Source: Chitinophaga barathri | Lineage (GTDB): Bacteria; Bacteroidota; Bacteroidia; Chitinophagales; Chitinophagaceae | Length of the DNA stretch: 64,000 nucleotides | Direction: 5' to 3' | NCBI RefSeq assembly: GCF_003807585.1 | Contig: NZ_RMBX01000006.1 | Location: forward strand, 248,001-312,000 | In this document: positions 1 through 64,000 of the stretch, one piece after another | How positions within the stretch are numbered: the stretch's first letter is position 1 | Layout of the letters: each line of letters begins with the position of its first letter | Position numbers and translations under genes: made by a program | The notes under the pieces: model-generated | Told to the model about the DNA's origin: nothing | Database searches by the model: none | What the model saw: only the letters and a program-made list of their open reading frames with translations

Positions 1-695
1 TTCCGCAGTACGTGGAAGACGGCGTGGCAGACCTCGGTATCGTAGGTGAAAACGTAGTGCTGGAAAAGAACCGGCCCCTGCGCACCATCGAAAAACTGGG
101 TTTTGGCAAATGCCGTTTGGCCATGGCCGTGCCTAAAGCGATGCAGTACAACTCCATCCGCGACCTCCAGGGCCAGCGCATCGCCACCAGCTATCCCGTG
201 ATCGTAAACGAATTCCTGAAAAAGCTGGACATCCAGGCGGAAATACACGAGATCAGCGGCTCCGTGGAAATTGCCCCCGGCATTGGCCTCGCGGACGCTA
301 TCTGCGACCTGGTGAGCAGCGGTTCCACCCTGTTCATGAACGGGCTGAAGGAAGTGGAAACCGTACTCCGCTCCGAAGCCGTACTGGTGTCCAACGACAA
401 GCTGAGCCCCGAACAGCAGCAGTTGCTGGCCAAACTCCTCTTCCGCATCCAGGCGGTGAAAAAGGCCAAAAACAACAAATATGTACTGCTGAACGCGCCG
501 AACGACAAGCTGCCGGAGATCATCGGGCTGCTGCCGGGCATGAAAAGCCCCACCGTACTGCCTCTCGCGGAAGAAGGCTGGAGCTCCGTGCATTCCGTGC
601 TGAATGAAAACGATTTCTGGGATATCATCGAAAGCCTGAAAGCTGCCGGTGCGCAAGGCATCCTGGTAGTGCCGATCGAGAAAATGGTTGTTTAA
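1..695 (+). CDS. hisG: ATP phosphoribosyltransferase, C-terminal part (HisG)
   Basis: This is the first enzyme of histidine synthesis, which condenses ATP with PRPP. The frame is open from the window edge (first full codon at base 3), so the N-terminus is missing; the GTG at 12 is an internal Val codon. The visible part holds the 'DLGIVGENV' segment, the PRPP-binding stretch 'ISGSVEIAPGIGLADAICD' and a C-terminal ACT-like regulatory domain (about the last 75 residues, ending 'GILVVPIEKMVV'). That makes it the long, histidine-inhibited form that needs no HisZ. It is followed after 11 nt by hisD and is the first visible gene of the his-trp-his series. Identification is secure; only the start is unknown. 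Confidence 0.95.
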   Translation, partial: PQYVEDGVADLGIVGENVVLEKNRPLRTIEKLGFGKCRLAMAVPKAMQYNSIRDLQGQRIATSYPVIVNEFLKKLDIQAEIHEISGSVEIAPGIGLADAICDLVSSGSTLFMNGLKEVETVLRSEAVLVSNDKLSPEQQQLLAKLLFRIQAVKKAKNNKYVLLNAPNDKLPEIIGLLPGMKSPTVLPLAEEGWSSVHSVLNENDFWDIIESLKAAGAQGILVVPIEKMVV

Positions 696-706
696 AACAA
701 AGAACT

Positions 707-1987
707 ATGCAAGTTATCCGTTACCCGGAGAAAAATACATGGGAGGAGCTGCTGAAACGCCCCGCCTTTGACACCCGTGAGCTGGAGGCCACTGTTTCCG
801 CCATTCTCGGTGATGTAAAGGAAAACGGTGATGATGCCCTCCGCCGCTATACCGCACAGTTTGACAAAGTGAGCCTGGACGAGATCTTCGTAACGGCGGA
901 AGAATTTGAAGCAGCGGACGCCGCGCTGGAAGAACCTCTCAAAGACGCCATCCGCACTGCCGCAGCCAATATCGAAATGTTTCACCGCGCGCAGGTGGAA
1001 TCTGTAACCATGCTGGAAACCATGCCCGGCGTACAATGCTGGCGCAAACCGGTAGGTATCGAAAAAGTAGGTTTATATATTCCCGGCGGCACCGCCCCGC
1101 TGTTCTCCACCATCCTGATGCTGGCCATTCCCGCCAGGCTGGCCGGCTGCAGCGAGATAGTACTTTGCACGCCTCCCGGTAAGAACGGCGCCGTGCATCC
1201 CGCTGTACTCTGGGCTGCCCGTTACACCGGTATTACACGGGTGTTTAAGACCGGCGGCGTACAGGCCATCGGCGCCATGGCTTACGGTACGGAAAGCGTG
1301 CCGAAGGTCTACAAGATATTCGGGCCGGGTAATCAATACGTGACCTGCGCAAAACAGCTGGTGAACAGCAATGGCGTGGCGATAGACATGCCCGCCGGAC
1401 CTTCTGAAGTAGCGGTATTTGCAGACGATACCTGTGTGCCGGCCTTTGTGGCGGCGGACCTCCTGTCTCAGGCGGAGCACGGGGCTGATAGCCAGGTGCT
1501 GCTCGTAACCACCTCAGATGCAGTGATCGCGGCTGTGGAAAAAGAAGTGGCAGCACAGCTGGCGCTGCTTCCCCGGAAAGAATTTGCCGCCAAAGCGCTG
1601 GACAACAGCAAGCTGGTGCTGGTAAAAGACCGCGATGAAGCCATGGACATGCTCAACGCCTACGCGCCCGAGCACCTTATCATGGCTTGTGAAAACGATG
1701 AAATACTGGCCACCCGCGTGATCAACGCCGGTTCCGTTTTCCTCGGCAATTATTCCCCGGAAAGCGCGGGCGATTACGCATCCGGTACCAATCACACCCT
1801 GCCCACCAACGGCTACGCCACAGCATACAGCGGTGTGAGCGTGGACAGTTTTGTGAAAAAGATCACCTTCCAGCGGCTCAGCCGCGAAGGCCTGCGGGCG
1901 CTGGCCCCCGCCATCGAAGCCATGGCTTCCGCGGAAGGCCTGGAAGCGCACAGGAACGCAGTTTCAATCAGAATAAAAAACATGTAG
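707..1987 (+). CDS. hisD: Histidinol dehydrogenase (HisD)
   Basis: This zinc- and NAD-dependent enzyme carries out the last two oxidations from L-histidinol to L-histidine. The 426-residue length is normal. Family signatures are visible: 'PAGPSEVAVFADD', 'LLSQAEHGADSQ' with the Gln/His zinc ligands, 'YAPEHLI' with the Glu-His catalytic pair, and 'GDYASGTNHTLPT' near the C-terminus. The ATG at 707 follows hisG by 11 nt, and hisC starts 4 nt after the stop, so cotranscription is likely. Nothing is unusual about the protein. Confidence 0.97.
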   Translation: MQVIRYPEKNTWEELLKRPAFDTRELEATVSAILGDVKENGDDALRRYTAQFDKVSLDEIFVTAEEFEAADAALEEPLKDAIRTAAANIEMFHRAQVESVTMLETMPGVQCWRKPVGIEKVGLYIPGGTAPLFSTILMLAIPARLAGCSEIVLCTPPGKNGAVHPAVLWAARYTGITRVFKTGGVQAIGAMAYGTESVPKVYKIFGPGNQYVTCAKQLVNSNGVAIDMPAGPSEVAVFADDTCVPAFVAADLLSQAEHGADSQVLLVTTSDAVIAAVEKEVAAQLALLPRKEFAAKALDNSKLVLVKDRDEAMDMLNAYAPEHLIMACENDEILATRVINAGSVFLGNYSPESAGDYASGTNHTLPTNGYATAYSGVSVDSFVKKITFQRLSREGLRALAPAIEAMASAEGLEAHRNAVSIRIKNM

Positions 1988-1991
1988 ACAT

Positions 1992-3044
1992 ATGTTCGAC
2001 CTGGAAAGTATTTTAAGGGACAATATCAAAAGACTGGTGCCTTATTCATCCGCCCGCGATGAGTTCAAAGGCGAAGCCTCCGTATACCTGGATGCCAACG
2101 AAAACAGCTTCGGCTCCCCGCTTCCCGCCGCATATCATCGTTACCCCGATCCCCTGCAATGGAAGGTGAAATATCGTCTTGCGGAGATCAAAGGGGTGCC
2201 GCCGCAGAATATTTTTCTCGGCAACGGCAGCGACGAAGCCATCGATATCCTTTACCGCGCCTTCTGCCGCCCGGGCGTGGATAATGTTGTACTGTGCCCA
2301 CCCACCTACGGCATGTACGAAGTAAGCGCAAACATTAATGATGTGACCATTCGCAAAGCCTCTCTCACCCCGGATTTTCAGCTGGACCTGGAGGCGATAG
2401 AAAGCGCGATAGACGAAAACACAAAACTTATCTTCATCTGTTCGCCGAACAACCCCACCGCAAACGCCATCAACCGCGAAGACATCGAAATGGTGCTGAA
2501 CAACTTCGACGGCATCGTGGTGGTAGACGAAGCATATATTAATTTCTCCCGCCAGAAGTCCCTCATCCGGGAACTTACGGAGTACCCGAACCTGGTGATC
2601 CTGCAAACGCTTTCCAAAGCCTGGGGCCTCGCCGCTCTGCGCGTAGGGATGGCTTTTGCCAGCGAAGACATTATCAACGTGTTCAACAAGATCAAGCCGC
2701 CATACAATATCAACCAGGCTTCCCAGGAACTGGCTTTGCAGGCGCTGGACAACATTGAGCAGGTGAACGGCTGGATCAAAGAAACCGTGGAAGAACGCAA
2801 CAAACTCCAGGCCGCGCTCACGGCGCTGCCCATCGTGGAGCTGGTATACCCCAGCGATGCGAACTTTTTGCTGGTAAAAACCGTTGATGCCAAAGGCATC
2901 TACAACAAGCTGGTAGAGCAGGGCATTATCGTGCGGGACCGTTCCAAAGTGGAGCTTTGCGCAGGCTGCCTCCGCATCACCATCGGTACGCCGGAAGAGA
3001 ATATCACATTGCTCAATACTTTAAAATCCATTCCAGCTATATGA
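1992..3044 (+). CDS. hisC: Histidinol-phosphate aminotransferase (HisC)
   Basis: This PLP enzyme of fold type I transfers the amino group from glutamate to imidazole-acetol phosphate. At 350 residues it has the family length. Visible landmarks are 'LDANENSFGSP' at the N-terminus, 'GNGSDEAIDIL', 'SPNNPTANAI', 'VVVDEAYINF' and the Schiff-base lysine in 'QTLSKAWGLAALRVG'. It starts 4 nt after hisD. A 76-nt gap before hisB contains a hairpin-forming element described separately. HisC-type enzymes can also act on aromatic amino acids, but the operon context supports histidine synthesis. Confidence 0.97.
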   Translation: MFDLESILRDNIKRLVPYSSARDEFKGEASVYLDANENSFGSPLPAAYHRYPDPLQWKVKYRLAEIKGVPPQNIFLGNGSDEAIDILYRAFCRPGVDNVVLCPPTYGMYEVSANINDVTIRKASLTPDFQLDLEAIESAIDENTKLIFICSPNNPTANAINREDIEMVLNNFDGIVVVDEAYINFSRQKSLIRELTEYPNLVILQTLSKAWGLAALRVGMAFASEDIINVFNKIKPPYNINQASQELALQALDNIEQVNGWIKETVEERNKLQAALTALPIVELVYPSDANFLLVKTVDAKGIYNKLVEQGIIVRDRSKVELCAGCLRITIGTPEENITLLNTLKSIPAI

Positions 3045-3072
3045 AACCGAGCATAATTAATTTACATCGGGA

Positions 3073-3125
3073 GGATGAACTGCGAGGTTCCATCCGGCCT
3101 ATAAAAAACAACTTGAACGGATGAA
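3073..3125 (+). promoter_or_regulatory. Hairpin element at the hisB start, shared with 43995-44040
   Basis: In the hisC-hisB gap, GGATGAAC (3073-3080) can pair with GTTCCATCC (3087-3095, one bulged C) around a 6-nt loop. The same TTCCATCCG (3088-3096) can instead pair with CGGATGAA (3118-3125), which contains the hisB start codon. The 16 nt at 3081-3096 and the AACGGATGAA 35 nt further on recur almost identically at 43995-44040. The mutually exclusive pairings suggest control of hisB translation or a mobile repeat; function is inferred only. Confidence 0.4.
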
Positions 3126-4254
3126 ACGGGTACTATTCATAGACCGCGACGGCACCATGATCCGCGAAGTGCCGCCCACTTACCAGATAGACAGCCTTGA
3201 AAAGGTGGAGTTTTACCCAAAGGTTTTTACCTACCTCGGGAAGATCGCCGCTGAGCTGGATTACGAGCTGGTATTGGTAAGCAACCAGGATGGCATGGGC
3301 ACGGCTTCTTTCCCGGAAGACACCTTTCACCCGGCGCATAACCACATCATCCGCGCTTTTGCGAACGAAGGCATCGTGTTTGCCCGCGAACATATCGACC
3401 CTACTTTGCCTGCAGACAATGCGCCCACCCGCAAACCCGGCATCGGTATGCTGAAACAGTACTTTACCCCGGAATACGACCTGGTCAACTCCTTTGTGAT
3501 CGGCGACCGTATCACGGACGTGAAGCTGGCCCAGAACCTGGGCGCCAGGGCCATCTGGCTGAACGAAGGCACCGGCCTGGGCGCCGCTGAAGTAAGGGGA
3601 GACGAAAGCCTGAAAGACGTGATCGCACTGGAAACGACCGACTGGGCAAAGATCTACGAATTCCTTAAAATAGGTCTGCGCAAGGTAAGCCATACCCGTA
3701 CCACCAAGGAAACAGACATTCACATCGAACTGAACCTGGACGGCAAAGGCCAGGCGGATATCCACACCGGGCTTGCTTTTTTTGACCATATGCTGGACCA
3801 GATCGCCCGCCACGGCAGCATAGACCTGACTATCCGCGCCAAAGGCGACCTGCATATAGACGAGCACCATACCATCGAAGACACCGGTATTGCGCTGGGA
3901 GAAGCCTTTGCAATGGGCCTTGCGGACAAAAAGGGCATGGAACGCTACGGCTTCTGCCTGCCTATGGACGACTGCCTGGCCCAGGCGGCTATCGACTTTG
4001 GCGGCCGGAACTGGATCGTATGGGATGCGGAATTCAAACGGGAGAAGGTAGGGGATATGCCCACGGAGATGTTCTTCCATTTCTTCAAATCCTTCTCGGA
4101 CGCCGCTAAATGTAACCTGAATATCAAGGCGGAAGGGGAGAATGAACATCACAAGATAGAAGCGATCTTCAAGGCTTTCGCCAAGGCGATCAAGATGGCC
4201 GTGAAGCGGAACCCGGACAATATGCAGCTTCCCAGCACCAAAGGCGTACTGTAA
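3121..4254 (+). CDS. hisB: Bifunctional histidinol-phosphatase / imidazoleglycerol-phosphate dehydratase (HisB)
   Basis: The protein has two domains. Residues 1 to about 165 form a HAD-type histidinol-phosphate phosphatase with the nucleophile motif 'DRDGT', and residues about 185 to 377 form IGP dehydratase with '[16 protein letters not shown]' and a second '[14 protein letters not shown]' metal-binding segment. The reactions are steps 7 and 9 of histidine synthesis. The 377-residue length fits the fused enterobacterial-type HisB. In the HAD domain the loop that carries the Cys/His zinc ligands in the E. coli enzyme reads '[16 protein letters not shown]' here and has no cysteine. The start codon lies inside a possible hairpin. 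Confidence 0.96.
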
Positions 4255-4270
4255 GATGGATAAAATAAAA

Positions 4271-4302
4271 TTTGCATTTTCGGATAAAACCCTGCATATT
4301 TG
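4271..4302 (+). promoter_or_regulatory. Candidate internal promoter of the trp block
   Basis: TTTG (4271-4274), 20 nt, then CATATTTG (4295-4302) matches the Bacteroidota sigma-70 pattern TTTG-N(about 20)-TAnnTTTG with one mismatch. Transcription would begin near 4308, just ahead of the leader peptide at 4311, which is where an attenuator-controlled transcript should start. No terminator is seen between hisB and this site, so read-through from the his genes is also possible. Confidence 0.5.
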
Positions 4303-4310
4303 CCCTCATA

Positions 4311-4370
4311 ATGCAAATGAACAACACATACAAACTTTGGTGGCACGCAGGCAATTTCTCCGCTGTGTAG
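4311..4370 (+). CDS. trpL: trp operon leader peptide with tandem Trp codons
   Basis: This short reading frame encodes MQMNNTYKLWWHAGNFSAV. The two adjacent tryptophan codons are at 4338-4343 and the stop is at 4368-4370; a second ATG at 4317 is an alternative start. The Trp codons lie at the left edge of the first hairpin (4341-4346 with 4373-4378), and the end of the frame overlaps the antiterminator strand. This is the arrangement known for leader-peptide attenuators such as E. coli trpL. A ribosome stalled at 4338-4343 would block the first hairpin and leave 4360-4369 free to pair downstream. The leader was read directly from the sequence; the mechanism is inferred from the geometry. Confidence 0.85.
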   Translation: MQMNNTYKLWWHAGNFSAV

Positions 4371-4423
4371 CAGTGCCATGTTTGTATTGAACATACTAAA
4401 AGAAGGCTCGCTGTACACAGCGG
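4360..4423 (+). promoter_or_regulatory. trp attenuator: antiterminator stem
   Basis: CCGCTGTGTA (4360-4369) is perfectly complementary over 10 bp to TACACAGCGG (4414-4423). This pairing excludes the terminator stem, which uses 4418-4431. It also competes with the upstream hairpin TGGCAC (4341-4346)/GTGCCA (4373-4378), which encloses the 4360-4369 strand. The three exclusive pairings give the standard 1:2, 2:3, 3:4 attenuator layout. Confidence 0.8.
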
Positions 4424-4436
4424 GCCTTCTTCGTTT
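4400..4436 (+). terminator. trp attenuator: intrinsic terminator
   Basis: A 14-bp stem forms between 4400-4413 and 4418-4431 with the 4-nt loop TACA and a single G-U pair. It is followed by CGTTTT. It lies 45 nt upstream of trpE. It should form when the leader peptide is fully translated, that is, when charged tRNA-Trp is plentiful. Confidence 0.85.
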
Positions 4437-4481
4437 TCAGCCGGTACCGTACCGGGATAGAACAAAAGTCAAACGGTATAT

Positions 4482-5891
4482 ATGAAGTTAATTCAGGTAA
4501 AAACAAAGTCCAAAAAGATGCTTGCTGACGTGTTCACCCCCGTCAGCATCTACCTCCGCATCCGCGACAAATTCCCGGGCTCCATCCTCCTGGAAAGCAC
4601 GGATTCCAACGCCAGCGAAAACAGTTGGTCCTTTATCGGGATCAAGCCCATCGCCGGTATTGAAGTGACCTCCACGGACATCTTTGAGTTCAAATACCCC
4701 GGCCAGCCCGTAGAGCACAAGCAGCTCGCCGGCAAAGCCGCCGTGCTCAAAGAAATGGACGCTTTCCTGAAAAGTTTCGTGTTCACCGAAAAATCCCCCA
4801 TTCCTTTCGGCGAAGGCCTCTACGGCTACAGTACCTACGATTCCGTGCAGTTCTTCGAAAAGATCAGCTTCAAAAAACGCCCGGCCGCGGGGAACACCAT
4901 CCCCCTGATGCGTTACCGTTTTTACCAGTACGTGATCGCCATCAACCACTTCAAGGATGACATGTACCTCATCGAAAACCAGGTGGATGGCCAGGAAAGT
5001 GAATTCGAGTTCGTGGAATCCCTCATCCGCAACAAGGATTTTCCGATGTACTCCTTTACCGGTAAAGGAGAAGAACAAACCAATATGACGGACGATGAAT
5101 ACATGCAGATGGTGGAAAAAGGCAAACAGCACTGTTTCCGTGGCGATGTATTCCAGATCGTACTGTCCCGCTCTTTCCACAGGGAGTTCAACGGCGATGA
5201 GTTCAACGTTTACCGCGCCCTCCGCTCCATCAATCCATCCCCTTATCTCTTTTATTTCGATTACGGCGATTACAAACTGATGGGCTCATCGCCTGAAGCG
5301 CAGCTTATCATCAAAGACCGTAAAGCCGTGATACACCCTATCGCGGGCACTTTCAAGCGCACCGGCAACGACGAGCAGGACAAACTCCTGGCCGACCAGC
5401 TGCTGGAAGACCCGAAAGAAAACGCGGAGCATGTGATGCTGGTGGATCTTGCGCGCAACGACCTGAGCCGTTACGCCAAAGACGTGGAAGTGGAAACTTA
5501 CCGCCAGATCAAATATTACTCCCACGTGATCCACCTCGTAAGCGAAGTGACCGGCCAGCTGGAACCGAACAGCAGTCCGTTTGATATACTGGCGGCCACT
5601 TTTCCGGCAGGCACTCTGTCCGGCGCGCCCAAATACAAAGCGATGGAACTGATCGATTCCTACGAGCCTACCGCCCGTGGATTCTACGGCGGCTGTGTGG
5701 GGTTTGTGGGTTTCAACGGTGACTTCAACCACGCAATTATGATCCGCTCCATCCTCAGTAAAAACAATACGCTGTATTACCAGGCAGGCGCGGGCGTGGT
5801 AGCGAAATCCGTTGCCAGCTCGGAATTACAGGAAGTGAACAATAAACTCAATGCATTAAAACAGGCCATTATCCTGGCGCAAAATATCTAG
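4482..5891 (+). CDS. trpE: Anthranilate synthase component I (TrpE)
   Basis: This subunit converts chorismate plus ammonia to anthranilate, the committed step of tryptophan synthesis. The 469-residue length is normal. The N-terminal 'LLES' motif of the tryptophan feedback site is present ('ILLESTDSNASENSW'), as are the chorismate-binding signatures 'DLARNDLSRYA' and 'TFPAGTLSGAPKYKAMELID'. It follows the trp attenuator, and its stop is 1 nt before the trpG start, which suggests translational coupling to the glutaminase subunit. PabB is a possible confusion, but the LLES motif and the trp operon context argue for TrpE. Confidence 0.97.
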   Translation: MKLIQVKTKSKKMLADVFTPVSIYLRIRDKFPGSILLESTDSNASENSWSFIGIKPIAGIEVTSTDIFEFKYPGQPVEHKQLAGKAAVLKEMDAFLKSFVFTEKSPIPFGEGLYGYSTYDSVQFFEKISFKKRPAAGNTIPLMRYRFYQYVIAINHFKDDMYLIENQVDGQESEFEFVESLIRNKDFPMYSFTGKGEEQTNMTDDEYMQMVEKGKQHCFRGDVFQIVLSRSFHREFNGDEFNVYRALRSINPSPYLFYFDYGDYKLMGSSPEAQLIIKDRKAVIHPIAGTFKRTGNDEQDKLLADQLLEDPKENAEHVMLVDLARNDLSRYAKDVEVETYRQIKYYSHVIHLVSEVTGQLEPNSSPFDILAATFPAGTLSGAPKYKAMELIDSYEPTARGFYGGCVGFVGFNGDFNHAIMIRSILSKNNTLYYQAGAGVVAKSVASSELQEVNNKLNALKQAIILAQNI

Positions 5892-5892
5892 T

Positions 5893-6462
5893 ATGAACAT
5901 CCTGGTATTTGATAATTACGATTCGTTCACCTACAACCTCGTGCACCTCGTCGAGAAGATCATCGGCGGAAAAGTGACCGTGGTAAGGAATGACGAGATC
6001 AAACTGGAAGATGTGGATCAATACGACCGGATCATTCTTTCCCCCGGCCCCGGTATACCCGAGGAAGCAGGCCTGCTGCTCCCCCTGATCAAACAATACG
6101 CCCCCACCAAACCGATATTCGGTGTATGTCTTGGCCAGCAGGCCATCGGAGAGGCCTTTGGTGCCAAACTTACCAATCTCACCGATGTGTATCATGGCGT
6201 AGCCACTCCCGTAAACATCATCTCCCGCAGCGGCCGGCTGTTCAGCAACCTGCCCGATGAGCTGGAAGTAGGCCGTTACCACTCCTGGGTGGTGGACGAG
6301 TCCACGCTGCCCGCGGAGCTGGAGATCACCGCCCGTGACGGGCATGGTTACATCATGGCATTGCAGCACCGTAAATACGACGTCTGCGGCGTGCAGTTCC
6401 ACCCGGAAAGCGTGCTCACGCCACAGGGAGAACAAATCCTGCGCAACTGGTTAGGGCTGTAA
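5893..6462 (+). CDS. trpG: Anthranilate synthase glutaminase subunit (TrpG)
   Basis: This class I glutamine amidotransferase supplies ammonia to TrpE. It has 189 residues. The nucleophile elbow 'GVCLGQQAIGEAFG' and the His/Glu of the triad in 'VQFHPESVLTPQG' are visible, and the N-terminus 'ILVFDNYDSFTYNLVH' is typical. It is a free-standing subunit, not fused to TrpD, and starts 1 nt after trpE. It may also serve PabB in folate synthesis, as in many bacteria, but nothing in the window tests that. Confidence 0.96.
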   Translation: MNILVFDNYDSFTYNLVHLVEKIIGGKVTVVRNDEIKLEDVDQYDRIILSPGPGIPEEAGLLLPLIKQYAPTKPIFGVCLGQQAIGEAFGAKLTNLTDVYHGVATPVNIISRSGRLFSNLPDELEVGRYHSWVVDESTLPAELEITARDGHGYIMALQHRKYDVCGVQFHPESVLTPQGEQILRNWLGL

Positions 6463-6480
6463 AACAATAAACAAAGCACA

Positions 6481-7470
6481 ATGAAAAAGATACTCAACTA
6501 TCTGTTCGAACATAAAACATTCAGCCGCGAAAACGCGAAGGAGATACTGACCAACATTTCCAAAGGCGTGTACAACGAAAGCGAGCTGGCCGCCTTCATG
6601 ACGGTGTTCCTCATGCGCAGCATCACCATCGAAGAGCTGCTGGGCTTCCGGGATGCGCTGCTGGAGCTTTGCGTACCGGTGAAGCTGGAAGATAACGTGC
6701 TGGATATTGTAGGCACCGGTGGTGATGGTAAAAACACCTTTAACATCTCCACGCTCAGCTGCTTCCTGGTGGCGGGCGCGGGCGGTAAGGTGGCTAAACA
6801 TGGTAACTATGGCGTGTCCTCCATCAGCGGTGCTTCCAATGTGATGGAAAACCTGGGGTATAAGTTTAAGAACGATGAAGGCAAGCTGAAACAGGAAATG
6901 GCCGAAGCCGGCATCTGTTTCCTGCACGCCCCGCTGTTTCACCCCGCGCTGAAAAACGTAGCTCCTGTACGCCGCCAGCTGGGTGTGCGCACGTTCTTTA
7001 ACATGCTTGGGCCGCTCGTAAACCCCGCGTTTGCACAGCACCAGCTGATAGGCGTATACAGCCTCGAAATGGCGCGTATCTACAACTATCTTTTCCAGCA
7101 GACGGACAAACGGTATGCTATCGTGCACAGCCTGGACGGTTATGACGAGATCTCTCTCACCGGCGATACCCGCATTATTACGAACAAAGGCGAGCAGGAC
7201 TGGACGCCCGAAGCCCTTGGCAAAAGAAAAGTACATGCGGAAGATATTTTCGGCGGCAACACCACCGAAGACGCGGCCAGGATCTTCCTCAAAGTGCTGA
7301 AAGGTGAAGGCAGCTGGGCGCAGCATTCCGTGGTAATGGCAAACGCCGCCATGGGATTGTATTGCCTCGAAAAATACCCGACTTACGATGAATGTTTCCA
7401 GGCGGCTGTAGAATCGCTGGAATCAGGCGCGGCATATAAAGTATTCCAAAAACTCATTTCCTTACAATAA
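6481..7470 (+). CDS. trpD: Anthranilate phosphoribosyltransferase (TrpD)
   Basis: This enzyme transfers phosphoribose from PRPP to anthranilate. It has 329 residues. The glycine-rich PRPP/magnesium motif 'GTGGDGKNTFNIST' and 'KHGNYGVSSISGASNVMENLG' are conserved. It lies 18 nt downstream of trpG and 7 nt upstream of trpC. No unusual feature was seen. Confidence 0.97.
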   Translation: MKKILNYLFEHKTFSRENAKEILTNISKGVYNESELAAFMTVFLMRSITIEELLGFRDALLELCVPVKLEDNVLDIVGTGGDGKNTFNISTLSCFLVAGAGGKVAKHGNYGVSSISGASNVMENLGYKFKNDEGKLKQEMAEAGICFLHAPLFHPALKNVAPVRRQLGVRTFFNMLGPLVNPAFAQHQLIGVYSLEMARIYNYLFQQTDKRYAIVHSLDGYDEISLTGDTRIITNKGEQDWTPEALGKRKVHAEDIFGGNTTEDAARIFLKVLKGEGSWAQHSVVMANAAMGLYCLEKYPTYDECFQAAVESLESGAAYKVFQKLISLQ

Positions 7471-7477
7471 TACCGTT

Positions 7478-8269
7478 ATGAAAAACATCCTGGCAGAAAT
7501 CACCGCGCACAAAGCCGTGGAAGTAGCGGAAAGACAGAAAGTACGTCCCGCGCAGGAACTGGAAAACACTTCCATGTTCAGCCGAACGCCGCTTTCGCTC
7601 CGCAGCTTCCTCAAACAACCCGGGCGCAACGGTATTATTGCGGAATTCAAACGCCAAAGTCCCTCCAAAGGCATCATCAACGATACGGCGGATGTACAGG
7701 ACGTAACCACCACCTACGCCCGCCACGGCGCATCCGGCCTGAGCATTTTAACGGACCAGAACTATTTCGGCGGCTCCATGGATGACCTGCAAATGGCACG
7801 GGCGGTGAACATCATCCCCATCCTGCGCAAAGATTTTGTGATCGGCGAATACCAGATACTGGAAGCCAAAGCCATCGGCGCGGATGTGATCCTGCTGATA
7901 GCGGAGTGCCTTACCAAAGAGGAAATAAAACACCTTGCGGAGTTTGCGCACAACCTGGGCCTGGAAGTACTGCTGGAAGTGCATACCGCTGATCAGTTGG
8001 ACAAGATCAGCCCGCACACGCATCTCATCGGTATCAATAACCGTGACCTGAAAACCTTCCAGGTGGACATTTACCGCTCCATGGAACTGCTCAAACAAAT
8101 ACCCGCTGAATACAGCAAGGTGGCCGAAAGCGGCATGGATGACCCTGCTACGATCGTGACCCTGCGCAACGCGGGATTTGACGGTTTCCTGATCGGGGAG
8201 CATTTTATGAAAGCGGAAAACCCCGGCGCCGCATTTGAATCATTCACCCAAAAACTCGCGTCGTTATGA
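7478..8269 (+). CDS. trpC: Indole-3-glycerol phosphate synthase (TrpC)
   Basis: This (beta/alpha)8-barrel enzyme closes the indole ring with loss of CO2. It has 263 residues, the single-domain form not fused to TrpF. Catalytic landmarks are 'FKRQSPSKG' (Lys), 'ILRKDF', 'EVLLEVH' and 'IGINNRDLKTF'. Its last 4 nt overlap the trpF start (ATGA), indicating translational coupling. Confidence 0.97.
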   Translation: MKNILAEITAHKAVEVAERQKVRPAQELENTSMFSRTPLSLRSFLKQPGRNGIIAEFKRQSPSKGIINDTADVQDVTTTYARHGASGLSILTDQNYFGGSMDDLQMARAVNIIPILRKDFVIGEYQILEAKAIGADVILLIAECLTKEEIKHLAEFAHNLGLEVLLEVHTADQLDKISPHTHLIGINNRDLKTFQVDIYRSMELLKQIPAEYSKVAESGMDDPATIVTLRNAGFDGFLIGEHFMKAENPGAAFESFTQKLASL

Positions 8270-8889
8270 AGATAAAAGTCTGCGGCATTACCCGGAAAGA
8301 AGACCTGGACGCACTGGTACAGCTGGGCGCGGACTATGCGGGTTTTATCTTCTACGGCAAATCTCCCCGGTTTGCCGGCAACAAGCTGGACGGGCGTACC
8401 GTGCGCGAAATAGCCGGGAGGATCGGGAAGGTGGGCGTGTTTGTAAACGCCGATCCGCAGCAGGTGATCCAGACCGTAAAGGATTACGGGCTGGACATGA
8501 TCCAGCTCCATGGCGATGAATCCATTGCCGTATGCCAGCAGCTGCGCCTCACCGTTCCGGTGATGAAGGTGTTCCCGATGGGAGAGAAGGCTAATGCAGT
8601 GGATTACGCAGCCCCTTTTATGGCGGTATCCGACTTTTTCCTGTTTGATACAGCCAGTAAGGAATACGGCGGCACGGGCAGGCAGTTCAACTGGGAGCTT
8701 TTAAATGACTACAGCTACGACAAACCCTTTTTCCTCAGCGGCGGCATTGGCCCTGATGATACCGAAGCCGTGCTGCGATGGCGCCACAAACAGCTGTTTG
8801 CGCTGGATGTGAACAGCAGGTTCGAAACCGCTCCCGGCGTAAAGGATATGGATAAAGTAGCGGCATTCATCAACACGATAAAAAAATAA
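8266..8889 (+). CDS. trpF: Phosphoribosylanthranilate isomerase (TrpF)
   Basis: This barrel enzyme performs the Amadori rearrangement of phosphoribosylanthranilate, the same chemistry HisA performs on its substrate. It has 207 residues. The catalytic Cys is in 'KVCGIT' and the catalytic Asp in 'FLFDTASKEYGGTG'; 'FLSGGIGPDD' is the phosphate-binding loop. The start overlaps the trpC stop by 4 nt, and trpB follows after 6 nt. A separate hisA is present in the same series, so there is no sign of a shared PriA-type isomerase. Confidence 0.96.
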   Translation: MKIKVCGITRKEDLDALVQLGADYAGFIFYGKSPRFAGNKLDGRTVREIAGRIGKVGVFVNADPQQVIQTVKDYGLDMIQLHGDESIAVCQQLRLTVPVMKVFPMGEKANAVDYAAPFMAVSDFFLFDTASKEYGGTGRQFNWELLNDYSYDKPFFLSGGIGPDDTEAVLRWRHKQLFALDVNSRFETAPGVKDMDKVAAFINTIKK

Positions 8890-8895
8890 CGAATC

Positions 8896-10101
8896 ATGGA
8901 TATAGCGGTGAATACATCACAATCCAAATATCATGTCAATAAAAAGGGCTACTACGGCGATTTCGGCGGCGCATACATCCCCGAAATGCTGTATCCCAAC
9001 GTGGAGGAGCTGAAAGAGCAGTATATGCAGATCATCTCCGACCCCGCGTTTCAGCAGGAATTTGAACAACTGCTGAAAGACTACGTAGGCCGGCCTTCTC
9101 CGTTGTACTTCGCAAAACGTTTGTCTGAAAAGTACAAAGCGAAGATCTACCTCAAACGCGAAGACCTCAATCACACCGGCGCCCATAAGGTGAACAATAC
9201 CATCGGGCAGATACTGCTGGCCAAACGGCTTGGCAAAAAACGCATCATCGCGGAAACAGGCGCGGGCCAGCATGGCGTGGCCACGGCCACCGTCTGCGCC
9301 CTGATGGGCCTGGAATGCGTGGTGTATATGGGCAGTGTGGACATCCAGCGGCAGGCGCCCAACGTGGCCCGTATGCGCATGCTCGGGGCTACCGTAGTGC
9401 CTGCCACCAGCGGCAGTAAAACGCTGAAGGACGCCACCAACGAAGCCATCCGCGACTGGATCAACAACCCGGTGGATACGCATTACATCATCGGCTCGGT
9501 AGTAGGCCCGCACCCGTATCCCGATATGGTGGCGCGTTTCCAGTCCGTGATCAGCGAAGAGATCAGGCAGCAGCTGGTGGAAAAGACCGGCAAACCCGAT
9601 CCCGATTATGTGATAGCCTGTGTAGGCGGCGGCAGCAATGCAGCCGGCGCATTTTTCCACTTCACCGATGCGGAGAAGGTAAAACTGGTAGCCGTGGAAG
9701 CGGCAGGGCAGGGCGTGAACAGCGGTTTTTCCGCCGCCACCAGCCAGCTGGGCAGGCCCGGTATCATCCACGCCAGCAAAACGCTGCTGATGCAGACGGA
9801 TGACGGGCAGATCGTGGAGCCGCACTCTATTTCCGCGGGGCTTGATTATCCCGGCGTAGGGCCCATGCACGCGAACCTCTACACCACCGGCCGCGCGCTG
9901 TTCCTCAATGCGACAGACGACGAATCGCTGGCCGCGGGTTATGAGCTAAGCCTGCTGGAAGGCATCATTCCCGCGCTGGAATCGGCCCATGCGCTGGCTA
10001 AACTGAAAGACCTGTCGCTGAAGCCCGAAGACGTGGTGGTGGTATGCCTCAGCGGCCGGGGGGACAAAGACCTGGAAACCTATATCAAACACTTAAAGTA
10101 A
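8896..10101 (+). CDS. trpB: Tryptophan synthase beta subunit (TrpB)
   Basis: This PLP enzyme condenses indole with serine. It has 401 residues and is the standard TrpB1 type that pairs with TrpA. The Schiff-base lysine is in '[13 protein letters not shown]', the phosphate-binding loop is '[10 protein letters not shown]', and the N-terminus shows '[12 protein letters not shown]'. It lies 6 nt after trpF and 6 nt before trpA. Confidence 0.97.
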
Positions 10102-10107
10102 AAGAGC

Positions 10108-10890
10108 ATGAACAGGATTGATCAACTCTTTCAAAATAAACCGAAAGACATTCTGAATGTATACTGCACAGCTGGTTACCCTTCGCTGAACGATACCGTG
10201 ACCATCGTGGAAGCCCTGGAACAGAGCGGTGCGGACATGGTGGAGCTGGGTATGCCCTTCTCCGACCCCCTGGCGGACGGCCCGGTGATACAGGAAAGCA
10301 GCACCCGCGCCATCAAAAACGGCATGCGCATCAGCGTACTGTTCGAACAGCTGAAAGGCCTGCGGGACAAGGTGTCCCTGCCCATCATCCTCATGGGGTA
10401 CATGAATCCCGTGATGCAGTTCGGGGTGGAGAACTTCCTCCGGAAATGCGCCGAAACCGGCGTAGACGGCCTCATATTGCCTGATCTGCCGATGGACGAA
10501 TACGAATCGGAATACAAGGGCCTGTTTGAAAAATACGGCCTGCACAACATCTTCCTCGTAACGCCCGAAACCAGCGAAGCGCGCATCCGTAAGATAGACG
10601 GGGTGAGCAACGGTTTTGTATATGCCGTGTCTTCCTCTTCCACCACGGGTAAAAATAAGGAGATGGGCGACCAGGAGGTGTACTTCCAGCGGCTGAAGGC
10701 CATGAACCTCCGCAACCCCATCCTGATAGGCTTTGGTATACGGGACAACAAAACCTTCCGGGAAGCCTGCCGCCACAGCAACGGGGCAATTATCGGCAGC
10801 GCTTTTGTAAAAGCCATCGAAAACAGTGCTAACTTGCAGGCTACCGTGAAAGAATTTGTGGCAGGCATCAAGACAAATATGAACAGATGA
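10108..10890 (+). CDS. trpA: Tryptophan synthase alpha subunit (TrpA)
   Basis: This subunit cleaves indole-3-glycerol phosphate and channels indole to TrpB. It has 260 residues. The catalytic Glu and Asp sit in 'ELGMPFSDPLADGPVIQ', and the phosphate-binding loops are 'VSSSSTTG' and 'GFGIRDNKT'. The stop overlaps the hisH ATG by 4 nt (10887-10890). The last trp gene is therefore physically and probably translationally coupled to the distal his genes. Confidence 0.97.
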   Translation: MNRIDQLFQNKPKDILNVYCTAGYPSLNDTVTIVEALEQSGADMVELGMPFSDPLADGPVIQESSTRAIKNGMRISVLFEQLKGLRDKVSLPIILMGYMNPVMQFGVENFLRKCAETGVDGLILPDLPMDEYESEYKGLFEKYGLHNIFLVTPETSEARIRKIDGVSNGFVYAVSSSSTTGKNKEMGDQEVYFQRLKAMNLRNPILIGFGIRDNKTFREACRHSNGAIIGSAFVKAIENSANLQATVKEFVAGIKTNMNR

Positions 10891-11480
10891 AAACAGCGAT
10901 CCTAAAATACAACGCCGGCAATACCCGCTCCGTATTGTTCGCCCTCGAAAGACTGGGGGTGGAAGCTACGGTAACGGACGATCCGGAAGAGCTGAAAGCC
11001 GCGGATAAGGTGATATTTCCCGGTGTGGGAGAAGCCAGCACCGCCATGGCTTACCTGCGCGAACGCAAGCTGGATACATTGATCAAAGACCTGAAACAGC
11101 CGGTGCTGGGCATTTGCCTGGGCATGCAGCTGCTTTGCAAACATTCTGAAGAAAACAATACGGATTGCATCGGCGTGTTTGACCTGGAAGTGAAGAAGTT
11201 CCAGAGCCCGGTAGAGAACCTGCTGAAGATCCCGCAGATCGGCTGGAACAATATCACCGGCCTGCACAGTGTGATCTTTGAACATGTGAACCAGAATGAC
11301 TACATGTATTTTGTGCACAGTTATTTCGCGGAGCTGGGCTCGGAGACCACGGCTATCGCCAATTACGTGATCAATTACAGCGCGGCATTGCAGAAAGACA
11401 ATTTCTACGCAGTGCAGTTTCACCCGGAAAAGTCTGCGGAAGCAGGCCAGAACATCATCGAGAGTTTTTTACGACTGTGA
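10887..11480 (+). CDS. hisH: Imidazole glycerol phosphate synthase glutaminase subunit (HisH)
   Basis: This glutaminase supplies ammonia to HisF. It has 197 residues. The nucleophile is in 'GICLGMQLLCKHSE' and the His/Glu pair in 'AVQFHPEKS'; 'FPGVGEA' is also conserved. Its ATG overlaps the trpA stop, and its own TGA overlaps the GTG start of the GNAT-hisA gene. Because it follows trpA, its transcription probably depends on the trp promoter and attenuator unless an unseen internal promoter exists. Confidence 0.96.
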   Translation: MKTAILKYNAGNTRSVLFALERLGVEATVTDDPEELKAADKVIFPGVGEASTAMAYLRERKLDTLIKDLKQPVLGICLGMQLLCKHSEENNTDCIGVFDLEVKKFQSPVENLLKIPQIGWNNITGLHSVIFEHVNQNDYMYFVHSYFAELGSETTAIANYVINYSAALQKDNFYAVQFHPEKSAEAGQNIIESFLRL

Positions 11481-12622
11481 GCATACAAATCAGGAATATA
11501 ACCACAGCAGACACTTTGCAGCTGCGCAGGGACGTAATGTACCCCACCTGGTCGCTGGACCAGGTGACGCTGCCGCACGATGCGGACGGCATTCATTTCG
11601 GACTTTATTCAGATGGGCGGCTGGCTACCGTGGTATCTCTTTTTATCGAAGGCGATTCCGCGCAGTTCCGCAAGCTGGCCACCGCACATGACCAGCAGGG
11701 CAAAGGGTTTGGTAAATTGATGATGCGGCACCTCGAAGAGGTTTGCCGGCAGCGCGGCATCGGCACACTCTGGTGCAATGCCCGGGAAACCGCCCTCAGC
11801 TTTTATCAGCAACTGGGCTTCACCGTTTTCAGCGAACGCTTTTTTAAAGACGATCTTCCTTTCTTCAAAATGAAAATACCCGTAAAACCAGCCCAGGCAA
11901 AAGGTTTCACCATCATTCCCGCCATAGACATTATCGGCGGGAAATGCGTGCGCCTCACCCAGGGCGACTACGCTCAGCAAAAAGTATACAACGAAAACCC
12001 GCTGGAAGTAGCGATGGAATTCGAAGACAGCGGCATCCAGCGACTGCATCTCGTGGACCTGGACGGCGCTAAAAAAGGAGCCGTGGTGAACTGGAAAGTA
12101 CTGGAAACCATTGCCGCTAAGACCGGCCTCACCATTGATTTTGGCGGCGGTATCAAAAGCGGGGACGATCTGAAGATCGTATTCGAATCCGGCGCGGAAC
12201 TTGCCACCATCGGCAGCGTGGCCGTCAAACAGCCGGAGTTGTTCTTCAGCTGGCTGGATCAATACGGCGCTGATAAAATGTTCCTCGGTGCAGACGTAAA
12301 AGAAGAAATGATCGCGGTGGGCGGATGGCTGGAAACCACGGACCGCAGTGTGTTCGACTTCCTGCGTACCAACCTGGAGCGCGGCGTAAAAGAAGTATTC
12401 TGTACGGATATCGCGAAGGACGGGCTGTTGCAGGGCCCCTCCACGGAGCTGTATAAAAAGATCATCGCGGAGCTGCCCGGCATCCGGCTCACCGCGAGCG
12501 GCGGTGTAAGCCACATCGGTGATGTGGAAGAATTGCAGGCCGCAGGCCTGGCCGGCGTCATCATCGGTAAAGCCATTTATGAAGGCCGTATTACATTACC
12601 CGAACTGAAGAAATTTATTTAA
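11477..12622 (+). CDS. hisA: GNAT acetyltransferase-HisA fusion protein
   Basis: This is a single frame of 381 residues from a GTG that overlaps the hisH stop by 4 nt. Residues 1 to about 133 form a GNAT N-acyltransferase domain with the acetyl-CoA loop 'QGKGFGKLMM' and the C-terminal 'ARETALSFYQQLGF'. Residues about 143 to 381 form a complete HisA barrel (ProFAR isomerase) with the catalytic Asp in 'IPAIDIIGGKCVRL' and 'CTDIAKDG', and the 'TASGGVSHIGDV' phosphate loop. An ATG near 11870 ('KMKIPV') could allow separate translation of HisA, but there is no stop between the domains. The substrate of the GNAT domain is unknown. Confidence 0.9.
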   Translation: MSIQIRNITTADTLQLRRDVMYPTWSLDQVTLPHDADGIHFGLYSDGRLATVVSLFIEGDSAQFRKLATAHDQQGKGFGKLMMRHLEEVCRQRGIGTLWCNARETALSFYQQLGFTVFSERFFKDDLPFFKMKIPVKPAQAKGFTIIPAIDIIGGKCVRLTQGDYAQQKVYNENPLEVAMEFEDSGIQRLHLVDLDGAKKGAVVNWKVLETIAAKTGLTIDFGGGIKSGDDLKIVFESGAELATIGSVAVKQPELFFSWLDQYGADKMFLGADVKEEMIAVGGWLETTDRSVFDFLRTNLERGVKEVFCTDIAKDGLLQGPSTELYKKIIAELPGIRLTASGGVSHIGDVEELQAAGLAGVIIGKAIYEGRITLPELKKFI

Positions 12623-12625
12623 GAT

Positions 12626-13381
12626 ATGCTTACAAAACGCATCATACCCTGCCTGGATATCAAGGACGGACGCACCGTGAAGGGCGTGAACTTCGAGAAT
12701 ATCCGCGATGCGGGAGACCCTATCGAGCTGGGCGCGCTGTATGCGGAACAGGGCGCGGATGAACTGGTATTCCTGGACATCACGGCCACGAATGAAAGGA
12801 GAAAAACCCTTTCCGAACTGGTGACCAAAATAGCCCGGCATGTGAACATCCCGTTCACCGTGGGCGGTGGCATTTCTTCCGTGGAAGACGTGAGCGTGCT
12901 GCTGAACGCCGGTGCGGACAAAGTATCCGTAAACACCGCCGCGTTCAAAAATCCGCAGCTGCTCAACGACCTTTCCCGCGAATTCGGCAGCCAATGCATC
13001 GTACTGGCCATCGATACGCGTTTTGAAGACGGCGACTGGTTCGTATACCTCAACGGCGGCCGCGTAAAAACCGACATCCTTACCACGGACTGGGCCAAAG
13101 AAGCCGTGGACCGCGGCGCGGGAGAGATCCTGCTCACGTCCATGAACAACGACGGCACCAAGCAGGGTTTTGCCCTGGATATCACCGGGCGCCTTTCCCA
13201 AAACCTGCATGTGCCGGTGATCGCTTCGGGCGGGGCAGGTACTATGGAGCACTTTGCGGACGTTTTTGAGAAGGCCGGGGCGGATGCGGCACTGGCTGCG
13301 AGCATCTTCCACTATAAAGAAATGGAAATTCAGGAGCTGAAAACATACCTCTACAAAAGAGGTGTGCAGATCCGCTTCTGA
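12626..13381 (+). CDS. hisF: Imidazole glycerol phosphate synthase cyclase subunit (HisF)
   Basis: This barrel enzyme uses ammonia from HisH to form imidazole glycerol phosphate and AICAR. It has 251 residues. The first catalytic Asp is in '[17 protein letters not shown]' and the second in '[11 protein letters not shown]'; the phosphate loops are 'VGGGISS' and '[11 protein letters not shown]'. It starts 3 nt after the GNAT-hisA gene. Confidence 0.97.
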
Positions 13382-13418
13382 TTAATATATATTTATTATA
13401 TTTAAAGTGATTTTACCC

Positions 13419-14015
13419 ATGGAGGTAGATTTTACCAAGTCACCGGACGGATTGGTGCCGGCAATTATTCAGGATGCCATTAGCCACCGCGTGCTGATGC
13501 TGGGGTACATGAACAGGGAAGCCCTGGACAAAACCCTGGCCGAGAAACGGGTGACGTTCTTCAGCCGTTCCAGGAACCGGCTGTGGACCAAGGGGGAGGA
13601 AAGCGGCAATTTCCTTAACCTGGTGAGCGCCGCACTGGACTGCGACCAGGATACGCTGCTGCTGAAAGTGCATCCCGTAGGCCCCGTATGCCACACCGGC
13701 GCGGATACCTGCTGGAACGAAAAAAACAAAGACACGGCTTCTTTCCTCACCGGCCTGGAACAGGTGATCCGCGACAGGAAAGAAAACCCGACCGAAAAGT
13801 CATACACCGCTTCCCTGTTTGCCAAAGGCATCAACAAGGTGGCGCAAAAGGTAGGCGAAGAAGCTGTTGAACTCGTGATAGAAGCCAAAGACGACAATAA
13901 AGACCTGTTTTTAGGCGAAGCGGCGGACCTGTTGTTTCATTACTTAATTTTGTTACAGGCCAAGGGCTTTACGCTCGAAGATGTCATAACCATATTAAAA
14001 GAACGGCACAAATGA
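13419..14015 (+). CDS. hisI: Phosphoribosyl-AMP cyclohydrolase / phosphoribosyl-ATP pyrophosphatase (HisIE)
   Basis: This bifunctional enzyme carries out steps 2 and 3 of histidine synthesis. The N-terminal half is HisI with 'DGLVPAIIQD', 'FFSRSRNRLWTKGEESGN' and the zinc motif 'VGPVCHTGADTCW'. The C-terminal half is HisE with 'KVGEEAVELVIEAK' and 'EAADLLFHYLILL'. I prefer the ATG at 13419; the frame also allows a GTG at 13407, which would add four residues. An AT-rich 37-nt gap separates it from hisF. The stop overlaps the next gene's ATG by 4 nt. Confidence 0.95.
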   Translation: MEVDFTKSPDGLVPAIIQDAISHRVLMLGYMNREALDKTLAEKRVTFFSRSRNRLWTKGEESGNFLNLVSAALDCDQDTLLLKVHPVGPVCHTGADTCWNEKNKDTASFLTGLEQVIRDRKENPTEKSYTASLFAKGINKVAQKVGEEAVELVIEAKDDNKDLFLGEAADLLFHYLILLQAKGFTLEDVITILKERHK

Positions 14016-15103
14016 GAACCGTATCCATCCTCTTTTCCATTTTAACGGCTGCCACAGCGGCAAACGCCCAGTTTACAGTAAGCGGCAGCATCGCGCCGGC
14101 CCAGGAAGGGCAGAAGCTTTATTTTGTCAGCGAAGACGGCAATACAAGGGATTCTTCCGTACTGAAGGACGGCCGGTTTTCGTTTAAGACGGCTTATAAA
14201 CCCGCTCCGGACGATATGTTTGCACTGATACTCGAAGGCAAACAATACCCGATGCTGCTGGTGTCTGAAAACAACGAAGTGGAAATACAGGGTGATGCGG
14301 GCAGTTTTCCCGTGGCCAAAACCGTGAAAGGCGGCCAGCAGACCGAGTGGATGCAGGCTTATCACAAGACCATGGAGCCGGTACTGAATAAAGTAAAAGA
14401 ACTGAACTCAGAAGCCTCTGTCATCAGCGGTGACGATGAAGCCGCCAAAGCCGCGTTCCGCGCAAAAGCGACCGATTTTGAAACGGAGCTGATGAATACA
14501 GGGATGAACTTCGTGAAAACCCACCCCAAAGCCCAGGCCAGCCTTTTTCTGCTGTACGGCGAGCTGAAGGACAGGCTGACCGAAGATGAATTCAGCAGGC
14601 AGTTCGGCTCACTGGATGTAAAAGTCAGGAACAGCAAATTCGGCAGGTCGATTGCCGCTGAGATATCTTCCGCCAATGCTGAAAAGGCCGATGCGGGCAC
14701 GGCCAAAGACTTTGAACAGAAAGACCCCAAAGGCAAAACGGTAAAACTGTCCTCTTTCCGGGGCAAATACGTGCTGATCGACTTCTGGGCCAGCTGGTGC
14801 GGCCCCTGCCGGCAGGAGAACCCCAACGTAGTGGCGGCTTATCACAAATTCAAAAACAAAAACTTCACCATCCTTGGTGTATCGCTGGATAAAAGTAAAT
14901 CCGCCTGGCTGGAAGCTATCGAGCAGGACCGCCTGGAATGGACCCAGGTGTCCGACCTCCAGGGCTGGGCAAATGCCGCGGCGCAACTGTACCGTGTGCA
15001 GGGTATCCCGCAGAACTTCCTGGTAGATCCCAACGGTAAGATCATTGCCAGCAACCTCCGCGGCCGCGCCCTGGAAAAGAAGCTGGCGGAAATACTGAAG
15101 TAA
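14012..15103 (+). CDS. DUF4369/TlpA-like thiol-disulfide oxidoreductase
   Basis: The 363-residue protein has an N-terminal signal peptide ending 'ANAQ', a beta-rich DUF4369-type domain (about residues 22-120), a helical middle and a C-terminal TlpA/thioredoxin domain with the active site 'WASWCGPCRQENP' at about residue 260. It should act in the periplasm, with the CxxC reducing or rearranging disulfides of envelope proteins. The ATG overlaps the hisIE stop by 4 nt, so it may be translated from the his message, although no link to histidine synthesis is apparent. The next gene is a paralogue. Confidence 0.85.
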   Translation: MRTVSILFSILTAATAANAQFTVSGSIAPAQEGQKLYFVSEDGNTRDSSVLKDGRFSFKTAYKPAPDDMFALILEGKQYPMLLVSENNEVEIQGDAGSFPVAKTVKGGQQTEWMQAYHKTMEPVLNKVKELNSEASVISGDDEAAKAAFRAKATDFETELMNTGMNFVKTHPKAQASLFLLYGELKDRLTEDEFSRQFGSLDVKVRNSKFGRSIAAEISSANAEKADAGTAKDFEQKDPKGKTVKLSSFRGKYVLIDFWASWCGPCRQENPNVVAAYHKFKNKNFTILGVSLDKSKSAWLEAIEQDRLEWTQVSDLQGWANAAAQLYRVQGIPQNFLVDPNGKIIASNLRGRALEKKLAEILK

Positions 15104-15197
15104 GTTCCTTCCCCATAGAACCGCTTATCATTTTAGCCTTGCTTTTGGCTGGCGGAATAGCCAACTTTGTTGACAGGACTATAAACTGTTACCAAAT

Positions 15198-16340
15198 ATG
15201 AAGAAATTGATCCTTGCAGCTGTGCTGATAAGCCCGGCTGCAGTGTTGTTGGCGCAGGATAAGAAAACAAAAACCTACCAGTACCATATCGAAGGCAGCA
15301 TCATCAATGCAAACCAGGGAAAACCAGCCAAATTTTATCTCCGTATGAGAACGGCGGGGGTTTTTAAGACAGACAGCGCGATCGCCAACGATGGAAAATT
15401 TTCATTTACCGGGGACATTCCCGAACCACAATTAGCACAGGTATTCGCCGTGATCCCTGAAACGCCCGACAACCCGATGGGCAAAAAGGAAGTGGCGCTC
15501 ATTTTCCTGGGCAAAGGCACTACCCAGCTGAACCTTGCCACGCCCGCGGCAAAGGCCGAAGCAGGCGGCACCGAGGAGCAGGGTGCGTTCAACGAACTGA
15601 ATGACCTCCTCCGCTCCGTCAATAAAGACTACGAAACAGCCGTAAAAAAATACCGCGATGCCGCTGAATCCAAAGACGAAGACCGGCTCAAAAAAGCCGA
15701 AACCCGCCTGGAGCAGCTGGAAGCCAGCAAAAAAGCCGTGATGCGGAAATATCTCGAAGAGAATCCAGCCACGCCCATCGGCATGTATGTGTTGAACCAG
15801 GTGGCCGGTTACGAAATGAACCCCGAAGATGTGGAGCCGCTGTTTAACGCACTACCTAAAAACATCCGTAAATACCCTTCTGCCAAAGAATTCGAGCACC
15901 GGATGGACCTAGCGAAGAAACTGGCGGTAGGCCAGCCCGCCATAGAGTTTAACCAGAAGGATGCGGCGGGCAACCCGGTATCCCTCGCGTCTTTCCGTGG
16001 CAGGTATGTGCTGGTGGACTTCTGGGCAAGCTGGTGCGGCCCCTGCCGCGCGGAAAATCCCAATGTGGTAAAGGCTTATAATCGTTTCAAAGAAAAAGGC
16101 TTCACCATCCTCGGCGTGTCCTTCGACGAGCGGAAGGATAAATGGGAGCAGGCCATCGAGCAGGACAACCTCACCTGGACGCATGTATCCGATCTGAAAG
16201 GCTGGGGCAACGAGGTGGGCAAGCTCTATGGCATCCGCGCCATCCCGCAGAACGTGCTGGTGGACCCCCAGGGCAAGATCATCGCCCGCAACCTCCGCGC
16301 TGAAGACCTGAACCGGAAGCTGGAGGAATTACTGAAATAA
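15198..16340 (+). CDS. DUF4369/TlpA-like thiol-disulfide oxidoreductase, second copy
   Basis: This 380-residue protein has the same layout as its upstream neighbour: a signal peptide ('AAVLLAQ'), a DUF4369-like N-domain, a charged helical stretch rich in Lys and Glu (about 145-190), and a C-terminal thioredoxin fold with 'WASWCGPCRAENP' near residue 278. The C-terminal domains of the two proteins are closely alike ('FTILGVS', 'WTHVSDLKGW'), so this is a tandem duplication with diverged N-domains. A 94-nt gap separates the copies, and a terminator follows this one. It is probably exported and periplasmic. Confidence 0.85.
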   Translation: MKKLILAAVLISPAAVLLAQDKKTKTYQYHIEGSIINANQGKPAKFYLRMRTAGVFKTDSAIANDGKFSFTGDIPEPQLAQVFAVIPETPDNPMGKKEVALIFLGKGTTQLNLATPAAKAEAGGTEEQGAFNELNDLLRSVNKDYETAVKKYRDAAESKDEDRLKKAETRLEQLEASKKAVMRKYLEENPATPIGMYVLNQVAGYEMNPEDVEPLFNALPKNIRKYPSAKEFEHRMDLAKKLAVGQPAIEFNQKDAAGNPVSLASFRGRYVLVDFWASWCGPCRAENPNVVKAYNRFKEKGFTILGVSFDERKDKWEQAIEQDNLTWTHVSDLKGWGNEVGKLYGIRAIPQNVLVDPQGKIIARNLRAEDLNRKLEELLK

Positions 16341-16362
16341 GGATCTTTCAAAATTGATAGCG

Positions 16363-16392
16363 GCCAGTCCCTCCCGGGGGCTGGCTTTTTTT
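16363..16392 (+). terminator. Intrinsic terminator after the TlpA pair
   Basis: GCCAG-T-CCC (16363-16371) pairs with GGG-CTGGC (16378-16385) with one bulged T and the loop TCCCGG, followed by seven T. It ends the long + strand series that begins with the his genes. Confidence 0.8.
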
Positions 16393-16532
16393 ATGCCACC
16401 TCCCTCCCGGATATCCATTGAATATTAATTTGTTATGGGAAAATATCCGCTTCCCTCCAGGCCTCTTTTATAGGACTTTTACATTACAGTTGGCTAAAAG
16501 CAGCCATAGTACTGTCTTACGGTAGGGATAAA

Positions 16533-16605
16533 GCATATATGTCCCATATATAAGGCATATATATCCCATAGATAAGGCATATCTATAAGATATGCCTTAT
16601 CTATG
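16533..16605. repeat. Tandem 22-nt repeats running into an 18-bp palindrome
   Basis: Two 22-nt units (16533-16554 and 16555-16576) differ at two positions, and a third partial unit begins at 16577. The last part is a perfect inverted repeat with 18-bp arms, 16567-16584 and 16588-16605, separated by ATA. The segment is AT-rich and noncoding. It could be a long hairpin in RNA, a protein-binding array or a relic of a mobile repeat. Confidence 0.7.
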
Positions 16606-16750
16606 CTTTAACAGTGCTTTAAAAATGCCTTGAAAATGGGATATCATGATGGTATTACTATCTGGAGGCTACCATAAGCCCGCTTTCTGATAAAGGTTGG
16701 AGTGCGGGATAAAAGGAAGTCTTGCCAGGATGACCTTTATACCAGTTGTT

Positions 16751-16844
16751 CGGTCATCCTTCGGTGATCCTTCGGTCATCCTTCGGTGAAACACCCTCAA
16801 ACCCGTACCACGACCGAACACCACCGAAGGATCACCGAAGGATG
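16751..16844. repeat. 11-nt tandem repeats with a 22-bp inverted copy
   Basis: Three consecutive 11-nt units of the form CGGTSATCCTT occupy 16751-16783. A 22-nt segment (16755-16776) is repeated perfectly in inverted orientation at 16823-16844, with GTTCGGTC (from 16748) and GACCGAAC (from 16812) as further complementary pieces. The related words GAAACACCCTCAAACCC and GAAACGCCTCAAACCC follow each arm. No reading frame is supported here. The structure resembles a dispersed intergenic repeat of REP type. The rest of the 16393-16950 gap shows nothing else I can name. Confidence 0.7.
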
Positions 16845-16953
16845 TCAGTAGCGTCATCTTCCCACGAAACGCCTCAAACCCTTGCTGCCGGGAGGATGGT
16901 AGTAAAATGACGGCGGGCGGTCCCGAATTTTCCCAAATAATATTTGGAAGTAT

Positions 16954-16988
16954 TACGAACTGTTCGTAGATTTACGATAGTATCGTAA
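16954..16988. promoter_or_regulatory. Two dyads, candidate BlaI-type operators
   Basis: TACGAA-CTG-TTCGTA (16954-16968) and TTACGATA-G-TATCGTAA (16972-16988) are perfect inverted repeats whose centres lie 19 nt apart. The second one ends 2 nt before the ATG of the next gene. They share the half-site TACGA/TCGTA. A BlaI/MecI-family repressor is encoded by the second gene of the unit, and such repressors bind short dyads of this type, so autoregulation is likely. A further weak dyad, CCAAAT/ATTTGG, lies at 16933-16947. Confidence 0.6.
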
Positions 16989-16990
16989 CT

Positions 16991-18145
16991 ATGAAAGTTG
17001 TTTTGCTTGGAATAATCATCTGGTTGGCCATTGGAATCACACCTGCCGTTGCGCAAACGGTATTCAGGGTAAGCGGGAAAGTGCAGGACGAAAGGGGGAA
17101 ACCGCTGCCCTTTGCAAGCGCCTTCCTCAACCAGACCACACTGGGCGACAGGACCACCGAAGCGGGCATGTTTACGATACAGAACATCCCGCCGGGCAAA
17201 TACGAGCTGATCGTGTCATATCTTGGATATGAGCCCGTCATTCTGCCGGTGGAGGTACAGGCTGACGTAAGTGGCGTAACCGTCGTATTGAAGCCGAAAG
17301 CGGGCGTTCTGAAGGAATATGTGGTACGCAGGGACCCGGACCGTGAAAAATGGATGAAAGTGTTCCTGAACACATTTGTAGGGCAAAGCAGTTTTGCGCA
17401 GCAATGTAAACTGATGAACGGGGAAATAGTGGACCTGAAATATGACCGGGCCGCCAATACCCTTACCGCCGGGGCGGATGACTTCCTGGTGATAGAAAAT
17501 GCGGCGCTGGGTTACAGGATCAAATTCCTGCTCATGCATTTTACGTACGATATGCGGGTGGGTTACTCCATGTACTACGGCAACCCGATGTTTGAACCGA
17601 TGAAACCGAGGAACAAACGCCAGCTGCAAACATGGACGGACAACAGGAAGGCTGCCTATCTGGGATCTACCACGCAGTTTTACAAAAGCCTTGTGAATAA
17701 GACGCTGGAAGAAGACGGGTTCATGGTACAGAAGCTGGTGCGCAAAGAAAGAAAGCGGGATTTCGTGGAGCCTGTGGCGGACCTGGAATCCGGGCAGGCG
17801 AAGATGCAGAAGCCAGCCATGTTCTCCAAATACGTGAACTACCTGTACACGGCAAAGTTGCCTTACGACAGCATCCTGTACAGGTCGGGCAACAGCTACG
17901 TGATGAATTTCAACGACCTGCTGTACGTGACCTACAAAAAAGAAAAAGAAGACAAACGGTATGTGAGCATGATGCTTCCGCCGAATGCAAAGCGGGGCTG
18001 GCAGACATCGGTGCTGCAACTGCTGGCGCCGGAAGTGAAGATGGACCAGAACGGCAACCTTGAAAAGCCGATGGACGTGATCTGCGAACAGTACTGGGGA
18101 TGGGAAAAAATGGCGGAAATGTTACCGCTTGACTATAAACTGTAA
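16991..18145 (+). CDS. Exported protein with carboxypeptidase-regulatory-like domain
   Basis: The 384-residue protein has a signal peptide ending 'PAVAQ' and an N-terminal beta-sandwich of the CarboxypepD_reg-like kind (about residues 24-110: 'VSGKVQDERGKPLPFASAFL', 'IPPGKYELIVSYLGYEP'). The rest (about 120-384) matches nothing I recognise by motif. The N-domain type is common at the front of TonB-dependent receptors and other envelope proteins of Bacteroidota. It is the first gene of a probable unit with a BlaI-like repressor and an M56 protease. Two candidate operators lie directly in front of it, so its expression is probably controlled by that repressor. Function unknown. Confidence 0.75.
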   Translation: MKVVLLGIIIWLAIGITPAVAQTVFRVSGKVQDERGKPLPFASAFLNQTTLGDRTTEAGMFTIQNIPPGKYELIVSYLGYEPVILPVEVQADVSGVTVVLKPKAGVLKEYVVRRDPDREKWMKVFLNTFVGQSSFAQQCKLMNGEIVDLKYDRAANTLTAGADDFLVIENAALGYRIKFLLMHFTYDMRVGYSMYYGNPMFEPMKPRNKRQLQTWTDNRKAAYLGSTTQFYKSLVNKTLEEDGFMVQKLVRKERKRDFVEPVADLESGQAKMQKPAMFSKYVNYLYTAKLPYDSILYRSGNSYVMNFNDLLYVTYKKEKEDKRYVSMMLPPNAKRGWQTSVLQLLAPEVKMDQNGNLEKPMDVICEQYWGWEKMAEMLPLDYKL

Positions 18146-18166
18146 AAATTTCAAACCGTTCATAAT

Positions 18167-18523
18167 ATGGAAAAATTGACCAAACAGGAAGAAGCTGCCA
18201 TGCAGGCCATCTGGAAAGTGGGCAGCGGGTTTGTGAAAGACTTCCTGGAAGCGCACGCCGCGCCTGCGCCTCCTTACACCACTTTAGCCTCAACTATCAA
18301 AAACCTGGAGAAAAAAGGATACGTGGAAGCCAAAAAAATCGGTAACGTATACGAATACACGCCTGGTATCGAAGAAGGTGAATATAAAAAGAAGTTCATG
18401 AGCGGCTTTGTAAAAGACTATTTCGAGAACTCCTACAAAGAGCTGGTGACGTTCTTTGCGAAGGATAAAAAGATCAGTCCTGAAGAATTGCAGGAGATCA
18501 TCAATATGATCGGTAAAAAGTAA
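18167..18523 (+). CDS. BlaI/MecI-family transcriptional repressor
   Basis: The 118-residue protein is a winged-helix DNA-binding protein of the penicillinase-repressor family. Landmarks are 'LTKQEEAAMQAIWKVG' for helix 1, 'PPYTTLASTIKNLEKKGYV' for the recognition helix and wing, and a C-terminal dimerisation helix with 'SFVK/FFAKDKKISPEELQEII'-like spacing. In known systems an M56 membrane protease cleaves or inactivates the repressor when an envelope signal is sensed. The gene for such a protease is 23 nt downstream. Two dyads ahead of the first gene of the unit are its probable operators. Confidence 0.9.
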   Translation: MEKLTKQEEAAMQAIWKVGSGFVKDFLEAHAAPAPPYTTLASTIKNLEKKGYVEAKKIGNVYEYTPGIEEGEYKKKFMSGFVKDYFENSYKELVTFFAKDKKISPEELQEIINMIGKK

Positions 18524-18546
18524 TGCTGAACTTATAAACTTACGGT

Positions 18547-20763
18547 ATGACCGCATTGTTCATATACCTGATAAAAGCCAATATCGCGCTTTGCCTCTTT
18601 TATCTCGCCTATCGCCTGGGACTGCGCCGGCTTACATTTTATACGCTAAACAGGGTGTTCCTGGTTACCGGTATCGTGTTTTCATCTTTGTTCCCCCTTG
18701 TGGACGTGAATGATTTTTTCAGCCGTAATGAAACGATCGCGGCGCAGGTGGTGCAGTATGTGCCGGACTTCGGCGTACTGCGGCAGGCTGCGAAGCCGGA
18801 GGTGTTTACCATGTGGGTGCTGCTGGAGTGGGTGTTCTGGACAGGAGTGGTGGTAATGGGCATTCGTCTGCTGATACAACTGGTGTCGCTGATGGTGCTG
18901 CATTGGAGAACGGAGCCGGTGAAACTGCAGGACCATGCCGTACGCCGGATGGACGGCAATATCAATCCTTTTTCCTTTTTCAGGAATATATATGTGAACC
19001 CGGAGCTGCATTCGCAGGAAGAGCTGGAAGCTATCATCCGGCACGAGCAGGTGCACGTAAGCCAGTGGCACTCGGCCGATGTGATGATGAGCGAGGTGAA
19101 CAACGTATTCTACTGGTTCAACCCCGGCGCCTGGCTCATGAAGACTGCCGTAAAAGAAAACCTTGAATTCCTGACGGACCGGAAGATACTCCGCTCCGGC
19201 GTGAACGCCACGGCATACCAGTACAGTCTTGTAAAGGTGAGCGCCGCGCAATACACCGCGGGAGTGGCGAATAACTTTAATTTCTCCCATTTAAAAAACC
19301 GCATAAAAATGATGAACAAAACTAAATCATCCCGCGTGCAGCTCTACCGCTATGGAGTACTGGCAGGCGTGGTATGCGGCGTCCTTTTATCCCTGAACTA
19401 TACAAAAGCCGGTACGGTGGTGCACAATGTGGTGAGTGAAGTGAAAAACGTACTGGACGTACAAAAAGGGGACACTACGACGCCCGTTCCTCCTCCTCCC
19501 GCCATAGACAAGTTTGACGCAGTGAAAGAAGACCGTTACAAAACCGTGGAAGATAAATTCAAATCCCTGAACAGGGATGAATTCCAGACCATCGGCGATG
19601 ACAAAACCACGGACGGGTTCCGCGCCCAGGCGCTCACCATCAACGGCAGCAGGCAGCTGGCCGGCAGGGTAAGCGGCATCTCCATCAAGGCGGATACTTT
19701 TATCACCCAGAAGCCGATAACTATTTACTCCATACAGGAACCTACCGGGGAGGAACCTGCTAAAAGCACGGTTACTTACAGCATGAAGGCAAATGCCAGT
19801 TATACCACCACCCCCGCGGAGGTACGTACGCAAAAGCCGGGCCTGCGGCTGCGCGCGACCGGAAATGCAACCCTTAGTTATATGCCGGATACCAGCCGCC
19901 AGCCATTGGTGATCGTGGACGGCAAACCATACCCTTTGGGTAAAGACGGCAACGTTCTGAGCGACCTTGATCCTAACACCATCGAATCCATTCACGTACT
20001 GAAGGATCAATCCGCCGCGGCGATCTATGGCCCGGCTGCAAAAAACGGGGTACTGCTCATCTCTACCAAAAAGAATTCCCAGAAACCCAAAGTGGAAGAA
20101 GTAGTGGTAACGGGCCGCCCGTCCAAAGCCGCACAGCTGAATGAAGTAACCGTAGTAGGTTATGGCACCAGGCAGCCGCAGGAAGAAGGCCAGCAGCTGA
20201 AAGGTGTGGTGGTGAACGGTTATGCGGCCAAACCCGCAGCAACCGTAACCGGGAGTGGCACGGCCGGCATCGGGAAGGATCTATCCGAAGTAGTGGTAGT
20301 TGGTTATGCGGTACCTGGACAACAACCGGAAAAAGCGGTGGAAGGCAAACCCACTGAAGTGACGGTGACCGGGTATTCAACGGCCGCGAAAGAACCGGTG
20401 AAAACAGTGGAAGGCAGATCGGCCAGGGATACAAAACAAGCGGGAGAAACAACAACCAGCGAGACTAAAAATTCCATTTTAACGCTTGCCAAATCCAATG
20501 AGCCCACTACCGGCTTAAGCACGCTTTATCCTAATCCCACCAAAGGCATTGTAAATGTCCTGATCGCGGTTCCTGATGATTCAGCGAACAGTTTCCTGGA
20601 AGTAAATGACATGAACGGCAAAACGCTGTACCGCTATTCACTGGCAGGTTTCAAAGGAAATTACAGGGGGCAGGTGGACCTTAGCCGTTATCCCGCGGGC
20701 ACGTACATCGTCCGGGTGAAACTGCCCGGTGCGGACATGACCTCTAAAATAATAAAGCAATAA
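18547..20763 (+). CDS. BlaR1-type M56 metallopeptidase with SusC-plug-like segment and T9SS sorting domain
   Basis: This is a 738-residue mosaic. Residues 1 to about 120 hold three or four membrane segments. The zinc motif 'HEQVH' at about residue 164 with downstream 'NVFYWFNPGAW' marks the M56 (BlaR1/MecR1) peptidase, and another membrane segment is near 270. The outer part has 'VDGKPYPLGKDGNVLSDLDP' and 'IHVLKDQSAAAIYGP', which resemble a TonB-receptor plug, then at least four degenerate repeats around 'EVVVxGY'. The last 80 or so residues ('LYPNPTKGIVNV' to 'GTYIVRVKL') are a type A T9SS sorting domain. The M56 part pairs with the upstream repressor. Confidence 0.85.
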   Translation: MTALFIYLIKANIALCLFYLAYRLGLRRLTFYTLNRVFLVTGIVFSSLFPLVDVNDFFSRNETIAAQVVQYVPDFGVLRQAAKPEVFTMWVLLEWVFWTGVVVMGIRLLIQLVSLMVLHWRTEPVKLQDHAVRRMDGNINPFSFFRNIYVNPELHSQEELEAIIRHEQVHVSQWHSADVMMSEVNNVFYWFNPGAWLMKTAVKENLEFLTDRKILRSGVNATAYQYSLVKVSAAQYTAGVANNFNFSHLKNRIKMMNKTKSSRVQLYRYGVLAGVVCGVLLSLNYTKAGTVVHNVVSEVKNVLDVQKGDTTTPVPPPPAIDKFDAVKEDRYKTVEDKFKSLNRDEFQTIGDDKTTDGFRAQALTINGSRQLAGRVSGISIKADTFITQKPITIYSIQEPTGEEPAKSTVTYSMKANASYTTTPAEVRTQKPGLRLRATGNATLSYMPDTSRQPLVIVDGKPYPLGKDGNVLSDLDPNTIESIHVLKDQSAAAIYGPAAKNGVLLISTKKNSQKPKVEEVVVTGRPSKAAQLNEVTVVGYGTRQPQEEGQQLKGVVVNGYAAKPAATVTGSGTAGIGKDLSEVVVVGYAVPGQQPEKAVEGKPTEVTVTGYSTAAKEPVKTVEGRSARDTKQAGETTTSETKNSILTLAKSNEPTTGLSTLYPNPTKGIVNVLIAVPDDSANSFLEVNDMNGKTLYRYSLAGFKGNYRGQVDLSRYPAGTYIVRVKLPGADMTSKIIKQ

Positions 20764-20802
20764 CTTTTCGAGAATTGATAAAAATGTAATGACGAAACCA
20801 TG

Positions 20803-20824
20803 CGGCGGGCTGTTCAGCCTGCCG
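20803..20824. terminator. Hairpin between convergent genes
   Basis: CGGCGGGCTG (20803-20812) pairs with CAGCCTGCCG (20815-20824) with one G-U pair and a 2-nt loop. There is no T-run on either side, so termination is a guess based on its position between the convergent M56 and FGE genes. Confidence 0.4.
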
Positions 20825-20852
20825 GGTTCGTAGGAGGAAGCGCCGGAATATC

Positions 20853-21899
<1,047 letters not shown>

Positions 21900-21906
21900 A
21901 CGGGTA

Positions 21907-21914
21907 CAAATGTA
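21907..21914 (-). promoter_or_regulatory. Candidate -7 element for the FGE lipoprotein gene
   Basis: Read on the minus strand, TACATTTG fits TAnnTTTG. It lies 7 nt upstream of the chosen start, so the transcript would be nearly leaderless. No clear -33 element was seen. Confidence 0.35.
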
Positions 21915-21987
21915 CGACCGGGTTGTGAAATTGTTAAATTGTTTCCGGAGTGCCCATGAACGGGCATAATCCGTAACTTGCCCCATC

Positions 21988-23328
21988 ATGGCTTTCACGC
22001 GAGAAGATTTTGGACCGGGTTTCAAATGGGGAGTGGTAATCTCCGCTTTTCAGAACGAAGGCTCCCACGACACTCACGGCAAGGGCCTTTCCATCTGGGA
22101 CGCTTTCCAGGACAGGAAAGGGAGGATCAAAGACCGGACACACGCCCGCATTGCCTGTGACTTTTACAACCGTTACCGGGAAGATATATTCCTGGCCCGT
22201 TCCCTCGGTTTTACCGTATTCCGTTTTTCACTTTCCTGGCCACGCATCCTGCCAAAAGGCACCGGCGCGGTGAACCAGGCCGGCATCGATTTTTACCATA
22301 AAGTGATCGACACCTGCCTGGAAGCGGGTATGGAACCGTACGTCACGTTGTATCACTGGGACCTTCCGGCGGCGCTGGAGCACAAAGGCGGCTGGTGCCA
22401 CCGGGGCACCGTATTCGCTTTTGAAGAGTTTGCCCATCTCTGCGCCCGCGCTTACGGGCATAAGGTAAAAAACTGGATCATCCTCAACGAACCTTTTGGT
22501 TTTACTTCCCTTGGTTATATGCTGGGAGTGCATGCGCCGGGCAAGTTCGGGCTGAGTTATTTTTTCCCGGCCGTACATCATACCGCCCTGGCGCAGGCCG
22601 AAGGCGGGAGGGCGGTACGCGCGGAAGTGCCGGATGCGCGCATCGGCACCACCTACTCCTGTTCACAGATCATTCCGTATACAAACAACGAACGCGACCA
22701 ACTGGCTGCCCGGCGCGCGGACGCATTGTTCAACCGCCTGTTTATAGAACCCGCGCTGGGCCTGGGTTATCCTACAGACGTATTCCCGTTGCTGAAGCGC
22801 ATCGGCAGGCGGTATGCGCTCTGGCGCGATTGGGAAAAACTGCCGTTTGATTTTGACTTTATCGGCGTACAGAATTATTTTCCGCTGGTGATCCGCTACA
22901 ATGCATTTATGCCGTACATACAGGCCTCCGAGGTGAAACCCGCGCAGCGGCGCGTGCCGCAAACCGCGTTGGGTTGGGAAGTGAGCGGAGCGGGGATGTA
23001 CAGCATATTAAAGCAGTTCGCCGCATACGAAGGCGTAAAAGAGATCATTGTAACAGAAAGCGGCGCGGCCTTTAAAGACGCGCTGGTGGAGGGTGTGGTG
23101 GATGATGCGGGGAGGACCGCCTATTTCCAGGAATACCTGGAAGGCGTACTGATGGCTAAAAGGGCGGGAGTGCCCGTAAACGGATATTTCGCCTGGACGC
23201 TTACCGATAATTTTGAATGGGCTGAAGGATACAATGCGCGTTTCGGGCTCGTGCATGTGGATCATGACACGCAGGCGAGGACGATAAAAGCGTCCGGCCA
23301 ATGGTTCCGTGAACTGTTGAATAAATAA
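21988..23328 (+). CDS. GH1 family beta-glucosidase
   Basis: The 446-residue protein is a complete (beta/alpha)8 glycoside hydrolase of family 1. The acid/base Glu is in 'WIILNEPFGF' and the nucleophile in 'EIIVTESGAAF', which has Ser where most members have Asn (TENG). 'FRFSLSWPRILPKG', 'VTLYHWDLPAALE' and the C-terminal 'GYFAWTLTDNFEWAEGY' are typical. There is no signal peptide, so it is a cytoplasmic beta-glucosidase or beta-galactosidase type enzyme. It is transcribed divergently from the FGE-like gene, with an 88-nt gap between them. Substrate cannot be fixed from sequence. Confidence 0.92.
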   Translation: MAFTREDFGPGFKWGVVISAFQNEGSHDTHGKGLSIWDAFQDRKGRIKDRTHARIACDFYNRYREDIFLARSLGFTVFRFSLSWPRILPKGTGAVNQAGIDFYHKVIDTCLEAGMEPYVTLYHWDLPAALEHKGGWCHRGTVFAFEEFAHLCARAYGHKVKNWIILNEPFGFTSLGYMLGVHAPGKFGLSYFFPAVHHTALAQAEGGRAVRAEVPDARIGTTYSCSQIIPYTNNERDQLAARRADALFNRLFIEPALGLGYPTDVFPLLKRIGRRYALWRDWEKLPFDFDFIGVQNYFPLVIRYNAFMPYIQASEVKPAQRRVPQTALGWEVSGAGMYSILKQFAAYEGVKEIIVTESGAAFKDALVEGVVDDAGRTAYFQEYLEGVLMAKRAGVPVNGYFAWTLTDNFEWAEGYNARFGLVHVDHDTQARTIKASGQWFRELLNK

Positions 23329-23345
23329 ATGATCAGCATAAAACA

Positions 23346-23433
23346 CCGGCGGGCAAAAGAAATCCGTTTTTTGGGATTAACGCCGTATAAAGGTTGCTGA
23401 GAATCGTATTCCTTTTACCCGCCGGGCTTTTTT
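23346..23433. terminator. Long-range inverted repeat ending bgl-type gene
   Basis: CCGGCGGGCAAAAG (23346-23359) pairs with CTTTTACCCGCCGG (23412-23425), with 13 of 14 positions paired, followed by GCTTTTTTAT. The 52-nt loop holds a small AATCC/GGATT hairpin. It sits between convergent genes and probably terminates the GH1 transcript. Confidence 0.65.
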
Positions 23434-24655
23434 ATAATTCCTTCCGTTTGAAGAACCAGTTATCTTTTAACCCCAGGTGCAGCACGACATTAAAATAAGT
23501 CTCCGTGATCAACCCGTTCGAAGACGTGCCACGCTGCCCGCCTTCCAGCCCCAGGTAATACCTTAAATGGCCGGTTCTGCTGGGCAGGGACGCGCCTACG
23601 GATAACCCGAAATCATTGATCTTTTCACCCTTTACCTGTATATAACCCGTGTGATAGCTCAGGCCTGCCTGGATAGACAAATGTTCGACCCTCTTGTCGA
23701 AATAATACTTGTAGAAAGAATATTCCATGCCGCCCGCAAAACGTTGGGAGTTCACGTATTTAAAATCCGTGTTTTTGCCATTGAGGCCATCCCATTGCTG
23801 GAGGCGGTAATCCGCCATCAGCGAAATACGTTCCTTTCCCATCATGAGCCCGAGGCCGTATTGCGCGGGCAGGTAATAACTGCCGGTATGGTCCTGGCCT
23901 TCGTACAGCATGTTGTCGTCCGCGTCGCGGATGGAAAATTCATCTTCGCTTTGGAGGCGGGTTTGCCAGCGGTATGTAGCGCCGGCACCCACTTCCCAGG
24001 CGCCTGCCCTGCCTGTGTATTGTAAACCTGCTGTGAAATTAAAACTGCGGTAGAAGTATTTTTTCTCCGTATGGATCTCGTTGTTGCCCAGGCTATCCGT
24101 GATCGTTACGGGGCCGAAGAGCAATGCGGAAGACAGTCCCGCGTAGAAGTTCTTTGTAAGTTTTACGCCGTTTGAAAAATAAAGCCGGTTGATGCCGCCG
24201 GTGCCTTCAATGGCATTCTGTATCTCCGCGCCGGTGCCGGCAATGCTGGTATTGTTCACCAGTTTAAAATCCACGCGGCTGTAGGGCATTAGCCCAAGGC
24301 TCACGCCCCAGCGGGGATTCACTTTGAAGCCCATCGCAAAACGTTTGAAGGAAATATCGCCCGCGCTCTGGCTGATCTCCGAGCTGTTGTACTGGATGGA
24401 CTTTGCCGCCACGGAGGCTTCAAAAAAGAAGGTCTCCATGGGTATCCGGCCGTAGGAAGCGGGGTTCAGTTCGTTCAGGTAATTGCCGGATGGGCGGGCA
24501 ATACCCGCGCTGCCTGTACCGAAGTTACGGCTGTAATCTTTTTCTTCCAGGTCGCCGATGCCATAGGCGGAATACAGCGAGTTAACGCCTTTCTGCGCCT
24601 GCGCCTGCATGGCCAGCAATATCATACAGCAGCCGATAGTATATGTTCGCATCAT
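23432..24655 (-). CDS. Outer-membrane beta-barrel protein
   Basis: The 407-residue protein has a signal peptide ('MILLAMQAQAQ') and many alternating hydrophobic/polar beta strands with aromatic girdles, such as 'FNFTAGLQYTGRAGAWEVGAGATYRW' type segments. The N-terminal 'SLYSAYGIGDLEEKDYSRNFGTGSAGIA' and 'LNELNPASYG' recall the OmpP1/FadL-like and PorV-like barrels of Bacteroidota. The start overlaps the stop of the DUF4270 gene by 4 nt, so the two are cotranscribed and may work together at the cell surface. ATGs at 24655 and 24652 are both possible starts. Exact cargo or role unknown. Confidence 0.75.
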   Translation of the reverse strand: MMRTYTIGCCMILLAMQAQAQKGVNSLYSAYGIGDLEEKDYSRNFGTGSAGIARPSGNYLNELNPASYGRIPMETFFFEASVAAKSIQYNSSEISQSAGDISFKRFAMGFKVNPRWGVSLGLMPYSRVDFKLVNNTSIAGTGAEIQNAIEGTGGINRLYFSNGVKLTKNFYAGLSSALLFGPVTITDSLGNNEIHTEKKYFYRSFNFTAGLQYTGRAGAWEVGAGATYRWQTRLQSEDEFSIRDADDNMLYEGQDHTGSYYLPAQYGLGLMMGKERISLMADYRLQQWDGLNGKNTDFKYVNSQRFAGGMEYSFYKYYFDKRVEHLSIQAGLSYHTGYIQVKGEKINDFGLSVGASLPSRTGHLRYYLGLEGGQRGTSSNGLITETYFNVVLHLGLKDNWFFKRKEL

Positions 24656-25950
24656 TCGTATAACAGGTAATAGATTTTTAATTGTGCGCGGTACTGTTTG
24701 CCGTTGCCGTCTCCCACTACAATACGGTTCAGTTGTGTATGGAACTCACTGAAAGGGGCGGCCAGCAGCAGCCCGCGATAAGTGTACACATCGGCCGTCA
24801 TCATGGCGCGGCAGTATGCCGTCACATCCCAGGAATACTGGTTGTTTTCGGGATAAAGTTTGTCCACGCGGAGGTTCCCGTACTGTACGCCCGCGGCGTC
24901 GGAGAGGGTGTCTCCCTGCGTCACGAAATTCTTTTTATCCGCCAGCGTGAGTGTGAGCCTGGGCGGCAGCGGGTAATCCTTGAGGGTGCTGTTGTCCGGC
25001 TTTATGACCAGTTCGGCGGACATGATCCGGCCGTAACGCCCCAACTCCTGCAGGGCTGCGATGGAAGGAAAATCGATCCTGGTAACGGCGCCGGTTAAGG
25101 GCTGGGAGAATGTTTTATTACCAGTTGCTTCACCGGAAATGCCGTCAGGGCCGGGCTGCAGGCCGGCGATGGCGGTGCCGGTGCGGTCGTACCGGAAAGT
25201 ATTGAACTGCAGCTCGGGAAGGTTCATGCGGAAGTCGATTGTTTTTTCTTCCACGGTGGTATTCGCGATGTGATAATGCAGGCGCATCACCACGGCGGTA
25301 TCGTTCATGAGCAGGCGGAATGCGGCGGTATTATTCACGCCGCGGATGCTGAGGCCTTTGAAATAATCGCGCCAGTAGTCTTCGTTCTTCAGGTCGTCCG
25401 ACTTGTTCCTGATCATTTCAAACAGCTCGATCCCTTTGGCATCGTCCAGCCTCAGGTGAAGGGCTTTGCCGGAAGTGGGGCGGATGTATTGTGTTACATC
25501 GGCCAGCGGCGCTGATGCAATGGGGAAGTCCTGGTGGCTGAACAGTGCGAAATATTCGTCCGGCAGCAGCAGCGGGCGGGTGAGCTGGTATACCTGGAAA
25601 CGCTGCGGCGGGAGGGTGTCCCCATAATAATGCCCGTCCGGCCAGATGACCAGCTCCAGCGAATCATAGATGGCACGGAGGCCGGGTTCGGTTGCCGGTG
25701 GAAGGCCCAGGCGGAAAGTGGTGTGCGAAGTGAATTTCCCGAATACAGGGTCGGCGTAGCTGCCTACGAGGCCGGTGCCGGTGCCGGAGGTACGCACGGA
25801 GTCCAGCTGCACGGTACGCATCTGCACCTGCAGGGTATCCAGCAGTGAGTATTGCACGTTTCCCCCGTCAACGACATTATCATAAGAAAATCCGCTCTTG
25901 TCACAGGCGGTGAGGCAGGCCATTGCGGCCAGTATACTCAACCGCTTCAT
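24652..25950 (-). CDS. DUF4270 family lipoprotein
   Basis: I chose the start at 25950, giving 'MKRLSILAAMACLTAC' with a lipobox Cys; the frame could begin 8 codons earlier. The 432-residue protein contains the DUF4270 hallmark 'GTGTGLVGSYADPVFGKFT' near the N-terminus and a beta-rich body ending 'AQLKIYYLLYE'. DUF4270 proteins are Bacteroidota envelope lipoproteins of unknown function. It is transcribed with the barrel protein that follows. The kelch and DUF4907 lipoproteins on the other strand often accompany this family in my memory, which suggests a shared surface role. Confidence 0.85.
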   Translation of the reverse strand: MKRLSILAAMACLTACDKSGFSYDNVVDGGNVQYSLLDTLQVQMRTVQLDSVRTSGTGTGLVGSYADPVFGKFTSHTTFRLGLPPATEPGLRAIYDSLELVIWPDGHYYGDTLPPQRFQVYQLTRPLLLPDEYFALFSHQDFPIASAPLADVTQYIRPTSGKALHLRLDDAKGIELFEMIRNKSDDLKNEDYWRDYFKGLSIRGVNNTAAFRLLMNDTAVVMRLHYHIANTTVEEKTIDFRMNLPELQFNTFRYDRTGTAIAGLQPGPDGISGEATGNKTFSQPLTGAVTRIDFPSIAALQELGRYGRIMSAELVIKPDNSTLKDYPLPPRLTLTLADKKNFVTQGDTLSDAAGVQYGNLRVDKLYPENNQYSWDVTAYCRAMMTADVYTYRGLLLAAPFSEFHTQLNRIVVGDGNGKQYRAQLKIYYLLYE

Positions 25951-26202
25951 AAAGCAATGGTTTGTAAGTTGCATAGCTGCGCAATGATAATCAGGTTCAC
26001 CAGCCTGATGCCGGGGTAATATGCAGGTTCCCTCTTTTTACCGATCATACCCGGATATTTCCCGGCGAGTGGTGTTTTAAGGCGATTTAAGCCCCTTGTG
26101 CGGCAAAGCGGCAAAACGCTGTGTTGGCAGATGAAAACGGCTTATTCGTCAGCAAATGCCCATAGTCCGTCTATTTTAAAGTACCCATAACAGTTCCCCG
26201 GA

Positions 26203-26210
26203 TAATTTTG
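26203..26210 (+). promoter_or_regulatory. Candidate -7 element for the kelch lipoprotein gene
   Basis: TAATTTTG fits the Bacteroidota -7 consensus TAnnTTTG exactly and lies 23 nt before the ATG at 26234. No clear TTG is seen at -33. The rest of the divergent 283-nt gap (25951-26233) holds nothing recognisable. Confidence 0.45.
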
Positions 26211-26233
26211 GCCGTGATAAAAAAAACTATTGT

Positions 26234-27259
26234 ATGCAGAAAGCAGGAATTTATTGCTGGATACTCGCGGCGCTGCTGGCGGGGTGTTCCAAAGACGATT
26301 CATCGGACGATGACGACAACGGTAACTGGAGGGAGCTGAGCGAGCTGGCCGGGGATCCCCGGGCGGAAGCCGTATCGTTCGTGATAGGGGACACCGCTTA
26401 CATCGGCACGGGCTTTAACGGGGAGGATTATTTAAGGGATTTCCTGAAGTATACCCCCCGCAGCGGCTGGACGCAGATCGCGGACCTGCCGGCGGCGGCG
26501 GATGCGCGCAGCAGCGCCGTGGCCATGGTGATCGGGCAGACGGCCTATGTGGGCACCGGGCAGAATGAACTGGGTTACCGCCTGAATGACTTCTGGTCCT
26601 ATACTCCGTCCAAAGGTTACTGGGAAAAAAAGGCGTCGCTCATAGGCCCCAACCCTTCACTGGAGCTTAACCGTAAAGATGCCGTGGCATTCGCGCTGAA
26701 AGGCAATGGCTACGTAGCCACCGGTTATCATAACGGCGCGTTGAAAGACGTATGGATGTATTCGCCTGGTGAAGACAAATGGTATCCCCGCCAGTCTTTT
26801 GAAGGCACCAAACGTACCGAAGCCGTGGCGTTTGTGATCCAGGACAAGGCATACATCGTAACAGGTGTGAACAACAGTGAGAACAAGATCGATTTCTGGG
26901 AATATCATCCCGATGAAGATGACTGGGTGGAGCTGCGCGAAATTGCCAACACAAACGATGACCAGGATTATGACGATGATTACGACATGGCCTGCAGCAA
27001 TGCAGTGGCATTTGTAAAAAACAACAAGGCTTATATCAGCACCGGTACCAAAGGCGGGCTTTCCAAACTTACCTGGGAATACAATCCCGCTACTGACATG
27101 TGGCTGCAGTTAAGGGAATTTGAAGGTGTGGCGAGAACGGGCGCTGTGGGTTTTACGCTGGGCAACGTGCTGTACCTGTCCACCGGCCGCAGCAGCGGTT
27201 CCTACTTCGATGATCTTTACAGCTTCGATCCGGACGAAACTTATAACGAAGACGATTGA
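26234..27259 (+). CDS. Kelch-repeat surface lipoprotein
   Basis: The 341-residue protein has a lipoprotein signal ('LAALLAGC') followed at once by the acidic stretch 'SKDDSSDDDD', which resembles the lipoprotein export signal that sends Bacteroidota lipoproteins to the cell surface. The body is a beta-propeller of about six kelch-type repeats of 45-60 residues, recognisable as 'A(V)xFVIxDxAYIGTGxN' followed by 'FWxYxPxxxxW'. Such propellers bind proteins or glycans; no enzyme motif is visible. A DUF4907 lipoprotein gene follows after 23 nt. Confidence 0.85.
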   Translation: MQKAGIYCWILAALLAGCSKDDSSDDDDNGNWRELSELAGDPRAEAVSFVIGDTAYIGTGFNGEDYLRDFLKYTPRSGWTQIADLPAAADARSSAVAMVIGQTAYVGTGQNELGYRLNDFWSYTPSKGYWEKKASLIGPNPSLELNRKDAVAFALKGNGYVATGYHNGALKDVWMYSPGEDKWYPRQSFEGTKRTEAVAFVIQDKAYIVTGVNNSENKIDFWEYHPDEDDWVELREIANTNDDQDYDDDYDMACSNAVAFVKNNKAYISTGTKGGLSKLTWEYNPATDMWLQLREFEGVARTGAVGFTLGNVLYLSTGRSSGSYFDDLYSFDPDETYNEDD

Positions 27260-27282
27260 TCTTACCATCCGCACTATCACTT

Positions 27283-27576
27283 ATGAGGAAATTATGCTTA
27301 TCAGCAGCCGTTGTATTGATACTGCTGGCATGCCGCCGGCAGTCAATACTGAGGCTCACGACAGAACAAACGCAGCATGGGTGGGCTTACAGGATCACCA
27401 AAAAAGGGGAACCGCTTATTTACCAGGAAAACATACCCGCCATTCCTGGTTTTCATCCGTTCAGAAGCAGGGAAGACGCGCAACGGACCGGCCAACTGGT
27501 GTTATCTAAACTGGAAAACCGCAAGTGGCCTTCGCTCAGTATAAGAGAAGTGGACAGCCTTCAACTCACTCGGTAA
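27283..27576 (+). CDS. DUF4907-like small lipoprotein
   Basis: I chose the ATG at 27283, which gives 'MRKLCLSAAVVLILLAC', a lipobox signal; the frame is open 9 codons further upstream. The mature part is about 80 residues: 'GWAYRITKKGEPLIYQENIP', 'FHPFRSREDAQRTGQLV' and 'WPSLSIREVDSL' follow the pattern of DUF4907. It lies 23 nt after the kelch lipoprotein and is probably cotranscribed. Function unknown. Two direct repeats follow directly after its stop. Confidence 0.75.
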   Translation: MRKLCLSAAVVLILLACRRQSILRLTTEQTQHGWAYRITKKGEPLIYQENIPAIPGFHPFRSREDAQRTGQLVLSKLENRKWPSLSIREVDSLQLTR

Positions 27577-27577
27577 C

Positions 27578-27631
27578 TTTAACACTTGCTTAAGAGTATC
27601 GGCAGCTCTTTTAACACTTGCTTAAGAGTAT
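27578..27631. repeat. Two perfect 22-nt direct repeats ahead of the LytS/LytTR genes
   Basis: The 22-nt word beginning TTTAACACTTGC occurs at 27578-27599 and again at 27610-27631, a period of 32 nt or about three helical turns. Each contains CTTAAG. LytTR-type regulators bind pairs of direct repeats on one face of DNA. The LytTR regulator of this operon is encoded 1.3 kb downstream. A weak -7 element, TAAGTTTA (27638-27645), follows the second copy. This is a strong candidate for an autoregulatory site. Confidence 0.6.
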
Positions 27632-27661
27632 GTGAAGTAAGTTTATCGCCGATTCACACCT

Positions 27662-28993
27662 ATGATCAGTATCAGGCATATTTTCAGGAACAAATTAGTG
27701 CTGGTGGCCGCTCATGTGGCTGCATGGACCTGTCTTTTCCTGTTCCCTTTTTTTATATACCGCATCAGGGTGGAAGATCATTCCTTTTACCTGAAAGAAG
27801 CGATCAACACGTTATTTATCATCGGGCTTTTTTACCTGAATATATACGTGCTGATACCACGCTTTTTCACACTGAAACGGATCGGCATCTATATCGGTTT
27901 TGTGATGCTTTCGCTGTTGTTCATCGGCGCGCAGCAGGCGCTGGTGGAGTACCAGTTCATGAAAAGGATCATGGCGTTTAAGATGGGCGCTGTGGGCATG
28001 GCGGTGACAGGCCCGGGCATGATGCTGCCCGCGCGGGGCAAGATGCTGATCACCGGCGGCGCTATCATGGACGATGATCAGGGGCCGGAGCTGCATATTG
28101 CGCAATTTGCACGCCCGTCTCCCGGGTGGCGCAGGCGGGCTATCCTGGACTACAGGAACTCCAGGCCCGTGATAGCGACCGTTGGGATGGATTCTATGGC
28201 TACCATGACCGCCACTATGGCCGCGCCTGCCACGCCTTTTGGAGACAGGCTGTTCATCCGGCATTTCTTTTTCCCGGAGATATTCCGCAAGAGCGCCACG
28301 TTCACGCTGCTGATGCTGTTTATGAGCGGGTTTATCAAAATAGGATTAGAGTGGTTCAAAAGTGAAAAACAAAGAGAAGAGCTGAAGCTGGCCAACCTGA
28401 ATGCGGAGCTGAAGTTCCTGAAGTCGCAGATCAATCCGCACTTTTTATTTAACAGCCTGAACACGATCTATTCACTGGCGCATCGCCGCTCGCCGGAGAC
28501 GGAACATGCGCTGGTAAAGCTTTCCAATATCCTCCGGTATATGATCTACCAGAGCAACGAGGATAAGGTACAACTGAGCAGCGAGCTGCGGTACCTGCAG
28601 GATTACATTGACATACAACGCTTACGCATGACGCGCAACATACCCGTGGAATTCAGCCAGGATGGCGATGCCTCGGGGCTTGAAATTGCGCCGATGCTGC
28701 TGATCCCCTTTGTGGAGAATGCGTTCAAACACGGGGTCAGCTACAGGGAAGAAGCATTCATCAACATCCGCCTGCACATAGAGCCAGGGGGCATTCTGCA
28801 CCTGGTGGTGCGCAACCGGTTGTTCAAACAGCGGGTGGCGGAAAAAGGGGGAGTAGGTTTAAACAATGCACTGAAACGGTTGAGTTTATTATATCATGAT
28901 GCACATACCATAACTGTCCGCGAGCATGGAGATGAATATATTGCTGACCTTAAAATTGCATTGAAACATGATGAAGTGCTTAGCGTTGGATGA
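27662..28993 (+). CDS. LytS-type sensor histidine kinase
   Basis: The 443-residue protein has four membrane segments: about 15-38, 48-68, 75-98 and a last one near 212-232. These are followed by a short coiled coil and a His_kinase domain with the phosphoacceptor in 'SQINPHFLFNSLNTIYSLA'. A HATPase domain with 'LLIPFVENAFKHG' follows. Between the third and fourth membrane segments lies an extended Met-, Gly- and Pro-rich stretch (about 105-200). This is the kinase class that partners LytTR regulators in Bacteroidota. The 3' end overlaps the regulator gene by 26 nt, so the two are coupled. The signal is unknown. Confidence 0.9.
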   Translation: MISIRHIFRNKLVLVAAHVAAWTCLFLFPFFIYRIRVEDHSFYLKEAINTLFIIGLFYLNIYVLIPRFFTLKRIGIYIGFVMLSLLFIGAQQALVEYQFMKRIMAFKMGAVGMAVTGPGMMLPARGKMLITGGAIMDDDQGPELHIAQFARPSPGWRRRAILDYRNSRPVIATVGMDSMATMTATMAAPATPFGDRLFIRHFFFPEIFRKSATFTLLMLFMSGFIKIGLEWFKSEKQREELKLANLNAELKFLKSQINPHFLFNSLNTIYSLAHRRSPETEHALVKLSNILRYMIYQSNEDKVQLSSELRYLQDYIDIQRLRMTRNIPVEFSQDGDASGLEIAPMLLIPFVENAFKHGVSYREEAFINIRLHIEPGGILHLVVRNRLFKQRVAEKGGVGLNNALKRLSLLYHDAHTITVREHGDEYIADLKIALKHDEVLSVG

Positions 28994-29660
28994 TGAGCCG
29001 CTGGCTCTGGAGATCATTGCAGATTTTGCCGCCAAGGCGCCTGTGCCCATGCAGCTGAAAACTTTCGAGAATGCTGCGCTCGCCTTGAAATATCTGCAGG
29101 AAGAGCCTGTGGACCTGATCTTCCTTGACATTAAAATGCCGGACATTACCGGCATACAATTCCTTAAATCGCTGAAACATCCGCCGATGGTGATCTTCAC
29201 CACCGCTTACGAAGAGTATGCGCTGGATGGGTTTGAGCTGGATGTGGTGGATTATTTATTGAAGCCTATTCCTTTCGAACGGTTTATGAAAGCGGTGACC
29301 AGGGCGCAGGAATATTTCAGCGTACTGCAGCCGCGGCCGACGGAAACCGATTATATCTTCGTCAAAACAGAGTACAAGATCATCAAGATCAATCTGGAAG
29401 ATATCCTTTACATCGAAGCCCTGAAAGATTACATTAAGATCTACACAGCGCACCAGCCGGTGCTTACGCTCAAAAGCCTGAAGTCATTCGAAAGCCGTCT
29501 TCCCAAAGACAAGTTCATGCGCGTGCACCGCAGCTATCTTGTAGCGATGAACAAGATCAATTCCGTGGAGCGGAATACGGTGATGATCGCAAACCAGTCC
29601 ATCCCGATCAGTGAAGGATACAGGGACCGGTTTTATGATGTGATCACGCGGTATTCGTGA
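28968..29660 (+). CDS. LytTR-family response regulator
   Basis: The 230-residue protein has a receiver domain (residues 1 to about 120) with 'LALDDEPLALEII', the phosphoacceptor Asp in 'LIFLDIKMPDITG' and the Lys in 'YLLKPIPFERF'. It is followed by a LytTR DNA-binding domain (about 135-228) with 'IFVKTEYKIIKINLEDILYIEALKDY'-type strands and 'RVHRSYLVAMNKI'. The start is at 28968 or the adjacent ATG at 28971. It overlaps the kinase gene. The direct repeats at 27578-27631 are a plausible target. Confidence 0.92.
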   Translation: MMKCLALDDEPLALEIIADFAAKAPVPMQLKTFENAALALKYLQEEPVDLIFLDIKMPDITGIQFLKSLKHPPMVIFTTAYEEYALDGFELDVVDYLLKPIPFERFMKAVTRAQEYFSVLQPRPTETDYIFVKTEYKIIKINLEDILYIEALKDYIKIYTAHQPVLTLKSLKSFESRLPKDKFMRVHRSYLVAMNKINSVERNTVMIANQSIPISEGYRDRFYDVITRYS

Positions 29661-29755
29661 TGAGTGAGTCTGCCATCGTGAAAAGAAATATGTGAAAATT
29701 GCTTCCCCCTTTCTGAATCGGTTTTGTGTCTTAATAGATAGAAAACCTATTAGAC

Positions 29756-30337
29756 ATGACTTCATTTTATGACTTGGATTATCTCATTGAATTGAATGAG
29801 AAGAGACTGGAGCAATATGCCAGCGCTTATCAAAAGTATTTGGAAAGATTTACCGTTCTCTTAGTGATCTATTCCGCGTTTGCGATCTTTTTAGTACCTA
29901 TTATTGAGGCAATATACTTCTCTGATGTTGGCTGTTATTGGCTGCATAGTTTGTCTTTTTATGTTTTTGTATTCTTGGTTGGATATTCGCTGTTTTATAC
30001 GGTAAGGCTTTTGATACCTACGGACGTCCGGCATCTTCTGGAACCGCGGGACTACTATCTGACGCAACGGGAGAAGTATGAGGCCATAAACGAAGATCAA
30101 AGCCAAACCGATTCGTTTCTGAAAGCGGCGTATATTTATGAATTGCAGATCGCAGTGAACATCAACAGACTGAACCTGGAAAGAAAAACGTTGTTCTACC
30201 GCAAGGCGTTTTCATTGGGCGCATTTGCCATAATACCTTATGTCGTATGTTTAGGCTTTCATTTAGGAACTAAGAAAGATGATATTCAGAAGGTAGAAAT
30301 TGTTAATAAATTCAGTAACTTTATAAAAACGCCATAA
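29756..30337 (+). CDS. Unrecognised membrane protein
   Basis: I do not recognise this 193-residue protein. It begins with a charged amphipathic helix ('LNEKRLEQYASAYQKYLERF'). Two hydrophobic segments follow, at about 32-55 and 63-86, with an acidic/polar helical region (about 95-155) and a third hydrophobic segment at about 165-182. Base composition is visibly poorer in G+C than in the neighbours. The gene is followed 1 nt later by a 62-codon frame, and both lie between the LytTR gene and a bidirectional terminator. The helix-2TM layout recalls small effector or accessory membrane proteins, but no motif supports a specific role. Confidence 0.65.
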   Translation: MTSFYDLDYLIELNEKRLEQYASAYQKYLERFTVLLVIYSAFAIFLVPIIEAIYFSDVGCYWLHSLSFYVFVFLVGYSLFYTVRLLIPTDVRHLLEPRDYYLTQREKYEAINEDQSQTDSFLKAAYIYELQIAVNINRLNLERKTLFYRKAFSLGAFAIIPYVVCLGFHLGTKKDDIQKVEIVNKFSNFIKTP

Positions 30338-30338
30338 A

Positions 30339-30527
30339 ATGGTAAAGGAAAAAAACAAATTGCAAGAAAAGGAGTCGTCCAAACCCATTATTAACTTACC
30401 CGGGATTAGAAATGAAATGGTTAAAGATCCAGGCTATTTTGCTATCACAGAAGGCTTTTATTTTGGCTTTGTGAATGATTTCTGGCAGGGAATAAAAAAA
30501 GTATTACATAAAATAGGCGTTCTGTAG
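30339..30527 (+). CDS. Small unrecognised protein
   Basis: This 62-residue frame starts 1 nt after the stop of the preceding membrane protein gene. The sequence is lysine-rich at the N-terminus and has an amphipathic, aromatic C-terminal half ('GYFAITEGFYFGFVNDFW'). There is no signal peptide and no motif I know. Like its neighbour it has lower G+C than the surroundings. The tight spacing and following terminator support a real two-gene unit. Function unknown. Confidence 0.55.
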   Translation: MVKEKNKLQEKESSKPIINLPGIRNEMVKDPGYFAITEGFYFGFVNDFWQGIKKVLHKIGVL

Positions 30528-30552
30528 GAACGTACTTCTTTTTATATCAAAC

Positions 30553-30590
30553 AAAAACCGCTTCAGCCCTACGGCCCAAGCGGTTTTTTT
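30553..30590. terminator. Bidirectional terminator
   Basis: AAAAACCGCTT (30553-30563) pairs with AAGCGGTTTTT (30578-30588) over 11 bp with a 14-nt loop and ends in a T-run. The opposite strand also has a T-rich tail. It serves the small gene pair on + and the cysteine desulfurase gene on the minus strand. Confidence 0.85.
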
Positions 30591-30612
30591 AATTATTCAT
30601 CCTTCAGATCAA

Positions 30613-31740
30613 TCAGATCAACTCCTTCAACTTCTCCACCACCTTATCCACCTCTTCCTTCGTGTTATGCCTTGAGAACGAGAACCGCACCGCGACCCTG
30701 TTGGGATCATTGTTGATGGCGCGGATCACGTGAGAGCCTGCATCCGCACCGGAGGTACACGCGCTGCCGCCTGATGCGCAGATGCCGTTGATGTCCAGGT
30801 TAAAAAGCAGCATTTCGCTCTTTTCAGACTTGGGGAAAGAAGCGTTCAGCACGGTGTAAAGGCTGCGGCCAAAGAGGTCGCCGTTGTAGCTGAAGCCGGG
30901 AATATGTTTTTGCAGCTGCTCTGCCATGTACAGGCGGAGGCTGTTGATATACTGGCTATGTTCTTCGAAGTGTTCGGTGGCAAGCTCCAGCGCTTTGGCA
31001 AAACCGACGATGCCGTACAGGTTTTCCGTGCCTGCGCGCATGTTCCTTTCCTGTGAGCCGCCCTGGATGTAGGGAGTGATCTTGACATTTTCGTTGATAT
31101 AAAGAATGCCCACACCTTTCGGGCCATGGAACTTATGACCGGCCCCGTTGATGAAATGAACGGGTGTGTTGCGCAGGTCGAAAGGGTAGTGGCCTACGGT
31201 CTGTACGGTGTCCGAATGGAAAATGGCATCGTATTCCTTGCAAAGGTTGCCTACGGCGTGGAGGTCCAGCAGGTTGCCGATCTCGTTGTTCGCATGCATG
31301 AGGGATACGAGGCATCTTTCTTTGGAGCCGGCCAGCAGGGCGCGGAGGTCTTCCATGTCCACGTGGCCGTCAGGCAGCAGCTTCACCCAGGATACTTTCA
31401 CGTCTTCCTTGTGGCCGGCGTTCTCTACCGTATGAAGGGTGGCATGGTGCTCGATGGGGGAGGAAATGAGGTGGCGGCAGCCGAGGTCGCGGATGGCGGC
31501 GGTAATAGCGGTATTGCTGCTTTCCGTGCCTCCGGAGGTGAAAAATATCTCGCCGGGGTGCGCTCCGAGTATCTTTGCAACGGTCTTACGGGCATTTTCA
31601 ATTCCCAGGCGCGATTCGCGTCCATAGGAGTAAATGGAGGACGGGTTGCCGAACTTTTCGGTCATATAAGGCAGCATCGTGTCCAATACTGCCTTGTCAA
31701 GCGCCGTGGTGGCGGCATTGTCGAAGTAGATCCTTTCCAA
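30613..31740 (-). CDS. Cysteine desulfurase (NifS/IscS type)
   Basis: This PLP enzyme removes sulfur from cysteine for Fe-S clusters, tRNA thiolation or other uses. It has 375 residues. The N-terminus 'IYFDNAATTALD' is typical, the Schiff-base lysine is in 'NGAGHKFHGPKGVG', and the catalytic cysteine is in 'ASGGSACTSGADAGSHV'. This makes it a class I (NifS/IscS) enzyme, with no SufS-type loop. It stands alone, without iscU or iscR neighbours, so the recipient of its sulfur cannot be inferred. Confidence 0.92.
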   Translation of the reverse strand: MERIYFDNAATTALDKAVLDTMLPYMTEKFGNPSSIYSYGRESRLGIENARKTVAKILGAHPGEIFFTSGGTESSNTAITAAIRDLGCRHLISSPIEHHATLHTVENAGHKEDVKVSWVKLLPDGHVDMEDLRALLAGSKERCLVSLMHANNEIGNLLDLHAVGNLCKEYDAIFHSDTVQTVGHYPFDLRNTPVHFINGAGHKFHGPKGVGILYINENVKITPYIQGGSQERNMRAGTENLYGIVGFAKALELATEHFEEHSQYINSLRLYMAEQLQKHIPGFSYNGDLFGRSLYTVLNASFPKSEKSEMLLFNLDINGICASGGSACTSGADAGSHVIRAINNDPNRVAVRFSFSRHNTKEEVDKVVEKLKELI

Positions 31741-31777
31741 TTTCTTGCGGTGGTTTGGTTTTTGACTAAAAGCGCCA

Positions 31778-31785
31778 CAAATTTA
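31778..31785 (-). promoter_or_regulatory. Candidate -7 element for the cysteine desulfurase gene
   Basis: On the minus strand this reads TAAATTTG, an exact fit to TAnnTTTG, 38 nt before the start at 31740. A TTTG on the same strand lies 16 nt further upstream (31802-31805), slightly closer than usual. Confidence 0.45.
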
Positions 31786-31801
31786 AGGAATTAGCCATAA
31801 A

Positions 31802-31833
31802 CAAAAACGGATGACGGTCTATTCCGTCATCCG
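31802..31833 (-). terminator. Intrinsic terminator of the phosphoglucosamine mutase gene
   Basis: CGGATGACGG (31808-31817) and CCGTCATCCG (31824-31833) form a perfect 10-bp stem with a 6-nt loop. On the minus strand the stem is followed by TTTTTG. It lies 27 nt past the end of the minus-strand gene. Confidence 0.85.
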
Positions 31834-31859
31834 CTCATGTATATTTAAGTCTATAGGAA

Positions 31860-33242
31860 TTATATAAATTCCTTAATGTCCTGCATGATCTTGCGGGCAA
31901 TGTTGTCCGCGGTGGTCTCATTCTGGCTTTCCGCATAGATACGGATGATAGGCTCCGTATTGGAAGTGCGCAGGTGCACCCAGTCCTTGTCGAATTCGAT
32001 CTTCAGGCCGTCTTCTGTGTTCTGGGGCTGGTTTTTATACTTACCCTTGATCTTTTCGAAGATCTCTTTTACGTCAATCCCTTTGTCCAGTTCGATCTTA
32101 TTCTTGGAAATAAAATAGTCCGGATAGGAATTGCGGAGGGCTTTCATGCTCTTTTTGGTCTGGGCCAGGTGGCTCAGGAACAGGCCGATGCCGATGAGGG
32201 CATCGCGGCCGTAATGCAGGTCCGGTACAATGATGCCGCCGTTGCCTTCGCCGCCGATCACGGCGTTTACGGCTTTCATGCGGTTCACCACGTTCACTTC
32301 GCCTACGGCTGAAGGATGGTATTCACCACCGTTTTTGAGGGTGATGTCTTTCAGGGCCTGCGTAGAGCTGAGGTTGGACACGGTATTGCCTTTCCTGTGT
32401 TTCAGCACATAATCCGCAACGGCCACCAGGGTATATTCCTCGCCAAACATGCTGCCGTCTTCGCATACAAAACAAAGGCGGTCCACGTCGGGGTCCACGG
32501 CGATGCCGAAGTCCGCCTGCGTTTTATTCACCTCGTTGGAGAGCGCTGTCAGGTTTTCGGGGAGGGGCTCGGGGTTATGGGAAAACTTGCCGTTCACTTC
32601 GCCGAACAGTACGGTTACTTCATCCACGCCCAGGGCTTTCAGCAAAGCGGGAACGTAAATGGCGCCGGTGGAGTTTACAGCGTCCACCACCACTTTGAAG
32701 TTGGCGGCTTTGATGGCGGCCACGTCTACCAGCGGGTAGTTCACGATCAGGTCCACGTGTTTCTGGAGGTAAGTATCGTCCGTGCGATAGGTGCCGAGCT
32801 TTGATACGTCCGCAAATACAAAATCTTCTTTGGCTGCGATGTCCAGCAGTTCCGCGCCGTCCGCTCCGGAGATGAATTCGCCTTTGGCGTTCAGCAGTTT
32901 CAGGGCGTTCCATTCCCTGGGGTTATGGCTGGCGGTAAGAATGATGCCGCCTGCGGCCTGCTCCATGGTTACGGCAATTTCTACCGTGGGAGTAGTGCTC
33001 AGGTCCAGGTCCACCACGTCAATACCCAGGCCATTCAAAGTGGATACCACAAGGTTTTTGACCATTTCTCCGGAAATGCGTCCGTCCCGCCCGATCACTA
33101 CCTTCCTGTTCTCGGCGTTTTGCCTCAACAGCCAGGTGCCATAGGCGGCGGTGAATTTCACAACATCAAGGGGAGAAAGGCCTTCTCCCGGTTTACCGCC
33201 GATCGTTCCACGAATGCCCGAAATTGATTTAATCAGTGCCAC
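31860..33242 (-). CDS. glmM: Phosphoglucosamine mutase (GlmM)
   Basis: This enzyme interconverts glucosamine-6-phosphate and glucosamine-1-phosphate for UDP-GlcNAc synthesis, feeding peptidoglycan and lipid A. It has 460 residues. The phosphoserine loop is 'GGIILTASHNPREWNALK', the metal-binding loop 'AVDPDVDRLCFV', the sugar-binding 'GGEGNGGIIVPDLHYGRD' and the C-terminal phosphate loop 'LRTSNTEPIIRIYAE'. Bacteroidota proteins of this group are often annotated as either GlmM or phosphomannomutase. The GEGNGG rather than GEMSGH sugar loop favours glucosamine. Confidence 0.88.
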   Translation of the reverse strand: MALIKSISGIRGTIGGKPGEGLSPLDVVKFTAAYGTWLLRQNAENRKVVIGRDGRISGEMVKNLVVSTLNGLGIDVVDLDLSTTPTVEIAVTMEQAAGGIILTASHNPREWNALKLLNAKGEFISGADGAELLDIAAKEDFVFADVSKLGTYRTDDTYLQKHVDLIVNYPLVDVAAIKAANFKVVVDAVNSTGAIYVPALLKALGVDEVTVLFGEVNGKFSHNPEPLPENLTALSNEVNKTQADFGIAVDPDVDRLCFVCEDGSMFGEEYTLVAVADYVLKHRKGNTVSNLSSTQALKDITLKNGGEYHPSAVGEVNVVNRMKAVNAVIGGEGNGGIIVPDLHYGRDALIGIGLFLSHLAQTKKSMKALRNSYPDYFISKNKIELDKGIDVKEIFEKIKGKYKNQPQNTEDGLKIEFDKDWVHLRTSNTEPIIRIYAESQNETTADNIARKIMQDIKEFI

Positions 33243-33266
33243 AATTGTTGGATTTTTTTAGGACTG

Positions 33267-33274
33267 CAAAGATA
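33267..33274 (-). promoter_or_regulatory. Candidate -7 element for glmM
   Basis: On the minus strand this reads TATCTTTG, an exact TAnnTTTG, 25 nt before the glmM start. No convincing -33 element. Confidence 0.45.
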
Positions 33275-33347
33275 GTCGATTAGAACTTTATCCCACCTGT
33301 TAATTTGCCGTGAACAAAGCATTAAATACTAGTTACCGCATTTAGGC

Positions 33348-33355
33348 TATATTTG
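33348..33355 (+). promoter_or_regulatory. Candidate -7 element for the sulfatase-fold gene
   Basis: TATATTTG fits TAnnTTTG exactly and lies 36 nt before the ATG at 33391, in the divergent region with glmM. No convincing -33 element. Confidence 0.45.
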
Positions 33356-33390
33356 CAGCTACGTATAAAATTTAACGAGAATATAATATA

Positions 33391-35415
33391 ATGATTCATC
33401 TTTGGTCGCGTATACCCAGGTACATCCGGTATATATTCATGCAAACCCTGTACCTTTTCGGATTCCTGGTTTTCTGGCGCGTGATCTTCTACAGCTTCTT
33501 TTTTACCAGCACCATTCATGACGCCGCTGTGATCATGAGGGCCTGGGGCCTCGGGCTGAAGTTCGACCTGCGGCTCACGCTCATCCTCATGATCCCCATG
33601 GGCCTCATTGCAGTGATTGCGCGGGACAGGCTTTTTGGCACCGGCGCGCTCCGCCGCATCAATTACTGGTATTTTTTCATCATATATCTCCTGCTTACCC
33701 TCTTTTACGTGACGGACCTGGGGTATTACAGTTACCTCGGCCTGCGGATAGACCCTTCTGTTATGCGATTCCTGGCGCCGGGAGAAAGGCTTACCAATGC
33801 CCGCATGCTCTGGGAAAGTTACCCCATAATTTGGGGCGTATTGGGCATTGTACTGCTGCTGGCGTTGATAAACTGGAGTGTGCGCTGCATTTTCCGCCGT
33901 TACGCAGGCAAAGAAGGTATAGCGGTGCGCCCTCGCCGGTATGCCGTATGGGTGGTAGTACTGGTATTGCTTTTCAGCGCCGGGATATACGGGAATGTGG
34001 CTTATTTCCCTCTCCGGTGGAGCCAGGCCATGTTCACGCGGGACAACGGCATCACCAGCCTTGCTCTTAACCCGGTCACCTATTATATATCCAACCTTTC
34101 CGTGCGGGAAGAGTCGTTTGACCGGAAGCTGACCAGGCAGTATTATGAGCCTGTAGCGGAATACCTGGGGGTGGACAATCCCGACCCTGAAAAACTGAAT
34201 TACGCCCGGAGCTTTCCGGGAGACAGCTTGAAGCCACGCCAGAACGTAATCATCGTAATGCTGGAATCGGGGGGCGCGGCCATGATGAGCATGTTCAACA
34301 ATCCCATGCAAGCCACGCCCAACCTGCAAAAACTGGCGGACGAAGGGCTTTTCTTCGAAAATTTTCATGTGCCCGCTATGAGCACAGCCCGGACCGTTTT
34401 TGGCGTAACCACCGGCCTGCCGGATATATTCAAGTTCAAAACTGCCAGCCGCCACCCGACCATTGTGGACCAGCGGGTGATCATGGACCAGTTCGACGGC
34501 TATGAAAAATATTACCTTCTTGGAGGAAATACCAACTGGGCCAATATCCGCGCGGTGTTCACCAATAATGTCAATGGCATAAAGATTTACGAGGAAGGTT
34601 ATTTCAAAGCGCCAAAGGCGGACGTATGGGGCGTTTCGGACTTCGACCTCATCACCGAGTCCGACGAGATATTTAAAGCGGCGCATGACCGGAAACAGCC
34701 GTTCATCGCCTACCTGCAAACGGCGGATAACCATGAGCCTTATACCACTACCGAAGGAAAAGGGGATTTCAGGAAACTGACGGGAAAAGATATTGATGTG
34801 GCGGCTTTTAACAAAAGCGGTTTCCTCTCCATAGACCAGCTGAACGCCCTGCGTTATATGGACTATAACATTGGTTACCTCATGGAAAAGGCCGCGCAGA
34901 GCGGTTACCTGGACAATACCATTTTTGTGTTCTTCGGCGATCACAGCGCCCGGCTTAACCCGTTCAAACACATGCCCTTGCCGGAATACGAGATGGGCAC
35001 CTTCGTGGATCATGTGCCCTGCATCATCTATAACCCGAAGCTGCTGAAACCGCGGAAGATCACCCGCATGGGCAGCCTGCTGGACGTGTATCCCACCGTG
35101 GCGAGGCTGGCCGGCATCCCTTTTACGAACTATACCATGGGTGTGGATATGCTGGACACCACCTACCAGGGAGAACGGTATGCCTTTATCACTTACACGC
35201 GCAACCTGCAATCGTTTTATGCATTACAGGGCCAGCAGTATCTTTGCGAGATCGGACTGGAATCGGGCGAGATGAAATTATACGACCTGAAAGCCGATCC
35301 ATTCAGAGATATAAAGGATCAGCGGCCTGAAATTGCGGCCGGCCTGGATAAATTAACGCGGGGTTTTTACGAAAGCTCCCGATATTTGATGTTTAACAAC
35401 AAGAAACCGAGATAA
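33391..35415 (+). CDS. LTA synthase-like sulfatase-fold membrane protein
   Basis: The 674-residue protein has five membrane segments in its first 200 residues or so and a large C-terminal alkaline-phosphatase/sulfatase-fold domain facing the periplasm. The metal-site start 'NVIIVMLESGGAAM', a nucleophile region 'VPAMSTARTVFGVTTGLPD', 'YLQTADNHEPYTT' and the metal-binding 'FVFFGDHSARL' are visible. The family transfers phosphoglycerol or phosphoethanolamine to lipids or glycans, and a Gram-negative cell would use it for envelope modification. The nucleophile is probably Thr or Ser, not a formylglycine Cys. A methyltransferase gene follows after 14 nt. Confidence 0.85.
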   Translation: MIHLWSRIPRYIRYIFMQTLYLFGFLVFWRVIFYSFFFTSTIHDAAVIMRAWGLGLKFDLRLTLILMIPMGLIAVIARDRLFGTGALRRINYWYFFIIYLLLTLFYVTDLGYYSYLGLRIDPSVMRFLAPGERLTNARMLWESYPIIWGVLGIVLLLALINWSVRCIFRRYAGKEGIAVRPRRYAVWVVVLVLLFSAGIYGNVAYFPLRWSQAMFTRDNGITSLALNPVTYYISNLSVREESFDRKLTRQYYEPVAEYLGVDNPDPEKLNYARSFPGDSLKPRQNVIIVMLESGGAAMMSMFNNPMQATPNLQKLADEGLFFENFHVPAMSTARTVFGVTTGLPDIFKFKTASRHPTIVDQRVIMDQFDGYEKYYLLGGNTNWANIRAVFTNNVNGIKIYEEGYFKAPKADVWGVSDFDLITESDEIFKAAHDRKQPFIAYLQTADNHEPYTTTEGKGDFRKLTGKDIDVAAFNKSGFLSIDQLNALRYMDYNIGYLMEKAAQSGYLDNTIFVFFGDHSARLNPFKHMPLPEYEMGTFVDHVPCIIYNPKLLKPRKITRMGSLLDVYPTVARLAGIPFTNYTMGVDMLDTTYQGERYAFITYTRNLQSFYALQGQQYLCEIGLESGEMKLYDLKADPFRDIKDQRPEIAAGLDKLTRGFYESSRYLMFNNKKPR

Positions 35416-35429
35416 TACAGCGCACGAGA

Positions 35430-36179
35430 ATGGAAGTTCCGAAACAATGGTTCAAAGACTGGTTTAATTCACCTTATTATCACCTTTTGTACAGCAACAG
35501 GGATGAGAGGGAAGCGTCTTCATTTATTGACAAACTGGTGGAATACCTGCACCCGGCGCCCGGCGCCCTTATGCTGGACGTGGCCTGCGGCAAGGGCAGG
35601 CATGCCAAATATCTCGCGGACAAAGGATTTAACGTAACCGGCATAGACCTCTCCGAGGAAAGTATCGCGGCCGCCCGCAAGCTGGAGAATGAACATCTCA
35701 GTTTTTTTCAGCACGATATGCGCCTGCCGTTCAGGATCAATTACTTCGACGTAGTGTTTAACTTCTTCACCAGCTTCGGGTATTTCGAAACGCGCCATGA
35801 GAACGACAATGCGCTGCGTACCCTGGCAAACTCCATGAAACCCGGGGGAAGACTGGTGCTGGACTACCTGAACAGCCCCTACGTAGCCGCCCACCTGGTA
35901 GAAAATGAGGTGAAAGAGCTGGACCATGTGGTGTTTGACATTCACCGGGAAATGGAGGGCAGCAAATTCCTCAAAAAGATCCACATACTCGATAAAAAAC
36001 AATTACTGCGCGCCACTTTTACCGAAAGCGTGAGCGCTTTCAGACGGAAGGACTTTGAGGAAATGTTCGCGCTGCAGGGATTGCGGATCACCGACGTGTT
36101 CGGTGACTATCATTTTAATATCTTCGATGAGGAGCACTCCCCGAGGCTTATTCTTATTGCACAAAAACCGCTTGGCTGA
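35430..36179 (+). CDS. Class I SAM-dependent methyltransferase
   Basis: The 249-residue protein has the Rossmann methyltransferase motif I 'LMLDVACGKGRHAKYLADKG', motif II 'VTGIDLSEESI', and 'DVVFNFFTSFGYF' with 'LKPGGRLVLDYLN'-like post motifs. The C-terminal half is a lid typical of small-molecule methyltransferases. The substrate is not apparent. It sits 14 nt after the sulfatase-fold gene, and its stop overlaps the PAP2 ATG by 1 nt, so the genes from 33391 to 37488 are likely one transcript. Confidence 0.85.
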   Translation: MEVPKQWFKDWFNSPYYHLLYSNRDEREASSFIDKLVEYLHPAPGALMLDVACGKGRHAKYLADKGFNVTGIDLSEESIAAARKLENEHLSFFQHDMRLPFRINYFDVVFNFFTSFGYFETRHENDNALRTLANSMKPGGRLVLDYLNSPYVAAHLVENEVKELDHVVFDIHREMEGSKFLKKIHILDKKQLLRATFTESVSAFRRKDFEEMFALQGLRITDVFGDYHFNIFDEEHSPRLILIAQKPLG

Positions 36180-36754
36180 TGAACGACCTGCTTACCTGGG
36201 ACCTGAAGCTGTTCTTTTATATCAATGGCAAATGGACGAACGGGTTATTTGATTTCCTGCTGCCCTGGATGCGCGAGCCGTATTTCTGGGCGCCGCTGTA
36301 CCTGTTCCTGCTGATCTTTGTACCGTATAACTTCCGGTGGAGGGGTTTTTTCTGGCTGGTGTTTTTTATCATCACTTTCGCCATTACGGATCAGTCCAGC
36401 TTGTTTTTCAAGAACCTGGTGGGTCGCCTGCGGCCGGGAAACGACCCGGTGATAGCCCCGTACGTGCGGGTGCTGGTGGATTATTATCCCCGGAGCGGCA
36501 GTTTTACGTCCTCCCACGCCGCCAACCATTTCGGGCTGGCGATGTTTTCTTTTATAACTTTAAGACCCCAGATCGGGAAATGGGCCTGGCTTTTTTTCGT
36601 GTGGGCGGCCGTGATAGGTTATTCACAGGTATACGTAGGCGTGCATTACCCGCTTGATATTGTGGGCGGTGCGCTGCTGGGTATGCTGGCCGGCCTGCTG
36701 AGCGGAGGGTTTTTTCAACGAAGGATCAGACTGGAGCTGGAACAGACAACATGA
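36179..36754 (+). CDS. PAP2-family membrane phosphatase
   Basis: The 191-residue protein has five or six membrane segments. The three PAP2 motifs are present: 'KNLVGRLRP' (KX6RP), 'SGSFTSSHAANH' (in place of PSGH) and 'SQVYVGVHYPLD' (SRX5HX3D with Arg replaced by Gln). It probably removes phosphate from lipid phosphates such as undecaprenyl pyrophosphate or phosphatidate at the inner membrane. The end overlaps the ZIP transporter ATG by 4 nt. Confidence 0.88.
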   Translation: MNDLLTWDLKLFFYINGKWTNGLFDFLLPWMREPYFWAPLYLFLLIFVPYNFRWRGFFWLVFFIITFAITDQSSLFFKNLVGRLRPGNDPVIAPYVRVLVDYYPRSGSFTSSHAANHFGLAMFSFITLRPQIGKWAWLFFVWAAVIGYSQVYVGVHYPLDIVGGALLGMLAGLLSGGFFQRRIRLELEQTT

Positions 36755-37488
36755 ACTTAACATACCTGATATTAATACTGGCCGCCACCATCGGCGGGGG
36801 TATGATCCCCATGCTTTTCAGAAAGGTGCACCCCAATCTGCCTATTTACCTGCTGGCATTTACGGGCGCTTTTCTTTTCGGGATCACTATTATGCATCTA
36901 CTCCCCGAAGTGTACCACGAGCTGGGGCATTCCGCGGGCATTTATATCGTCCTGGGCTTCTTTTTACAGGTTTTTCTACAGCAGTTGAGCCACGGTATGG
37001 AGCATGGGCATACCCATCTGCCATCCACCGGCGGCGGCCATCAGCATGTGGCGGTGCTGCCGCTGCTCATAGGCTTGTCCATACATGCTTTTATGGAAGG
37101 TATCCCTTTGGGGTTCCATTACGAGGACCAGTCCGCCCTTCCCTCCCTGATGCTGGGCGTCATGGCGCATAAAGTGCCGGAAGCGCTCACCCTGATCACC
37201 GTGATGATACATGCGCATCAGTCAAAGACGCAATTATGGAGGATACTGGTTATTTTTTCATTGATCACTCCTTTATCCGCTATACTCGCCGCGCAGCTGG
37301 GCAGGGAATTTGAAGTTGTCACAAATTCGCTGGTATACCTGGTGGCATTGGTTGTAGGTGCCTTTCTGCACATCTCCACCACCATCTTTTATGAAAGCGG
37401 AACCAAACATCATGAACTGAGCCGTCAGAAGGTGTTGGCCATCGCAGCCGGCATCACTTTAGCTTTTGTTACACTGATATTTGAATAA
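36751..37488 (+). CDS. ZIP-family metal transporter
   Basis: The 245-residue protein has seven or eight membrane segments. A histidine-rich cytoplasmic loop ('HGMEHGHTHLPSTGGGHQH', about residues 86-104) is followed by the paired metal-site helices 'GLSIHAFMEGIPLG' and 'VMAHKVPEALTLITVM'. It imports zinc or a related divalent metal. It overlaps the PAP2 gene by 4 nt. The CNNM-type gene follows after 24 nt. Confidence 0.9.
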   Translation: MNLTYLILILAATIGGGMIPMLFRKVHPNLPIYLLAFTGAFLFGITIMHLLPEVYHELGHSAGIYIVLGFFLQVFLQQLSHGMEHGHTHLPSTGGGHQHVAVLPLLIGLSIHAFMEGIPLGFHYEDQSALPSLMLGVMAHKVPEALTLITVMIHAHQSKTQLWRILVIFSLITPLSAILAAQLGREFEVVTNSLVYLVALVVGAFLHISTTIFYESGTKHHELSRQKVLAIAAGITLAFVTLIFE

Positions 37489-37512
37489 TTAATTATTTTT
37501 AGGCTTAATATT

Positions 37513-38799
37513 ATGGAAGTCGTCATTATCCTCGTCCTTATTTTGCTCAACGGTATCTTCTCAATGGCGGAGATAGCCCTGGTTTCCGCACGAAAAGTGC
37601 GGCTTGAGAATTCAGCCAGGCAAGGGGACGAAAAAGCCAAAGCCGCTCTTAAATTATCCAATAGCCCGGATACATTCCTTTCTACCGTACAGATAGGGAT
37701 TACGCTGATCGGTATTTTAACCGGTTTGTACTCCGGCGAACAGCTGAAAGAGGACGTAAAAGCCTTTTTCCTGGACATCCCGCTCCTGGCCGCTTACGCC
37801 AATGGCCTTGCCACTGCCGTGATCGTAATAGGCGTCACCTATTTCACCCTCGTACTGGGGGAGCTGCTGCCCAAAAGGATAGGGCTGGCAAACCCCGAAG
37901 CGATCGCGAAACTGGTGGCCAAGCCCATGTACTTCATTTCCCGCCTTACTTTCCCCTTCGTATGGCTGTTGAGCCGCTCCACCACCGCGCTGGTAAAGAT
38001 CATCGGGCTCAAACGCTCGTCTGACAGCAATGTGACGGAAGAGGAGATCAAGGCGATCATCTCCGAAGGCACTTCATCAGGCGCCATCGAGGAAACCGAA
38101 CAGGAGATCATCGAACGCGTGTTCCACCTCGGGGACCGCAATATCACCTCCCTTATGACCCACCGGACGGATATCATCTGGCTGGACATCCACGAGGAAG
38201 GAGAAAGCTACAAACGTAAGATCAAAGCCGCCCCGCACTCTGTTTACCCCGTATGCGAGGGCCAGATAGACCATATCAAAGGCATTCTGACCATCAAAGA
38301 CCTTTATGCCGCCGGAAACCTGGCTGTGCTGAGGGACATTATGCGCAAACCCCTCTTCATCCCGGACAACAATACCGCCTACCAGGTGCTGGAGAAGTTT
38401 AAGGAAACCCAGGTACACGCCGCTTTTATCGTGGACGAATACGGCACTTTCCTGGGTATGATCACCCTGAACGACATCCTGGAAGCCATCGTGGGCGATA
38501 TGCCCGAAACCGGCCAGGATGATTACAACATGATAAAACGGGATGATGGCTCCTATCTCATTGACGCTCAGATACCTTTCTACGATTTTCTCAGTGAATT
38601 TGACATGGAAGACCTCATGGCGGAGTTCGAACAGGAGTTCGATACCCTGGCCGGCTTTATCCTTCATCACCTGGAGCATATTCCCCAAACGGGTGAAAAA
38701 CTGGAATGGAGGGACTTTACCTTCGAAATTGTAGATATGGACGCCCACCGTATTGATAAAATATTAGTGACTCCCCCTGAAAATATAGCAGAAGAGTAA
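37513..38799 (+). CDS. CNNM/CorC-type hemolysin-family protein
   Basis: The 428-residue protein has an N-terminal DUF21/CNNM membrane domain (about residues 1-190, four hydrophobic segments, with 'NGIFSMAEIALVSARK'). A pair of CBS domains (about 205-330) and a C-terminal CorC_HlyC ligand domain (about 345-425, 'LAGFILHHLEHIPQTGE') follow. The family acts in magnesium or cobalt efflux; 'hemolysin' is a historic label. It stands next to a ZIP metal importer, which suggests a small metal-homeostasis group. A strong terminator follows. Confidence 0.9.
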   Translation: MEVVIILVLILLNGIFSMAEIALVSARKVRLENSARQGDEKAKAALKLSNSPDTFLSTVQIGITLIGILTGLYSGEQLKEDVKAFFLDIPLLAAYANGLATAVIVIGVTYFTLVLGELLPKRIGLANPEAIAKLVAKPMYFISRLTFPFVWLLSRSTTALVKIIGLKRSSDSNVTEEEIKAIISEGTSSGAIEETEQEIIERVFHLGDRNITSLMTHRTDIIWLDIHEEGESYKRKIKAAPHSVYPVCEGQIDHIKGILTIKDLYAAGNLAVLRDIMRKPLFIPDNNTAYQVLEKFKETQVHAAFIVDEYGTFLGMITLNDILEAIVGDMPETGQDDYNMIKRDDGSYLIDAQIPFYDFLSEFDMEDLMAEFEQEFDTLAGFILHHLEHIPQTGEKLEWRDFTFEIVDMDAHRIDKILVTPPENIAEE

Positions 38800-38812
38800 T
38801 ACATTTACATCA

Positions 38813-38837
38813 GAAAACGCTGTCCGGCAGCGTTTTC
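38813..38837 (+). terminator. Intrinsic terminator after the CNNM gene
   Basis: GAAAACGCTG (38813-38822) and CAGCGTTTTC (38828-38837) form a 10-bp stem with the loop TCCGG and T-rich 3' arm. It separates the envelope/metal genes from the pigment cluster. Confidence 0.85.
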
Positions 38838-38925
38838 ATGTGTTTGACGCCGACTATATAACCGAAAGAACGGGAACCTGCAACAGCGAATAAACTAGTT
38901 GAATGCCAAGCCGGTAACAATAAAG

Positions 38926-38986
38926 TTATCAGTGATAAAAATTTTATAGGGGATATTAGAAAAAATCCGTCTTTATACTATTTTTG
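38926..38986 (+). promoter_or_regulatory. Candidate promoter and operator of the pigment cluster
   Basis: TATTTTTG (38979-38986) fits the -7 consensus TAnnTTTG exactly, 40 nt before the ammonia-lyase ATG. Upstream, TTATCA-G-TGATAA (38926-38938) is a perfect 6-bp dyad that could bind a dimeric regulator. No clear -33 TTG was found. This is the only long AT-rich leader in front of the 25-kb cluster. Confidence 0.45.
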
Positions 38987-39025
38987 AGCACTTTTTTACA
39001 TAAACAAATAATTTAATTTAAGATA

Positions 39026-40603
39026 ATGGTCGTACTTGGAAGTAAGGTGCTTTCTTTGGAAGAAGTGCATAGAGTACTGTTTGAAGGGGAGGAGCTTGTT
39101 TTGGACGAAGCCGCTGTAAAGAATGTGAATGACAACTTTGAGTTCCTGAAAAATTTCTCATCAAAAAAGCTCATTTACGGCATAAATACAGGTTTTGGCC
39201 CGATGGCCCAATACCGCATCCCTGAAGAGGATACTTTCCAGCTGCAATACAACCTGATCCGCAGCCATAGCTCAGGAGCCGGCAAATGCCTTGCTCCCGT
39301 GCTCACCAAAAGCCTCATGATAGCGCGCCTCAGCAGCTTCATGCAGGGTTTCTCCGGGGTGCACACAGACCTTGTGTACCTCCTGCGCGATATGATCAAC
39401 CACAACATTTACCCTTGTATATATGAACACGGCGGCGTAGGCGCCAGCGGCGATCTCGTGCAGCTTGCCCATCTCGCCCACGCACTGATCGGCGAAGGCA
39501 ACGTGCTGTATGAAGACGAGATCCACCCGGCAGCCGTGATATTTGCACAGCTTGACCTCAAACCGCTGGACGTGCACATCCGCGAAGGCCTCGCCGTGAT
39601 CAACGGTACCTCCGCTATGACGGGCATTGCCCTGGTGAACATCATCGAAGCGCGCAAACTCCTGCTCTGGAGCTGTAGTCTCAGCGCCATGATCAACGAA
39701 GTGGTGGAGGCGTTTGACGATCACCTGAGTCATGAGCTGAACGTAGTGAAACGCCACAACGGCCAGAACAAAGTGGCCGAAATGATGCGCGGTATGCTGC
39801 AAGGCAGCAAAATGATCCGCCACAGGCCCGATCACCTGTATAAAGAACTGGAAGAGGAGATATTTAAAGATAAAGTACAGGAATATTATTCGCTGCGCTG
39901 TGTGCCGCAGATCCTGGGTCCCATTTATGATACCCTCGTACATGCGGAAAATATCGTGGTGGGCGAGCTGAACTCGGTAAGCGACAATCCTGTGGTGGAC
40001 CACCGTGCGAAGAACGTATTCCACGGCGGCAACTTCCATGGCGATTACATTTCGCTGGAGATGGACAAAGTGAAGATCGCCATGACGAAACTCTCCATGC
40101 TGAGCGAGCGCCAGCTGAATTACCTGCTGAACGACAAGCTGAACCACAAGTTTCCGCCGTTTATGAACCTCGGCAAGCTGGGCTTCAACTTCGGGATGCA
40201 GGGCGTACAGTTCACCGCTACATCCACCGTGGCGGAAAACCAGACCCTGAGTTTCCCCATGTATATACACAGCATCCCCAACAACAATGATAACCAGGAT
40301 ATCGTAAGCATGGGCTGCAACGCGGCACAGATGACCTACAAAGTGATAGAGAACACCTTCGAAGTGCTTACCGTGCAGGTAATGACCCTGCTGCAGGCGG
40401 TGGATTACCTCAATTGCCAGGAGCGCCTGGCGGGCTTCTCGCACAAAATCTATCAGGACATCAGGGCTATTTTCCCTAAATTTATTGAAGACGCTCCACG
40501 CTATGCTGATGTGCAGAAGATCAAAGCCTATCTGATGCGCCATGAACCTTCCCTGACGGAACCTGCCGTGGAGAAAAAACCTAAATCATCACCCGTACAA
40601 TAA
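39026..40603 (+). CDS. Aromatic amino acid ammonia-lyase, probably tyrosine ammonia-lyase
   Basis: The 525-residue protein belongs to the HAL/PAL/TAL family. The MIO cofactor tripeptide Ala140-Ser141-Gly142 lies in 'GGVGASGDLVQL', and 'INGTSAMTG', 'YSLRCVPQILGP' and 'FHGDYISLEMD' are conserved. The substrate-selecting pair near residue 80 is Ser-His ('NLIRSHSSG'). That pair and the general sequence match what I remember of the tyrosine ammonia-lyase of the Flavobacterium johnsoniae flexirubin cluster. It would make 4-coumarate as the polyene starter. Histidine ammonia-lyase is the alternative, but no hut genes are present and pigment genes follow. Confidence 0.85.
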   Translation: MVVLGSKVLSLEEVHRVLFEGEELVLDEAAVKNVNDNFEFLKNFSSKKLIYGINTGFGPMAQYRIPEEDTFQLQYNLIRSHSSGAGKCLAPVLTKSLMIARLSSFMQGFSGVHTDLVYLLRDMINHNIYPCIYEHGGVGASGDLVQLAHLAHALIGEGNVLYEDEIHPAAVIFAQLDLKPLDVHIREGLAVINGTSAMTGIALVNIIEARKLLLWSCSLSAMINEVVEAFDDHLSHELNVVKRHNGQNKVAEMMRGMLQGSKMIRHRPDHLYKELEEEIFKDKVQEYYSLRCVPQILGPIYDTLVHAENIVVGELNSVSDNPVVDHRAKNVFHGGNFHGDYISLEMDKVKIAMTKLSMLSERQLNYLLNDKLNHKFPPFMNLGKLGFNFGMQGVQFTATSTVAENQTLSFPMYIHSIPNNNDNQDIVSMGCNAAQMTYKVIENTFEVLTVQVMTLLQAVDYLNCQERLAGFSHKIYQDIRAIFPKFIEDAPRYADVQKIKAYLMRHEPSLTEPAVEKKPKSSPVQ

Positions 40604-40686
40604 TAGCAGAGAAGAATAAACATAAATAAGAACTGATGAAGCCGTAAGGCTCCATGAGACGAATAAAAAAAGACAAATAAGATCGA

Positions 40687-41415
40687 ATGAAATGTGCTTT
40701 AGTAACAGGAGGTTCCAGGGGAATAGGAAGGGCGGTATGTATTAAACTGGCGGAACAGGGATATCACATCCTGATCAATTATAAAGGCAACACGGCTGCC
40801 GCGGAAGAAACGCTGGCAGCGGTACGCGCTAAAGGGACCGATGGCACCCTGATGCAGTTCAATGTGGGAAAGGAAGAAGAAGTGCAGAACGTATTGGGTG
40901 CATGGATAGACGCGAATAAAGACAAACAGATAGAAGTACTGGTGAACAATGCCGGCATCCGCCAGGATATGATGATGTTCCAGATGAGCACGGAAAATTG
41001 GAAAAACGTGATCGAGTCCAGCCTTGACGGGTTCTTTTACGTGACCAAACTGGTGCTCACCGGTATGTTGCTGAAACGTTACGGCCGTATTGTGAACATG
41101 GTGTCTTTGAGCGGCCTGAAAGGCACGCCCGGGCAAGTGAACTACAGCGCGGCCAAAGCCGGCCTGATAGGCGCCACCAAAGCGCTGGCGCAGGAAGTGG
41201 CCAAACGTAACGTAACGGTGAACGCTATTGCACCGGGTTTTATCAAAACGGACATGACGGACGGCCTGCCTGAAAAGGAACTTTCCGCCATGGTACCCAT
41301 GCAACGTTTCGGAACGGCGGAGGAAGTAGCGGAAGCAGTGGCTTTTTTCGCTTCAAAAGGAGCGTCTTATATCACGGGAGAAGTGCTGAATATCAACGGC
41401 GGCCTTTACTCCTGA
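40687..41415 (+). CDS. 3-oxoacyl-ACP reductase (FabG-like)
   Basis: The 242-residue protein is a short-chain dehydrogenase/reductase. The NADP-binding motif 'VTGGSRGIGRAV', 'LVNNAGIRQD', the catalytic Ser region 'NMVSLSGLKG' and the Tyr-x-x-x-Lys in 'NYSAAKAGLIG' are all present. In the cluster it should reduce each 3-keto group on the ACP-bound aryl polyene, the role of ApeQ in the E. coli aryl polyene pathway. An 83-nt gap follows the lyase gene, and the KS gene starts 66 nt downstream. Confidence 0.9.
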   Translation: MKCALVTGGSRGIGRAVCIKLAEQGYHILINYKGNTAAAEETLAAVRAKGTDGTLMQFNVGKEEEVQNVLGAWIDANKDKQIEVLVNNAGIRQDMMMFQMSTENWKNVIESSLDGFFYVTKLVLTGMLLKRYGRIVNMVSLSGLKGTPGQVNYSAAKAGLIGATKALAQEVAKRNVTVNAIAPGFIKTDMTDGLPEKELSAMVPMQRFGTAEEVAEAVAFFASKGASYITGEVLNINGGLYS

Positions 41416-41481
41416 TCAGGATACAGAGAAAAAATATTGTTTGGCCCGCATCCAATTAGCGGCATACAAAGATTAAAGCGC

Positions 41482-42702
41482 ATGAACAGAGTAGTGATAA
41501 CAGGAATCGGCATTTACTCCTGCATCGGCAAAGACCTGGAAGAGGTCCGGGAATCACTGTTCCAGGGCCGTTCCGGCATTGTGCTGGACGCAGAGCGCAA
41601 GCAGTTCGGCTACCGCTCCGGCCTTACCGGCTATGTAGCCCGTCCTGAACTGAAAGGACTGCTTGACCGCAGGGCCCGGCTGATGATGCCGGAGCAGGCG
41701 GAATATGCTTATATGTCCACCCGCGAGGCGCTCGCCAATGCCCGCATGGACCAGGATTATATCGACACAAAGGAAGTAGGCCTGCTGTTTGGCAACGACA
41801 GCTCCGCCAAACCTATCATAGAAGCCACGGACATCATCCGTGAGAAAAAAGACACCATGCTGGTGGGCTCCGGCTCCGTGTTCCAGACCATGAACTCCAC
41901 CGTGAACATGAACCTGGCCACGATCTTTAAGCTCAAGGGCGTGAATTTCAGCGTGAGCGCGGCCTGCGCCAGTGGTTCCCATGCTATCGGCCTTGGTTAT
42001 ATGTTTATCCGCAACGGCCTGCAGGATGCGGTGATCTGCGGCGGCGCACAGGAAGTGAACAAATACGCGATGGGCAACTTTGACGCTATTGCGGCGTTTT
42101 CCGTAAAAGAAGACGAACCTACCAAAGCTTCCCGCCCCTTTGACCGCGACCGTGACGGCCTGGTGCCCAGTGGTGGCGCGGCCACGGTGATACTGGAAAG
42201 CCTCGAATCCGCCCAGCGCAGGGGAGCTGCTATCCTCGGCGAGGTGTTGGGGTATGGTTTTTCCAGCAACGGCGCCCACATCAGCAATCCCAGCGTGGAC
42301 GGGCCCATGCGCAGCCTCGAAATGGCCCTGCGCGAATCCGGCCTGAACGCTTCAGAGATCGGGTACATCAACGCCCACGCCACCTCCACCCCCGCGGGCG
42401 ACGCCAGTGAGGCCAAAGCCCTGGCCGCGATCTTTGAAAGCAGCAAAACCCCCATCAGCTCCACCAAAAGCATGACCGGGCACGAATGCTGGATGGCCGG
42501 CGCCAGCGAGATTGTTTACTCCATGCTCATGATGCAGAACGACTTCATAGCCCCGAACATCAATTTCGAGAACCCGGATGAAGATTCAGCCCGGTTAAAT
42601 ATCATCACGAATACAATTAATAAAAACTTTAATATATTTTTGTCTAATTCTTTTGGCTTTGGAGGGACAAACTCCTCCCTGGTAGTCAGGAAATGGCAAT
42701 AA
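41482..42702 (+). CDS. Beta-ketoacyl-ACP synthase (catalytically complete)
   Basis: I chose the ATG at 41482, which gives 'MNRVVITGIGIYSCIG', the normal KS N-terminus; the open frame extends 15 codons upstream. The 406-residue protein is a FabF/KAS II-type synthase with the triad Cys162 ('SAACASGSH'), His299 ('NAHATSTPAGD') and His334 ('MTGHECWMAG'). It is probably a main chain-extending synthase of the polyene. The preceding ketoreductase and following ACP are its likely partners. Confidence 0.9.
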   Translation: MNRVVITGIGIYSCIGKDLEEVRESLFQGRSGIVLDAERKQFGYRSGLTGYVARPELKGLLDRRARLMMPEQAEYAYMSTREALANARMDQDYIDTKEVGLLFGNDSSAKPIIEATDIIREKKDTMLVGSGSVFQTMNSTVNMNLATIFKLKGVNFSVSAACASGSHAIGLGYMFIRNGLQDAVICGGAQEVNKYAMGNFDAIAAFSVKEDEPTKASRPFDRDRDGLVPSGGAATVILESLESAQRRGAAILGEVLGYGFSSNGAHISNPSVDGPMRSLEMALRESGLNASEIGYINAHATSTPAGDASEAKALAAIFESSKTPISSTKSMTGHECWMAGASEIVYSMLMMQNDFIAPNINFENPDEDSARLNIITNTINKNFNIFLSNSFGFGGTNSSLVVRKWQ

Positions 42703-42737
42703 AAACCGGTATGCGGTGGTTATGGGCATAATTTGTA

Positions 42738-42745
42738 TAATTTTG
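42738..42745 (+). promoter_or_regulatory. Candidate internal -7 element
   Basis: TAATTTTG fits TAnnTTTG exactly, in the 123-nt gap before the ACP gene. It could be an internal promoter of the cluster. No -33 element was found. Confidence 0.35.
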
Positions 42746-42825
42746 CCGGTAGCAGAGCCCCATATTGAGAAACGGGAATGCTTATTTGTCTAATCAACCT
42801 ATATCTGGAGAACACACTTTTTTTT

Positions 42826-43083
42826 ATGGAAATTAACGAGATTATCACACGAACGAATGCTTTTCTGGCAGAGGAATTTGAAGTTGCCGTGGAAAGCATT
42901 ACCCCCGGGGCCGATCTGAAGGCCACGCTGGAGCTGGACAGCCTGGACTATATAGACCTGGTGGTGGCTATTGAGAATAACTTTGGTTTTAAAGTTAAAC
43001 CCGAAGACTTTCAAGGTATTGTTACCTTCCAGGACTTCTATGATTATGTAATTGCCCGTGTTAAACAAAAAGAGTTGGTATAA
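42826..43083 (+). CDS. Acyl carrier protein
   Basis: I chose the ATG at 42826, giving an 85-residue protein of normal ACP size; the frame extends 16 codons upstream into hydrophobic sequence unlike an ACP. The phosphopantetheine-bearing Ser is in 'LELDSLDYIDLVV'. The rest is the usual acidic four-helix pattern. It is one of two ACPs in the cluster. Its stop overlaps the acyltransferase ATG by 1 nt (TAATG). Confidence 0.92.
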   Translation: MEINEIITRTNAFLAEEFEVAVESITPGADLKATLELDSLDYIDLVVAIENNFGFKVKPEDFQGIVTFQDFYDYVIARVKQKELV

Positions 43084-43967
43084 TGCCATCCTGGCAGGGT
43101 AAGTCCAAAGGAAATAAGCTGGGGTATAGGATCTTTATTGGTGTATTGCGTTATGGAGGAGTACGGCCGGCTTATTTTCTCCTGGGATTTGTTGCAAGTT
43201 ACTACTGCCTTTTCTCCTATCGCTCTTCCAAATCCATTTTCCAGTATTTTCACAGAAAGGTTGGCTTCGGCCGTTTCCGCTCTTTCATTAGCGTGTACCG
43301 CAACTATTACGTGTTCGGGCAAACGCTGATAGACAAGATCGTGGTAATGGCGGGCATTCCCAACCGGTTCAGCTTCCGGTTTGACGGGGAAGAACACCTT
43401 CACGGGGTTGTTTCCGGCCAGAAAGGAGGCATTCTGCTCAGTGCCCACCTGGGTAACTGGGAAGTGGCCGGCCACCTGTTCACCCGTCTTAATACCCGTA
43501 TCAATATCGTGATGTTCGACGGGGAGCATGAAAGGATTAAAAATTACCTGGAAGGCATAACAGGGGGGAGGAATGTAAATGTAATTGTTTTAAAGGACGA
43601 TTTATCGCATATTTACGCCATCCACGATGCGCTGAGCAAGCAGGAACTGGTGTGTATGCATGCGGACCGCTTCCTGGAAGGAAATAAAACAGCGGAAATG
43701 CCGTTTCTCGGGGAAGCCGCGCGCTTCCCGGTTGGCCCTTTCCTGCTGGCTTCCACTTTCAGGGTGCCGGTTTCGTTCGTTTTTGCTTTTAAGGAAACCA
43801 GCAAACACTACCACCTGTATGCAACCCCGCCCAAAACATACCAGGGCGCAAAACAGGGAGGGCTCGAAGCATCCATGAAGGATTTTGTGGCGGTAATGGA
43901 AGAGAAAGTGCGGCAGTATCCGCTGCAGTGGTTCAATTATTATGATTTTTGGTCAAAACCGGGCTGA
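43083..43967 (+). CDS. LpxL/HtrB-like acyltransferase
   Basis: The 294-residue protein belongs to the lipid A lauroyl/myristoyl acyltransferase family, with an N-terminal membrane anchor (about residues 25-45) and the catalytic 'SAHLGNWEVAG' motif (HX4E: His then Glu). 'VCMHADRFLEG' and 'PFLGEAARFPVGPFLLA' are also typical. Aryl polyene clusters often carry such an enzyme, and it may move the polyene acyl chain from ACP to a lipid or glycolipid acceptor in the inner membrane. It directly follows the ACP gene. Confidence 0.88.
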   Translation: MPSWQGKSKGNKLGYRIFIGVLRYGGVRPAYFLLGFVASYYCLFSYRSSKSIFQYFHRKVGFGRFRSFISVYRNYYVFGQTLIDKIVVMAGIPNRFSFRFDGEEHLHGVVSGQKGGILLSAHLGNWEVAGHLFTRLNTRINIVMFDGEHERIKNYLEGITGGRNVNVIVLKDDLSHIYAIHDALSKQELVCMHADRFLEGNKTAEMPFLGEAARFPVGPFLLASTFRVPVSFVFAFKETSKHYHLYATPPKTYQGAKQGGLEASMKDFVAVMEEKVRQYPLQWFNYYDFWSKPG

Positions 43968-43994
43968 AAAAACTTCTCACAAGAGAAACGGCCA

Positions 43995-44040
43995 TGCGAG
44001 GTTCCATCCGACCACTGAAAATAGATTATTAACGGATGAA
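43995..44040 (+). repeat. Second copy of the hisB-leader hairpin element
   Basis: The 16 nt at 43995-44010 are identical to 3081-3096, and AACGGATGAA (44031-44040) recurs at 36 nt, compared with 35 nt in the first copy. The intervening 20 nt differ. TTCCATCCG (44002-44010) can pair with CGGATGAA (44033-44040). The copy lies between the acyltransferase gene and the start of the dehydratase-like gene at 44062. Confidence 0.5.
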
Positions 44041-44061
44041 AGACTGATATACCTGAATACC

Positions 44062-44484
44062 ATGATCAACAAAGAAGACATAACGGAATACATTCCCCAG
44101 CGCCCCCCGATCGTGATGATCAGCCGCCTGCTGGAAGCAGGGGACAAAAATATCCGCACCGGTTTTGATATCGCGGAGGATAATGTATTTGTGCAGAACG
44201 GCACGTTCATGGCGCCCGGACTGGTGGAAAACATTGCGCAGACCGCCGCCGCGCGTATCGGGTATCTCGCCAAAAAACACAATGTGCCTGTGCCGCTCGG
44301 CTTCATCGGCGCTATCCAGAACCTGGAGATACTGGAACTGCCCCTCGCCGGCACCAGCCTCGAAACGGAGATCGTGATAGAGCATGAAGTGTTCAACGCT
44401 ACGGTTATCCATGGTACCGTGAAACAGAACGGCCGCCTCATGGCCGAATGTGATATGAAGATTTTTGTGTCCCAAAATAAATAA
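44062..44484 (+). CDS. FabZ/ApeP-like hotdog protein lacking the usual catalytic His
   Basis: I chose the ATG at 44062 ('MINKEDITEYIPQRPPIVM'), because the upstream part of the open frame overlaps the acyltransferase gene and a hairpin repeat. The 140-residue protein has the hotdog fold of 3-hydroxyacyl-ACP dehydratases. The Glu side of the active site is kept ('GLVENIAQTAAARIGY'), but the HFPGHP segment reads 'NGTFMAPG', without His. In the E. coli aryl polyene system, as I recall it, two dehydratases ApeI and ApeP work as a complex. This protein would match the ApeP partner and the gene at 54182 the active ApeI. Confidence 0.75.
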   Translation: MINKEDITEYIPQRPPIVMISRLLEAGDKNIRTGFDIAEDNVFVQNGTFMAPGLVENIAQTAAARIGYLAKKHNVPVPLGFIGAIQNLEILELPLAGTSLETEIVIEHEVFNATVIHGTVKQNGRLMAECDMKIFVSQNK

Positions 44485-44489
44485 GCAAA

Positions 44490-45143
44490 ATGAAAATTAA
44501 ACACCTAGCACTGCCCTTTGTGGCCCTGATGCTGACAGTAACCACAGTAACCGCCCAAACTGCCAAAGACGTATTTGACAAGTCAGTAAAACTGACTTAC
44601 CTGGGAATCGATTTCACCAAAGCGAAAATCATTGGTGACGCAGCCCTCAAAACGGACGATATTCCGGAAACCCAGTACGCCAGCATTAACCAGAAAGTAG
44701 TAAACGAAGCAAAAAAATACACCATTGCCGAAGCGTTCAACAGGGAAGAAGTAAGCACGGACATTGGCCCTGTGAACAAAAGGAACGCGAAGATCGACGA
44801 GGACAATATCAAATCCGATAACTCCGACGATTACCAGGCGCTGACGCCCGACGACGTTAAATCGCTCGTGAGCGGTTTTGATTTCAACGGCAAAACCGGG
44901 CTGGGCCTGCTGCTTGTAATGGAAGGTTTTAACAAGACCAAAAAAGAGATCTCCACTTACGTAACGCTGGTGGATATGAAAGCAAAAAAAGTGCTGTTCA
45001 CCGAACGCGTTACAGGCTCTCTGGGTGGCCGTTTTGGTGTGGCCTGGGGTTTTGCCAACCTCTACCTCACCGGCGTGAAAGCCGTGATAGACGACATCGA
45101 AAAGAAAAAGTTCAAAGAGTGGAAATCCACCTACGGCGGATAA
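44490..45143 (+). CDS. Exported protein of unknown function in the pigment cluster
   Basis: I do not recognise a family. The 217-residue protein has a signal peptide ('VALMLTVTTVTAQ') and a soluble, lysine- and aspartate-rich body with an acidic stretch near residue 105 ('IDEDNIKSDNSDD') and 'GLGLLLVMEGFNKTKKEISTYVTLVDMKAKKVLF' in the second half. That half resembles strands of a small alpha/beta or lipocalin-like domain, but the assignment is weak. It starts 6 nt after the dehydratase-like gene, so it is part of the same transcript. A role in carrying or placing the pigment in the periplasm is possible. Confidence 0.7.
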   Translation: MKIKHLALPFVALMLTVTTVTAQTAKDVFDKSVKLTYLGIDFTKAKIIGDAALKTDDIPETQYASINQKVVNEAKKYTIAEAFNREEVSTDIGPVNKRNAKIDEDNIKSDNSDDYQALTPDDVKSLVSGFDFNGKTGLGLLLVMEGFNKTKKEISTYVTLVDMKAKKVLFTERVTGSLGGRFGVAWGFANLYLTGVKAVIDDIEKKKFKEWKSTYGG

Positions 45144-45168
45144 TTCATCAATTAGTATAAAACATTAC

Positions 45169-45594
45169 ATGCAACCTGTATTGACCGAGAGTGCTGAAGT
45201 TTTAATCCGGTTCAACGAAGCCGATCCATTAGGAATTGTATGGCACGGCCATTACATCCGGTATTTTGAAGACGGTCGCGAGGCATTCGGCAGTAAATAC
45301 AGGTTGCGTTATTTAGACATTTTCGATCATGGGTACACCGTGCCCGTGGTGAACGTGGAATGCAATTATAAGCGGCCCCTCCGTTACGGGGACACCGTAG
45401 TGGTGGAAACCCGTTATGTGAACACTGAGGCCGCCAAGATCAGGTTTGAATACACCCTTTACAATGCGGGTACCCGCGAAGTGGTGTGTACCGGGTCTTC
45501 CATTCAGGTTTTCCTGGACAAAGAAGGGTCCATGTTACAACTCACCGTTCCGCCCTTCTTTGCGGAATGGAAAAAGCAGTGGGGTTTGATATGA
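45169..45594 (+). CDS. Acyl-CoA/ACP thioesterase, YbgC-like hotdog
   Basis: The 141-residue protein is a 4-hydroxybenzoyl-CoA thioesterase-type hotdog protein. The active-site stretch 'EADPLGIVWHGHYIRYFEDGREAFG' carries the conserved Asp and the following 'GIVWHGHY'. It could release the finished or aberrant chain from ACP or CoA. The last bases overlap the next KS gene (ATGA). Confidence 0.88.
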   Translation: MQPVLTESAEVLIRFNEADPLGIVWHGHYIRYFEDGREAFGSKYRLRYLDIFDHGYTVPVVNVECNYKRPLRYGDTVVVETRYVNTEAAKIRFEYTLYNAGTREVVCTGSSIQVFLDKEGSMLQLTVPPFFAEWKKQWGLI

Positions 45595-46724
45595 TGGAGG
45601 TTTTTGTAGCTGCGGGAAACATCGTTTCCCCGCTGGGAACAACCGCCCGTGAAAACTTTGACCGGGTGCGCGCAGGCGAAAGCGGCATCAGCCGTCAGCC
45701 CGAGGGGTTTTTTGCCTCCGTGATACCGGACGAAGTGCTGCAACCACTGGTAACAGCGTCAGGCCTTTCAGGCTACACAAAATTCGAGCAGCTGCTGATC
45801 CTGAGCATTCAGGATGCGCTGGCTCAGACAACTATCAGCCTGCGGGACAAACGCACGGCTTTTATTGTTTCTACCACCAAAGGAAACATTGCCCTGCTGG
45901 AACAGGGGCTGGGCGCGGACATCAAACCGATGCAGCTGCACCACACCGCCCTGAAAACGGCGGAATATTTCCAGGCGGCGAACCGCCCGGTAGTGATCAG
46001 CAACGCCTGCATCTCCGGCCTGCTGGCCATCCTGATCGGGCAGCGGATGATCCGCTCCGGCCAATACGACCACGCAGTGGTATGCGGCGCGGATGTGCTG
46101 ACAAAATTCGTGCTCTCCGGCTTCCAGTCTTTCCAGGCTGTGAGCGACGAGCCCTGCCGCCCGTTTGACGCGGACAGGAAAGGCATTACGCTGGGCGAAG
46201 GCGCAGCCACGGTAGTTTTAACAAAGAACAAAACATTGTTGTGGGGAACAGACGCCATCCGCCTCGGCGAAGGCGCTTCCAGCAACGATGCCAACCATAT
46301 TTCAGGCCCCTCCAGGACGGGCGCCGAACTTGCTTCCGCCATCACCAGGGCGATGCAGCAGAGCGGCGTTCAGCCCCCGGACATCGGGTTCGTATCCGCG
46401 CATGGCACCGCTACCCTTTACAACGATGAAATGGAAGCGAAAGCATTCCATTTATCGGGCCTGCAGCATGTGCCGGTGAACAGTCTTAAAGGGTATTACG
46501 GCCACACATTAGGTGCGGCCGGGCTCATAGAGGCTATCATTGGCATGTACAGCATGCAGGAGGAAGTAGTGATCCCCACCGCCGGCTTTGCTTCATCCGG
46601 AATCAGCCATCCCTTGATGGTGAGCAGTCAATTAGAGCCACGGCCCATGGCGCATTACATCAAAACGACCTCCGGCTTCGGAGGATGTAACGCTGCGATG
46701 GTGTTCAGTAAAGTGAAATTGTAA
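45591..46724 (+). CDS. Beta-ketoacyl-ACP synthase (catalytically complete, diverged)
   Basis: I chose the ATG at 45591, which overlaps the thioesterase stop by 4 nt and gives 'MMEVFVAAGNIVSPLG'; the open frame begins earlier inside the thioesterase gene. The 377-residue protein has Cys140 ('SNACISGL'), His271 ('SAHGTATLYND') and His305 ('GYYGHTLGAAG'), so the KS triad is complete. It is distinct from the KS at 41482 and may use a different chain length or starter. Confidence 0.88.
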   Translation: MMEVFVAAGNIVSPLGTTARENFDRVRAGESGISRQPEGFFASVIPDEVLQPLVTASGLSGYTKFEQLLILSIQDALAQTTISLRDKRTAFIVSTTKGNIALLEQGLGADIKPMQLHHTALKTAEYFQAANRPVVISNACISGLLAILIGQRMIRSGQYDHAVVCGADVLTKFVLSGFQSFQAVSDEPCRPFDADRKGITLGEGAATVVLTKNKTLLWGTDAIRLGEGASSNDANHISGPSRTGAELASAITRAMQQSGVQPPDIGFVSAHGTATLYNDEMEAKAFHLSGLQHVPVNSLKGYYGHTLGAAGLIEAIIGMYSMQEEVVIPTAGFASSGISHPLMVSSQLEPRPMAHYIKTTSGFGGCNAAMVFSKVKL

Positions 46725-46748
46725 ATCTTTAAAAAGCAGATCAAAGAG

Positions 46749-47816
46749 ATGAATTTTTTTACCAAGGAAACAAAAACCGCATTACAGGCAAAAGAACAGG
46801 CGCTCTGGCTGGCATTCGCACCTATCGCTTTCCAGGCCTCCAAGGCGCTGAGAGACCTGGGCATTCTCCAGGTAGTGGCGGACAGTGGCATGAACGGTGT
46901 AACCATCGAAGAGATACTCGAACATGTGAAATTATCGCGTTACTCCGCCCGTGTATTGCTGGAAGCCGGTCTGGGACTTGAAATGCTGGTGGTGAACGAC
47001 AAAAAGTACACCCTCACCAAAACGGGGTTTTTTATCCTGAGTGATACGCTTACCCGCATCAACATGGATTTTTCGCATGACGTATGTTATAAAGCCATGT
47101 TCCATTTGCAGGACAGCCTGACGGAAGGCAGGCCGCGCGGCCTGCAGGAGCTGGGGCCATGGGATACCATTTACCAGGGCCTTTCCATTCTCCCCGAACC
47201 TTCCCGCACCAGCTGGTTCAACTTCGATCACTATTATTCCGATCTCGCTTTTCCCGGCGTATTGCCCATCGTATTCGAACACTCTCCGAAATCGCTGCTG
47301 GACATTGGCGGTAATACCGGCAAATGGTCCATGGCCTGCGCCAAACACGATCCGGATGTACATATCACCATCATGGACCTGCCCGTGCAGGTAAATGTGG
47401 CCAGGAAAAATATCGCGGAAGCCGGCCTGGAAGACCGTGTTTCTTTCTACGAAACAAACATCCTCGACGAAAGCCTGCCCTTTGCGAAAGGTTTCGACGT
47501 GATCTGGATGAGCCAGTTCCTGGATTGTTTCTCCGAAACCGAGATCATCAGCATCCTGCGCCGTTGCAGGGAAGCGCTGAATGAAGGCGGCAGCGTATTT
47601 ATCCTGGAGCCGTTCTGGAACAAACAGCAGTTCAAATCGGCTGCTTTCTGTTTACAGCAGACGTCACTTTATTTCACCGCCATTGCGAACGGCAACAGCC
47701 AGATGTACCATACAGACGATTTCTTCGCCTGCATCCGTGCCGCCGGGCTTGAGGTAGTGATGGAAAACAACAACGTGGGGCTGAGTTATACCCTGCTTCG
47801 TTGTGTGAAAGCTTAA
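46749..47816 (+). CDS. SAM-dependent O-methyltransferase-like protein
   Basis: The 355-residue protein has an N-terminal winged-helix dimerisation domain (about residues 20-110, 'LRDLGILQVVADSG', 'LSRYSARVLLEAGL') and a C-terminal Rossmann methyltransferase with motif I 'KSLLDIGGNTGKWSM' and 'HITIMDLPVQV'. This is the layout of plant-type and acetylserotonin-type O-methyltransferases that act on phenols. A hydroxyl or ring carbon of the aryl head of the pigment is a likely target. It is flanked by a KS gene and the halogenase-like gene. Confidence 0.85.
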   Translation: MNFFTKETKTALQAKEQALWLAFAPIAFQASKALRDLGILQVVADSGMNGVTIEEILEHVKLSRYSARVLLEAGLGLEMLVVNDKKYTLTKTGFFILSDTLTRINMDFSHDVCYKAMFHLQDSLTEGRPRGLQELGPWDTIYQGLSILPEPSRTSWFNFDHYYSDLAFPGVLPIVFEHSPKSLLDIGGNTGKWSMACAKHDPDVHITIMDLPVQVNVARKNIAEAGLEDRVSFYETNILDESLPFAKGFDVIWMSQFLDCFSETEIISILRRCREALNEGGSVFILEPFWNKQQFKSAAFCLQQTSLYFTAIANGNSQMYHTDDFFACIRAAGLEVVMENNNVGLSYTLLRCVKA

Positions 47817-47836
47817 GAAAATTTAAACCCTTTAAT

Positions 47837-49084
47837 ATGCAAACTGAAAAGGTGGATGTACTCGTAATCGGCGCCGGCCCTGCTGGAACGGTAGCCGCAT
47901 CCATTATCAACAAAGCCGGCTATTCAGTTAAGATCGTCGAGAAGCTGAAATTCCCCCGCTTCGTGATCGGTGAAAGCCTTTTGCCACGCTGTATGGACGC
48001 CCTCACAGAGGCCGGCTTCATCGATGCCATCACGGAACGCGGCTTCCAGAAGAAATTCGGCGCCAAGTTCGTAAAGAACGGCAAGATTTGTGACTTCACC
48101 TTTGAAGAGCAGCATACCCCCGGCTGGACCTGGACCTGGCAGGTGCAGCGTGCGGATTTCGATCACACCCTTGCCCAAACCGTTGAAAAGATGGGGGTGC
48201 CGGTGGAATATGAAACAACCGTAACCGATATTAAATTTACCGGCTCCGATTCTGTAACAACCGTAGAAGACATCAACGGCAATAAAAAACAGATCGAAGC
48301 CCGTTTTATAGTGGATGGCAGCGGCTATGGCCGGGTAATACCCAGGCTGTTTAACCTTGAAAAACAATCCGTTCTCCAGCCCCGTAAAGCTCTTTTTGCG
48401 CATACGGAAGACATCCGCCGCTCCATGGCGGACGAGCCCAACCGAATTACGGCTGTTGTGCACGAAAAAGGTGTCTGGATCTGGATCATTCCCTTCTCCA
48501 CCGGCGTTACGTCCGTAGGTTTCGTGGGTGATCACACCTTCCACGACCGCTTTGCCGGCACACCGGAAGAGCAGTTCCGCGCCATGCTGGATAAAGAGCC
48601 GTATACGAGGGAACGTTTCAAAGATGTGCCTTTTGTGTTCGAGCCGCGCAAGCTGGAAGCCTGGAGCGCCACCACGGATAAATTTTATGGCGAGGGATTT
48701 GTGCTTACCGGCAACGTGACAGAATTCCTGGACCCGATCTTTTCATCCGGCGTAACTTTGGCTACGGTATCCGCGCAAACGGCCGCCAAGCTGGTGATCA
48801 GGAAACTGAAAGGAGAAGCGGTGGACTGGGAAAAAGAATATATGGAACCTACCCTGCAGGGCGTGAACGTGTTCCGCTCTTACGTGATGGCCTGGTACGA
48901 AGGCACGCTGGACACTATTTTCTTCAGCAAAAATCCTGACCAGGAGATCAAACAGCAAATATGTTCCGTATTGGCCGGTTACGTGTGGGACCAGAGCAAT
49001 CCTTACGTGAAAAATCATGAAGAAGGGCCTAAAAGACTGGCCCGTCTCATTGAACTGACCGAAAAACTAAACCCGACTGCGTGA
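47837..49084 (+). CDS. Flavin-dependent halogenase-like monooxygenase
   Basis: I chose the ATG at 47837 ('MQTEKVDVLVIGAGPAG'); the frame extends 12 codons upstream into the methyltransferase stop region. The 415-residue protein has the FAD motif 'GAGPAGTVAA', the 'KFPRFVIGESLLP' signature found in phenol-type halogenases, a Lys in 'KKFGAKFVKNG' near residue 75 that aligns with the catalytic lysine, and 'GVWIWIIPFS' matching the WxWxIP motif. It could chlorinate the phenolic head of the pigment; chlorinated flexirubins are known. Related reductases share much of this, so halogenase activity is not certain. A tail of about 20 residues overlaps the next start by 4 nt. Confidence 0.8.
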   Translation: MQTEKVDVLVIGAGPAGTVAASIINKAGYSVKIVEKLKFPRFVIGESLLPRCMDALTEAGFIDAITERGFQKKFGAKFVKNGKICDFTFEEQHTPGWTWTWQVQRADFDHTLAQTVEKMGVPVEYETTVTDIKFTGSDSVTTVEDINGNKKQIEARFIVDGSGYGRVIPRLFNLEKQSVLQPRKALFAHTEDIRRSMADEPNRITAVVHEKGVWIWIIPFSTGVTSVGFVGDHTFHDRFAGTPEEQFRAMLDKEPYTRERFKDVPFVFEPRKLEAWSATTDKFYGEGFVLTGNVTEFLDPIFSSGVTLATVSAQTAAKLVIRKLKGEAVDWEKEYMEPTLQGVNVFRSYVMAWYEGTLDTIFFSKNPDQEIKQQICSVLAGYVWDQSNPYVKNHEEGPKRLARLIELTEKLNPTA

Positions 49085-49692
49085 GTAACAACGCATATAT
49101 CACATCTGCCTGCGTGATCCGTAACAATACGGTGACGAAGAACGGCGAACCGGTATTTACATCAGACAATACCGGGCTGCCCGAGTTCCTGCGCAGCCTG
49201 TACGACCGCTACAGCGGGCAGTATCCGAAGTTTCACAAAATGGACCTGCTCAGCAAACTGGGCTGGGCCGCTACGGAAATACTGCTGCAGGATATGCCGA
49301 TGGATATATACGTACCGGAAGACACCGGCGTGGTGCTGGCGAACACCAGCAGCAGCCTGGATACGGACGAACGTTATTATGAAACAGTCAGCGAAATAGC
49401 AAGCCCCGCTTTGTTCGTATACACCCTGCCGAACATCGTGATCGGCGAGATCAGTATACGGCACAGGTTCAAAGGCGAGAATGCATTTTTTATCGACGAT
49501 CATTTCGATATTGAATTTATTACAGGGTACGTGCGGCAACTGCTGGATACGGGCGCTATCAACGCCTGCATCTGCGGCTGGGTGGAACAATACCACGCCG
49601 GTTATGAAGCCGCGTTGTACCTGGTGGAAAAAAACAGCCGCGGCATGGCATTGCCGTTCACCGCGGAACAGGCAGAAAAATTGTACAGATAA
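49081..49692 (+). CDS. Short ketosynthase-related protein without active-site residues
   Basis: The 203-residue frame starts with GTG overlapping the halogenase stop (GTGA). It looks like the N-terminal half of a thiolase-fold ketosynthase ('AYITSACVIR', 'VVLANTSSSLDTDERYY', 'ACICGWVEQYHAGYEAALYLV'). At the position of the nucleophile it has 'FKGENAFFIDDHFD', with no Cys, and there is no C-terminal half with the two His. The close spacing (6 nt to the ACP gene) and intact frame argue against a decayed pseudogene. It may be a structural partner of a full KS. Confidence 0.7.
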   Translation: MSNNAYITSACVIRNNTVTKNGEPVFTSDNTGLPEFLRSLYDRYSGQYPKFHKMDLLSKLGWAATEILLQDMPMDIYVPEDTGVVLANTSSSLDTDERYYETVSEIASPALFVYTLPNIVIGEISIRHRFKGENAFFIDDHFDIEFITGYVRQLLDTGAINACICGWVEQYHAGYEAALYLVEKNSRGMALPFTAEQAEKLYR

Positions 49693-49698
49693 CATAAT

Positions 49699-49962
49699 AT
49701 GGAAAAGTTGATGGCAGATCTGAAAGCCCAGATCATTCAGCAATTGAATTTGCAGGAAGTAAAACCGGAAGACATCGGGAACGACCAGCCTTTGTTCAAA
49801 GAAGGACTGGGACTGGATTCCATCGACGCATTGGAGCTGATCGTTTTGCTGCAGCAGCATCACAACATCCGTATTGCCAAACCTGAGGACGGGCCGAATA
49901 TCTTTTATTCCGTGCGTACCATGGCCGAATATATTACCGCGGAGAAAAACAAGACCGCATGA
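49699..49962 (+). CDS. Acyl carrier protein, second copy
   Basis: The 87-residue protein has the phosphopantetheine Ser in 'GLGLDSIDALELIVLL'. It resembles the first ACP only in the core. It overlaps the following KS gene by 4 nt. Two ACPs in one cluster suggest division of labour, for example starter loading and chain extension. Confidence 0.92.
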   Translation: MEKLMADLKAQIIQQLNLQEVKPEDIGNDQPLFKEGLGLDSIDALELIVLLQQHHNIRIAKPEDGPNIFYSVRTMAEYITAEKNKTA

Positions 49963-51152
49963 ACGGAAACGTATGGATAGCAGGCGGCGGCGTTATTTCC
50001 GGCATTGGTCATGATCTTGGCCAGTGCATGGTTGCATTTGAAGAAATGCGGCCGGGAATGAAAACGTTGCAGCACCTGCATTCCGTGCATGCCGATACCT
50101 TCCCGGTAGTGGAAGTGAAGGCGGGCAACGCGGAGCTGGCCCAAAAAGCAGGCATGCCTGCCCATTGGAGCAGGACCGCTTTGCTGAGCATGATCGCCGC
50201 CCGGGAAGCCTGGCAAAGCACCGGCCTCGGCGATATTGCCCAATACCGCGCGGGTTTTGTTTCTGCGAATACAGTAGGAGGGATGGACAAAACAGAAGAC
50301 TTTATGAAAGCCTTCCTGGAAGATACATCCAAAGGCAGCCTGCGCGAAGTGGTGCATCATGAATGCGGTGCGGTAACGGAACTGGTGGCGGATGTTTTAG
50401 GTATCAGGCATCACGTATCCACCATCAGCACTGCCTGCTCATCCGGTGCAAACGCGCTGATGTACGGCTCGCGCATGATACGCGCGGGTATGCTGGATGT
50501 GGTGATCGCCGGCGGTACGGACGCGCTCACACGTTTTACGCTCAACGGCTTTAATACGCTGATGATACTGGATCAGCAGCCCTGCCGCCCGTTCGACGAT
50601 ACCCGCACGGGTCTGAATCTCGGCGAAGGGGCGGGTTACGTAGTGCTGGTATCAGACGAAATAGCGAAAAAGATCCAGCCATGGTGCCGGCTCAGCGGTT
50701 TTGCGAATGCAAACGACGCCTATCACCAGACGGCATCTTCGCCCGAAGGCACCGGCAATTTTATGGCCATGCAGGGCGCGCTGAAAATGAGCGGGCTGGC
50801 AGCTTCGGAGATTGATTACATCAACCTGCACGGCACCGGCACGCAGAACAATGACAGCTCTGAAGGACAGGCAGTGGAAAGGCTTTTTGCGCCCGCATAT
50901 CCGCCCGCAAGTTCCACCAAGAGTTTTACCGGGCATACGCTCGGCGCCAGCGGCGGCATTGAGGCGGTTTTTTCCGCCTGGGCCCTCCGCGAAGGCATCA
51001 TTTACCCGAACGCGAACTTTACCACCCGGATGAAAGAAATTCCATTCAGCCCGGTGACGGCCTTTTCGAAAGACAACAACCTGCGGCATGTAATGTCCAA
51101 TTCATTCGGCTTTGGTGGTAATTGTTCAAGCCTGGTATTTTCAAAAGAATAA
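49959..51152 (+). CDS. Beta-ketoacyl-ACP synthase (catalytically complete, pairs with a CLF-like protein)
   Basis: The 397-residue protein is a KAS II-type synthase with Cys160 ('STACSSGANAL'), His291 ('NLHGTGTQND') and His326 ('TGHTLGASGG'). It follows the second ACP by overlap and is followed 5 nt later by a KS-fold protein without the triad. That pairing matches KS/chain-length-factor heterodimers such as ApeO:ApeC. It is the best candidate for the main polyene synthase. Confidence 0.9.
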   Translation: MNGNVWIAGGGVISGIGHDLGQCMVAFEEMRPGMKTLQHLHSVHADTFPVVEVKAGNAELAQKAGMPAHWSRTALLSMIAAREAWQSTGLGDIAQYRAGFVSANTVGGMDKTEDFMKAFLEDTSKGSLREVVHHECGAVTELVADVLGIRHHVSTISTACSSGANALMYGSRMIRAGMLDVVIAGGTDALTRFTLNGFNTLMILDQQPCRPFDDTRTGLNLGEGAGYVVLVSDEIAKKIQPWCRLSGFANANDAYHQTASSPEGTGNFMAMQGALKMSGLAASEIDYINLHGTGTQNNDSSEGQAVERLFAPAYPPASSTKSFTGHTLGASGGIEAVFSAWALREGIIYPNANFTTRMKEIPFSPVTAFSKDNNLRHVMSNSFGFGGNCSSLVFSKE

Positions 51153-51157
51153 AACGT

Positions 51158-52195
51158 ATGCAAGCATATATACAAGGCACCGGTTGTGTATCCGCCCAGG
51201 ATAACGCCCTGTTTTCCGGAACTGTCCGGGAGCATGAAGGAGACCGTATGCCCGTGGCGGACCCGGATTACAAGCAGTGGATCGACATCAAACAGATCCG
51301 CCGCATGGGCCGTGTGATCAAGATGGGCGTAGCCGCTTCGCATATCAGTTTACAGGATGCAAACCTCTCCATGCCGGACGCTATCGTGATGGGTACGGCA
51401 TACGGCTGCCTTGCGGATACCGGCGTGTTCCTGAACAAACTGGTGACGCAGCACGAGGATATGCTTACGCCCACGGCGTTTATCCAGAGTACACATAATA
51501 CGGTAAGCGGGCAGATCGCGCTGATGCTGGGCTGCCATGCTTATAACAATACTTTTGTTCACGGCGCCTTTTCGTTGGAAAATGCTTTGCAGGACAGCCT
51601 GCTTTTGCTGGCTGAAGACCCTTCAAAACAAATACTGGCCGGCGCGGTGGACGAGATCACCGATTATTCCCACCAGATTCTTTCCCGTTTCAGGCTGTAT
51701 AAAAACGCATCCACCGGCAACCTGCTGCACTCCGGTACACACGGAACGGTAGCGGGTGAAGGGGCGGCTTTTTTTGTATTGGGCGCGGAGAAGAACGAAC
51801 ACACCGCAGCAGAACTTACGGCGGTGGAAATGCTTTACAATCCCGCGTCCGAAGAAGAAACATTCGTGCATATCGCGAAGTTCCTGGAACGTTTTGGCAG
51901 ACCGGACCTGCTGGTGACCGGCAGGAACGGGGATGTGAAGAACGACGGTTATTATGGCGCGGGCGAAGAAAAACTGTTCGCCGGCGTACCGGTGGCGGCA
52001 TTCAAACATTTGTCCGGGGAATATCCCACAGCTGCCGCATTTGCCATATGGATGACGGCGGGGATACTGAAGAAGGGGACAGTTCCTGCCGCTGCCATGT
52101 TCAAAGGCGAAACACCGGCAGCCCCGAAAAAGATACTGATCTGGAACCACCAGAACGGCAAACATCATTCACTCATTTTATTAAGCGCATGCTGA
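51158..52195 (+). CDS. Chain-length-factor-like ketosynthase homologue
   Basis: I chose the ATG at 51158 ('MQAYIQGTGCVSAQD'); the open frame starts 12 codons earlier within the preceding gene. The 345-residue protein keeps the thiolase fold, but the nucleophile position is Ala137 ('VHGAFSLENAL'), and the two His positions are also changed ('TGRNGDVKND', 'HLSGEYPTAAAF'). This is the pattern of a non-catalytic partner that sets chain length. The stop overlaps the deacetylase start. Confidence 0.8.
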   Translation: MQAYIQGTGCVSAQDNALFSGTVREHEGDRMPVADPDYKQWIDIKQIRRMGRVIKMGVAASHISLQDANLSMPDAIVMGTAYGCLADTGVFLNKLVTQHEDMLTPTAFIQSTHNTVSGQIALMLGCHAYNNTFVHGAFSLENALQDSLLLLAEDPSKQILAGAVDEITDYSHQILSRFRLYKNASTGNLLHSGTHGTVAGEGAAFFVLGAEKNEHTAAELTAVEMLYNPASEEETFVHIAKFLERFGRPDLLVTGRNGDVKNDGYYGAGEEKLFAGVPVAAFKHLSGEYPTAAAFAIWMTAGILKKGTVPAAAMFKGETPAAPKKILIWNHQNGKHHSLILLSAC

Positions 52196-52959
52196 GAGAC
52201 TGGATCACATACCTGACCTTGCTGGTCTTTTTCATGCTCTTGTACCAGTACAGGATGGATTATATTCCGTTCTGGGTGATACTGATCCCGCTGGCAGTGG
52301 CTACGGGTATCTCCGCCTGGGGCGCCAGCCGTGTGGATTCCAACTATTTTATCAAAACATTATGCAAGGGTGATTCAAAGGAAAAAGCCGTAGCGCTTTC
52401 TTTCGACGATGGCCCTGTTGAAAATTATACGCCGCAGATACTGGACATTCTCCGCAAACATGAGATATCCGCCGCGTTTTTCTGCATCGGCCACCGTGCC
52501 GCCGCGGCGCCTGAGCTGCTTCGCAGGATACATTCGGAAGGCCATCTGATAGGAAATCACAGTTATTCCCATCATGCGCTTTTCGATCTGTACCCGACCT
52601 TCAAAATGAAAGCGGACCTGCAAAAGGCAAACGATGTGATTGAACAGGTGATAGGAGAGACGCCCAAACTTTTCCGCCCGCCCTACGGCGTCACCAACCC
52701 GATGCTGGCACGGGCGGTTAAAAAATTCGATTTTATTTCAGTAGGCTGGAGCATCCGCTCGCTGGACACGATGATAAAAGATGAAGATGAACTGTTCGAA
52801 CGCGTGACCAAAAAGATCAAGGCGGGAGATATTTTCCTGTTTCACGATACCTGCGCGGCCACTGTAAAAATACTCCCGGCGCTCATCAAAAAATTGCAAC
52901 GGGAAGGTTTCGCCATCAAACGGATAGATGAACTTTTAAAAATACCGGCTTATGCGTAA
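52189..52959 (+). CDS. Membrane-anchored polysaccharide deacetylase (NodB type)
   Basis: I chose the ATG at 52189, which overlaps the preceding stop and gives an N-terminal double membrane segment (about residues 7-25 and 29-48); the longer frame lies in another gene. The 256-residue protein has the NodB motifs 'LSFDDGPVENY', 'IGNHSYSHH' (HxxxH metal site) and 'RPPYGV'. It would remove an N- or O-acyl group from a carbohydrate in the periplasm. A deacetylase inside a pigment cluster suggests that a glycan or glycolipid takes part in anchoring or export. Confidence 0.88.
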   Translation: MLRDWITYLTLLVFFMLLYQYRMDYIPFWVILIPLAVATGISAWGASRVDSNYFIKTLCKGDSKEKAVALSFDDGPVENYTPQILDILRKHEISAAFFCIGHRAAAAPELLRRIHSEGHLIGNHSYSHHALFDLYPTFKMKADLQKANDVIEQVIGETPKLFRPPYGVTNPMLARAVKKFDFISVGWSIRSLDTMIKDEDELFERVTKKIKAGDIFLFHDTCAATVKILPALIKKLQREGFAIKRIDELLKIPAYA

Positions 52960-53581
52960 ATGGATTTTATGGTGCTGTTGTTTGCTGGCCCTGAACGCCT
53001 CCGCCCAGACTGGTTTTAAGCCTGTCGGTAACATGGAGCAGTTCAGGCAGCAGTTCGCCAAAGCCGCACAGCAGACCAATACCATCAAGAGCGACTTCGT
53101 GCAGGAGAAACACCTCAGCATGCTGTCAGACAAGATCGTGAGCAAAGGCAAGTTCTGGTTCAAAAAAGAAAACAAGGTGCGGATGGAATACAGCAGCCCT
53201 TCGTATTACCTGATGGTGATCAATGGCAGGAATTTCCGTATCAAAGACGCCAGGACGGATAAAAATATCTCCACCAGCGGCAACAAACTGTTTGAACAGA
53301 TCAGCAAGATCACAGCGGATTGTGTGCAGGGGAATGTGCTGGGCAATACGGACTTTTCCACAAAAGTGCAGGAGAACCCACAGTATTATTTGTTGCAGAT
53401 GACGCCGGTGAGCAAAGGGATGAAAGACTTTTTCGCCTCCATTGACCTGCTGGTGGACAAAAAAGACCTGTCTGTCCTGAAGATCACCATGCATGAGCGT
53501 TCCGGGGACGATACCATCATCAGTTTTAACCAGAAAGAAACCAACGTTTCCATACCTGATGAGATATTTGCTCTTAAATAG
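52952..53581 (+). CDS. LolA-like outer-membrane lipoprotein carrier
   Basis: The 209-residue protein has a signal peptide ('LLALNASAQ') and the LolA beta-sheet domain ('SDFVQEKHLSMLSDKIVSKGKFWF', 'RMEYSSPSYYLMVINGR'). LolA-type proteins shield hydrophobic molecules as they cross the periplasm; aryl polyene clusters usually have one. It overlaps the deacetylase gene by 8 nt and the following lipoprotein gene by 23 nt. Confidence 0.88.
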   Translation: MRKWILWCCCLLALNASAQTGFKPVGNMEQFRQQFAKAAQQTNTIKSDFVQEKHLSMLSDKIVSKGKFWFKKENKVRMEYSSPSYYLMVINGRNFRIKDARTDKNISTSGNKLFEQISKITADCVQGNVLGNTDFSTKVQENPQYYLLQMTPVSKGMKDFFASIDLLVDKKDLSVLKITMHERSGDDTIISFNQKETNVSIPDEIFALK

Positions 53582-54182
53582 CCTGCTGCTGCTGACGCTG
53601 GCTTCCTGTAGCTCCGCCTACCGGGGGCTGATGCGCCTGGACAACGATATGGCTCCGTGCCTGGAACGTTTTCGCCCGAAAATAGAACAGCCTGTGCTGT
53701 ACGCCACGCAGGTGGACGTATTGCAGCATCATCTTTCGGGCCTGTTGTATTTCAAACCGATGGAGGACAGCAGTATGCGGGTGGTGTTCATGAGCGAGAT
53801 GGGAATGAAGTTTTTTGACTTCGAATTCAGTAAGGACGGGCGTTTTACCAAACACTACATGCTTCCCAAAATGGATAAAAAAGCAGTAGTAAAAACACTG
53901 AGAAAGGATTTCGAAATGATCCTCATGCGCCAGGACCCTGCCACCGCTACGTTGTATACCATGAACGGGCAACGGTATATTGCATTTGATCTGCCGAAAG
54001 GGAAGATCTATTACATCACGGACGGGGATTGCCAGACGCTGCTGCGCGTGGAGAACGGATCGAAACGTAAACCTGTGGTGGAGGCGTTTATGACGCATTA
54101 CCGCAACGGCGTGCCGGACAGCCTGCTGGTGCAGCATAAAAAAGTAAAATTTACTATTTCATCACAACGAGTGGAAAAATAA
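53559..54182 (+). CDS. Small lipoprotein of the pigment cluster
   Basis: I chose the ATG at 53559, which gives 'MRYLLLNSLLLLTLASC', a lipobox signal; the longer frame lies inside the LolA gene. The 207-residue protein has a beta-rich body ('VLYATQVDVLQHHLSGLLYF', 'FTKHYMLPKMDKKAVVKTLRKDFEMILM'). It resembles the DUF3261-type lipoproteins that accompany LolA in aryl polyene clusters, perhaps a LolB-like receptor at the outer membrane. The stop overlaps the dehydratase ATG by 1 nt. Confidence 0.75.
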   Translation: MRYLLLNSLLLLTLASCSSAYRGLMRLDNDMAPCLERFRPKIEQPVLYATQVDVLQHHLSGLLYFKPMEDSSMRVVFMSEMGMKFFDFEFSKDGRFTKHYMLPKMDKKAVVKTLRKDFEMILMRQDPATATLYTMNGQRYIAFDLPKGKIYYITDGDCQTLLRVENGSKRKPVVEAFMTHYRNGVPDSLLVQHKKVKFTISSQRVEK

Positions 54183-54544
54183 TGTTAACAGGAAAATTCT
54201 TTACAATCGTTTCCCAACAGCAGCCGGACGCACAATCCGTTCACACTGTTATTGCCTGGAACGCCGCCCACCCGATCTTTGAAGGCCACTTTCCCGATCA
54301 GCCCGTGGTGCCCGGGGTTTGTATGATGCAAACCATCCAAGAACTGCTGTCTGCCGCCGTAGGCAAAGACCTGCTGGTGGAAAAAGCCTCGAATATGAAA
54401 TTCCTCAACATGATCGACCCGAGGCAGGCGCCGCAGGTAACCGTGGAGATCACCTGGACGCCTGACGAAGCGGCGTACAAAACCACCGCTGTCATCAAAC
54501 ACGAAGCAACCGTTTTCCTGAAATTCCAGGGACGATTTAAATAA
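54182..54544 (+). CDS. 3-hydroxyacyl-ACP dehydratase (ApeI-like)
   Basis: The 120-residue hotdog protein has the catalytic His in 'FEGHFPDQPVVPGVCMMQ' and the acidic partner in 'QTIQELLSAAVG'. It would dehydrate the 3-hydroxy intermediates to form the conjugated double bonds. It keeps the HFP segment that is missing in the hotdog protein at 44062, so the two are probably an active and an accessory subunit. The GT2 gene starts directly after its stop. Confidence 0.88.
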   Translation: MLTGKFFTIVSQQQPDAQSVHTVIAWNAAHPIFEGHFPDQPVVPGVCMMQTIQELLSAAVGKDLLVEKASNMKFLNMIDPRQAPQVTVEITWTPDEAAYKTTAVIKHEATVFLKFQGRFK

Positions 54545-55744
54545 ATGGAACCTACGCCAACATACGACCCGCAATTCAGCGCCGGAAAGATCTGCGTGCT
54601 GGTACCTACCTACAACAACGCCGGGACCCTGGCCGACGTATTGCGGAGCGTGCTCTCCTATACCAGCCACGTCATCGTAGTGAACGATGGCGCCACCGAC
54701 CATACTGCCGAAGTACTGGCCGCTTTCCCGCAGGTATCCGTCGTATCCTATCTGCCGAACCAGGGCAAGGGCATCGCGCTCCGCCGTGGTTTTAAATATG
54801 CGATAGAGCAGGGTTACGACTATGCTATTACCATCGATGCGGACGGGCAGCACTTTGCCAGCGATCTTCCTGTATTTCTCGAAAAACTGGAAACCGAACC
54901 TAAAGCTATTCTCATTGGTGCAAGGAATTTGCAGCAGGAGAATATGCCGGGTAAAAATACATTCGCCAACAAATTCTCCAACTTCTGGTTCTACGTGGAA
55001 ACGGGGCTGAAGGGGCCGGACACACAATCCGGTTACCGCCTGTACCCGCTGCACGCCATGAAAAAGATGCGCTTCGCCTGCCGGAAGTACGAATTCGAAA
55101 TAGAAGTACTGGTTAAAAGCTCCTGGAAAGGCATTAAAGTAGACTGGGTGCCCGTGCAGGTGTATTACCCGCCTGCGGACGAAAGGGTCTCCCACTTCCG
55201 GCCGTTCCGCGATTTTTCGCGTATCAGCGTACTGAATACCGTATTGGTAACGATCGCGTTCCTTTATATACATCCCCGCAACTTTATCCGCCTGCTGTTT
55301 TCCAAAGGCGGCCTGAAACAGGTATTAAAAAACCTGTTGATGAGCCCCGGCGAAAGCAACGGTCGCAAAGCCCTCTCCGTCGGTTTTGGCGTGTTTATGG
55401 GCATTGTGCCTATCTGGGGTTTCCAGATGCTGGTAGCGATCGCGCTGGCCGCATTGTGGCGGCTGAACAAGGCGTTGGTGATCATTGCCGCGAACATCAG
55501 CATCCCGCCGATGATCCCGCTGATCATTTACCTGAGTTTTCTCACCGGGCGTATGTATGTAGCGGAAGACGCCACCTGGCTTATTTTCAGTAAAGAACTT
55601 ACGATAGATTCCATGAAGCAGAACCTGTTCCAGTACATCACGGGCGCCATCACGCTGGCTGTGATCGCGGGGCTGCTGGCGGGGACGGTGACGTATCTGC
55701 TGCTGTCGGTTTTCAGGAAAAAACGCGTGGCGGTTAACCACTAA
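54545..55744 (+). CDS. GT2 glycosyltransferase fused to a DUF2062 membrane domain
   Basis: The 399-residue protein has an N-terminal family 2 glycosyltransferase (about residues 10-240) with 'VPTYNNAGTLADVL', 'VVNDGATDHT' and the DxD-like 'TIDADGQHF'. A C-terminal DUF2062 domain (about 255-390) has 'GVFMGIVPIWGFQMLVAIALAALW' and a final membrane helix. The GT part resembles dolichol-phosphate mannose synthase types that use lipid carriers. It starts immediately after the dehydratase stop. It may glycosylate the lipid to which the polyene is attached. Confidence 0.85.
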   Translation: MEPTPTYDPQFSAGKICVLVPTYNNAGTLADVLRSVLSYTSHVIVVNDGATDHTAEVLAAFPQVSVVSYLPNQGKGIALRRGFKYAIEQGYDYAITIDADGQHFASDLPVFLEKLETEPKAILIGARNLQQENMPGKNTFANKFSNFWFYVETGLKGPDTQSGYRLYPLHAMKKMRFACRKYEFEIEVLVKSSWKGIKVDWVPVQVYYPPADERVSHFRPFRDFSRISVLNTVLVTIAFLYIHPRNFIRLLFSKGGLKQVLKNLLMSPGESNGRKALSVGFGVFMGIVPIWGFQMLVAIALAALWRLNKALVIIAANISIPPMIPLIIYLSFLTGRMYVAEDATWLIFSKELTIDSMKQNLFQYITGAITLAVIAGLLAGTVTYLLLSVFRKKRVAVNH

Positions 55745-55753
55745 TATTGATCC

Positions 55754-58700
55754 ATGGGAACATTTTTTATATCCATCTATAATTTTTTCAATGCCCGTAA
55801 ATGGCTGCTGTGGCTGTTTACGCTGGCGCTGTTTGCCGTTGCCGGCCTGCTGGCTTCGCAGATAAAGCTGGAAGAAGATATCACCCGCATCCTTCCCAGG
55901 GATAAAAAAATCGACCAGCTGAGCCAGTTCCTGCAAAACTCCAAGTTCGCGGACAAGCTGGTGATCATGGTTTCGCAGAAAGACAGCACCAAAGAAGCAC
56001 AGCCGGACAGCCTGACGGCGCTGGCGCAGGCATTTGTGGCCGGATTGGAAAACGAACAGCTGCGCGCCGATATCAAAGCCGTACAGGGGCAATCAGACGA
56101 CGGGATGATCATGGGGCTGATGAACACAGTGCAGGAGCACCTGCCGGTGTTTCTTGAAGAAAAGGATTATGCAGCGATAGATTCGCTGATTGCTCCTGAA
56201 AAAGTGAAGCAAACGGTTGAATCAAATTACAATACGCTTATCTCGCCTGCGGGCATGGTGCTGAAACAGGTGATACAAGCCGATCCCGTAGGCATCACCT
56301 GGCTGGGCGTGAAGAAATTACAGGCTTTGCAGGTAGATGACCAGTTTGAACTGTACGACGGATTTGTGATGAGCAAAGACCATCGTAACATCCTGTTGTT
56401 CATCACGCCGGTGCATCCGCCGAATGAAACGGGTAAAAACAAACAATTCCTCGCCCGTCTTGATAGCTGGATCGATACGCTGCAAACGACGCATACTGTT
56501 GCGGGCATCAGTTATTTCGGCGCTACGGCGGTGTCCGTAGGCAACGCGGTGCAGCTGAGACAGGATACTTACCTGACGCAGGGCATTACCTTGCTGCTGC
56601 TTATCGTGTTGATCGCAGTGTTTTTCCGCAGGAAACGCGCGCCTTTGCTGGTGATGCTGCCGGTGGTGTTCGGCGCCGTGTTCTCCATTGCGATGGTATA
56701 CCTTGTACAGGGTGGTATTTCAGTGATCGCGCTGGGCGCGGGCTGTGTGGTGTTGGGTATTGCGGTGAATTATTCCCTGCATGTGTTCAACCACTACCGC
56801 CATTTGCCGGACATCCGGCAGGTGATCCGCGATCTGGCCATGCCCATGACCGTAGGTAGCTTCACGACCGTGGGAGGTTTCTTATGCCTGCAGTTCGTGA
56901 AATCGCCGATGCTGCAGGATGTAGGGCTGTTTGCAGCCTTCAGCCTCATTGGCGCTTCATTGTTTTCACTTATTATCCTCCCTCACCTGGTCGTACTGGG
57001 CAAGCCCGCAAAAGAAACGGCCTCCCGTCACAATATCATCGACAGGCTCAGCGAATGGCGGCCTGAACGCAACAAATACCTCGTTTGGGGTATCATCCTG
57101 CTCACCATCGTATTTTTCTTCACGGCAGGTAATGTGAAGTTCGAGAGCGATATGATGCGGATGAATTTTATGCCGGAGCGGCTGCAAAAAGCGGAAGCGC
57201 AGCTGAACAGGCTGAATGCCTATACCGCGCAAAGCGTGTACATGCTGTCCGAAGGCAACACGCTGGACGAAGCCCTTCAGCACCGCGAAAAAACAGACAC
57301 GACTATCCAGCGCCTCCTGCAATCCGGCGCGATCAAAAAGGTCGCGGGCACGGGTGGTTTGTTGCTCTCCGAAAAAGAACAGGCAAGGAGGATCGCACGT
57401 TGGAAAGCTTACTGGACAACAGAGAAACAGCAGCGGCTCATGCAGCAGCTAAGAACCGAAGGCCAGGCGTTTAAGTTCAAACCTACCGCTTTCGATCCGT
57501 TTGAACAGTTGCTGGGCAAAGAATACAAGGTGATTTCCCCTGAGAAATCCGCGCTGCTGGATGTAAGTATGATCAACGACCTCGTGACCGTGAAGCCGCA
57601 ATCCGCTTCCGTTTCCAGCCTGCTGAAGGTGGACCCCGCCCGCAAAACGGAAGTGTACGAAGCCCTGGAAAATCAGCCCGGCACCATCGTGATCGATAAA
57701 CAATATACCGCCAACCGTCTTGCCGAGCTGATACAGAAAGAGTTTAATACGATCGCGTGGATGACCTCGTTACTCGTGTTTTTCGCACTGCTGCTGTCTT
57801 ACGGCAGGATAGAACTCGCGCTGATCACCTTCATTCCCATGCTCATCAGCTGGGTATGGATTCTCGGTATCATGGGCCTCTTCGGCATTCCGTTCAATAT
57901 CGTCAATATCATCCTGTCCACATTCATCTTTGGTTTGGGGGATGATTACAGCATCTTCACGATGGATGGCCTGCAACAGGAATACAAAACGGGCAGCAAA
58001 CATTTGCCGTCCTTTAAGTCTTCCATCTTCTTTTCCGCCATCACTACCATCCTCGGCCTGGGTGTGCTTATTTTCGCAAAACATCCTTCCCTGCGTTCCA
58101 TTGCCCTGATAGCGGTGATCGGCATCAGCTGCGTGGTGGTGACGTCGCAGGTACTCATACCGTTTTTCTTCAACTTCCTCATTACGAACCGCGTAAAGAA
58201 GGGCCAAAGACCACCATGGACGCTGTGGAGCTGGTCAAAGTCCATGTTCGCCTTTACGTATTATACCTTAGGCGCCGTGCTGCTGACGGTGATCGGTGTG
58301 ATCCTCACCCGCATCAACTTCATCAATATCGAAAAGGGGAAAAAGATATACCACTGGATCCTGTCCAAATTTACCTGGAGCCTGCTTCATATCATGGGCA
58401 ACATCAAAAAGAGGACGGTCAACACCAGTGGCGAAGACTTTAAAAAACCGGCGGTGATCATCAGCAACCACCAGTCTTTCCTGGATATCCTCATGTCCAC
58501 CGCGATGACGCCGAATGTAGTGCTCCTCACGAACCAGTGGGTGTACAACTCGCCGTTGTTCGGCTACGTGGTGAAGATGGCGGACTATTACCCGGTGGCT
58601 GAAGGTGCGGAAGCCAGTATAGACAAGCTGAAAGATAGGGTGGATAATGGTTATTCCATTGTCATTTACCCTGAAGGCACCCGCTCCTCGGACGCGAACA

Positions 58701-59623
58701 TCAAACGTTTCCACAAAGGCGCCTTTTATCTCGCGGAAGAACTGAAGCTGGACATCATCCCCGTGGTACTGCACGGCACGGCCTATACCATGTCCAAAGG
58801 CGACTTCCTGCTTAAGAACGGCACCATTACCCAGAAGATATTACCCCGCATCAAACCGGGCGATACGCGCTGGGGCGACAATTACAGCACCCGCACCAAA
58901 CTGGTGAGCAGGTACTTCCGGCAGGAGTACGAACAGATGCGCAAAACCATGGAAACACCCGGTTGGTACCGCGAACAGCTCGTTTACCAGTATATTTACA
59001 AAGGCCCGGTGCTGGAGTGGTACATGCGTATCAAAACGAAGCTGGAAAACAATTACGCCCTTTTTCACGAGCTGCTCCCCACCAAAGGAAAGATCATGGA
59101 CATTGGCTGCGGATACGGCTTTATGAGTTACATGCTCCACTTCCTGAGTTCTGAAAGGATTATCCTGGGCGTGGATTACGACGAAGACAAGATCGCCACC
59201 GCGCAATACTGCTACATCCGCAACGAACATGTACGTTTTGAAGCAGCGGACATTACACAATACAACCTCCCGCACCAGGATGCATTCGTAATACTGGACG
59301 TACTCCATTACCTGCAACCGGAAGCGCAGGAAAAACTGATCCGCCAATGCCTGGCAAAACTGACCCCGGGCGGTGTGATCGTAGTACGGGACGGGGATGC
59401 GGACCTTACCGAACGGCACAAAGGCACACGTTTGACGGAATTGTTCAGCACACGTTTGCTGGGTTTCAACAAAACGGGCAACAAACTATCGTTCTTTTCT
59501 TCCTCCACCCTCCGCAGCATTGTGGAAAAGAACGGGGGCACGGTAGAGCAGATAGACAACACGAAGTTCACTTCCAACGTTATTTTCATTATAAAACATT
59601 CATTCAGCGAGCAATATGCATAA
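55754..59623 (+). CDS. MMPL/RND exporter fused to PlsC-type acyltransferase and methyltransferase
   Basis: This is a single frame of 1289 residues. Residues 1 to about 840 are an MMPL/RND-type transporter: a membrane segment near 15-33, a periplasmic domain, a bundle of helices about 270-430, a second periplasmic domain and a second bundle about 660-820 with 'FGLGDDYSIF'. Residues about 880-1050 are a lysophospholipid acyltransferase with 'SNHQSFLD' (HX4D) near 903 and 'YPEGTRSS' near 972. Residues about 1085-1289 are a class I methyltransferase with 'MDIGCGYGFMSYM' near 1114. The gene encodes transport, lipid acylation and methylation together. Confidence 0.9.
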   Translation: MGTFFISIYNFFNARKWLLWLFTLALFAVAGLLASQIKLEEDITRILPRDKKIDQLSQFLQNSKFADKLVIMVSQKDSTKEAQPDSLTALAQAFVAGLENEQLRADIKAVQGQSDDGMIMGLMNTVQEHLPVFLEEKDYAAIDSLIAPEKVKQTVESNYNTLISPAGMVLKQVIQADPVGITWLGVKKLQALQVDDQFELYDGFVMSKDHRNILLFITPVHPPNETGKNKQFLARLDSWIDTLQTTHTVAGISYFGATAVSVGNAVQLRQDTYLTQGITLLLLIVLIAVFFRRKRAPLLVMLPVVFGAVFSIAMVYLVQGGISVIALGAGCVVLGIAVNYSLHVFNHYRHLPDIRQVIRDLAMPMTVGSFTTVGGFLCLQFVKSPMLQDVGLFAAFSLIGASLFSLIILPHLVVLGKPAKETASRHNIIDRLSEWRPERNKYLVWGIILLTIVFFFTAGNVKFESDMMRMNFMPERLQKAEAQLNRLNAYTAQSVYMLSEGNTLDEALQHREKTDTTIQRLLQSGAIKKVAGTGGLLLSEKEQARRIARWKAYWTTEKQQRLMQQLRTEGQAFKFKPTAFDPFEQLLGKEYKVISPEKSALLDVSMINDLVTVKPQSASVSSLLKVDPARKTEVYEALENQPGTIVIDKQYTANRLAELIQKEFNTIAWMTSLLVFFALLLSYGRIELALITFIPMLISWVWILGIMGLFGIPFNIVNIILSTFIFGLGDDYSIFTMDGLQQEYKTGSKHLPSFKSSIFFSAITTILGLGVLIFAKHPSLRSIALIAVIGISCVVVTSQVLIPFFFNFLITNRVKKGQRPPWTLWSWSKSMFAFTYYTLGAVLLTVIGVILTRINFINIEKGKKIYHWILSKFTWSLLHIMGNIKKRTVNTSGEDFKKPAVIISNHQSFLDILMSTAMTPNVVLLTNQWVYNSPLFGYVVKMADYYPVAEGAEASIDKLKDRVDNGYSIVIYPEGTRSSDANIKRFHKGAFYLAEELKLDIIPVVLHGTAYTMSKGDFLLKNGTITQKILPRIKPGDTRWGDNYSTRTKLVSRYFRQEYEQMRKTMETPGWYREQLVYQYIYKGPVLEWYMRIKTKLENNYALFHELLPTKGKIMDIGCGYGFMSYMLHFLSSERIILGVDYDEDKIATAQYCYIRNEHVRFEAADITQYNLPHQDAFVILDVLHYLQPEAQEKLIRQCLAKLTPGGVIVVRDGDADLTERHKGTRLTELFSTRLLGFNKTGNKLSFFSSSTLRSIVEKNGGTVEQIDNTKFTSNVIFIIKHSFSEQYA

Positions 59624-61124
59624 TTACGATGTAGTGATCATTGGTAGTGGCCTGGGCGGCTTAACCTGCGGAGCAATCCTCAGCAAGAACGGCTACAAAG
59701 TGTGTGTACTGGAAAAAAACAAACAGATCGGCGGATGCCTGCAAACATTCACCCGGGACAAAACCATTTTTGATTCGGGCGTGCATTACGTAGGCGGGCT
59801 GGAGCCGGGGCAGAACATGTACCAGATATTCAAATACCTGGGCATCATGGAAAAGCTCAACCTGAAGCGGCTGGATATGGATTGTTTTGACCGCATTGCG
59901 TTTGCGGGAGATAACAAGGAATATAAAATGGCGCAGGGTTATGAATTGTTCATCGAAGGATTGTTGAAAGACTTTCCGGGTGAAGAAAAGGCGCTGCGTG
60001 AATACTGCGATATGCTCCAGTATATCTGCACCAAGTTTCCGCTGTACAACCTCCGTATGGGCGGGTTTGATGAAAAAGAATCCGTGCTGAGCATCAATGC
60101 CGCTGAATATATCAACAGTCTCAGTTCCAACCGCCGCCTCACCCAGGTGCTGGCCGCGAACAACCCGCTGTACGCCGGTGTGGAAGGCAAAACGCCGATG
60201 TACGTGCACGCACTGGTGCTGAACAGCTATATCGAAAGCTCCTGGAAATGCGTGAACGGCGGCTCCCAGATCGGGAAGTGGCTGGGGCGCGTGATCCTGG
60301 AGAATGGTGGTACGATGATCAAATACCAGGAGGTGAAACGTATTGTGGCCGAAGGGCACGAGGTGCAGTTTGTAGAAACCGCCACCGGCGAACAATACAG
60401 GGCCAAACATTTTATCTCGAACGTACACCCGGCCAATACGCTGGACATGCTGGAGTCCGACGTGATCCGCCAGGCTTACCGCTCCCGCATTAAATCGCTG
60501 GAGAATGGCAATTCCACTTTGATGGTGAACGCCGTACTGAAGCCCGGTATGTTCCCGCACATGAATTACAACTACTACTACCACGGCGTGGAAAGCGTGT
60601 GGGGAGGTCATGATTATACCGAAGAAACCTGGCCCACGGGCTACGCGATGTTCATTTCCCCTGACGCGAAAGATCACCGTTTTGCAAACGGCCTGTCCAT
60701 CATGGCATACATGAACATCAAAGACGTGGCACCCTGGATCGATACCTTCAACACCGTGACGAGCGAGGGCGACCGTGGCGATGACTATGAAGCTTTCAAA
60801 AAAGAAAAAGCAGAAAAACTTCTGGACATGGTGGAAAAACGTTTCCCCGTGCTCAGGCAGTGCATCCAGAGCTACTACGTAGCCACCCCGCTTTCTTTCC
60901 GCGATTACATCGGTACCTCGGATGGATCCATGTACGGCGTGCTGAAGGACAGTAACGATCCTTTGCGTACCTTCATTTCTTCCCGGACGAAGCTGAACAA
61001 CCTGTTCCTCACCGGGCAGAACCTGAACATGCACGGTATACTCGGCGTGAGCATGAGCTCCGTGGTGACCTGTTCGGAATTACTGGATATGGAAAAATTA
61101 TTGCACGATATCAAGATGGCTTAA
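59616..61124 (+). CDS. Phytoene desaturase-like FAD oxidoreductase
   Basis: The 502-residue protein has an N-terminal FAD motif 'IIGSGLGGLTCGAILSKNGYKVCVLEK' type and 'GGCLQTF', with a C-terminal 'FLTGQNLNMHGILGVSMSS' matching the carotenoid desaturase/isomerase (CrtI/CRTISO) family. It could desaturate or isomerise the polyene or saturate a side product. It overlaps the exporter gene by 8 nt. No carotenoid genes (crtB, crtY) are present, which supports a polyene role. Confidence 0.87.
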   Translation: MHNYDVVIIGSGLGGLTCGAILSKNGYKVCVLEKNKQIGGCLQTFTRDKTIFDSGVHYVGGLEPGQNMYQIFKYLGIMEKLNLKRLDMDCFDRIAFAGDNKEYKMAQGYELFIEGLLKDFPGEEKALREYCDMLQYICTKFPLYNLRMGGFDEKESVLSINAAEYINSLSSNRRLTQVLAANNPLYAGVEGKTPMYVHALVLNSYIESSWKCVNGGSQIGKWLGRVILENGGTMIKYQEVKRIVAEGHEVQFVETATGEQYRAKHFISNVHPANTLDMLESDVIRQAYRSRIKSLENGNSTLMVNAVLKPGMFPHMNYNYYYHGVESVWGGHDYTEETWPTGYAMFISPDAKDHRFANGLSIMAYMNIKDVAPWIDTFNTVTSEGDRGDDYEAFKKEKAEKLLDMVEKRFPVLRQCIQSYYVATPLSFRDYIGTSDGSMYGVLKDSNDPLRTFISSRTKLNNLFLTGQNLNMHGILGVSMSSVVTCSELLDMEKLLHDIKMA

Positions 61125-61125
61125 A

Positions 61126-62808
61126 ATGGCGGAGAAGAAGAAAAGATCGATATGGAAGAAGTTGCTGAGGTTCTGTTTATTTATCCTCGGCTTTTTTGTG
61201 TTGCTGCTCATTGGCCTGATCGTTTATCTCTACACCGTAGCCCGTATGCATCCTCCGGAGATCGCGGACAAAACGAGCCTGGAGTGGACGCGCAGCCGGA
61301 TAGATTCCACGGCCTTTACCCTGAACAACAGCTGGTTCCGCAAGAGCCGCAGCGGCCTGTATGAATTGTATGTGGAAGGCAAACCTTTTGAAAGGGGCGT
61401 GGTGTATGGAAAACTGACGGAAGAGCTGGTGCAGCGGCAGGAAGATCACTTCACGGAACAGATCGGCAAAATGATCCCTTCCAAAGCCTACCTGCATTTC
61501 CTGAAATACCTCATCGGCTGGTTCAACCGCCACATGGACGAAAACGTTCCTGAAGAATACAAAGAAGAAATCTACGGCGTGTCTTTCGCCGCCAGCAACA
61601 AATACGAATTTATCGGCTCCAATTACCAGCGTATCATGAACTATCATGCCGCGCATGACATTGGCCATGCCCTGCAAAGTATGGCACTGGTAGGCTGTAC
61701 GTCGTTCGGCACCTGGAACGACCGTTCCGAAGACAGCTCGCTGATCATCGGCCGCAACTTCGATTTTTATGTAGGCGATAAGTTTGCCGAAGAAAAGATA
61801 GTGGCCTTTTACAAACCGGAGCAGGGATACCGCTTTATGTTCATCACCTGGGCGGGCTTTACCGGCGTGGTATCCGGCATGAACGAGCAAGGTCTTACTG
61901 TCACTATCAACGCGGCAAAATCCAGCATACCTTCCGGTTCGGCCACACCGGTATCGCTGGTGGCAAGGGAGATACTGCAATACGCCAAAAACATCAATGA
62001 AGCATACGCCATTGCGCAGAAAAGGAAGATGTTTGTATCGGAGTCTTTCCTGATCGGCTCCGCGAACGACAATCGTGCCGCTATTATCGAAAAGACGCCG
62101 GAGGAGCTGGCGCTGTACGATCCCAAAGGAAACGAGATATCCTGCGCCAATCACTTCCAGAGCAAAACGCTGGGCGCATCGGCCCCCAACCAGGAACAAC
62201 TGGAAGGAAGCGCCTCTCCCTACCGTTACCAGCGCCTGCAGGAATTGCTGGCACGCAACGGCAAAAACTCCGTGGCTAAAACTATCGCCATCCTCCGTGA
62301 CCAGAAAGGTTTAAAAGATACAGATATCGGTATGGGCAATGAAAAGGCCCTGAACCAGCTGATCGCGCACCATTCCGTGGTGTTTGAGCCGAAGCAGCTG
62401 AAAGTATGGGTGAGCACCGCGCCCTGGCAGCTGGGCGAGTTTGTGGCCTACGACCTGAAAAAAGTCTTTGCCATGAACGGCCTTCAGACAGACCACGAGA
62501 TCTGCGACAGCGCGCTGATCATACCCGCGGACACTTTCCTGCAAACGGCGGATTACCGTAAGTTTGTGGATTTCCGCATGCTGAAAGCAGCTGTAATGGA
62601 CAAACAGCCCGTGGACGTGAAACGGATGGTGGCGGACAATCCTTCCTATTACCATGCCTATGTGCTGGCGGGTGATTATCTTTATCGTCAGAAAGACTAC
62701 AAACAGGCCAGACAATATTATCAGCAGGCGCTCATGAAAGAGATCGCTACCAAAGCGGAGAAAGGCCATGTGTTGCAGCGTATTGCGGACTGTGATAAAC
62801 GAATATGA
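61126..62808 (+). CDS. C45-family acyltransferase/peptidase-like protein with a TPR-like tail
   Basis: The 560-residue protein has an N-terminal membrane anchor (about residues 12-35) and a C45 (acyl-CoA:6-aminopenicillanic acid acyltransferase-like) Ntn-hydrolase domain. The nucleophile Cys is in 'MALVGCTSFGTW' near residue 190, with 'IIGRNFDFYVG' and 'GFTGVVSGMNEQGLTVTINAAK' after it. The C-terminal 60 or so residues ('AYVLAGDYLYRQKDYKQARQYYQQAL') look like a TPR unit. These enzymes form or break amide and ester bonds of acyl chains. Here it could make the ester between the polyene acid and its partner. Confidence 0.82.
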   Translation: MAEKKKRSIWKKLLRFCLFILGFFVLLLIGLIVYLYTVARMHPPEIADKTSLEWTRSRIDSTAFTLNNSWFRKSRSGLYELYVEGKPFERGVVYGKLTEELVQRQEDHFTEQIGKMIPSKAYLHFLKYLIGWFNRHMDENVPEEYKEEIYGVSFAASNKYEFIGSNYQRIMNYHAAHDIGHALQSMALVGCTSFGTWNDRSEDSSLIIGRNFDFYVGDKFAEEKIVAFYKPEQGYRFMFITWAGFTGVVSGMNEQGLTVTINAAKSSIPSGSATPVSLVAREILQYAKNINEAYAIAQKRKMFVSESFLIGSANDNRAAIIEKTPEELALYDPKGNEISCANHFQSKTLGASAPNQEQLEGSASPYRYQRLQELLARNGKNSVAKTIAILRDQKGLKDTDIGMGNEKALNQLIAHHSVVFEPKQLKVWVSTAPWQLGEFVAYDLKKVFAMNGLQTDHEICDSALIIPADTFLQTADYRKFVDFRMLKAAVMDKQPVDVKRMVADNPSYYHAYVLAGDYLYRQKDYKQARQYYQQALMKEIATKAEKGHVLQRIADCDKRI

Positions 62809-62815
62809 ATCTTTT

Positions 62816-63178
62816 ATGAAAGGCATCGGGACAGATATCGTTGAAGTAGATCGCGTAGCCTCCAAGATCGAAAAAGGACAGGGCTTCCGGGAGCTGGTGT
62901 TTACACCGCTGGAGATCGCTTATTGCGAAAAACAGGTGAATAAATACGAAAGTTACGCCGCCCGCTTCGCCGCCAAAGAAGCATTCCTGAAAGCCCTGGG
63001 CACAGGCTATGGCGGCAGCGGCATCCATTTCAACGAGATCGAGATAAGGAACAACCCGGCCGGCAAACCGGAGCTGTTCTTAACCGGCAATGCGGCGCCG
63101 CAAATGGAAGGGCTGAACGTATTGTTGTCCATGAGCCATGTAAAAGCGGTCGCTATGGCCACTGTCGTGATCTTCTAA
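62816..63178 (+). CDS. acpS: Holo-ACP synthase (AcpS-type phosphopantetheinyl transferase)
   Basis: I chose the ATG at 62816 ('MKGIGTDIVEVDRVA'), the normal AcpS N-terminus; the longer frame overlaps the preceding gene. The 120-residue protein has the magnesium-binding 'GTDIVEVDR' and 'ARFAAKEAFLKALG' motifs. It attaches phosphopantetheine to the ACPs of the cluster, or may be the cell's only AcpS. It lies 7 nt after the C45 gene. Confidence 0.92.
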   Translation: MKGIGTDIVEVDRVASKIEKGQGFRELVFTPLEIAYCEKQVNKYESYAARFAAKEAFLKALGTGYGGSGIHFNEIEIRNNPAGKPELFLTGNAAPQMEGLNVLLSMSHVKAVAMATVVIF

Positions 63179-63189
63179 CCGGAATAACT

Positions 63190-64000
63190 ATGTACATACC
63201 TGATATAGAATTGCAATCCCCGGCCGCTATCCGGCAGTTCCAGGCAAAAGCCCTGCAACACCAGCTGGGCTACCTACGGCAGTTTTCGCCCTTCTACAGG
63301 GAATGGTTCGCCCGTCATAACCTGGATACAGATACTATCCGTGACATCGAAGACCTCCGTAAGATCCCGACCGTGGGAAAGGAAGACTTGCAGCAGCGCA
63401 ACTGGGACTTCCTGTGCGTGGATAAAGGCAGGATCGCGGAGTATACGTCCACATCAGGAACTTTAGGCAAACCGGTGATCATCCCTTTAACGGAAAAAGA
63501 CCTTGAACGCCTTACCTACAATGAATTTATCTCCTTCAGCTGCGCCGGTGGCACAGACGAAGACATATACCAGCTGATGCTTACGCTGGACCGGCAGTTT
63601 ATGGCCGGCATGGCTTATTATTCCGGTATCCGGAAGATAGGCGCCGGCGTGTTACGCGTGGGGCCGGGTGTGCCTTCCATGCAATGGGAGAATATTACCC
63701 GCATTCAGCCCACCACCATCGTGGCCGTACCTTCTTTTATCCTCAAACTGATCGCATTTGCGGAAGAGCACGGTATTGATATCAATGCTTCCTCCGTGAA
63801 AAAAGCCGTATGTATCGGCGAAAATATCCGAAATACCGACTACACGTACAACGTACTCGGCAAAAAGATCACGGACAAATGGGATATCCAATTGTTTTCC
63901 ACCTATGCTTCCACTGAAATGCAGACCGCCTTTACGGAATGCAAAGCGGGCAGGGGAGGGCACCATCACCCGGAACTGCTCATCGTGGAACTGCTGGATG
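63190..64000 (+). CDS. PaaK-like AMP-forming ligase, N-terminal part
   Basis: The frame is open from the ATG at 63190 to the window end (about 270 residues), so the C-terminus is missing. It begins 'MYIPDIELQSPAAIRQF' and has the AMP-binding P-loop 'YTSTSGTLGKPVIIP', typical of phenylacetate-CoA ligase relatives, and a later 'QLFSTYASTEMQ' that matches the A5-type acyl-adenylate motif. It starts 11 nt after acpS. It could adenylate the 4-coumarate starter and load it on an ACP or CoA. Confidence 0.88.
   Translation, partial: MYIPDIELQSPAAIRQFQAKALQHQLGYLRQFSPFYREWFARHNLDTDTIRDIEDLRKIPTVGKEDLQQRNWDFLCVDKGRIAEYTSTSGTLGKPVIIPLTEKDLERLTYNEFISFSCAGGTDEDIYQLMLTLDRQFMAGMAYYSGIRKIGAGVLRVGPGVPSMQWENITRIQPTTIVAVPSFILKLIAFAEEHGIDINASSVKKAVCIGENIRNTDYTYNVLGKKITDKWDIQLFSTYASTEMQTAFTECKAGRGGHHHPELLIVELLD

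Follow-up and report, generated by a model that had tools for sequence, protein, structure and literature searches.

In the trpL leader of E. coli, the partner of strand 2 is the 5' arm of the terminator, and the known multi-amino-acid attenuators (thr, ilvGMEDA) contain leader codons for several of the amino acids that their operon serves. The latter attenuators belong to branched or shared pathways, whereas at the locus described here a single leader, containing only one His codon, precedes the genes of two separate pathways. In E. coli trpL, a stall on the Arg codon 12 is reported to also prevent the I:II hairpin and attenuation (PMC1183508). Among the Bacteroidota, the Bacteroid-trp RNA (Rfam RF01692) was listed by Weinberg 2010 (PMC2864571) and is placed before the trp operon of F. 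psychrophilum (PMC6414381), and signs of leader peptides before amino-acid operons have been reported (PMC9723704). Moreover, trp genes inserted into the his operon are described for two species, in an account that gives no expression data where it treats them (PMC8305728). Among the matches listed in full-text searches, with most subscription journals outside their coverage, none dealt with a leader for both Trp and His in Bacteroidota.

Here, we analysed a window of 64,000 nucleotides from the 6.86-Mb genome of Chitinophaga barathri. Positions 4311-4437 of this window very probably represent a ribosome-mediated leader-peptide Trp transcription attenuator. Like E. coli trpL, it has two Trp codons at positions 10 and 11, a codon 12 within the control region, a 1:2 stem, an antiterminator, and a terminator. 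In contrast to trpL, its antiterminator strand additionally takes up the terminator loop and 3' arm, and the leader RNA is probably near-leaderless. In the latter respect and in Trp attenuation it resembles the leaderless trpL mRNA (rnTrpL) of Sinorhizobium meliloti, which however belongs to another phylum and is described before trpE(G) alone, with no his genes in that description (PMC7298713).

Rfam searches over the window at gathering scores gave no match. The RF01692 model scored the leader at 20.1 bits (4297-4412; cut-off 49) and RF00513 (Trp_leader) at 21.8 bits (cut-off 41), which leaves the leader outside both families. RF01692 matched none of 117 genomes of the same bacterial family and 29 of 296 genomes of the phylum; 27 of these 29 belong to one family, and 27 exceed the cut-off. 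In 20 RF01692 loci that were read, the leader peptide contains WWW (WW in one), trpE is the next gene, and a terminator follows. In one of them (L163) the strand over the stop codon pairs, by eye, with the terminator loop and 3' arm (GUCGUGA/UCACGAC). The codon after the Trp run differs from the window leader in that it is not His in any of the 20. An earlier sequence-only reading of the window had regarded such a geometry as known mainly from Proteobacteria, and this view has to be corrected, as Rfam already contains comparable trp leaders from Bacteroidota (RF01692, as listed in PMC2864571). The idea that an antiterminator reaching into the loop and 3' arm is unique to the genus was also dropped, because L163 has a like geometry. 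Thus, the kind of attenuator is already known; what is new is the trpEGDCFBA-hisHAFIE layout, the separate leader of hisG, and a His codon that tracks the linkage of hisH.

Leader architecture and gene setting

The leader sits between hisB, which ends at 4254, and trpE (Table 1). The stop codon of trpA and the start codon of hisH overlap by 4 nt, so that trpEGDCFBA runs into hisHAFIE. Four of the trp genes and three of the his genes fit Pfam domains, and trpD, trpC, trpF, and hisF were named by order and translation only. The hisA frame (11477-12622) also bears an N-terminal GNAT acetyltransferase domain (Pfam). The gene hisG lies outside the window behind its own His leader, MNNNVHTHHHHTYPTGRQGML* (HTHHHH), and a terminator (L262, G000:C25:246500-248030). 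This second attenuator of the same cluster, located approximately 500 nt before the window start, also has a promoter-like box. A His-rich leader was found 5' of hisG in 29 of 30 loci fetched from the 90 family genomes with hisG; the remaining locus was cut. A 48-nt unit is repeated in tandem (3.9 copies, 78% matches) at L262:1159-1345, between hisG and the terminator of its His leader.

Table 1. Features of the trp leader and of the genes behind it (window positions)
Feature	Position	Strand	Details and basis
Sigma-A type Bacteroidota promoter	4271..4302	+	TTTG 4271-4274, N20, CATATTTG 4295-4302; then 8 nt to the ATG
Predicted transcription start	4307	+	Predicted 5' UTR of ~4 nt, near-leaderless; from the F. 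psychrophilum sigma-A box position (PMC9723704)
Leader peptide ORF	4311..4370	+	MQMNNTYKLWWHAGNFSAV*; ATG 4311, 19 sense codons, stop TAG 4368-4370; kept in relatives
Control Trp codons 10 and 11	4338..4343	+	WW in 82/86 family upstreams
His codon 12, proposed second control codon	4344..4346	+	hisH-linkage statistics; precedent of E. coli trpL codon 12 (Arg; PMC1183508)
1:2 stem, strand 1	4328..4346	+	Segments 4328-4335 and 4341-4346 (TGGCAC); covariation
1:2 stem, strand 2	4373..4387	+	Segments 4373-4378 (GTGCCA, pairs with 4341-4346) and 4380-4387 (8 bp with 4328-4335); covariation
Antiterminator, leader strand	4360..4375	+	Core CCGCTGTGTA 4360-4369; bulge G4370; extension 4371-4375; overlaps stop codon and 1:2 strand 2
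Antiterminator, target	4409..4423	+	Top of terminator 5' arm, loop, top of 3' arm; core TACACAGCGG 4414-4423 (10/10 paired); extension 4409-4413 (5 bp, one U-G)
Intrinsic terminator	4400..4437	+	AAGAAGGCTCGCTG 4400-4413 / CAGCGGGCCTTCTT 4418-4431, then CGTTTT; 14 pairs, one U-G; covariation
trpEGDCFBA, regulated genes	4482..10890	+	ORFs; trpE, trpG, trpB, trpA fit Pfam domains
hisH, hisA, hisF, hisIE	10887..14015	+	3' of trpA; ORFs; hisH, hisA, hisIE fit Pfam domains

The coordinates of the frame, the Trp codons, the three pairings, the terminator, and the promoter spacing given in the sequence-only reading were all confirmed base for base. Its stem lengths were right for the pairs that it named, but the antiterminator (15 bp in total) and the 1:2 stem (with its second 8-bp segment) extend further. 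That account made no mention of the His codon, of the downstream his genes, or of the His leader before hisG. According to the coordinates the antiterminator overlaps both the 1:2 stem and the terminator and is mutually exclusive with them. Among 3000 dinucleotide shuffles of 4311-4440, none contained all three observed match lengths together and none had a hairpin as long as the terminator (14), while a 1:2 match as long as the observed one (8) arose in 56 and an antiterminator-like match of at least 10 in 9. The predicted RNA fold of 4301-4440 has a z score of -3.7, and 0 of 200 shuffles were equally stable. A GC-rich palindrome, GCCGGTACCGTACCGGG, is located directly 3' of the terminator (4440-4456); similar ones were seen by eye near the matching place in L003 and L088.

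The promoter is the sole plus-strand match to TTTG-N17..23-YAnnTTTG within positions 1-15000 of the window. A scan for sigma-70 promoters and terminators returned no useful site; the sigma-70 type is inapplicable here and the T-run rule misses the CGTTTT terminator. In F. psychrophilum, the sigma-A box is reported to span -12 to -5, and leaderless mRNAs make up only 5.5% of the total (PMC9723704). Transferred to the window, this position suggests that the leader RNA starts near 4307 and is probably near-leaderless.

Conservation and covariation of the leader

Of 117 genomes searched, which were drawn from a larger family, 86 matched TrpE at 1e-130 or better, in one case as two separate pieces. 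All 86 upstream regions were read over 450 nt each, two being shortened by contig ends. A short WW or WWW frame precedes trpE in 82 of them, compared with 80 of 1720 dinucleotide-shuffled family upstreams (4.7%). The exceptions, with no WW frame within 450 nt, are L034, L039, L082, and L070, the last of which has a single Trp. Within the genus (79 genomes searched, 78 with trpE), reading of the sequences by eye identified WW or WWW in 70 leaders and WRW in the other eight. The tandem Trp codons are thus conserved in relatives, as the attenuator reading had predicted. In L112, L118, L135, L136, L151, L153, L155, and L157, WRW (TGG CGT TGG) replaces WWW, which places an Arg codon in the control region. 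Outside the family, a W.?W frame was found in 38 of 39 upstreams under laxer rules and without a shuffle control. These 39 (37 of them members of the same order and class, two of family f47, and none with a distant TrpE type) are part of the 205 phylum genomes with a TrpE match, a number that includes the family. Leader-peptide attenuation looks like a usual trp control in this Bacteroidota class, well beyond the reach of the Rfam model, if the sequence patterns are taken at face value.

The other elements are conserved to differing degrees. A terminator was found by rule in 77 of the 82 family leaders (not in five). In 67 of these 77, the leader strand paired best with the 5' arm of the terminator, in nine with the 3' arm, and in one with neither; four of the nine 3'-arm leaders belong to the clade of the window. 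Among 81 leaders that begin with ATG, the box [TC]AnnTTTG ends 4-9 nt upstream of this codon in 56 (at exactly 7 nt in 31 of them), lies further off in six, and is absent in 19.

The element follows hisB, and transcripts from hisG would reach it. Hence it could in principle be a plain terminator of the upstream hisGDCB genes, combined with a promoter and a short frame that arose by chance, without any attenuation. The hisB end, recognised by a C-terminal motif, is indeed found upstream in 61 of 78 genus genomes. However, this motif is upstream in only 11 of the 86 family genomes, yet the leader is kept in 82. Furthermore, the promoter precedes the terminator, and the Trp codons, the 1:2 stem, and the antiterminator are all kept in relatives. 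A plain his terminator is thus extremely unlikely.

Covariation was assessed in an alignment of 34 leaders, comprising 31 of the 70 distinct ones of the genus and three from outside it. Two-sided changes that preserve pairing were counted in 25 cells of the terminator and in 22 cells of the 1:2 stem, and 0 of 500 shuffles reached either value; the counts of pair types for these two stems were not above shuffles in the same alignment. The antiterminator is paired in 88.6% of the cells but showed no covariation above shuffles among the 34 leaders, with three two-sided cells and 355 of 500 shuffles as high. These three cells lie in the loop, in rows L006/L007 and L018, which are all from outside the genus. 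Compensatory changes had been anticipated in all three stems; they are present in the terminator and the 1:2 stem and not in the antiterminator.

Support for the antiterminator comes from the family scale, where the leader strand mostly holds a GGGG and has the terminator 5' arm as its partner. For 72 leaders from other clades than that of the window, own terminators (5' arm and loop) paired better with the leader strand than swapped ones (-13.92 versus -12.26 kcal/mol; 0/5000). The advantage persisted with GGGG only (61 leaders, 3/5000), and a control with reversed leaders gave 480/5000. Pairing with the loop and 3' arm was not better for own than for swapped terminators in the same 72 leaders (532/5000). 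In line with the sequence-only reading, the antiterminator is therefore kept in relatives, both by pairing frequency and by the preference for the own terminator 5' arm.

Relative to the peptide, the GGGG of the antiterminator strand lies in each of the three frames (in 40, 15, and six leaders, respectively) and is absent in 16 of 77, which suggests that the RNA rather than the peptide is under selection. This argues against a conserved peptide and speaks against the view that the leader RNA or its peptide acts mainly in trans, like rnTrpL and peTrpL of S. meliloti. The probable near-leaderless small RNA with a peptide frame would fit such a role (PMC7298713), but we consider it very unlikely as the main function.

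Folding order and proposed mechanism

Tandem Trp codons in a short frame before the operon, a terminator ahead of the first structural gene, and an antiterminator that excludes a 1:2 stem together form the arrangement of a ribosome-stalling attenuator. The 1:2 stem covaries, and the antiterminator is backed by the family-scale swaps. The sequence-only proposal of such an attenuator has thus gained support from the tandem Trp codons, the covariation of the terminator and the 1:2 stem, and the swap results.

In the proposed mechanism, the polymerase would start approximately 4 nt 5' of the leader ATG, and a ribosome would load on the near-leaderless RNA. If charged tRNA-Trp is scarce, the ribosome would stall at W10-W11 and cover strand 1 of the 1:2 stem, leaving 4360-4375 free. 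This strand could then capture 4409-4423, the loop and the upper part of both terminator arms, as this segment emerges and while the base of the terminator (4424-4431) is still inside the polymerase. The antiterminator, once formed, would permit read-through into trpEGDCFBA and hisHAFIE. Without translation, the 1:2 stem would hide 4360-4375 and the terminator would form. When Trp is plentiful, the terminator would also form. In either case transcription would stop in vivo, yielding a leader RNA that ends near 4437. A stall at His codon 12 may act alike and would add a response to His shortage.

Folding calculations, in which the bases covered by the ribosome were removed and the edge of the cover was assumed to lie 10 nt past the A-site codon, reproduced this order in part. 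With a stall at W10, W11, or H12, the antiterminator pairs reached a mean probability of 0.89 at 3' ends 4423-4426. When the ribosome was placed at the stop codon or left out, the terminator reached 0.64 at 3' end 4426, which is the maximum attainable from the 9 of 14 pairs then exposed. Once the whole terminator is out (3' ends 4431-4437), it wins at equilibrium in every state, with 0.96-0.98 even if the ribosome is stalled. Thus, the switch must be kinetic and act while the terminator base is still within the polymerase. Counting against the model, the antiterminator is favoured without a ribosome at 3' end 4423 (0.87), and the kinetic argument must override this preference.

The His codon and linkage to his genes

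As would be expected of a dual attenuator, the control region contains a His codon, and this codon is associated with downstream his genes. In family genomes where hisH follows trpE within 13 kb and on the same strand, the Trp run is succeeded by His in 47 and by another residue in three; the corresponding numbers for the other genomes are ten and nine (Fisher 2.2e-4; 17 of the 86 genomes were set aside for contig ends, no hisH, or no leader). Compared with genomes that have an intact his operon, defined by hisH within 7 kb after hisG, His is found in 47 of 50 hisH-linked versus 9 of 19 intact genomes (Fisher 4.9e-5; 17 genomes set aside). In 28 of 52 linked genomes, hisG is elsewhere or on another contig. 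In the family, the codon after the Trp run is CAT in 55 and CAC in 11 of the 66 His cases, and otherwise CAA (7) or CAG (4) for Gln and CTT (5) for Leu. Gln or Leu replaces His mostly where hisH is unlinked.

The association persisted on a TrpE tree of 66 of the 69 rows (G059, G102, and G104 excluded). A Pagel-type test of His against hisH linkage gave a likelihood ratio of 14.8 (p 0.005; 0/60 bootstraps). Omission of a three-row WWL clade yielded p 0.039 (1/40), and omission of this clade together with five further same-genus rows p 0.036 (0/40). An independent-pairs test found two and four supported pairs, which are too few. Outside the family, three genomes with linked hisH (G457, G265, G299) have His, whereas Ser is found in G380, where the distance is 15 kb. 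WWH occurs in G442, whose hisH is located directly upstream, and in none of the other seven f5 rows read. With hisH elsewhere, His is present in six genomes and not in 22, and it occurs in three of five genomes without a hisH match.

Since the trp genes and hisHAFIE lie behind a common terminator, dual sensing of Trp and His suggests itself. We tentatively regard the leader as a two-input sensor, in which W10-W11 would read Trp and H12 might read His, on the grounds of the genome comparison and the E. coli precedent. It is equally conceivable that the attenuator responds to Trp only, with the His codon being left over as a relic or retained because it pairs in the 1:2 stem. In most aligned genus rows CAC 4344-4346 pairs with GTG 4373-4375, and CAC is used in 69 of the 70 WW/WWW leaders of the genus. 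A response to Trp only would also be consistent with the single His codon of the leader, and with its presence in nine of the 19 intact family genomes and in the six outside-family genomes with hisH elsewhere. However, the dependence of His on hisH linkage, on the tree as well, argues against this explanation, as does the occurrence of both His codons across the family with Gln or Leu replacements concentrated where hisH is unlinked. In addition, a stall at codon 12 folds like one at codon 10 or 11.

A near-leaderless start, if real, would bear on the coupling of translation and transcription in Bacteroidota, where start signals are reported to be unlike Shine-Dalgarno sequences (PMC9723704). 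If the two-input sensor is true, a his operon split such that its second half lies behind the trp genes would have its His signal carried by the trp leader. In genomes whose intact his operon is controlled by a separate His leader, the position following the Trp codons would be free to become Gln or Leu. The locus would then represent a case where the layout of an operon and a single sensor codon seem to evolve together.
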